Positions 1 to 32,319 of a DNA stretch of 32,319 nucleotides are shown here, one piece after another. The notes under the pieces were generated by a model that saw nothing but the letters and a program-made list of their open reading frames with translations, was not told the DNA's origin and searched no databases. Position 1 is the stretch's first letter, and each line of letters begins with the position of its first letter. Origin of the DNA: a virus; IMG/VR virus record IMGVR_UViG_3300023174_000436, positions 1 to 32,319 of that record; one strand, written 5' to 3'. The position numbers and the translations under genes are program-made.

Positions 1-343
1 TCAGCCGCACGCATATATCACCATGCCTCCAACCGAATACCCCCTTGGGCACATACTGACTGGTGTTGCCCGGCGTGTACGCGTTGGCGTACCAAGGTCT
101 GTGCACTGTGTAGGTGTTGTCCGACCGCCACTGCACGAGCGGCTTGCCGCAGTACTCCAGGTTGACGGTGTCTGCATCGGGCATCGAGATGCTCGCCATC
201 TTGTGATAGCGACGTACCCCGAGTGGCCTAACATTAGCCGAACCCTTGATGGGCTTGGTCTGCTCGTACCTGTGCTTCGCTTGCGCGAAACTCGTGATGT
301 GCGGTACGCCCGCTGTGTTGTAACTACTATACCCGTAAGCCAT
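1..343 (-). CDS. Conserved-looking phage protein of unknown function, C-terminus cut by the window edge
   Basis: Reading leftward from an ATG at 343 gives an open frame of 114 codons that leaves the window without a stop, so the C-terminus is missing. The start is supported by AAGGAGAG just upstream. The peptide begins MAYGYSSYNTAGVPHIT and later has PLGVRRYHKMASISMPDADT and WRSDNTYTVHRPWY; it is rich in Tyr, Arg and His and has no membrane segment. I recall similar proteins in uncultured tailed phages, without a known role. The start overlaps the end of the upstream 68-residue gene by 17 bases, so it is the last visible gene of the leftward operon. A shorter frame on the same strand ends at position 1 but has a composition unlike a protein and is an out-of-frame shadow. 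Confidence 0.75.
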   Translation of the reverse strand, partial: MAYGYSSYNTAGVPHITSFAQAKHRYEQTKPIKGSANVRPLGVRRYHKMASISMPDADTVNLEYCGKPLVQWRSDNTYTVHRPWYANAYTPGNTSQYVPKGVFGWRHGDICVRL

Positions 344-533
344 TTTGGCTCTCCTTGTGAAGATATGCTTCCTGAATAAACGACATGCTGATAGACAGTT
401 GTTCTATCTGTGCACGCCGACGCTGAGACTGCATGAGTTCATTCATGCAGACAAGACTCCCGATCTTGGGAAGTTCCTGTTCGTTGGGTCGTTGATAGTC
501 AACTAACCCTTTACCTAAAACAACTAAAGGCAT
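327..533 (-). CDS. Small hypothetical protein, 68 aa
   Basis: ATG at 533 with a purine-rich AAGGGG-type ribosome site that overlaps the end of the preceding gene. The product is mostly polar, with a probable helix around residues 30-55 (MNELMQSQRRRAQIEQLS) and no cysteine pairs or membrane segment. I do not recognise the family. It sits 6 bases after the ribbon-helix-helix-like gene and overlaps the next gene by 17 bases, so it is probably translated as part of the accessory operon. The tight packing is the main argument that it is real. Confidence 0.55.
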   Translation of the reverse strand: MPLVVLGKGLVDYQRPNEQELPKIGSLVCMNELMQSQRRRAQIEQLSISMSFIQEAYLHKESQNGLRV

Positions 534-539
534 GATGGT

Positions 540-695
540 CTACCCCTTCGCTGTGTTGTACATGCTAATCAGATGGCGTACCACCTGCCCGTAGGTAGGC
601 TCGAACCCTAGCTTCACGCCAAGGTCATCGCGCACCTTCTGCAACAACTCAAAGGTTTCCCTGTTGAGGTTGATGTTGTAGTTGCCCGCTATCAT
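540..695 (-). CDS. Small ribbon-helix-helix-like protein, 51 aa
   Basis: The start is set at the ATG at 695, which overlaps the stop of the upstream gene as ATGA and is preceded by AAAGAGAGG; a longer reading from 749 is not needed. The product MIAGNYNINLNRETFELLQK has a short beta-like stretch (YNINLN) followed by two predicted helices (about residues 12-25 and 32-47). That matches the size and order of Arc/MetJ-type ribbon-helix-helix DNA-binding proteins. These usually act as dimeric repressors, so this could regulate phage promoters such as the palindrome at 4647-4663. The fold assignment is inference from pattern only; no diagnostic catalytic residue exists for the family. Confidence 0.6.
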   Translation of the reverse strand: MIAGNYNINLNRETFELLQKVRDDLGVKLGFEPTYGQVVRHLISMYNTAKG

Positions 696-946
696 TTCTT
701 TGCCTCTCTTTCTTCCTTGGCCTTGCGGTTGGCCTCCAACTGAAGCCAATAGTGCGCGGTCATGGGTTGGATAGACACCGAATCAATTTCGGGGCCAGCT
801 AACACATTCCCCCAATCATCAGTGGTTACCCGCGCTTCCTTGATGCGCGACACGCTACACAAGATTTTCGCAACAGTGATAGCCTCGGCTATGTCCATGT
901 AGAACATATGGCCGCTGATCTTCAATATGACTTTGTCGTCGTCCAT
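692..946 (-). CDS. Hypothetical protein, 84 aa
   Basis: Starts at the ATG at 946, three bases after the upstream TGA, with AGGA seven bases before it; an in-frame TTG at 952 is an unlikely alternative. The product begins MDDDKVILKISGHMFYMD, is mixed alpha/beta in appearance, and ends in a charged tail (ANRKAKEEREAKK). No known motif is visible. It directly follows the VWA-domain gene and overlaps the following ribbon-helix-helix-like gene by 4 bases, so it is translationally coupled to both. A role as an accessory to the MoxR/VWA pair is possible but only from position. Confidence 0.65.
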   Translation of the reverse strand: MDDDKVILKISGHMFYMDIAEAITVAKILCSVSRIKEARVTTDDWGNVLAGPEIDSVSIQPMTAHYWLQLEANRKAKEEREAKK

Positions 947-948
947 GA

Positions 949-2247
949 TCAATCCTTAATGTTGACAAGCTGACCCACGGGTGGGGTGAACCTGTTGTTG
1001 CCAATAATGCACCACAGGACAGGGCATGTCACGCCCGCCCACTTCGCCGGATTACTGCTCATGTACCCATCGGAGAGAATCACAAGCACATCAGGCGTTA
1101 GCTCATTCGCTTGCATGAACACAGGTACGCAGTCAGGGTCCGTGCCACCACCACCCTTGGGGTTGGTGCGATGCACAATGGACTTCTTGTCCGCATCCTT
1201 GTATGTCTCATGTCCTGCGACCTCGGTGTCCCAGTACAGTACATCGACCCGCTCGGGATTCGTATCCGTTACGACCTTATTGAACTCGCTCATGAATGCA
1301 GTGAGTAACTCACCCACCACAGAGCCAGAGGTGTCCATCGCCAGCACGAGGTGCTTGACCCGCTTGCCTATCACGCTGGGCAGAATGATGTCCTGCCACA
1401 GATAGTTGCGGTGCGCCTTGCGCCATGACGGGGCCTGACGATCGCGCAGATGTGTCTTGACGAACACTCGCACAACCTCACGCCAATCCACCTTGGGTGT
1501 GAGCAACTCGCCGATCTCACGGGACATCTGCCCACCCATCTTGCCAGCATAGATGCCGCCTTGGCGCAGGGCTTGGTCAATGTCACGCTCAAGCTGTTTC
1601 TTCTCGTTCTCGCTAAGCCCGTCCTGTGCACCTTCCCAATCGTGCTCGTCGAGTCCGGAACCATCGACACCTTGTCGATCATTCCCATCCCCAGGCTCGC
1701 CTTGTTCATCGGTAGGCTCGCCGCCCTCACCCCCAGGGCCCTTGCCTTTACGCCCGCCCTTGCACTCTTCCTTGAGAATGTCGTAGACCTGCCGCGCATC
1801 CATACCTTGGAAGCGTGGGTCGTGTGCGCCAATGCGCTTGCCCGTCACCTTGTCACGGGGATGCACGAGTACAGTCTCGTTGGGGTCCATCTCTTCAAGC
1901 TGAAGATTGATGACATGATCACACGCGGTGTTGGCCAGCGAGTGGTTGTCGTCGTACAGGCTACGCCATGTGGTGAGATGGCGGTAGCACTTGTGCATGT
2001 TCTCGTGCATGACAAGAAAGGCTAACTCCTTGTCGGTCAGCGAGTCCACGAACGCCCGCCCGTAGGTAGCGTCACGCCCGTTGGTCCTGGCAGTGGGAGT
2101 CGTGTCATCCACGCTCGTCTTGCCCACCATGAACAGACCTGCGAACAGGGCGAACCGCTTGTCCTGCATGAGGGACACATGCACCACCTCAATCCGCTTT
2201 TCAGCGGGCAGTTTGGGCTTGGCCGTTGGCCTACTTACTACTAGCAT
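949..2247 (-). CDS. VWA-domain protein with HExxH metallopeptidase-like motif
   Basis: Predicted 432-aa cytosolic protein. The chosen ATG at 2247 has a perfect AAGGAG seven bases upstream and overlaps the preceding gene by 17 bases; an upstream in-frame start at 2322 would overlap that gene much more. Two parts are visible. An N-terminal domain carries HENMH at about residues 81-85, a zincin-type HExxH, in VMHENMHKCYRH. A C-terminal von Willebrand A domain has the full metal-ion-dependent adhesion site: DTSGS near 305-309, GGGTD near 366-369 and LSDG near 391-394. They are joined by a Gly/Glu/Asp-rich linker (about 160-205). This layout matches the VWA-like, putative metallopeptidase family. 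It lies downstream of a MoxR ATPase, as in RavA-ViaA-type pairs, where the ATPase remodels a target recruited by the VWA partner. The phage target is unknown. Confidence 0.85.
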   Translation of the reverse strand: MLVVSRPTAKPKLPAEKRIEVVHVSLMQDKRFALFAGLFMVGKTSVDDTTPTARTNGRDATYGRAFVDSLTDKELAFLVMHENMHKCYRHLTTWRSLYDDNHSLANTACDHVINLQLEEMDPNETVLVHPRDKVTGKRIGAHDPRFQGMDARQVYDILKEECKGGRKGKGPGGEGGEPTDEQGEPGDGNDRQGVDGSGLDEHDWEGAQDGLSENEKKQLERDIDQALRQGGIYAGKMGGQMSREIGELLTPKVDWREVVRVFVKTHLRDRQAPSWRKAHRNYLWQDIILPSVIGKRVKHLVLAMDTSGSVVGELLTAFMSEFNKVVTDTNPERVDVLYWDTEVAGHETYKDADKKSIVHRTNPKGGGGTDPDCVPVFMQANELTPDVLVILSDGYMSSNPAKWAGVTCPVLWCIIGNNRFTPPVGQLVNIKD

Positions 2248-2440
2248 TTTCGATCTCCTTGAATTGAATATATCCTTCGCTCGTTCGGGTGAACGAACCT
2301 TTTTTGTCGGCAGCTTCTTCAACCGCTTCCATTAACGCGATAAGGGCTCGCTTGAAGAAGGACAGCCGCGCCCGCTCGTAGGCATAGAGTCCCACCATCA
2401 CGCAGTTCCCCAGCACCAGCAGTAGTTCAGTGTCAGTCAT
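2231..2440 (-). CDS. Small single-pass membrane protein, 69 aa
   Basis: Starts at the ATG at 2440, embedded in ATGACTGA with the stop of the upstream gene, so translation is coupled. The N-terminal third (ELLLVLGNCVMVGLYAYE) is hydrophobic enough for one membrane segment. It is followed by a charged, probably helical tail with VEEAADKK. The last 17 bases overlap the start of the VWA gene and contain that gene's ribosome site. I do not recognise the family. Its place between the MoxR and VWA genes raises the possibility that it ties the pair to the membrane, which is inference only. Confidence 0.6.
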   Translation of the reverse strand: MTDTELLLVLGNCVMVGLYAYERARLSFFKRALIALMEAVEEAADKKGSFTRTSEGYIQFKEIENASSK

Positions 2441-2630
2441 TGGCCACCTCCACAGCTTCATCGTCCAGGTCTGCCCTCGTGATGCTAGGCCCGCCAGGGT
2501 GGCGGTCATAGCTGGTAGTGACAGAGTAAGCGGCCTCATCCCAGCCCGCTATCTCTTTGGCTTCTTCGGGAGAGTCGGCTTCCACCTCCACCTCCACGAC
2601 ATAGTACTGACGCACGACATAGTTCTTCAT
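2433..2630 (-). CDS. Hypothetical acidic protein, 65 aa
   Basis: Begins MKNYVVRQYYVVEVEVEADS from the ATG at 2630, preceded by GGAGAAAC. An alternating beta-strand N-terminus is followed by a short helix (SPEEAKEIAGWDEA), a layout common in small phage proteins of unknown role. The C-terminus is acidic (DLDDEAVEVAND). It lies 33 bases after the MoxR gene, with one of the leader-hairpin-like inverted repeats (2641-2669) in between, and overlaps the next gene by 8 bases. A longer frame starting at 2654 would run through that repeat and lacks a ribosome site. Confidence 0.65.
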   Translation of the reverse strand: MKNYVVRQYYVVEVEVEADSPEEAKEIAGWDEAAYSVTTSYDRHPGGPSITRADLDDEAVEVAND

Positions 2631-2640
2631 TTGTTTCTCC

Positions 2641-2669
2641 GGAGTTTTAGACAAGTTGTCGATTTATCC
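2641..2669 (-). promoter_or_regulatory. Degenerate member of the intergenic hairpin family
   Basis: Plus-strand arms GGAGTTTTAGACA (2641-2653) and TGTCGATTTATCC (2657-2669) flank AGT. Only the outer GGA/TCC and the loop-proximal GACA/TGTC pair well; the middle of the stem is mismatched. Size, spacing and conserved ends match the better copies at 3782, 4576, 6499 and 7228. It overlaps the stop codon of the MoxR gene and lies just before the ribosome site of the next gene. Confidence 0.45.
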
Positions 2670-3740
2670 CTTGAGACCAGCAAACATGTACTGGTTCTCG
2701 CGGGCCCATGTAACGAACGAGGGGTGAGACATGGCCCACGCCTTCTTCTCACGCACCTCCAATAAGCTGTTAATGAACACAGCCTGAGTCTCTTTGGGCA
2801 TGCGCCGCACGAACCTCATCCACGGGGCGAAAGTGTCCCGAGTCACAACGGCCACGCCTTTGAACGCCAAGATACACAAGGCGGCGGGGCTGGTGGGCAT
2901 GGTCACAGAGTCAGGCGAGTTCTCGATCGACTCGCGGGTCGGGAGTTGGTCGGACAAGCTGATGTACGCCTGCAAGTCACGACTGCCTGCGATACCGAGC
3001 GTGCCGTCAAGACAGGCGATCAAGCTGTTCTCTGTTAGCTGGTCACGCACCTTCACCCAGCGCGACGCTTTCTCAAGCGAGCGCGGTGAGACAAAGCTGG
3101 TCTGCGCCGCATTGGTCGGGTTGAAGATATACGGATTGTCTTTCTGCCCGCCGTCCATGTAGCTGTGCATGCAGTGCTCATACTCCTTGACCCAGGCCAT
3201 AACCTCTGGCGCAATGTCCGCGTTGCCCGCCCACACCAACCACTTGGCCGCAGTCGGTTTCATGTATGTGAGCCATGTCTGGCGGTTGACGGTGTGCTTC
3301 TTGACCGAGTCACCCACGCCATCGCCGTCCATGTTGCCCGTGGTGAACACGATGGTGTTGGGGTGCAGTCGGTAGTCGCCCAGGCGACGCTCGTGCAACA
3401 AAGGGTGCAGGGTATTGCGGACATAGTCATCGGTCTTGGTCCACTCGTCGATCATGATCACGCACGGCTCGTTCAGATGCAGTTTGAAACTGCCCGCTGG
3501 GTAGAAGTCCAAGATACGCTGGTCATGGTTGGGGATGGGCATGCCCGCTTGGCCCACATCGGTGTTAGGCCCGTCGATGTAGACCTTGTGGTATCCGGTC
3601 TTGGCGACCAGCACATCCTGAATGGCCGTCTTGCCCACGCCCGGCTCGCCTCGCAGATGCACGGAGTTGCCTCCAGAGTTGAGAAGAATGGCCACGGCCT
3701 CGTCATGGTCCACACGGCGGTTGAAGTTGATGTCAGACAT
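2664..3740 (-). CDS. MoxR-type AAA+ ATPase
   Basis: 358-aa cytosolic ATPase. The Walker A motif GEPGVGKT is at residues 31-38, Walker B VIMIDE at 94-99, and a sensor-1-like TTGN at 133-136. The C-terminal half is helical and typical of MoxR/dynein-related ATPases. Start ATG 3740 has AAGGAA upstream. MoxR proteins form hexamers that remodel or activate partner proteins and are usually encoded next to a VWA-domain partner. Here such a gene (949-2247) lies two small genes downstream in the same operon, so the two probably act together. Family assignment is confident; the target in infected cells is unknown. A hairpin with perfect 13-bp arms stands about 40 bases before the start codon. Confidence 0.92.
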   Translation of the reverse strand: MSDINFNRRVDHDEAVAILLNSGGNSVHLRGEPGVGKTAIQDVLVAKTGYHKVYIDGPNTDVGQAGMPIPNHDQRILDFYPAGSFKLHLNEPCVIMIDEWTKTDDYVRNTLHPLLHERRLGDYRLHPNTIVFTTGNMDGDGVGDSVKKHTVNRQTWLTYMKPTAAKWLVWAGNADIAPEVMAWVKEYEHCMHSYMDGGQKDNPYIFNPTNAAQTSFVSPRSLEKASRWVKVRDQLTENSLIACLDGTLGIAGSRDLQAYISLSDQLPTRESIENSPDSVTMPTSPAALCILAFKGVAVVTRDTFAPWMRFVRRMPKETQAVFINSLLEVREKKAWAMSHPSFVTWARENQYMFAGLKG

Positions 3741-3781
3741 CTTGGTTTCCTTGAAAGTGAAGGTTTATAAGTTGAGATACA

Positions 3782-3810
3782 GGAGTAATCGACACCATGT
3801 CGATTACTCC
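3782..3810 (-). promoter_or_regulatory. Perfect intergenic hairpin upstream of the MoxR gene
   Basis: Arms GGAGTAATCGACA (3782-3794) and TGTCGATTACTCC (3798-3810) are perfect 13-bp complements around a 3-nt loop. It overlaps the stop codon of the upstream zinc-ribbon gene and lies in the leader of the MoxR gene. There is no U-tract, so it is not a standard terminator. It is the clearest member of a family also seen at 4576, 6499 and 7228. Confidence 0.8.
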
Positions 3811-4103
3811 GAGCAGGTGTCACCACCACGGGTGTTTTTCTGATTGGTGTCTTTAAGTGTCTGGGGTGCAGACGCTTGAGTCACCAGCATATACGGCCCC
3901 TTGCCGTATGTTTGCACTACGCACCAGGATGCGCGATCAGCCTCTGCGGCCTCTTGGCCACAGAATAAGCAGAGTTTGAAACCGAGGTTCCAACGCTCTA
4001 CATGCACATCGTCCCCGCAACGGGGACACATGCGCCAGTCGTAGTTGACGCGATCAACTTTAGCTGCCATAGCGTCAACCAATTCTCTAGTATGGACAGT
4101 CAT
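3804..4103 (-). CDS. Small zinc-ribbon protein, 99 aa
   Basis: Starts at the ATG at 4103, coupled by ATGA to the stop of the tiny membrane protein upstream; an in-frame GTG at 4112 is the alternative. Two CxxC pairs, CPRC at residues 26-29 and CLFC at 45-48, are spaced as in a zinc ribbon. The rest is polar, with a disordered C-terminus (KNTRGGDTCSE). Such small zinc proteins are common in phage accessory operons and may bind nucleic acid or a host protein; no function can be assigned. Its stop codon lies inside the hairpin at 3782-3810. Confidence 0.7.
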   Translation of the reverse strand: MTVHTRELVDAMAAKVDRVNYDWRMCPRCGDDVHVERWNLGFKLCLFCGQEAAEADRASWCVVQTYGKGPYMLVTQASAPQTLKDTNQKNTRGGDTCSE

Positions 4104-4189
4104 GGACGCCACACCAGAAGATCAAGGGCCAGCACCACAAGTGCCAGCAGAAACACAACGCGCAGGGCGCGGTCAGTAAGTTTGTTCAT
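4100..4189 (-). CDS. Tiny single-span membrane protein, 29 aa
   Basis: ATG at 4189 preceded by AGAGGTGA. The whole product is MNKLTDRALRVVFLL followed by ALVVLALDLLVWRP: a short charged N-terminus, one hydrophobic segment of about 18 residues, and a three-residue tail. It overlaps the gene before it by 17 bases and the gene after it by 4 (ATGA). The good ribosome site, coupling and strongly non-random hydrophobic composition argue that it is translated. Small single-span peptides of phages often modulate host membrane enzymes; that role is speculation here. Confidence 0.55.
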   Translation of the reverse strand: MNKLTDRALRVVFLLALVVLALDLLVWRP

Positions 4190-4352
4190 GGTTCACCTCT
4201 TTCTCTTGAATCCAGTACTGACCATCCGGGTCATCGTCTTGCCACTCACGCAGGGCTTTCTCTGCTGTGATCTTGTGCGCGAACACTTCCGCAATGAACG
4301 AACCCTCGTCATCCGCGCCTCGTAGTATCCAAACCATTGGGTAGTACTTCAT
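4173..4352 (-). CDS. Hypothetical protein, 59 aa
   Basis: Starts at the ATG at 4352, which forms ATGA with the stop of the upstream 65-aa gene. The product begins MKYYPMVWILRGADDEGSFI and contains an aromatic, acidic C-terminal half (WQDDDPDGQYWIQEKE). It looks like a small alpha/beta domain with no cysteines or membrane segment. No family is recognised. Clean coupling on both sides supports it as a real member of the operon. Confidence 0.6.
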   Translation of the reverse strand: MKYYPMVWILRGADDEGSFIAEVFAHKITAEKALREWQDDDPDGQYWIQEKEVNHEQTY

Positions 4353-4546
4353 TCTTGCTTCCCTTCGTAACGCAACCCCGTGGCGGGGTCGAGGAGGTCG
4401 GCCACTTCGATGGTATCCAGCAGGTCGGCAAACTTGCGGAACGAGTTGGTGATCTCCCTGTCAGTGATTAAGCCTGAGACCCAGAGTTGAGCCGTTTGCT
4501 TCAAGTCCTCGTGTATGTGGTCGAGGACATCTTGCTTAGTTGCCAT
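4349..4546 (-). CDS. Hypothetical helical protein, 65 aa; first gene of the leftward operon
   Basis: ATG 4546 with TTGGAG upstream. The product begins MATKQDVLDHIHEDLKQ and is predicted mostly helical and acidic; no motif is recognised. It is the first gene after the promoter at 4661-4689, with a leader of about 100 nt that carries a hairpin (4576-4605). The rest of the operon follows with 4-17 base overlaps or short gaps, so this leader probably controls the early part of the unit through the MoxR and VWA genes. Confidence 0.65.
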   Translation of the reverse strand: MATKQDVLDHIHEDLKQTAQLWVSGLITDREITNSFRKFADLLDTIEVADLLDPATGLRYEGKQE

Positions 4547-4575
4547 ATGAAAACTCCAATAAAGGTTGAGGGACT

Positions 4576-4605
4576 GGAGTAATCGACAGGGTTGTCGATA
4601 ACTCC
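4576..4605 (-). promoter_or_regulatory. Leader hairpin of the leftward operon
   Basis: Arms GGAGTAATCGACA (4576-4588) and TGTCGATAACTCC (4593-4605) pair at 12 of 13 positions around a 4-nt loop. It lies about 55 nt downstream of the predicted transcription start and about 30 nt before the ATG at 4546, so it would be in the 5' untranslated leader. The left arm is identical to that of the copy at 3782. Confidence 0.75.
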
Positions 4606-4646
4606 GGACATGGGGAAAACCCCCTGTACACCTGTGCGCTATCCCA

Positions 4647-4663
4647 AATGTACAAAGTACATT
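4647..4663. promoter_or_regulatory. Operator-like palindrome overlapping the -10 box
   Basis: AATGTAC and GTACATT form a perfect 7-bp inverted repeat around AAA. The palindrome overlaps the leftward -10 box by three bases and covers the likely transcription start, the classic place for a repressor site. A single partial copy (GTGTAC) lies a few bases downstream in the leader. Confidence 0.6.
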
Positions 4664-4689
4664 CTAACACACTAATTAGACTTTGTCAA
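4661..4689 (-). promoter_or_regulatory. Sigma70-type promoter for the leftward accessory operon
   Basis: On the minus strand there is TTGACA (4684-4689), a 17-bp spacer, and TAGAAT (4661-4666). This is a perfect -35, ideal spacing and a 5/6 -10. Transcription would begin near 4654 and read the operon from 4546 leftward. Confidence 0.85.
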
Positions 4690-4721
4690 GTCCCTCTCCG
4701 CGTTTTGGCACCTGATTCCGT

Positions 4722-5432
4722 TCAATGGTCGTCTCGGCCATCTATGGGGTCTGGGTAGCCCTGGGCAATGAGGCGCTCTTGTTCCTTCGCCTGTTTCTTG
4801 GCCATGAGCATGTCAAAGTACGGACCCAGGAAGCCTTCCTTCTCGGTCTCCATCTCGGGCGTGATCGGGTCAACGAATGTCGAGGCTTTCTTTGGGGGTT
4901 CTTCGCGGCGGCGTATGACAAGCAACGGCTTGTTGGGGTCGGCGTACTTGGGCGGCGGTTTCCTGTTGGTATATCCAGGTACGAGGTTAGCGCCTGTCAG
5001 CCCTGCCCGCGAGGCGGTCTCGGCCAAGTGTTGCATCAGGTCTGGGTTCTTGACCCGCATGGCCTTGAGTTCTTCATCGGGCGGCAGAGTCTGGTGATAG
5101 TAAAGCTTCTCGGGTTCCAAGCGGCCAAGGGGGTCAGCTTGCTTCGCCCGCTTTGCGCGGATGGCCTTGGGTTCGGTGTGATGGTAGGGGTTGACGCAAA
5201 AGGCGTTCGGGCACATCCGGACCAATCTCCTGCCCGCTGGCGGGAACCGACAGATAGCGAATAGGATGCGGACGACGGAGGTCGAGCCAAACTTGATGGC
5301 CATGGGCGAGCGCGGGGCGAGCAAGGCTTGGGGGGAGTCGGTGGCAAAGGTTGGCCACAGGTAGCAGTCGTTGGAGGGAGTGCAGTTCGCAAAGAGGGTG
5401 TCTGCATTGAAGTACTTGACGGGGCGGGTCAT
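4722..5432 (-). CDS. Zinc-finger protein with HNH-like C-x4-C-x-NPxHH motif
   Basis: 236 aa, ATG 5432 with AAAGGA upstream. Residues 74-79 (CPNAFC) and 81-85 (NPYHH) resemble the zinc-binding core seen in many phage HNH_3-type and related DNA-binding proteins. I do not see a complete ββα-metal catalytic set, so nuclease activity is uncertain. The second half is Pro/Lys-rich and probably flexible, ending in a charged helix (LMAKKQAKEQERLIAQG). It has its own strong promoter (5468-5495) and is separated from the downstream operon by another promoter. It could be an early DNA-binding protein or a degenerate endonuclease. Confidence 0.7.
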   Translation of the reverse strand: MTRPVKYFNADTLFANCTPSNDCYLWPTFATDSPQALLAPRSPMAIKFGSTSVVRILFAICRFPPAGRRLVRMCPNAFCVNPYHHTEPKAIRAKRAKQADPLGRLEPEKLYYHQTLPPDEELKAMRVKNPDLMQHLAETASRAGLTGANLVPGYTNRKPPPKYADPNKPLLVIRRREEPPKKASTFVDPITPEMETEKEGFLGPYFDMLMAKKQAKEQERLIAQGYPDPIDGRDDH

Positions 5433-5467
5433 GGGGGTCCTTTTAAAAGTGCTGTGAAGGGCTATAT

Positions 5468-5495
5468 AATATAGGGCTTAGTCTATACTTGTCAA
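5468..5495 (-). promoter_or_regulatory. Sigma70-type promoter for the zinc-finger gene
   Basis: On the minus strand there is TTGACA (5490-5495), a 16-bp spacer and TATATT (5468-5473), about 35 bases before the start codon at 5432. The box is embedded in an AT-rich TATATTATATAG stretch. It is the second perfect -35 on this strand. Confidence 0.8.
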
Positions 5496-5544
5496 GCCCC
5501 AAACCCAATAAACACGCCATTTCTTGGGGTTATATCATGTATAA

Positions 5545-5680
5545 ATAACTTTGTGATGATTTTTTGAAGTAGTGAGAAGGGGAGGGAAAAGTTGGCGAGG
5601 TGGGCGTGGCGGGGAGGTCGGGCTTGGCGAGAGGAAATCACGGGACCTCTCACTGGTTGAAAAAAACGTCACAAAGTTAT
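5545..5680. repeat. Large imperfect inverted repeat with G-rich loop
   Basis: The left arm, 36 nt at 5545-5580, begins ATAACTTTGTGA. The right arm, 35 nt at 5646-5680, ends TCACAAAGTTAT. Aligned as complements they agree at about 29-30 positions, including the terminal 12 bp, a run of six A/T pairs and AGTGAGA. The 65-nt loop carries GGG-type runs at 5584-5586, 5602-5604, 5611-5614 and 5620-5622, with another at 5579-5582. In a plus-strand RNA two of the mismatches become G-U pairs. A competing hairpin (GAGAGG at 5629-5634 with CCTCTC at 5646-5651) uses part of the same right arm. Confidence 0.7.
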
Positions 5681-6019
5681 ATATATATTGTTTAATAAAA
5701 ATAATAATAAGAGAAATCAAGGACTTACGGAAAAAACGGGCGTTGCAAAGATAGGGCAAGTGTGCAGTTTTATACCCCTTCACTGGCCCCTCTCCTGCGG
5801 GCCTATAGAAACGGGCTGTGCGTTGCCCGCCGTGGGCGAGGTCTGGAGGGTGTTGCTTTTGAGCCACGCACATAGACGATATATTACAGAATCCGACTCG
5901 TTTCCTTATGCCAAATTTGCATAGATTGGTCAGGTAGATTTACTAAATAGAGCATATGGTGCGTAGAGAATTAGACCCGCCGGACACTTGCCGAGCGGTC
6001 GAGGCGGTCTTGGCGCTCT

Positions 6020-6048
6020 GGAGAAACCGACACTTTGTCGTTAATTCC
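6020..6048. promoter_or_regulatory. Imperfect copy of the hairpin family in non-coding DNA
   Basis: Arms GGAGAAACCGACA (6020-6032) and TGTCGTTAATTCC (6036-6048) flank CTT. The CGACA/TGTCG core and the GGA/TCC ends pair; three or four central positions do not. Unlike the other copies it has no convincing gene directly downstream on either strand. Confidence 0.5.
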
Positions 6049-6050
6049 GC

Positions 6051-6203
6051 CTATCCCGTTTCCAAGGGAACTGGTATACAAAGAAAGACGAGACTACCCC
6101 GTTCACACCGCCCGCAAAGCCTACGCGATGGTGGCAACGACTAACGAAGTCCTATAAGCAAGCATAGGCTACCCCGTTGCTCGGACAGGAACTGGTCTCA
6201 AAG
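6051..6203. repeat. Three degenerate direct repeats
   Basis: Each unit begins CTAYCCCGTT (at 6051, 6094 and 6169) and ends CAAAG (at 6083, 6119 and 6203). Units 1 and 3 also share GGAACTGGT at 6067-6075 and 6188-6196. Unit 2 is shorter. The arrangement resembles decayed iterons; there is no open frame through them. Confidence 0.5.
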
Positions 6204-14045: not shown

Positions 14046-14513
14046 ATGGCAGAACAGAACAAACTTAATCGTGAACTTGAATCTCGTGCTCGCGAAGTGC
14101 GTCCAATAACCAAATGGGCACCCGCTGAACTTCTACCCGAAGTTGACGAAGAGCCGGGCTACGCGTTCCGCTGGATTCGTACCAGCATGATGGGTCAAGC
14201 TGATGCCAAGAACGTATCTTCAAAATTCCGCGAGGGCTGGGAGCCTGTGAAGGCTTCGGATCACCCTGAAGCGCAGCTTTTTGCCGAACCCAATAGTCGG
14301 TACAAAGATGCGATCGAAGTAGGTGGACTCATCCTCTGTAAAACCCCGGTGGAGTTTGTCGGTCAGCGCAATCAGCACTTCCAAAAGATTACTGATTCGC
14401 AAATTGATTCGGTAGACAACACCTACATGCGCGAGAGCGATGCCCGTATGCCGCTGTTTAATGAGCGCCGCTCAACAGTGACTAAGGGACGAGCTTTCGG
14501 TTCTGGTTCTTAA
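14046..14513 (+). CDS. Virion-associated protein of unknown function, 155 aa
   Basis: ATG 14046, three bases after the scaffold stop, with AGGA upstream. The protein is mixed and polar, with RWIRTSMMGQADAKNVSSKF and GLILCKTPVEFVGQRNQHFQ as recognisable blocks. The C-terminus is disordered and basic (TVTKGRAFGSGS). Proteins like this commonly lie between scaffold and capsid genes in uncultured phages and are found in the head; a minor capsid or capsid-binding role is likely but unproven. It has no paralogue in the window. Confidence 0.65.
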   Translation: MAEQNKLNRELESRAREVRPITKWAPAELLPEVDEEPGYAFRWIRTSMMGQADAKNVSSKFREGWEPVKASDHPEAQLFAEPNSRYKDAIEVGGLILCKTPVEFVGQRNQHFQKITDSQIDSVDNTYMRESDARMPLFNERRSTVTKGRAFGSGS

Positions 14514-14530
14514 TCTTTAGGAGTCTTTCA

Positions 14531-15127
14531 ATGGCTTACCCCACTGTCTCCGCACCCTATGGCCTAAAGCCTGTCAATCGTATTGACGGCATGCCATACG
14601 CTGGTGCTATTCGACAGATTCCCGTTGCCGCTTCTTTTGGTACTGCTATCTTCTCTGGAGATACGGTTCAAATCGACAGCACCGGCTATCTGATTCTCTC
14701 AACCACCACCAACTCTGGCACTATTGTTGGCGTAGTTGTTGGCGGTCAATATGTGAACTCTAGCGGCCAAACCGTTCAGAGCCAATATATTCCCGCTTCA
14801 ATCAGCACGACTAGCAACTATGCTTATGCGTATGTTGTGGATGACCCCATGGCCCTGTTCAAGGTCGCCGTTGTGTCTTCTGGCACTACCATGAGTTCCG
14901 CTGGACGGACTGTTGTCGGCACTAACTTGGCTCTGGTTCTCAACGCTGGCAGCACTACCACTGGTAATTCTGCTTACGCTGTGACCCTGACCGGTGCTGG
15001 TACGACCGCTACCATCCCAATCCGTGTGATCGACGTTGTGCCTGAGACCGCCACTGCTGCCGACACTTACACTGAACTCTTGGTGAAGATCAACACTCAC
15101 CAATACAACAACACCACTGGTGTTTAA
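14531..15127 (+). CDS. Putative capsid decoration or minor capsid protein
   Basis: 198 aa, ATG 14531 with AGGAG. It begins MAYPTVSAPYGLKPVNRIDG, a conserved-looking N-terminus, then is Thr/Ser/Gly/Val-rich and beta-strand-dominated throughout, with no cysteines. Such a beta-rich secretion-free protein immediately before the major capsid gene suggests a decoration (cement) or minor structural protein on the head. No specific fold can be assigned by eye. Confidence 0.65.
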   Translation: MAYPTVSAPYGLKPVNRIDGMPYAGAIRQIPVAASFGTAIFSGDTVQIDSTGYLILSTTTNSGTIVGVVVGGQYVNSSGQTVQSQYIPASISTTSNYAYAYVVDDPMALFKVAVVSSGTTMSSAGRTVVGTNLALVLNAGSTTTGNSAYAVTLTGAGTTATIPIRVIDVVPETATAADTYTELLVKINTHQYNNTTGV

Positions 15128-15137
15128 GGAGTAAGAA

Positions 15138-16046
15138 ATGGCAATTTCACGCGCACAACTACTTAAAGAACTGCTCCCCGGCCTGAACGCGTTGTTCGGC
15201 TTGCAGTATGCGACCTACCCTGAAGAGCACAAAGAAATCTACGAAACCGAGACTTCTGAGCGTTCCTTCGAGGAAGAGACCAAACTTTCTGGCTTCTCTG
15301 CCGCACCGGTCAAGAACGAAGGTTCTGCGATCCAGTACGACAACGCCCAGGAAGCATGGACCGCTCGCTACAACCATGAAACCATCGCAATGGGCTTCGC
15401 CATCACGGAAGAAGCAGTGGAAGACAACTTGTATGACTCGTTGTCCAGCCGCTACACCAAATCGCTGGCTCGTGGTATGGCTTACACCAAGCAGGTCAAA
15501 GCTGCCTACGTGCTGAACCAAGCGTTCAACACCACGGTGACTTACGGTGACGGCGTGAGCTTGTGCTCTACCGCCCATCCGTTGATCTCTGGTGGCACCA
15601 ACAGCAACCGCCCGGCTACCGCCGCTGACTTGAATGAGACTTCGTTAGAAAACGCAGTTATTCAGATCGCTGCATGGACGGACGAGCGTGGCTTGTTGAT
15701 CGCAGCCAAGCCCAAGAAGTTGATTGTTCCTCCCGCTCTGATGTTCGTTGCAACTCGTCTCCTGGAGACCGAACTGCGTGTTGGCACGACCGACAACGAC
15801 ATCAACGCGTTGAAGAACAACGGCTCTATTCCCCAGGGCTACTGTGTCAACCACTACCTGACCGACACCAACGCTTGGTTCCTGTCTACCGACGTGCCTA
15901 ACGGGCTGAAGCACTTTGTGCGTATGCCCCTGGACACAAAAATGGATGGAGACTTCGACACCGGAAACGTTCGCTATAAAGCTCGTGAGCGTTATAGCTT
16001 CGGCGTGTCAGACCCCTTGGGTATCTTTGGGTCCCCTGGCGCTTGA
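15138..16046 (+). CDS. Major capsid protein
   Basis: 302 aa, ATG 15138 with AAGGAG. The region RYNHETIAMGFAITEEAVED, the central STAHPLISGGTNSN block and the C-terminal YSFGVSDPLGIFGSPG resemble the Mu gpT-like branch of HK97-fold capsid proteins. Together with its length, position after portal and scaffold, and the strong terminator directly downstream, this makes it the best major capsid candidate. Capsid subunits would assemble with the scaffold and probably need GroEL aided by the phage co-chaperonin at 12660-13061. Confidence 0.88.
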   Translation: MAISRAQLLKELLPGLNALFGLQYATYPEEHKEIYETETSERSFEEETKLSGFSAAPVKNEGSAIQYDNAQEAWTARYNHETIAMGFAITEEAVEDNLYDSLSSRYTKSLARGMAYTKQVKAAYVLNQAFNTTVTYGDGVSLCSTAHPLISGGTNSNRPATAADLNETSLENAVIQIAAWTDERGLLIAAKPKKLIVPPALMFVATRLLETELRVGTTDNDINALKNNGSIPQGYCVNHYLTDTNAWFLSTDVPNGLKHFVRMPLDTKMDGDFDTGNVRYKARERYSFGVSDPLGIFGSPGA

Positions 16047-16073
16047 TAATAATTGGGTCGAAAGACTTAATTT

Positions 16074-16097
16074 AAGGGCCCTTTGGGGCCCTTTTTT
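16074..16097 (+). terminator. Strong intrinsic terminator after the capsid gene
   Basis: AAGGGCCC (16074-16081) and GGGCCCTT (16086-16093) form a perfect 8-bp stem around TTTG, followed by a T-tract to 16097. It lies 28 bases after the capsid stop and should raise head-gene output relative to downstream genes. Confidence 0.92.
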
Positions 16098-16148
16098 ATT
16101 TCTGGATTTTTCGTGTACATTACCTGTTACTAAACGACCAGGGCCAAA

Positions 16149-16769
16149 ATGGACATCTTAAACCTACCCAAAACCCGCGCAGATGCAAAAGCTTCTGGAG
16201 CTACTCATTACTTCACGGGGGAACCATGCAAGCATGGGCACATCGCCCTGCGCAAAACAAAAGGGACATGTATTGAGTGCCTCAAAGTTGAATGGCGGCA
16301 AGCAACAGAGACGCGGGCTGAATATTTTCGGGCATACAACAAACTAGAAGCTGTAAAAGATCGAAAAAACGCGTGGTACCAGGACAACCGGGATCAAGTT
16401 ATAGCCGCAGCTAAAACAACACCACTGGACAAAAAAGCGCAATACAAGCGGGATTGGAAGGAGCGCAATACTGTGTGGGTTCGAGCCGACACCAAAGCCC
16501 GTAGGCGCAAGCACCGCAAAGCCGTACCTCCATGGGCTACAAACAAGCATAAAGCAGAGATACGGCAGCTTTACCAAATCGCCATAACTATGACCCGCAC
16601 AACTGGAGAGCAGTATGTGGTCGACCACATATATCCTTTGCGCTCGGACGTTGTTTGTGGGCTGCATATACCTTGGAATCTTCGGGTCATCACCCAGCAA
16701 GAAAATTCACGCAAATCAAATTCTTTACCCCCGGATTCAGAAGCCCTTGCGTTCCCTCCTAACCCATGA
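16149..16769 (+). CDS. Free-standing HNH endonuclease
   Basis: 206 aa, ATG 16149. The C-terminus holds the HNH core: VVDHIYPL (about 157-164), CGLHIPWNL (about 170-178) and NSRKSN at the end of the motif. The N-terminus has a zinc-binding set (CKHGH near 27-31 and CIEC at 41-44) and a long basic linker. This is the usual layout of phage homing-type endonucleases that cut unoccupied alleles and spread with their gene. It lies alone between the capsid terminator and a structured region before the next virion gene, so it looks like an intergenic insertion. It is related in plan to the HNH gene at 29343-29909. Confidence 0.9.
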   Translation: MDILNLPKTRADAKASGATHYFTGEPCKHGHIALRKTKGTCIECLKVEWRQATETRAEYFRAYNKLEAVKDRKNAWYQDNRDQVIAAAKTTPLDKKAQYKRDWKERNTVWVRADTKARRRKHRKAVPPWATNKHKAEIRQLYQIAITMTRTTGEQYVVDHIYPLRSDVVCGLHIPWNLRVITQQENSRKSNSLPPDSEALAFPPNP

Positions 16770-16784
16770 TATATTGACTGTAAT

Positions 16785-16842
16785 CCGGGAAACCCGGTGT
16801 ATCAAACAGTCCCGGCTGACTGTCATGCAAGATTGATACACC
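16785..16842 (+). promoter_or_regulatory. Nested inverted repeats with a competing hairpin before a virion gene
   Basis: The outer stem GGTGTATCAA (16796-16805) pairs with TTGATACACC (16833-16842). An inner stem pairs ACAGTC (16806-16811) with GACTGT (16818-16823). A third hairpin, CCGGG (16785-16789) with CCCGG (16793-16797), shares bases with the outer left arm, so the two cannot form together. It ends 21 bases before the ATG at 16864. This resembles an attenuator or an mRNA stabiliser/processing site; no U-tract follows. Confidence 0.6.
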
Positions 16843-16863
16843 TTAACGCATGGAGCATTGAAC

Positions 16864-17388
16864 ATGGGATTCGCAACTCACCTTGGCCCTTGGTTGTTGG
16901 GCACTGTCCGTAACACCACTGGCACGACTGTCGGCACTATTGAGAATATCGGCGCAACCGTTGTTTCTCAAACCTTCAAAAAGAACTACGCTGGTCAGGC
17001 TGCTTCAGCCACCACCGACACCATTTGTGTTTTGCCTGCTGGCGCACAAATCGTTGACATCCTGATCGATACCACTGTTGCGTTCACTGGCTCCACCGCC
17101 GCCAACGTCAGCATTGGTGACGGCACTACTGCCGCCTTGTACTGGGCCGCTACCGATGTGACCGCTCTGGGCCGCGCCGCCATCAGCAACGCAGCCGCCA
17201 AATTGGGTGCATGGTGTGGCGTAGCCTCTACCGCATCCCCCAGCGGAATTGGCATTGGCCCAACCGATGTGAAGATCGTTGCAACGATGACCCCTACCGT
17301 GGCCGCAGTGACCGCAGGCACTGTGCAGTACACCATCATGTACGTTGTTGCCGACTCTAACGGTTCGCAGTTCCCAGCATCCGCTTAA
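16864..17388 (+). CDS. Virion structural protein, 174 aa
   Basis: The ATG at 16864 has GGAG eight bases upstream; a TTG six bases earlier is less likely. It begins MGFATHLGPWLLGTVRNTTG and is Ala/Thr/Gly/Val-rich with many short beta strands, typical of virion surface proteins. No motif identifies it. It is followed by a UUCG-loop terminator (17397) and, after a short gap, by another beta-rich protein. A head decoration or head-fibre role is possible. Confidence 0.6.
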   Translation: MGFATHLGPWLLGTVRNTTGTTVGTIENIGATVVSQTFKKNYAGQAASATTDTICVLPAGAQIVDILIDTTVAFTGSTAANVSIGDGTTAALYWAATDVTALGRAAISNAAAKLGAWCGVASTASPSGIGIGPTDVKIVATMTPTVAAVTAGTVQYTIMYVVADSNGSQFPASA

Positions 17389-17396
17389 TTGATCCA

Positions 17397-17417
17397 GGGG
17401 GCTTCGGCCCCCGCTTT
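17397..17417 (+). terminator. UUCG tetraloop hairpin, probable terminator
   Basis: GGGGGC (17397-17402) and GCCCCC (17407-17412) enclose TTCG and are followed by GCTTTT. The stem is very stable but the T-tract is short, so termination may be partial. Confidence 0.75.
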
Positions 17418-17431
17418 TCAGGAGATTGATT

Positions 17432-17953
17432 ATGGGAATGCAAACTGATGTACTGGCTGGGCATCTTGATGTTTCAGGCTTTATCGTTCCTACCGGGCGT
17501 TACCGTGTAAAGCAAATTACTTTTCAGGGTAGTGGTGGCGGCGCTGGTGTCGTAGAAATATTTGACACTGCGGTAGCTCCTATAACCGCTAGTTACGGCA
17601 GAACAGGGACACTTGTTACTGTAACTAAGTCAGCGCATGGCCTAAGCACAGGTGACCGCGTAGGCATTGGTTTTAGCGCAGCAGCAGGCGCATCCGGCAC
17701 AGACGGCAATTATGTAATTACCGTTGTTGACTCAAGCACTTTTACGCTTGATGACCCAAATTCTGGAACCGTAACCCCCGGCACAGCTTGCCGGTATGTG
17801 AATAGCGGCGCTCGTTGGCTGGTGAGCTTTGGAACCGCTCAAAGTGTTACCAACCCCGTGGCCATTCTGGTTCCCGGAGAAGGTCTTTTGGCGGCAAAAG
17901 GTGTGTATGCCAGCATTTCAAACACAAGCTTTGTGACGGTGTTCTATGGCTGA
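17432..17953 (+). CDS. Virion protein with an inserted beta-sandwich-like module, 173 aa
   Basis: The ATG at 17432 follows AGGAG; a TTG at 17426 is possible. Flanking segments (GVVEIFDTAVAPITASYG and RWLVSFGTAQSVTNPVAILV) look like one domain interrupted at about residues 60-115 by a module with VTVTKSAHGLSTGD, NYVITVVDSSTFTL. That module resembles repeats found in many phage structural proteins. It overlaps the glycosyltransferase gene by 8 bases. Probable small surface or head-tail protein; function unknown. Confidence 0.6.
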   Translation: MGMQTDVLAGHLDVSGFIVPTGRYRVKQITFQGSGGGAGVVEIFDTAVAPITASYGRTGTLVTVTKSAHGLSTGDRVGIGFSAAAGASGTDGNYVITVVDSSTFTLDDPNSGTVTPGTACRYVNSGARWLVSFGTAQSVTNPVAILVPGEGLLAAKGVYASISNTSFVTVFYG

Positions 17954-18689
17954 TAAGAGCTTCAACTTGGTAGGGCGCAAGCTGATGCTTGCAATCCCTT
18001 GTTACGATGGCAAGGTCAACATCAAGACCTGTTTTGCCATAGCGCAACTCGTCCCCAAGTTGGACAAGATGGGTGTCCAGATTCATCTGGTGCACCTGTC
18101 TGGCTGCTCAATCATCACCAAGGCCCGCAACAAGTTGGTGGCCAACTTCATGGCTTCAGACTGCACTGACCTGTTGTTTGTGGACGCTGATGTGGTCATC
18201 AATGTGGATGCAGTAACTCGTCTGTTGGCCCTGTCCACAGACCGAGATGTTGTGGCCGGAACGTATCCCCGCAGGGCGGCAGATGCCAAGTTTTTCTTGG
18301 ACTTCTATCTGGATGAAGACAACCAGTTGGAGTTTGACGAGAATGGCCTGATGCGCGTGGAAAGCGTGGCAACCGGGTTCATGTTAATCCGTCGCCATGT
18401 CATTGAGTCGCTGATCGAAGCCCACCCCGAGTGGAAGTACAAGGGTGATGGGGACGGCGCGGATGAGTACGCCGTCTTTGACTTTGCCATCATTAATGGT
18501 GAGTACATCGGGGAAGACTACCTGTTCTGCCGTAGGGCTAGAGAGCACGGATACAAGATTTATCTCGACCCAATGATCAGCCTGCCACACATCGGCACGC
18601 AAGAGTTCACCCGTAACTTTGAGCAAGACGCTTTGCAGCCGCTCCTCAAGGAGCATGCAAAACTACACTTGAAAGTGGCAAATGGCTAA
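17946..18689 (+). CDS. GT-A type glycosyltransferase
   Basis: 247 aa, ATG 17946. Residues 10-85 show a Rossmann-like nucleotide-sugar fold: RKLMLAIPCYDGKVN, then ITKARNKLVANFM and LLFVDADVVIN, whose DADV is the metal-binding DxD-type motif of GT-A enzymes. A later GEDYLFCRRAREHGYKIYLD matches the acceptor/catalytic end of family-2-like enzymes (ED motif). It has no membrane segment, so it acts in the cytoplasm. Phage enzymes of this kind modify virion proteins, host glycans or, rarely, DNA. Being inside the structural operon makes virion glycosylation a reasonable guess. The substrate is unknown. Confidence 0.85.
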   Translation: MADKSFNLVGRKLMLAIPCYDGKVNIKTCFAIAQLVPKLDKMGVQIHLVHLSGCSIITKARNKLVANFMASDCTDLLFVDADVVINVDAVTRLLALSTDRDVVAGTYPRRAADAKFFLDFYLDEDNQLEFDENGLMRVESVATGFMLIRRHVIESLIEAHPEWKYKGDGDGADEYAVFDFAIINGEYIGEDYLFCRRAREHGYKIYLDPMISLPHIGTQEFTRNFEQDALQPLLKEHAKLHLKVANG

Positions 18690-18936
18690 ATCACCAGCAT
18701 GGCAACGCAAAGAAGGCAAATCGGAAAAGGGTGGCTTGAACGCCAAGGGCCGAGCTTCCTACAACAAGGCCAACCCCGGCAAGCCGGGTTTGAAGGCTCC
18801 GCAGCCCGAAGGCGGCAGCAGGCGCGACTCTTTCTGTGCAAGGATGACTGGGATGAAGAAGAAGCTCACATCCGAGAAGACAGCCAAAGACCCAAACAGC
18901 CGGATTAACAAGAGCCTTCGGGCTTGGAAGTGTTGA
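18682..18936 (+). CDS. Small basic protein, possibly DUF6321-type, 84 aa
   Basis: ATG 18682 overlaps the glycosyltransferase by 8 bases. It is very basic: SPAWQRKEGKSEKGGLNAKG, SYNKANPGKPGLKAPQPEGG and SRINKSLRAWKC are conserved-looking blocks. I recall this pattern as a small domain of unknown function shared by phages and some large viruses, probably DUF6321; the name is from memory and not checked. The composition suggests nucleic-acid binding. First of a run of Lys/Gly-rich proteins extending to 22057. Confidence 0.75.
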   Translation: MAKSPAWQRKEGKSEKGGLNAKGRASYNKANPGKPGLKAPQPEGGSRRDSFCARMTGMKKKLTSEKTAKDPNSRINKSLRAWKC

Positions 18937-18937
18937 G

Positions 18938-19186
18938 ATGGAAATGGCTATTTGGAACGCTATTCTGACGGCCTTTCTGGGCTTGTTGGGTTGGAGTCTG
19001 AAGGACAAGGCGGATGAGATCAAACGCCTTCAGATTCTGATCAACAGGACACGCGAAGAGATGCCCAAAGAGTATGTGACGAAGATAGATTTGCACACGG
19101 ACATCAACCGAATCATGGACAGGTTGGACCGGCTAGAGACCAAGATCGACATGTTTATGAAGGAGCAGCGAAGTGCCCTCTCATAG
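18938..19186 (+). CDS. Small membrane-anchored coiled-coil protein, 82 aa
   Basis: ATG 18938 (alternative 18944). A hydrophobic N-terminus (AIWNAILTAFLGLLGWSL) is followed by a helix of about 55 residues with heptad-like spacing (IMDRLDRLETKIDMFMKEQR). This plan fits a single-pass membrane protein with a soluble coiled coil, as in some spanin-like or holin-accessory proteins, or a tail protein that enters the membrane. Its genes lie among virion genes, not the lysis cluster, so the role is open. The next gene begins within its last 14 bases. Confidence 0.65.
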   Translation: MEMAIWNAILTAFLGLLGWSLKDKADEIKRLQILINRTREEMPKEYVTKIDLHTDINRIMDRLDRLETKIDMFMKEQRSALS

Positions 19187-19547
19187 CGCAAAGCAGCACA
19201 GATTCATGGAGGCGGTGGCCCACAATCCATCGTTCGCCAAGAAAGCAGGAGTCCCACAGTCCGTGGGCAAAGATTTTAGCAACGCCGACAAAGGCAAAAC
19301 ATTCTCAAGAGGTGGTGACATGAAAGAATCCAAAGCAATGGTCGGTAAAGAAGTGGCCTTCATGAAGAAAAAAGGTGCTCCTGCTTCCATGATCAAGCAC
19401 GAAAAAGCTGAGATGATGGGCATGAAAAAAGGCGGCATGAAGAAGATGGCTTCTGGCGGCTTCACCCGTTCGGCTGATGGCATCGCCACAAAAGGCAAGA
19501 CCAAAGCTACGCAGATCAAAATGGCTAAGGGCGGTCGCGCCTGCTAA
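19173..19547 (+). CDS. Basic Lys/Gly/Met-rich protein, possibly two fused units, 124 aa
   Basis: GTG start at 19173, seven bases after AAGGAG. The first 48 residues (SAKQHRFMEAVAHNPSFAKK, then VPQSVGKDFSNADKGK) form one conserved-looking unit. From residue 50 (MKESKAMVGKEVAFMKKKGA) a second unit begins that looks like a separate small protein, ending in MASGGFTRSADGIATKGKT. An internal ATG at 19320 with a GGTGG-type ribosome site could express the second unit alone. The SGG...ADG.A.KGKT motif recurs in the next gene. Probably a virion or DNA-associated basic protein. Confidence 0.7.
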   Translation: MPSHSAKQHRFMEAVAHNPSFAKKAGVPQSVGKDFSNADKGKTFSRGGDMKESKAMVGKEVAFMKKKGAPASMIKHEKAEMMGMKKGGMKKMASGGFTRSADGIATKGKTKATQIKMAKGGRAC

Positions 19548-19558
19548 AGGGGTAAATC

Positions 19559-19801
19559 ATGGCTGAAAACAACGCTGGCGCAGGGCGAGGCAAGCAAGGT
19601 GGCCCCACGGCTAAAGAGCTTGCAGACTACGACAAGAAGCAAAACGCCGGTATCTATACGGCGGAAAAAGGTAAACCACCTCAAGACATTGACAGTGCTT
19701 CAGCGCCGGTCAAAAAGGCTTCAGGCGGTAGCGTTGGTTCCGCTTCCAAACGTGCAGATGGTTGTGCTGTCAAAGGCAAAACCCGCGGGAAGTTTGTATG
19801 A
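19559..19801 (+). CDS. Small basic protein sharing the ADG-KGKT motif, 80 aa
   Basis: ATG 19559 after AAAGGGG. The N-terminus is polar (NNAGAGRGKQGGPTAKELAD) and the C-terminus, KKASGGSVGSASKRADGCAV then KGKTRGKFV, matches the C-terminal motif of the preceding gene, pointing to duplication. It is predicted disordered. It overlaps the next gene by ATGA. Function unknown; presumably part of the same set of small basic virion proteins. Confidence 0.7.
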   Translation: MAENNAGAGRGKQGGPTAKELADYDKKQNAGIYTAEKGKPPQDIDSASAPVKKASGGSVGSASKRADGCAVKGKTRGKFV

Positions 19802-20073
19802 TGTCCAGTCGCGGTATGGGCGCTATCAGCCCGTCCAAGATGCCCAAAGGCGTTAAGAAGGCCCGTCGGGACGACACAGACTTCACTGAGTACGCCGAAG
19901 GCGGGACGGTGAATGCGGCTGGGAACTACACCAAGCCCTCGCTTCGCAAGCGGATTGTGTCCCAGGTAAAGGCTGCGGCCACCCAAGGCACAGGCGCTGG
20001 CAAATGGTCGGCTCGTAAAGCGCAGCTTGTGGCCAAGAAGTACAAGGCCGCGGGCGGGGGATACAAGGATTGA
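19798..20073 (+). CDS. Small basic conserved phage protein, 91 aa
   Basis: The ATG at 19798 overlaps the previous stop as ATGA; a second ATG follows at once. It begins MMSSRGMGAISPSKMPKGVK and ends with a block rich in Lys/Arg/Ala (SLRKRIVSQVKAAA, WSARKAQLVAKKYKAAGGGY) that I recall from phages and giant viruses as a small domain of unknown function. The helical basic C-terminus suggests DNA or RNA binding. It is coupled to the next gene through TTGA. Confidence 0.75.
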   Translation: MMSSRGMGAISPSKMPKGVKKARRDDTDFTEYAEGGTVNAAGNYTKPSLRKRIVSQVKAAATQGTGAGKWSARKAQLVAKKYKAAGGGYKD

Positions 20074-20303
20074 AAGCGCCGCAGACTTCCCTTAAAAACT
20101 GGGGTGACCAGAAATGGCGCACCAAGTCAGGGAAGCCTTCGTCAAAAACAGGCGAGCGTTACTTGCCTGAAGCTGCAATCAAGTCTTTGTCTCCCGCTGA
20201 ATACGCCGCCACCACCCGAGCCAAACGCAAGGGCAAGGCAGCAGGTAAACAGTTTGTGGCTCAACCCAAAAACATTGCAAAGAAAACGGCAGGATTTAGA
20301 TGA
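20070..20303 (+). CDS. Small basic protein, possibly DUF5872-type, 77 aa
   Basis: Starts at the TTG at 20070, inside TTGA with the previous stop; there is no in-frame ATG near it. The block LKNWGDQKWRTKSGKPSSKT then GERYLPEAAIKSLSPAEYAA is distinctive and resembles small viral proteins of unknown function (DUF5872 from memory, unchecked). Very Lys-rich, with a basic tail. It overlaps the adaptor-like gene by 4 bases. Confidence 0.75.
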   Translation: MKAPQTSLKNWGDQKWRTKSGKPSSKTGERYLPEAAIKSLSPAEYAATTRAKRKGKAAGKQFVAQPKNIAKKTAGFR

Positions 20304-21232
20304 CCACAACCGGCTCCACAGCGTTTAACCCCGACTTCACGGAGATTGCCGAGGAAGCGTGGGAGAGGGCTGGTCGTGAGATGCGCTCTGGCTACGATCT
20401 GCGTACTGCACGCAGGTCTATGAACCTGATGACCATTGAGTGGGCCAACCGCGGGCTGAACATGTGGACAATCGAGGCGGGCTCTTTCCCGCTGGTGCAG
20501 GGGTTGAACACCTACCCATTGCCTACGGATACGATTGACTTGCTGGATCATGTGATCCGCACGGGCGGCAACAGCGCCACCACTCAAGCTGATCTATCCA
20601 TTACGCGTATCAGTGTCTCTACCTACGCCACGATCCCCAACAAATTAACCCAAGCCCGGCCTATTCAGGTTTGGATTCAACGTCTGTCGGGTGAAACCGG
20701 CTCAACTAACCTGACGTTGGCAAGCACTATCACCAGCACAGACACCACAATTACGCTGAACTCGACGGTAGGACTTGCATCCTCTGGCTACATCAAGCTG
20801 GACAACGAGACCATGTACTACGGGTACATCTCAGGGAACACTCTGAACAGCGTGTTTCGCGGGCAAAACAACACCACGGCAGCGGCCCACACTGCCGCAA
20901 CAGCCGTCTTCGTACCCCAGCTACCCGCTGTGACCGTGTGGCCAACCCCTGATGGGTCTACTTCATATGAGTTTGTCTACTATCGCATGCGTCGCGTCCA
21001 AGATGCTGGCGCTGGTGTGGAGACCGCGGACATGAACTTCCGTTTCCTGCCATGTGTTGTGGCGGGCTTGGCGTACTACATCGCGATGAAGGTCCCTGAA
21101 CTGCAAGGACGCATGGACATGCTGAAAGCGGTCTATGACGAGCAGTTCAACCTTGCCGCAGGCGAAGATCATGAGAAAGCGGCGATCCGCCTCGTGCCCA
21201 GACAAGCCTTCATCGGGGGGAGCACTCCGTAA
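20300..21232 (+). CDS. Putative head-tail adaptor protein with an inserted domain, 310 aa
   Basis: ATG 20300, coupled by ATGA. The N-terminal part (FTEIAEEAWERAGREMRSGY, then ARRSMNLMTIEWANRGLNMW) and the C-terminal part (FRFLPCVVAGLAYYIAMKVP, LKAVYDEQFNLAAGEDHEKA) are helical and read like the portal-binding ends of adaptor proteins. Between them, about residues 133-205, lies a Thr/Ser/Asn-rich beta module (TLASTITSTDTTITLNSTVG) that looks inserted. Adaptors of this type form the ring between portal and tail. The later gene at 22065-22724 is a second, clearer gp4/gp11-like adaptor, so the division of labour is uncertain. Confidence 0.65.
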   Translation: MTTTGSTAFNPDFTEIAEEAWERAGREMRSGYDLRTARRSMNLMTIEWANRGLNMWTIEAGSFPLVQGLNTYPLPTDTIDLLDHVIRTGGNSATTQADLSITRISVSTYATIPNKLTQARPIQVWIQRLSGETGSTNLTLASTITSTDTTITLNSTVGLASSGYIKLDNETMYYGYISGNTLNSVFRGQNNTTAAAHTAATAVFVPQLPAVTVWPTPDGSTSYEFVYYRMRRVQDAGAGVETADMNFRFLPCVVAGLAYYIAMKVPELQGRMDMLKAVYDEQFNLAAGEDHEKAAIRLVPRQAFIGGSTP

Positions 21233-21621
21233 TGGGTAATCGGTTTTCCTCTGGCAAGTTTTCAATTGCCGAGTGCGATCGGTGCGGGCAGCAATTTAAA
21301 CTCAAACAGCTCAAAAACGAGGTCATCAAGACCAAGCTGTTCCAGATTAAGGTGTGCCCAGAGTGCTGGGACCCGGACCAGCCGCAGTTACAGTTGGGTA
21401 TGTACCCGGTGGATGACCCCCAAGCAGTGCGTCAACCCCGTCCGGATACGACCTATGTAACTTCGGGTGTCAACGTGGGTGGGTTTCCGTCTGGCGGGTC
21501 GAGAGATATTCAGTGGGGCTGGAGACCGGTGGGCGGGTCTAGCTTTTTTGATGTGGATTTAACGCCAAACTACTTGGTGGCAACCACAAGTGTTGGTACA
21601 GTAACGGTAAGCGTAACTTAG
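21232..21621 (+). CDS. Zinc-ribbon virion-module protein, 129 aa
   Basis: ATG 21232 in a TAATG overlap. Two CxxC pairs, CDRC (residues 15-18) and CPEC (about 42-45), make a zinc ribbon. They are followed by a Pro-rich stretch (DDPQAVRQPRPDTTY) and a Gly/Val C-terminus. The cysteine block plus the QPQLQLGMYPVDDPQAVRQP segment is characteristic of a phage family I have seen between adaptor-type genes, with no known function. Possibly a small head-completion or tail component. Confidence 0.7.
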   Translation: MGNRFSSGKFSIAECDRCGQQFKLKQLKNEVIKTKLFQIKVCPECWDPDQPQLQLGMYPVDDPQAVRQPRPDTTYVTSGVNVGGFPSGGSRDIQWGWRPVGGSSFFDVDLTPNYLVATTSVGTVTVSVT

Positions 21622-21629
21622 GAGCAGAC

Positions 21630-21806
21630 ATGGACAAGAAACAAGTCAAGGCGATTGCCGACACAGAGGCTAAGAAGATGGTCAAAGGCCATGAGTCTCG
21701 CATGCACGTCAAGGGCATGAAAAAAGGCGGGCCCACCAGCATGGACCGTAAGACATACGGGAAGAATCTTTCTCGCGCAATGAACCAGAAATCTGGGAGC
21801 AAATAA
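21630..21806 (+). CDS. Tiny basic protein, 58 aa
   Basis: ATG 21630 with GGAG seven bases upstream. It begins MDKKQVKAIADTEAKKMVKG and contains HVKGMKKGGPTSMDRKTYGK. It is nearly a quarter lysine, predicted as a helix then disordered. The GMKKGG motif also occurs in the 19173-19547 protein. It ends in TAATG, overlapping the next start. Another member of the basic cluster; a DNA-binding or packing role is plausible. Confidence 0.7.
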   Translation: MDKKQVKAIADTEAKKMVKGHESRMHVKGMKKGGPTSMDRKTYGKNLSRAMNQKSGSK

Positions 21807-22057
21807 TGGGTAAATTCAGCAAAAAGATGATGGGCAAAGAAGTTGGCTCCGCCAGCGTCTACGCCCAACCGCACACCATGGACGGCAAGCCCGGTGTACC
21901 TATGCGCCCCAAAGACCCCATCAGCCGCAAAGCTGATTGGACTCCCATGGATGGCGTGAGCATCGGCATCAATGATGAAGTCAAGACCAGCGGTATCAAG
22001 ATGCGTGGTACTGGCGCGGCCACCAAGGGTGTGATGTCACGAGGCCCAATGGGTTGA
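21806..22057 (+). CDS. Small basic Gly/Met-rich protein, 83 aa
   Basis: ATG 21806 in TAATG. It begins MGKFSKKMMGKEVGSASVYA and ends with the block VKTSGIKMRGTGAATKGVMS, which looks conserved among uncultured phages. Predicted mostly disordered. It is the last of the small basic genes before the second adaptor gene. No function known. Confidence 0.7.
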   Translation: MGKFSKKMMGKEVGSASVYAQPHTMDGKPGVPMRPKDPISRKADWTPMDGVSIGINDEVKTSGIKMRGTGAATKGVMSRGPMG

Positions 22058-22064
22058 TGTAACC

Positions 22065-22724
22065 ATGGCAATGACATACGCCCAGCTTGTAGTCGCTGTC
22101 AGCGATTATTGTGAGAACACGTTCAACACAACGGACATGAACACAATGATCAAGCAGGCTGAGCAGCGCATCTACAACACGGTCCAGATTGCGAACTTGC
22201 GTAAGAACGTGACGGGAACAATCACGTCTGGCAATAAGTACTTGTCGTGCCCGGATGATTTTTTGTCTGTGTATTCGCTGGCTGTGTATCCAAGTGGCGG
22301 GGGAAGCTACATCTACTTGCTCAACAAAGATGTGAACTTCATGCGGGATGCGTATCCCAATCCTGCCACAACCGGTACACCCAAGCACTACGCCATTTTT
22401 GGCCCTCAGTCCTCCAACGTGAACGAGTTGTCGTTCATTCTTGGCCCAACCCCTAGTACGACCTACGGCGCTGAGTTGCATTATTACTACTACCCAGAGT
22501 CCATCGTCACCGCCACAACCACTTGGTTGGGTGACAACTTTGATTCTGCTTTGCTGTACGGAACTCTGTGTGAGGCTTATACCTACATGAAGGGTGAGCC
22601 TGACATGGTCAAGCTGGTCAATGATCGGTATGTCCAAGCAATTGCTCTGCTCAAGAACTTGGGTGATGGCAAACAGCGTATGGATGCTTATCGTGATGGT
22701 CAGGTGAGGGTTACTGTGGCATGA
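22065..22724 (+). CDS. Head-tail adaptor (P22 gp4 / T7 gp11-like)
   Basis: 219 aa, ATG 22065 (the second Met at 22071 is an alternative). The pattern YAQLVVAVSDYCENTFNTTD, MIKQAEQRIYNTVQIANLRK, NVTGTITSGNKYLSCPDDFL and a C-terminal alpha-helical end with LLYGTLCEAYTYMKGEPDMV is typical of adaptor/tail tubular A proteins in podovirus-like phages. These join the portal to the nozzle. The matching nozzle candidate is the propeller protein at 29902-31995. Assignment is by pattern memory, with moderate certainty. Confidence 0.75.
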   Translation: MAMTYAQLVVAVSDYCENTFNTTDMNTMIKQAEQRIYNTVQIANLRKNVTGTITSGNKYLSCPDDFLSVYSLAVYPSGGGSYIYLLNKDVNFMRDAYPNPATTGTPKHYAIFGPQSSNVNELSFILGPTPSTTYGAELHYYYYPESIVTATTTWLGDNFDSALLYGTLCEAYTYMKGEPDMVKLVNDRYVQAIALLKNLGDGKQRMDAYRDGQVRVTVA

Positions 22725-23140
22725 GTATTGTCCAAACCCAAACCACCAGCTTCAAAGCGGAGCTTTATCAGGGCATCCATGACTTGACCACCGACGTGAT
22801 CAAGATCGCCCTGTACACGGGCAACGCCAACCTGAATGCGGACACCACGGTGTATACCTCAACTGCTGAAGTAGCGGCTACAGGCACTTATGTGGCGGGC
22901 GGTGCGACGATGACCGGGATTACGGTCAGCACATCTGGCTATACGGCCTATGTTGGGTTCAACAATGTATCTTGGACGGGCGTGATCACGGCCCGATGTG
23001 CTTTGATCTACAACTCAACCCAGGGTAACAAGTCGGTGGCGGTGTTGGACTTTGGGTCTGACAAGACATCGACCACCACGTTCTTAATCACGATGCCAGC
23101 CAACACATCAACCACAGCATTGATCAGGAGTTCAAATTGA
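22721..23140 (+). CDS. Tail or virion surface protein, paralogue of 23342-23818, 139 aa
   Basis: ATG 22721 overlaps the adaptor stop (ATGA). It is beta-rich, Thr/Ser-heavy, with TSFKAELYQGIHDLTTDVIK at the start, ALIYNSTQGNKSVAVLDFGS and TMPANTSTTALIRSSN at the end. The same framework appears in the gene at 23342-23818, so the two probably arose by duplication. No known fold by eye; a repeated virion surface subunit is likely. Confidence 0.65.
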   Translation: MSIVQTQTTSFKAELYQGIHDLTTDVIKIALYTGNANLNADTTVYTSTAEVAATGTYVAGGATMTGITVSTSGYTAYVGFNNVSWTGVITARCALIYNSTQGNKSVAVLDFGSDKTSTTTFLITMPANTSTTALIRSSN

Positions 23141-23331
23141 TAGTCACAACCACCAAAGGCGAGATGGATGATTCCTTGCTTGAGAAGCGGGAAGGAACCG
23201 TGGACAATGACAATGAACTGACCACTTGGGTTGAGTATTGGCTGGAGGGCGAACTTGTACACCGTTCTGTCCATGTCCAGTTGAAGAAAATGCCGGTTTT
23301 TGCCGGTGCTGAAGCCGCATCTATAGGTTAA
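23137..23331 (+). CDS. Small acidic protein between two paralogous virion genes, 64 aa
   Basis: TTG start at 23137 in a TTGA overlap, with AGGAG six bases upstream; an ATG ten codons later would lose conserved-looking residues. It begins MIVTTTKGEMDDSLLEKREG and has WVEYWLEGELVHRSVHVQLK. It is small, acidic and strand-rich, with no motif. It may be a chaperone or cofactor for its neighbours. Confidence 0.6.
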   Translation: MIVTTTKGEMDDSLLEKREGTVDNDNELTTWVEYWLEGELVHRSVHVQLKKMPVFAGAEAASIG

Positions 23332-23341
23332 AGGAAACATC

Positions 23342-23818
23342 ATGGCAAACACACAAGCAATGACCACTTCGTTCTTGGGCGAGGTTCTGACTGCAACTCA
23401 CAACTTTGGCACTGCACCAATCCGTGCAGCCATCACGGCTGACACGTTTAAAGCTGCCCTGTATTTGGCATCGGCAACGATCAATGCTTCCACCACGGCA
23501 TATTCGTCCACGGGCGAGGTTACGGGTACGGGTTACTCTGCTGGCGGCGTGACGGTGACCAATGCCACCGCTCCGCTGACATCGAACACCTCGACAACCG
23601 CAGGAACGGCGTATTGGACTCCTTCGGCATCGATCACCTACACCACGGTGACTTTGACCACGGCGTTTGATGCAGTGTTAATTTATAACTCAACACAAAG
23701 CAACAAGGCTGTCAGTGTCCACACCTTCGGTTCCCAGACGATCACGGCTGGAACCTTCACTCTGACGATGCCTTCCAACACGACTTCGACTGCTCTGTTG
23801 CGCTTGGCTACCACATAA
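23342..23818 (+). CDS. Tail or virion surface protein, paralogue of 22721-23140, 158 aa
   Basis: ATG 23342 with AAAGGAAA. Shared framework with 22721-23140: TTSFLGEVLTATHNF at the start, LIYNSTQSNKAVSVHTFGS, and TMPSNTTSTALLRLATT at the end. It is beta-rich and lacks cysteine. It differs by a Thr-rich insertion near the middle. Likely surface or fibre-associated; duplication may have allowed binding-site diversification. Confidence 0.65.
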   Translation: MANTQAMTTSFLGEVLTATHNFGTAPIRAAITADTFKAALYLASATINASTTAYSSTGEVTGTGYSAGGVTVTNATAPLTSNTSTTAGTAYWTPSASITYTTVTLTTAFDAVLIYNSTQSNKAVSVHTFGSQTITAGTFTLTMPSNTTSTALLRLATT

Positions 23819-23828
23819 GGGGTAAGCC

Positions 23829-24650
23829 ATGTCTCTCGGGTGGGGCGATGGCGCATGGGGGAGTAACGGCTGGGGCGGTACTCTCGACATAACAGGTAAT
23901 GCCGCCACAGGTGCGGTAGGCTCTGTCTCGTTAAGCATCACCATTGCGCTCACGGGCGTAGCAGCCTCTGGCGCAGTTGGGACAATGGCTCCCAGCACCT
24001 CAGAGGGTGAAGACGGCGACATTGCGTTTGGTTCCGTTGGTAGCGTAGGGACAGCCCTAGAGATTGCTCTGACGGGTGTTTCTGCGGCTGGAGCAGTTGG
24101 AACCGTTGACCATAGCAAGGATGTTGCCCTGACGGGCAATCTGGCCTCTGGGTTGGTTGGGTCAGTTACAACCTCACGGCTGGTAGCACTTACAGGTGTT
24201 GAGGCATCGGGGGCTGTAGGAGCCGTTACCGGGGACAAGGCAACGGCCTTGACCGGAGTTTCTGCAAGCGGGGCAGTCGGAACGGTTGGCCAAAGCGCAT
24301 CAGTTGCGTTGACCGGGAACTTGGCGTTTGGCTCTCCGGGCGGTGTCATTGTCCCGCTGAACAGCAACCAAGCGAATGGATCGGTCGGCACAGTTGTCAA
24401 AGAGGTGTCTGTCACCCTGTCTGGTGTAAACGCATCAGGCTCCGTTGGGACGATGTCGGTGGCCGCAAGGATACTGGCCCTGACAGGTGTAAACGCAAGA
24501 GGATCAGTGGGGGACGTGATCGCCGTCTATTGGAAACCTATAGATGACACACAGACCCCTTCGTGGCAAAATATCAGCAACCCGCAGACACCCGGCTGGG
24601 GAGATGTATCAGATGTACAGACTCCAGCCTGGGAAGAAGTCGTAACTTGA
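23829..24650 (+). CDS. Tandem-repeat virion protein, 273 aa
   Basis: ATG 23829 after AAGGGG. After an N-terminal WGDGAWGSNGWGG block there are about ten imperfect repeats of 15-22 residues, usually near 20, with the consensus ALTGVxASGAVGTV followed by five or six variable residues. The C-terminus has three shorter QTPxW repeats (QTPSWQ, QTPGWG, QTPAWE). Such short Gly/Ala/Val repeats suggest a beta-solenoid or fibrous stalk. It precedes the tail fibre gene, so a fibre or spike part is plausible. Repeat number may vary by slippage or recombination. Confidence 0.75.
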   Translation: MSLGWGDGAWGSNGWGGTLDITGNAATGAVGSVSLSITIALTGVAASGAVGTMAPSTSEGEDGDIAFGSVGSVGTALEIALTGVSAAGAVGTVDHSKDVALTGNLASGLVGSVTTSRLVALTGVEASGAVGAVTGDKATALTGVSASGAVGTVGQSASVALTGNLAFGSPGGVIVPLNSNQANGSVGTVVKEVSVTLSGVNASGSVGTMSVAARILALTGVNARGSVGDVIAVYWKPIDDTQTPSWQNISNPQTPGWGDVSDVQTPAWEEVVT

Positions 24651-24659
24651 GGTTTAAAC

Positions 24660-26768
24660 ATGACTACAGCATACACATCACTCTTGGGTTTGGCCCTCCC
24701 CGTCACGGGGGAACTGAGCGGCACATGGGGCGACACGGTCAACAACAGCATCACATCGTTGCTGGACTCTGCAATCGCCGGGACAACCACTCTCTCATCA
24801 GATGTAGATGTAACGCTGACCACGACAACTGGAGCGGCAAATACATCACGGCAGGCCATCTTGCTGTGGACGGCAGGCGGCACGGCAACCCGAAATATCA
24901 CGGCCCCGGCACAGTCAAAGATTTACACCGTTATCAATGCAAGCTCAAGCACCCAATCCATTGTGCTTCGTGGGGTAGGCCCAACCACGGGCGTAACGAT
25001 TGTGAAGGGCGAATCAGCCGTTTGTGCATGGAACGGATCAGACTTCATCAAAATCAGCAACACTGGCGGCGCAGCGGTGTTTACAACCCTTGATGTGACA
25101 AACCTTGAAGTCACCAACATTAAGGCGCTTGACGGCACTTCTGCTGCATCAATTGCCAACAGCACGGGCGTTATCTCGCTAACAGCCAACCCAATTCTGT
25201 CAGGCGGCACAGCCAATGGCGTTGCTTATTTGAACGGCTCCAAGGTGCTGACTACGGGTAGTGCGTTAACTTTTGATGGCACAAATTTGGGTGTGGGTGT
25301 TACGCCTAGTGCTTGGAGTCCTAAAGCAATTCAAGTTGGCAGTTGGGGCGGCATCCAAGACATGGGTGGCGTTGCAAATCAAATTGCTTTTCGTGGAAAC
25401 CAGTATTACAACAGTGGCGATAAATTTTTAAATGCTTCTGGTTATGCAAACACTATTATTTTAGATGCCACAAACGGGATTGTTTTTTATACTTCTACGC
25501 TGGCATCAACTTCTGCGGGTAGTTCCGCATCTATGTCACAGCGCATGACCCTTAATACCAGCGGCTTGCTATCCATTGGTAGTAATACGCCATATGACAG
25601 CAATGCAGTTTTGACGCTTGAAAAGAGTAATATTGTATCGGCAGTCATAAATAGCACAACCAACTCAGTCACACTGGTTAATGTGGCAAATGGCTCATCT
25701 TCTATTGCCTACACAGGAACAGCATCTAATCATCCATTTGCTTTATTCTCCAACGCCCAAAGTCGTTTATATATAGACACTGTCGGTAATGTGGGAATAG
25801 GAACTTCATCGCCATCAACTGGTAAATTTAGTGATGCTTCTTATGCCTTGTTGGTTCAATCGGCATCTACAAGCCTTGGTACAAACATTTTTTCCAGTAA
25901 CTCTGATAATTCAAAATTTATTGGTCTATGGAGTGGACATTCAAGCGCAACCTCGTCAATTGGAGTTAAATCTGGAACTGCACTTGCTTTTGGCGCATGG
26001 TCGGCAATAACTGGGGTTGGTGGATTTAGCACATGGGCACAATTTGATGCCAACGGCACATTTAGTATTAGCCAAGCCAATAATGCCTCCTGTGCAGTTT
26101 TCACAAACAGTAATGCTTCTTTGTCTGGTTTTGGTAATTCCGGTTTATTGATACAGTTTGCACAAAACACAACGAACAACAGTTATTCTCCATTTAGCGT
26201 TTACAACTCCGGTGCTGCGGCGTACAAGTTTAGGATGGCAGATTCGGGCGCAATTGCAACTGCTGGTAGCATTTCTCTTGGGACAGTTACTCCAGCCACA
26301 TCGGGGATTGGCGTTCAATTCCCCGCAACTCAATCAGCATCAACTGACGCAAACACGCTAGATGATTATGAGGAGGGGACTTGGACGCCAACATTAACCA
26401 CCAGCATAGTAGCCGCAACAGGCATTACTTATGCCTACAGAGAAGCGTTTTATACCAAAATAGGAAATATAGTTAGAGCAAGTTTTGGTGTGAAACTAAA
26501 TGGACTTTCAACCAATGGAACTGGTGAAATAACGGTCACAGGTTTTCCATTTACTCAATATGCCACGGCCGCTTGGGCAGAAGCCACGGGGTCTATTAAA
26601 ACTGCATTCTTCACAACCACAACCCCTATCACAAATGGATTGACTCTTTACATGGTTTCAAATGGAACTAATGTGAATTTTAGGTATGGAAATACTGACA
26701 CAGCACTTCCAGCTTCCGAATTGACAAGCCTCACCGCCATCGATGTTGTTATCGTATACCAAGTTTGA
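24660..26768 (+). CDS. Tail fibre protein, putative receptor-binding protein
   Basis: 702 aa, ATG 24660 after GAGG. The N-terminus (SLLGLALPVTGELSGTWGDT, then VNNSITSLLDSAIAGTTTL) is a conserved-looking attachment region. The middle is Ser/Asn/Thr-rich and beta-solenoid-like (NVGIGTSSPSTG, a repeated fibre motif). The C-terminus has LDDYEEGTWTP near residue 570, a hallmark of fibre C-terminal domains in phages and prophages. From about 25340 the DNA becomes visibly AT-richer and Asn/Ser-richer than its neighbours, in line with exchange of the host-recognition part. Confidence 0.88.
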   Translation: MTTAYTSLLGLALPVTGELSGTWGDTVNNSITSLLDSAIAGTTTLSSDVDVTLTTTTGAANTSRQAILLWTAGGTATRNITAPAQSKIYTVINASSSTQSIVLRGVGPTTGVTIVKGESAVCAWNGSDFIKISNTGGAAVFTTLDVTNLEVTNIKALDGTSAASIANSTGVISLTANPILSGGTANGVAYLNGSKVLTTGSALTFDGTNLGVGVTPSAWSPKAIQVGSWGGIQDMGGVANQIAFRGNQYYNSGDKFLNASGYANTIILDATNGIVFYTSTLASTSAGSSASMSQRMTLNTSGLLSIGSNTPYDSNAVLTLEKSNIVSAVINSTTNSVTLVNVANGSSSIAYTGTASNHPFALFSNAQSRLYIDTVGNVGIGTSSPSTGKFSDASYALLVQSASTSLGTNIFSSNSDNSKFIGLWSGHSSATSSIGVKSGTALAFGAWSAITGVGGFSTWAQFDANGTFSISQANNASCAVFTNSNASLSGFGNSGLLIQFAQNTTNNSYSPFSVYNSGAAAYKFRMADSGAIATAGSISLGTVTPATSGIGVQFPATQSASTDANTLDDYEEGTWTPTLTTSIVAATGITYAYREAFYTKIGNIVRASFGVKLNGLSTNGTGEITVTGFPFTQYATAAWAEATGSIKTAFFTTTTPITNGLTLYMVSNGTNVNFRYGNTDTALPASELTSLTAIDVVIVYQV

Positions 26769-26835
26769 CAAAAGTTAATTAGCTTGATTGGATTGGTCAG
26801 GCTGGACACAACGCCAACTTTAAGGAGAAACCCAA

Positions 26836-27096
26836 ATGGCAATCACGAAAGAAAAAGTAATCGACCAAATCACCGTGACCGAGAACGGCATCGTTCTCTA
26901 CCGTGAAGCAACTCGCATCATGGAAGACGGTGAGCAACTGAGCCAAACCTACCACCGCACAAGCCTGACACCGGGTCAAGACCTTACTGGTCAACCCGCC
27001 AATGTTGTTGCTCATTGCAATGTGGCTTGGACTGCTGAAGTCATTGCGGCTTATCAAGCGCACATGGCGGCACAATTTCAAGGAGCGCCAGCATGA
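26836..27096 (+). CDS. Conserved small virion-associated protein, 86 aa
   Basis: ATG 26836 with AAGGAG. It begins MAITKEKVIDQITVTENGIV and includes YREATRIMEDGEQLSQTYHR and TGQPANVVAHCNVAWTAEVI. I recognise the pattern from uncultured phage genomes, where it follows the tail fibre gene; the function is unknown. Mixed alpha/beta, soluble. It overlaps the next gene by ATGA. Confidence 0.7.
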   Translation: MAITKEKVIDQITVTENGIVLYREATRIMEDGEQLSQTYHRTSLTPGQDLTGQPANVVAHCNVAWTAEVIAAYQAHMAAQFQGAPA

Positions 27097-27425
27097 GTAC
27101 CATAGTTTGGAACATTAGCGCAATGAACTGTTACCCGCAAGCTGAAGGGGAGACAGATGTTGTAATCACCGTTCACTGGCAGTGCAACGGCACACAAGTG
27201 CAAGATGGCAAGACCTACAGCGGTTCTGTCTACAGCACTTGTGGCGTGACCTACACCGCTGGCGCACCCTACACCCCGTATGCTCAATTAACGCAAGACC
27301 AAGTGCTTGGCTGGATTTGGGCATCTGGTGTGGACAAGGACGCTACAGAGGCGGCTGTACAGCAACAGATCGACAACGCCATCAACCCGCCTGTGGTGAC
27401 ACCACAACTTCCTTGGCTGGCATAA
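27093..27425 (+). CDS. Conserved phage protein of unknown function, 110 aa
   Basis: ATG 27093, coupled, with AAGGAG in the previous gene's end. It begins MSTIVWNISAMNCYPQAEGE, a recurring phage pattern, then TVHWQCNGTQV and PYTPYAQLTQDQVLGWIWAS. Beta-rich first half, helical second half with VDKDATEAAVQQQIDNAINP. Usually found near tail fibre genes. No enzyme motif. Confidence 0.75.
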   Translation: MSTIVWNISAMNCYPQAEGETDVVITVHWQCNGTQVQDGKTYSGSVYSTCGVTYTAGAPYTPYAQLTQDQVLGWIWASGVDKDATEAAVQQQIDNAINPPVVTPQLPWLA

Positions 27426-27476
27426 TTAAAAAAGGGCAACCCGCTGGCCCTGACAGCGGTAACTCTGGAGCAACTT

Positions 27477-27653
27477 ATGAACGACAAGAAAATTGAATTG
27501 ACATTGGGCCTTGTGAATGCCGTCATGCAGTATTTGGGTACACGCCCCTATGCTGAAGTGGCTGACATGATCCAGGCTATTCGTGAGCAAGCCATTCCCC
27601 AAGTGCCAATGCCTGAAGAGGCCAAGTCTGCGGAGCAGCCATTGATCCAGTAA
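27477..27653 (+). CDS. Conserved small phage protein, 58 aa
   Basis: ATG 27477 with TGGAG upstream. It begins MNDKKIELTLGLVNAVMQYL and continues GTRPYAEVADMIQAIREQAI: an amphipathic helix pair resembling short phage proteins that precede lysis-related genes. It ends PQVPMPEEAKSAEQPLIQ. Its end overlaps the probable AUU start of the next gene by 13 bases, and its reading frame supplies that gene's GGAG site. Confidence 0.7.
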   Translation: MNDKKIELTLGLVNAVMQYLGTRPYAEVADMIQAIREQAIPQVPMPEEAKSAEQPLIQ

Positions 27654-28210
27654 CTGCGTTTGCCCTTTGTAAAGGGGCATATGAAGGCATAAAGGGCTGC
27701 ATCAGCGTTTACCAAGACCTGAAGAAAACCGGGTCTGATCTGACAAAGATCACAGGTGAAGTTGGTACAGCCCTTTCGAGTTTTTTCAAGGGCCACGCAG
27801 AGTTAGAAGCCAGCCATGAGAAGGCTCAGTATCAGCGTGAAGAGAACCAGAAGAGGGGAATAAAAGACGATCTTGCCACACAAGCCATAGACAATGTGAT
27901 GTATCTGCGGCAGACCAAGCAGTTCTATGCCGATCTTGAGAAAATGGTGCGCTGGGAGATGGGGATGCCCGATCTCTGGCGGGAAATCGTTGAAGAGTAT
28001 CAACGGCTGTTGGATCAGAAATCGGAACAAGCGGCACGGGAGTTGCACGAAAAGCGGGTGAAGGCATGGCAGCGACAAAGGTTAAAAAATCTGATTCTGG
28101 ACAGGGTTTTGGAAACGGTGCTGGTGGTTTTCGTAATCGGATACCTGATATGCCTAATGTGGGTGATCAGTCTTCATCATCGGGGTCGTTTGGATACCTT
28201 CTTGTCTTGA
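27641..28210 (+). CDS. Membrane protein probably started at an AUU codon, 189 aa
   Basis: The frame is open from 27620, but the first ATG is only at 27896, which would drop a coherent N-terminus. ATT at 27641 has GGAG five bases upstream (27632-27635) and gives MDPVTAFALCKGAYEGIKGC, which matches a phage family I know to start MDPITAFA. The protein is mostly helical and charged, with one membrane segment near the C-terminus (VLVVFVIGYLICLMWVI). AUU starts are rare and often limit expression (as in infC). It overlaps the next gene by 145 bases in another frame. Confidence 0.7.
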   Translation: MDPVTAFALCKGAYEGIKGCISVYQDLKKTGSDLTKITGEVGTALSSFFKGHAELEASHEKAQYQREENQKRGIKDDLATQAIDNVMYLRQTKQFYADLEKMVRWEMGMPDLWREIVEEYQRLLDQKSEQAARELHEKRVKAWQRQRLKNLILDRVLETVLVVFVIGYLICLMWVISLHHRGRLDTFLS

Positions 28211-28416
28211 TCCTGTTCGCATTGGTCTTTGTGCTGATGATCCCTCTGGTAGGGTTGTTGTATGTGGACACGATGGTGGTGAAGCGAGAGGCCAAGGCCC
28301 AGATGGAAAAAACGGAAAAACTGCGAAAGCAAATCGAAGACGAAAGGAAAAAAGATGCTAACCCTGTTCTCATCCCTCATCAGCTTCCTGATGGGCGGAC
28401 TACCAAAAATCCTTGA
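28066..28416 (+). CDS. Single-pass membrane protein, spanin-like plan, 116 aa
   Basis: ATG 28066 is chosen, though 28150 is possible and would shorten the 145-base overlap with the preceding gene. A Gly/Ser-rich N-terminus is followed by one strong membrane segment (YLLVLILFALVFVLMIPLVG), a helix with MEKTEKLRKQIEDERKK and a Pro-containing tail. A membrane anchor plus coiled coil near the lysozyme is reminiscent of an inner-membrane spanin, but the gene lies upstream of the lysin and has no outer-membrane partner visible. It overlaps the next gene by 62 bases. Confidence 0.65.
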   Translation: MAATKVKKSDSGQGFGNGAGGFRNRIPDMPNVGDQSSSSGSFGYLLVLILFALVFVLMIPLVGLLYVDTMVVKREAKAQMEKTEKLRKQIEDERKKDANPVLIPHQLPDGRTTKNP

Positions 28417-28861
28417 ATTCTTTCAAGACCGGGCCGACAAGAAGCATGAGCTTGCCCTTGCGGCCATGCAAACTGAGCGTGAACTGACACTCAAGAAGGC
28501 TGGCCTGGAAGCGCAGGAGCGCATTGAACACATCCAGACTGAGCAGATTCAGATCAACGCAGAGGTCACCAACGCCCAGACCGCCATGCAGGAGCGCCAA
28601 GCCCTGTATGCGCACGACATAGCCCTGGGCCAAGGGGCCAGCACCTGGGTCATCAATATGCGTGCGGCTACCCGTAGCGTCATCACCTACGGCATGTTTG
28701 CCATGTTCATGTTTGTTGAAGTGTTTGGCTTCTACTACGCATGGCACACAAACGTGGAATTTACCGTGGCGCTGGACAACCTATGGGACGATGAGACCCA
28801 AATCATTTGGGCGTGTATCGTGAGCTTCTGGTTTGGCGGTCAGGCGTTTAAATCAAAATGA
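28355..28861 (+). CDS. Putative holin-like membrane protein, 168 aa
   Basis: ATG 28355 with AAAGGA. An N-terminal hydrophobic helix (LFSSLISFLMGGLPKILEFF), a long helical linker with Glu/Gln, and two C-terminal hydrophobic stretches (VITYGMFAMFMFVEVFGFYY and IIWACIVSFWFGG) fit the plan of three-span holins of the gene-transfer-agent type. The lysozyme gene starts within its stop (ATGA). A holin would set lysis timing and let the lysozyme reach the wall. Other membrane roles remain possible. Confidence 0.65.
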   Translation: MLTLFSSLISFLMGGLPKILEFFQDRADKKHELALAAMQTERELTLKKAGLEAQERIEHIQTEQIQINAEVTNAQTAMQERQALYAHDIALGQGASTWVINMRAATRSVITYGMFAMFMFVEVFGFYYAWHTNVEFTVALDNLWDDETQIIWACIVSFWFGGQAFKSK

Positions 28862-29334
28862 ATGTCAGCCCAGAGGCCATTAAGGTCATCTGCCACCATG
28901 AGGGCATTCGGTTTAAACCATACCGATGCCCCGCACAGCTTTGGACAATAGGAGTCGGACATGTTCTTTACCCAGATCAAGGCAAGCTACCAATGGATCA
29001 AAGAGGTGCTTACCCGCTTCGGCCAGAAGATAGCCGCACGTTTTCAAAGGATGAAGTAGATGGGATTCTCAGAAGCGATCTTGCAAGGTTTGAGCGTGGA
29101 GTGGCTCAGTTCTGCCCCGTTCCCCTTACACAAGGTATGTATGATAGCCTTGTTAGCTTTAGTTTCAATGTCGGTCTTGGAACACTCCAGCGTTCAACGC
29201 TTCGTCAAAAGCTGCTTCGGGGCGATAAAGCGGGTGCTGCGGAAGAGTTCTTGAAATATTGCATGGCTGGTGGGAAAATACTCAAAGGGCTTCAAAATCG
29301 GCGCATTGATGAACGAGCCATGTTCTTGTCATAA
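28858..29334 (+). CDS. Lysozyme (GH24-type endolysin) with Cys at the second catalytic position
   Basis: 158 aa, ATG 28858 overlapping the holin-like gene by ATGA. HEGIRFKPYRCPAQLWTIGV (14-33) aligns with the active site of T4-type lysozymes: Glu15, Cys24 where T4 has Asp20, and Thr30, with the same spacing of 9 and 6. Later SLVSFSFNVGLGTLQRSTLR is the second conserved helix. The enzyme cleaves the glycan strands of peptidoglycan. No signal sequence is visible, so it should need a holin. T4 lysozyme with Cys at this position is known to stay active, so the change does not imply loss of function. Confidence 0.92.
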   Translation: MNVSPEAIKVICHHEGIRFKPYRCPAQLWTIGVGHVLYPDQGKLPMDQRGAYPLRPEDSRTFSKDEVDGILRSDLARFERGVAQFCPVPLTQGMYDSLVSFSFNVGLGTLQRSTLRQKLLRGDKAGAAEEFLKYCMAGGKILKGLQNRRIDERAMFLS

Positions 29335-29342
29335 GGTAGATC

Positions 29343-29909
29343 ATGCTTAAAAAATGTAACAAGTGTCAAGCTGAGAAGCCAACAAATGACTTCTACGCAA
29401 ACAAGCGCATGAAGGACGGGCTTAACACTTTTTGCATTTTGTGCCATAAGCTGGACAACGTGACCAGGAAGGCAAAAAATCGTGGGAATGAAAATTTTTT
29501 AGCAGCAGAAAAAATAAGTGCCAAGAAAAATAGATTGCCAAAGCTTGCCGCCTACAACGAACTGACAAAGCTGTGGAGAAAAAACAATTCTGAATATGTT
29601 AAAAGCTACGCAAAAAACTATCGCCAACAAAACAAACACTATTTAAATTTTCTGTGCCAAAAAAGAAAAATTTCACTTTTACACAGAACGCCATCATGGT
29701 TGACGGAAGATGATTTATGGATGATGGAGGAAACCTATAGATTTGCGGCGCATAGAACACAACACTTTGGGTTTGCTTGGCATGTTGATCATATCGTTCC
29801 CCTTCGTGGAAAAATAGTTTCTGGCTTGCATGTGCCAGCCAATTTGCAGGTTGTTCCGTGGATGGATAACCAACGTAAAACAAATAAATTTGAGGTGTTA
29901 AATGCTTAA
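29343..29909 (+). CDS. HNH endonuclease inserted before the propeller gene
   Basis: 188 aa, ATG 29343 after AAGG. The N-terminus has a zinc-binding set (CNKC at 5-8 and CILC at 31-34) and a basic Lys/Asn-rich linker. The HNH core is WHVDHIVPLR (about 147-156), SGLHVPANLQVV (about 160-171) and NQRKTN (about 176-181). The gene is AT-richer than its surroundings. It begins with the same 12 bases, ATGCTTAAAAAA, as the following gene at 29902, and overlaps that gene by 8 bases. This is typical of a mobile free-standing endonuclease gene. Confidence 0.9.
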   Translation: MLKKCNKCQAEKPTNDFYANKRMKDGLNTFCILCHKLDNVTRKAKNRGNENFLAAEKISAKKNRLPKLAAYNELTKLWRKNNSEYVKSYAKNYRQQNKHYLNFLCQKRKISLLHRTPSWLTEDDLWMMEETYRFAAHRTQHFGFAWHVDHIVPLRGKIVSGLHVPANLQVVPWMDNQRKTNKFEVLNA

Positions 29910-31995
29910 AAAAATAGTTTTGCGTCCTGGAATTAACAAGGAAAATACACGCTATACAAATGAGAACGGGTATTATGACTGCGACAAGATTCGTTTTCGC
30001 CAAGGTACGCCAGAGAAGATTGGTGGCTGGATTCGAATCTCAGCAAACACATTTGTTGGCATCTGCCGATCCCTGTGGGCCTGGGTAACGCTGGGTGCTG
30101 CCAATCTTCTGGGGGTTGGTACAAACCTGAAGTTCTACATTGAGAATGGCGGGGCTTATTACGACATCACCCCGGTCAGATCGTTGTCCACGCTGACCAA
30201 CCCGTTCGCCACCACCAACGCATCAACCACCGTCACTGTGACGGATGCCGCTGGCGGGTACATCACCAATGATTACGTCACGTTTACAGGTGGAACGGCA
30301 GTGGGTGGCCTGACCATCTCAGGCGAATATCAAATCACCGTCACAGGCTCAACCACATACACCATCCAGGCCGCATCTGCGGCGACATCCACTGCCACTG
30401 GCGGGGGCACTGTCTATGCCGTGTATCAGATCAATGTTGGCCCTGCATATGCAGTCCCGTTGGTCGGCTGGGGCGCTGGCCCATGGGGTTCTGGAACGTG
30501 GGGCAATGGCACATCGTCTACAGATTCATTGCGTCTGTGGAGCCAATCCAACTTTGGTGAAGACCTAATTTATGGCCCCCGTGGTGGCCCAATCTATTAC
30601 TGGGATGCGTCCGTGGGTTTTCTTGGCTCCCCATTCACTGTGACAATTGCCAGCCCCGGCGTTCTGTCCACCAATTTAAACCTTGTCAACGGGACGGCAC
30701 TGACGTTGACCACCACCGGGGCTTTGCCCACGGGCCTACTGGTGGGTACAGTCTATTACGTTGTAAACGTAGCTGGTACGCAGTTCAGCCTTGCCGCCAC
30801 CTATGGCGGGTCGGCTATAACCACCACCGGAACACAGTCAGGCACTCATTCATTCTCCCCCAGAGGTGTTGCCCTGACGGCTTTGGGAGGCGGGTCGAGC
30901 GTCCCGGTGATACAGAATTTCATTCTTGTGTCCGACACAAGCAGGTTTGTGTTTGCCTTTGGGACCAATGATTATGGCTCAACAGTCCAGAACCCAATGT
31001 TGATTCGTTGGTCAGATCAGGAGTCTCCGGTAACTTGGACCCCAGCCGCAACCAATCAGGCTGGTAGCTTGCTTCTCTCCCATGGCTCAGAAATCGTCAC
31101 CGCCATACAGTCCCGGCAGGAAATATTGGTGTGGACAGATTCCTCCTTGTACTCCCTGCAATACGTTGGGCCGCCTGTCGTATGGGGTTCCCAGCTTGTG
31201 GGGGAAAACACATCCATTGCATCTGAAAACGCAGTTGCCTATGCAAACGGTGTGGCGTACTGGATGGGTGTGGACAAGTTCTACAAGTACGATGGCCGCA
31301 CCCAGACGCTGAACTGCGATCTGCGGCAGTATGTATTTGAAAGAATCAACAAGCTTCAGTTTCAACAGGTGTTTGCCGGGACGAACGAAGGCTTCAACGA
31401 AATCTGGTGGTTCTACGTCAGCGATGAAAGTCTGGACAACACCATCGACAGTTATGTGGTGTTCAACTACGCAGAGAATCAGGGTCAGGGATGCTGGTAC
31501 TACGGTTCGCTTGCCCGGACGGCGTGGTTAGACACCGGCTTACGGGATCACCCCCTGGCCGCTACATACAGCTACAACATCGTGAATCATGAGCAGGGGG
31601 TGGACAACAATGAGACTGCAACGACCCTACCCATTGAGTCCTTCATCACCTCATCTGAGTTTGACATAGAGGACGGGGACAGGTTTGGGTTTATCTGGCG
31701 TGTGTTGCCTGATGTGAAGTTTGTTGGGTCAACCGCCACAAACCCCCAGATCACCATGTATCTCAAGCCCATGCAAAACTCTGGCTCTGGGTATAACAGC
31801 CCCACATCCTTGGGTGGGTCTGATAACGCCACCGTGACCCGCACTGCAACCGTTCCCATTGAGGCATTCACCGGGCAGGTTTACATCAGGGTGCGTGGCC
31901 GTCAGATAGCCATGGAGTACAGATCAACAACTCTGGGTGTGCAGTGGCAAGCTGGGTCACCACGGATCGACATCCGTCAGGATGGCCGCAGATGA
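29902..31995 (+). CDS. Tail nozzle / beta-propeller protein (P22 gp10 / T7 gp12-like)
   Basis: 697 aa, ATG 29902 with GAGGTG. It begins MLKKIVLRPGINKENTRYTN and has FRQGTPEKIGGWIRISANTF. Propeller-like blocks follow: NPMLIRWSDQESPVTWTP, then AIQSRQEILVWTDSSLYSLQ and YWMGVDKFYKYDGRTQTLN, which read like the P22 gp10 / T7 gp12 nozzle family. Two beta modules in the first half (TTVTVTDAAGGYITNDYVTF and LPTGLLVGTVYYVVNVAGTQ) resemble the inserted module of the 17432-17953 protein. It would form the distal ring of a short tail below the adaptor. Assignment is by pattern and gene order. Confidence 0.75.
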   Translation: MLKKIVLRPGINKENTRYTNENGYYDCDKIRFRQGTPEKIGGWIRISANTFVGICRSLWAWVTLGAANLLGVGTNLKFYIENGGAYYDITPVRSLSTLTNPFATTNASTTVTVTDAAGGYITNDYVTFTGGTAVGGLTISGEYQITVTGSTTYTIQAASAATSTATGGGTVYAVYQINVGPAYAVPLVGWGAGPWGSGTWGNGTSSTDSLRLWSQSNFGEDLIYGPRGGPIYYWDASVGFLGSPFTVTIASPGVLSTNLNLVNGTALTLTTTGALPTGLLVGTVYYVVNVAGTQFSLAATYGGSAITTTGTQSGTHSFSPRGVALTALGGGSSVPVIQNFILVSDTSRFVFAFGTNDYGSTVQNPMLIRWSDQESPVTWTPAATNQAGSLLLSHGSEIVTAIQSRQEILVWTDSSLYSLQYVGPPVVWGSQLVGENTSIASENAVAYANGVAYWMGVDKFYKYDGRTQTLNCDLRQYVFERINKLQFQQVFAGTNEGFNEIWWFYVSDESLDNTIDSYVVFNYAENQGQGCWYYGSLARTAWLDTGLRDHPLAATYSYNIVNHEQGVDNNETATTLPIESFITSSEFDIEDGDRFGFIWRVLPDVKFVGSTATNPQITMYLKPMQNSGSGYNSPTSLGGSDNATVTRTATVPIEAFTGQVYIRVRGRQIAMEYRSTTLGVQWQAGSPRIDIRQDGRR

Positions 31996-32315
31996 CTGAC
32001 CTTTCCAAAGTTGTTGCGCCGCGCCTGCCCAATGCTCCGAGGGAGTATGAGGCGCTGTACCAAGAGCAGTTTATGAATATTCTGCGGTTGTATTTCAACC
32101 AGTTGGATAACGCCACCCAACAACTCACCACGAACCACAACCTGCTGTACTCCGTTTACACAGTGGCTACCCTGCCCAGCGCGGTAACCAGTGGCAAGGG
32201 CGCTAGGACATTTGTGTCTGATGCTCTGGGGCCAACATTCGGCGCAACCGTGGTGACGGGTGGGGCAGTGGCTACCCCCGTGTATTCTGACGGCACAGAT
32301 TGGAAGGTGGGTTAA
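31992..32315 (+). CDS. Small virion-associated protein, 107 aa
   Basis: ATG 31992 overlaps the previous stop as ATGA. It begins MTDLSKVVAPRLPNAPREYE and has ALYQEQFMNILRLYFNQLDN, a recurring phage helix often found in tail proteins. The second half is Gly/Thr/Val-rich (GKGARTFVSDALGPTFGATV). Function unknown, probably tail-related. The next gene begins with the ATG at 32317, of which only three bases are in the window. Confidence 0.7.
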   Translation: MTDLSKVVAPRLPNAPREYEALYQEQFMNILRLYFNQLDNATQQLTTNHNLLYSVYTVATLPSAVTSGKGARTFVSDALGPTFGATVVTGGAVATPVYSDGTDWKVG

Positions 32316-32319
32316 TATG

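Follow-up and report, generated by a model that had tools for sequence, protein, structure and literature searches.

Background

Hairpins serve as replication origins in several small replicons, including vertebrate mitochondrial OriL, plasmid single-strand origins and the origins of geminiviruses and circoviruses, and in all of these the stem is variable and the loop constrained. To our knowledge, the origins of tailed phages outside the laboratory models are mostly unmapped. The hairpin analysed here resembles these systems in that pairing is kept while the stem varies and the loop or flank is conserved. It differs in host, genome type and stem length and, for the known systems, nicking or primer enzymes have been identified.

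Judged by their terminases (49-57% identity), the nearest described phages are the HTVC023P-type pelagiphages and phage DSL-LC04. They share terminase, portal and a family A polymerase with the present group and, as here, the non-coding DNA of both DSL-LC04 and 023Pt_psg01 includes one long inverted repeat. However, these phages lack the gene that we call A1, which neighbours our hairpin, and their repeats occupy another place in the gene order, off the GC-skew minimum. That of DSL-LC04 (L038; 20562-20764, score 24.6) is non-coding, has divergent genes on either side and is separated from the minimum by about 7 kb, while the best repeat of 023Pt_psg01 is at the skew maximum. Among the five nearest described phages examined there was no A1 and no convincing equivalent of the hairpin. 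In Planktothrix phage Pag-Yong1, as here, the VWA and ATPase genes are on the strand opposite to terminase and portal, but A1 is again missing and the stretch just before the terminase holds no repeat among the seven listed for this phage. Weak phage sequence matches (E about 0.006 to 1) were set aside as AT-rich or short.

No account of such a hairpin was found in the literature searched, a coverage that stops short of subscription papers and preprints. No mention of hairpins, skew, or intergenic, inverted or noncoding sequences was found in PMC9599517 and PMC10611076 ('origin' in PMC9599517 refers to the origins of genes), and none of intergenic, non-coding, antisense or sRNA in PMC12753301.

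Extent and folding of the hairpin

The window, that is, the whole stretch of DNA analysed, is a virus record of 32,319 bases. An 840 bp non-coding region (5433-6272), flanked by the minus-strand genes A1 (4722-5432) and 6273-6524, holds the hairpin, a short conserved box, the A1 promoter and copies of a 12-mer. An initial sequence-only reading had described a 136-nt stem-loop at 5545-5680, and its arms, its loop length and its AT-rich flank are all as it stated. This includes the 12 perfect terminal pairs, in which ATAACTTTGTGA (5545-5556) faces TCACAAAGTTAT (5669-5680). The stem, however, extends further than was first given: an inverted-repeat search places the arms at 5530-5579 and 5646-5695, around a loop of 66 nt (5580-5645) that is G-rich on the plus strand. 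A competing hairpin (GAGAGG/CCTCTC) can indeed be recognised in the sequence, but the minimum-energy fold does not contain it.

The hairpin is the strongest inverted repeat in the window (48-nt arms, 79% complementary) and is present as a single copy in the record. Folded as single-strand RNA, the plus strand reaches -58.4 kcal/mol (z -8.3) and the minus strand -31.1 kcal/mol (z -5.7); none of 200 shuffles equalled either. The loop alone is mildly structured on the plus strand (z -2.1) and at chance level on the minus strand (z 0.4). The hairpin is real and far beyond chance. It is also not explained by a gene: a minus-strand ORF of 112 aa runs across it but matched no Pfam family, and the arms vary as pairs, not as codons.

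Several simple identities were rejected. A mobile (MITE-like) element does not agree with one copy in the record and arms that are different in every lineage. An intrinsic terminator, with a short GC-rich stem and T run, does not occur at the hairpin, although two were found elsewhere in 5380-6300. The suggestion that the loop could form a G-quadruplex was not borne out: four runs of at least three G separated by loops of 1-7 nt are missing in the window and, among the 32 loci scanned, are present only in L046 and L050, so this is not a general feature. A retron was also discarded, as a reverse transcriptase gene (PF00078) was found in none of 12 related records (a set that does not include the window) while the control matched 3 of 14.

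Conservation of position and gene order

Successive, overlapping scans with the A1 protein gave 2, then 23, then 36 loci. The usable set consists of the 35 loci with 700 nt of upstream DNA, namely 34 of the 36 A1 loci together with the window; L043 and L065 were left out since their upstream DNA is too short. For each locus, the best ungapped inverted repeat upstream of A1 was compared with that in 60 Markov-simulated sequences. It exceeds all 60 in 31 of the 35 loci. In 26 loci, representing 22 distinct elements, the two arms are confined to the stretch from -340 to -98 relative to the A1 start. In four loci (L052, L053, L068 and L077) the repeat is strong but differs in extent, and in L058 the best repeat sits elsewhere. 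The repeat is not above chance in this ungapped test in L049, L050, L062 and L073; gapped folds of L049, L050 and L058, judged by eye, are still paired at the usual place. A1 neighbours the hairpin in all loci found, and most of them have, just upstream of A1, a stem 22-54 bp long that encloses a loop of 59-103 nt.

The order VWA, MoxR, HNH-like A1, hairpin, A2, terminase, portal is common to all seven full-size relatives. In these genomes TerL is 79-98% and A1 30-58% identical to that of the window, and the arms become unalike. The sequence-only reading had proposed looking for loss of the inverted repeat in relatives that keep the neighbouring genes; when this comparison was run, the element persisted. 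A pattern scan with the window's own arm sequence gave no match because the arms differ among phages. Two matches to a loop pattern (L007 and L008) were dropped as chance, their surroundings appearing to be coding and without such an element.

Arms that change together

Comparison of the arms used the 22 distinct elements. This set omits duplicates (L048, L053, L057, L075 and L076), the differently built L052 and L068, L073 (which ties its null) and scores under 17. In the stems 742 positions are Watson-Crick pairs, 61 are transition mismatches and 100 are mismatches of other kinds. The mean match score of an arm is 26.6 with its own partner, 9.3 with arms of other lineages and 7.0 with shuffles, and in all 22 elements the own partner is a better match than any arm from another lineage. 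Within the L054-L063 subgroup, seven of the 39 predicted pairs are altered on both sides in some sequence and are still paired. The arms have been rebuilt together and pairing is therefore retained although sequence is not. Both the structure of the hairpin and its conservation are well supported.

The overlap between the two contig ends of one full-size genome (G006) falls in one arm and contains two mismatches (by eye); arm variants therefore seem to be present within one population.

Paired changes of this kind would also be expected if the element encoded a non-coding RNA of about 160 nt, acting, for example, on host or phage mRNAs and with its long stem held by compensatory changes. The strong folding of both strands and the seven doubly altered pairs are in keeping with this. 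Its best point is that inner-loop purine changes in L054-L063 preserve pairing on the window's plus strand, and G-T mismatches number 40 on that strand compared with 21 on the A1 strand (p 0.02 against a 1:1 expectation). Tested against base composition, however, this wobble bias has a p of 0.16, and transitions are outnumbered by the 100 other mismatches. Folding of both strands, as first recommended, did beat all shuffles in the window, but across 23 elements (L073 being retained for this comparison) there is no strand preference: the mean z is -6.86 for the A1 strand and -6.85 for the other, and the loops alone are unstructured (z -0.30 and -0.46). There were no Rfam matches at or above the gathering score and the hairpin lacks an intrinsic terminator. 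An RNA product seems to us rather improbable.

Loop classes and flanking repeats

Loops of one class, to which the window belongs, are C-rich on the A1 strand. Those of another carry a 30-bp module, AAACATAGAAAAAGTTGAGAATAGGATGAT, found in forward orientation in 13 of 32 loci scanned (at most 8 mismatches). In two further loci it is inverted (L058, with no mismatches, and L062, with one), which suits a DNA site better than an RNA. As a control, one of 177 sampled windows of the seven genomes was within the limit of 8 mismatches, and this may itself be an element. A degenerate form of the module matched 11 viral contigs, each of which, judged by contig name, belonged to the A1 set already; two bacterial matches are consistent with the number expected by chance (about one, by our own estimate). 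In L062 and L068 the single module is replaced by two opposed copies, some 400 nt upstream of A1, and the hairpin is laid out differently.

Ahead of the arm in the window is a box, AAGTCCTTGATTTCTCT (5710-5726, minus strand). The exact form AAGTC(C/G)TTG(A/T)TT occurs in 15 of the 30 loci listed, with near variants in several more. Beyond this are three spaced minus-strand copies of a 12-mer, AACGGGGTAGCC, at 6049-6060, 6092-6103 and 6167-6178 (2, 1 and 0 mismatches, respectively). The window contains 6 such sites compared with 1.95 expected, and one relative (G001) has three copies at the same place. These are possibly iterons. The direct repeats are irregular and lineage-dependent.

Other elements were observed in the record. 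A palindromic box, TCGACAnnnTGTCGA, at 1664, 2648, 3789, 6027 and 6506 (10 two-strand matches compared with 0.63 expected) is also present in G001 and G007; it probably belongs to an operator or promoter of the leftward genes. Just behind gene 6273-6524, at 6203-6245, lies a GC-rich, near-perfect hairpin of 19 bp that adjoins a minus-strand site resembling an intrinsic terminator (6268-6255).

The A1 gene and a possible regulatory site

A sigma-70-type promoter (TTGACA followed by TATATT or TATTAT; 11 of 12 consensus positions) is located on the minus strand at 5466-5495. This strong match lies between the hairpin and A1, and the hairpin is therefore probably not the leader of the A1 mRNA.

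A1 itself is an HNH-like protein. Its members weakly match an endonuclease PHROG (16 of 17, best E 1.4e-5), while searches of Pfam gave nothing below E 0.05 and those of NCBIfam nothing at all. In the HNH consensus the general-base histidine precedes the first cysteine of the CxxxxCVNPxH motif by two residues. All 17 aligned A1 proteins have R, K, G or S at this position; the catalytic histidine is missing throughout, and in this respect A1 does not conform to an HNH endonuclease. A fold search produced no significant match (the best was I-PpoI, E 6.3, with a model pLDDT of 71), and no A1 relatives were found in the bacterial genomes or phage collection searched.

The proximity of A1 raises the question of a regulatory DNA site, either a transcription boundary or an operator controlling A1 and the leftward genes, the loop module being bound by A1 or by a different protein. 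The fixed distance to A1 and its promoter, the short conserved modules and the presence of A1 and hairpin together in L013, a locus retrieved through A2, are all consistent with such a site. On the other hand, an operator has no need of a drifting 22-54-bp stem and the signature of a terminator is missing. We consider this role unlikely.

A candidate replication origin

Cumulative GC skew, one of the checks first proposed, places the hairpin near the minimum in all seven full-size genomes. In these records of 58-65 kb it lies 777-2879 nt from the circular minimum (within 4.5% of genome length), giving P = 5e-8 if positions are uniform and independent; the genomes are, however, related. Three of them have end repeats (G001, 127 nt; G004, 97 nt; G005, 127 nt), G006 overlaps itself, and the circularity of G002, G003 and G007 was assumed. 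Genes point outward on both sides of the hairpin and, because the switch in direction is only about 2 kb from it, skew and gene direction are not fully separable. In five of the seven the minimum is on the A1 side, away from the switch. The hairpin ranks first among the inverted repeats of the genome in four (G001, G002, G005 and G007). All seven encode a family A DNA polymerase, and none has PF03796.

The terminase region starts 1.7-3.3 kb away in all seven genomes, and the contigs of L043 and L065 (the latter from G006) stop inside the element. Both would fit recognition of the hairpin as a packaging (pac) or recombination site. Strain variation in a circular assembly accounts for the G006 break, however, the overlapping arm ends being mismatched at two positions, and the end repeats of G001, G004 and G005 are not at the hairpin and were most likely left by the assembler. 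A packaging or recombination site appears improbable.

Among the three roles originally offered (origin, structured RNA and packaging or recombination site), the origin is the best supported, by synteny and by the skew minimum, while the structured RNA has been weakened. We tentatively propose that the element is the DNA hairpin of the replication origin of this phage group. This would account for its position, its single copy, pairing at the DNA level and the AT-rich flank. Against an origin stand the confounding of skew by gene direction, the absence of a DnaA box cluster at the hairpin in the window and the seven genomes, the irregularity of the direct repeats, the repeats of DSL-LC04 and 023Pt_psg01 off the skew minimum, and the four loci at chance in the ungapped test.

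If the element is an origin, opening or supercoiling of the region would allow the arms to extrude a hairpin or cruciform. This would expose the strand-asymmetric loop, which could serve as the binding site of a primase, a polymerase or an initiator, the last perhaps A1, and synthesis would begin there with the phage family A DNA polymerase. One arm may perhaps be re-copied from the other. We propose that the stem sequence is free to drift because it is the shape, together with a short loop or flank signal, that is recognised. A more specific and distinctly speculative version is a shape-recognised origin of tailed dsDNA phages in which the long stem drifts and the loop holds one of two signals, an orientation-tolerant 30-bp module or a C-rich core. 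The protein opening it would be an HNH-derived A1 that became an initiator after losing its nuclease site.

Conclusions

The hairpin shows that matching arms can be held through nearly complete turnover of sequence. An origin whose stem changes freely would escape sequence searches; the present element was found through its pairing and gene order. It provides a single-site origin candidate in an environmental phage group, tied to an uncharacterised gene family, A1, whose binding to the site can be tested.
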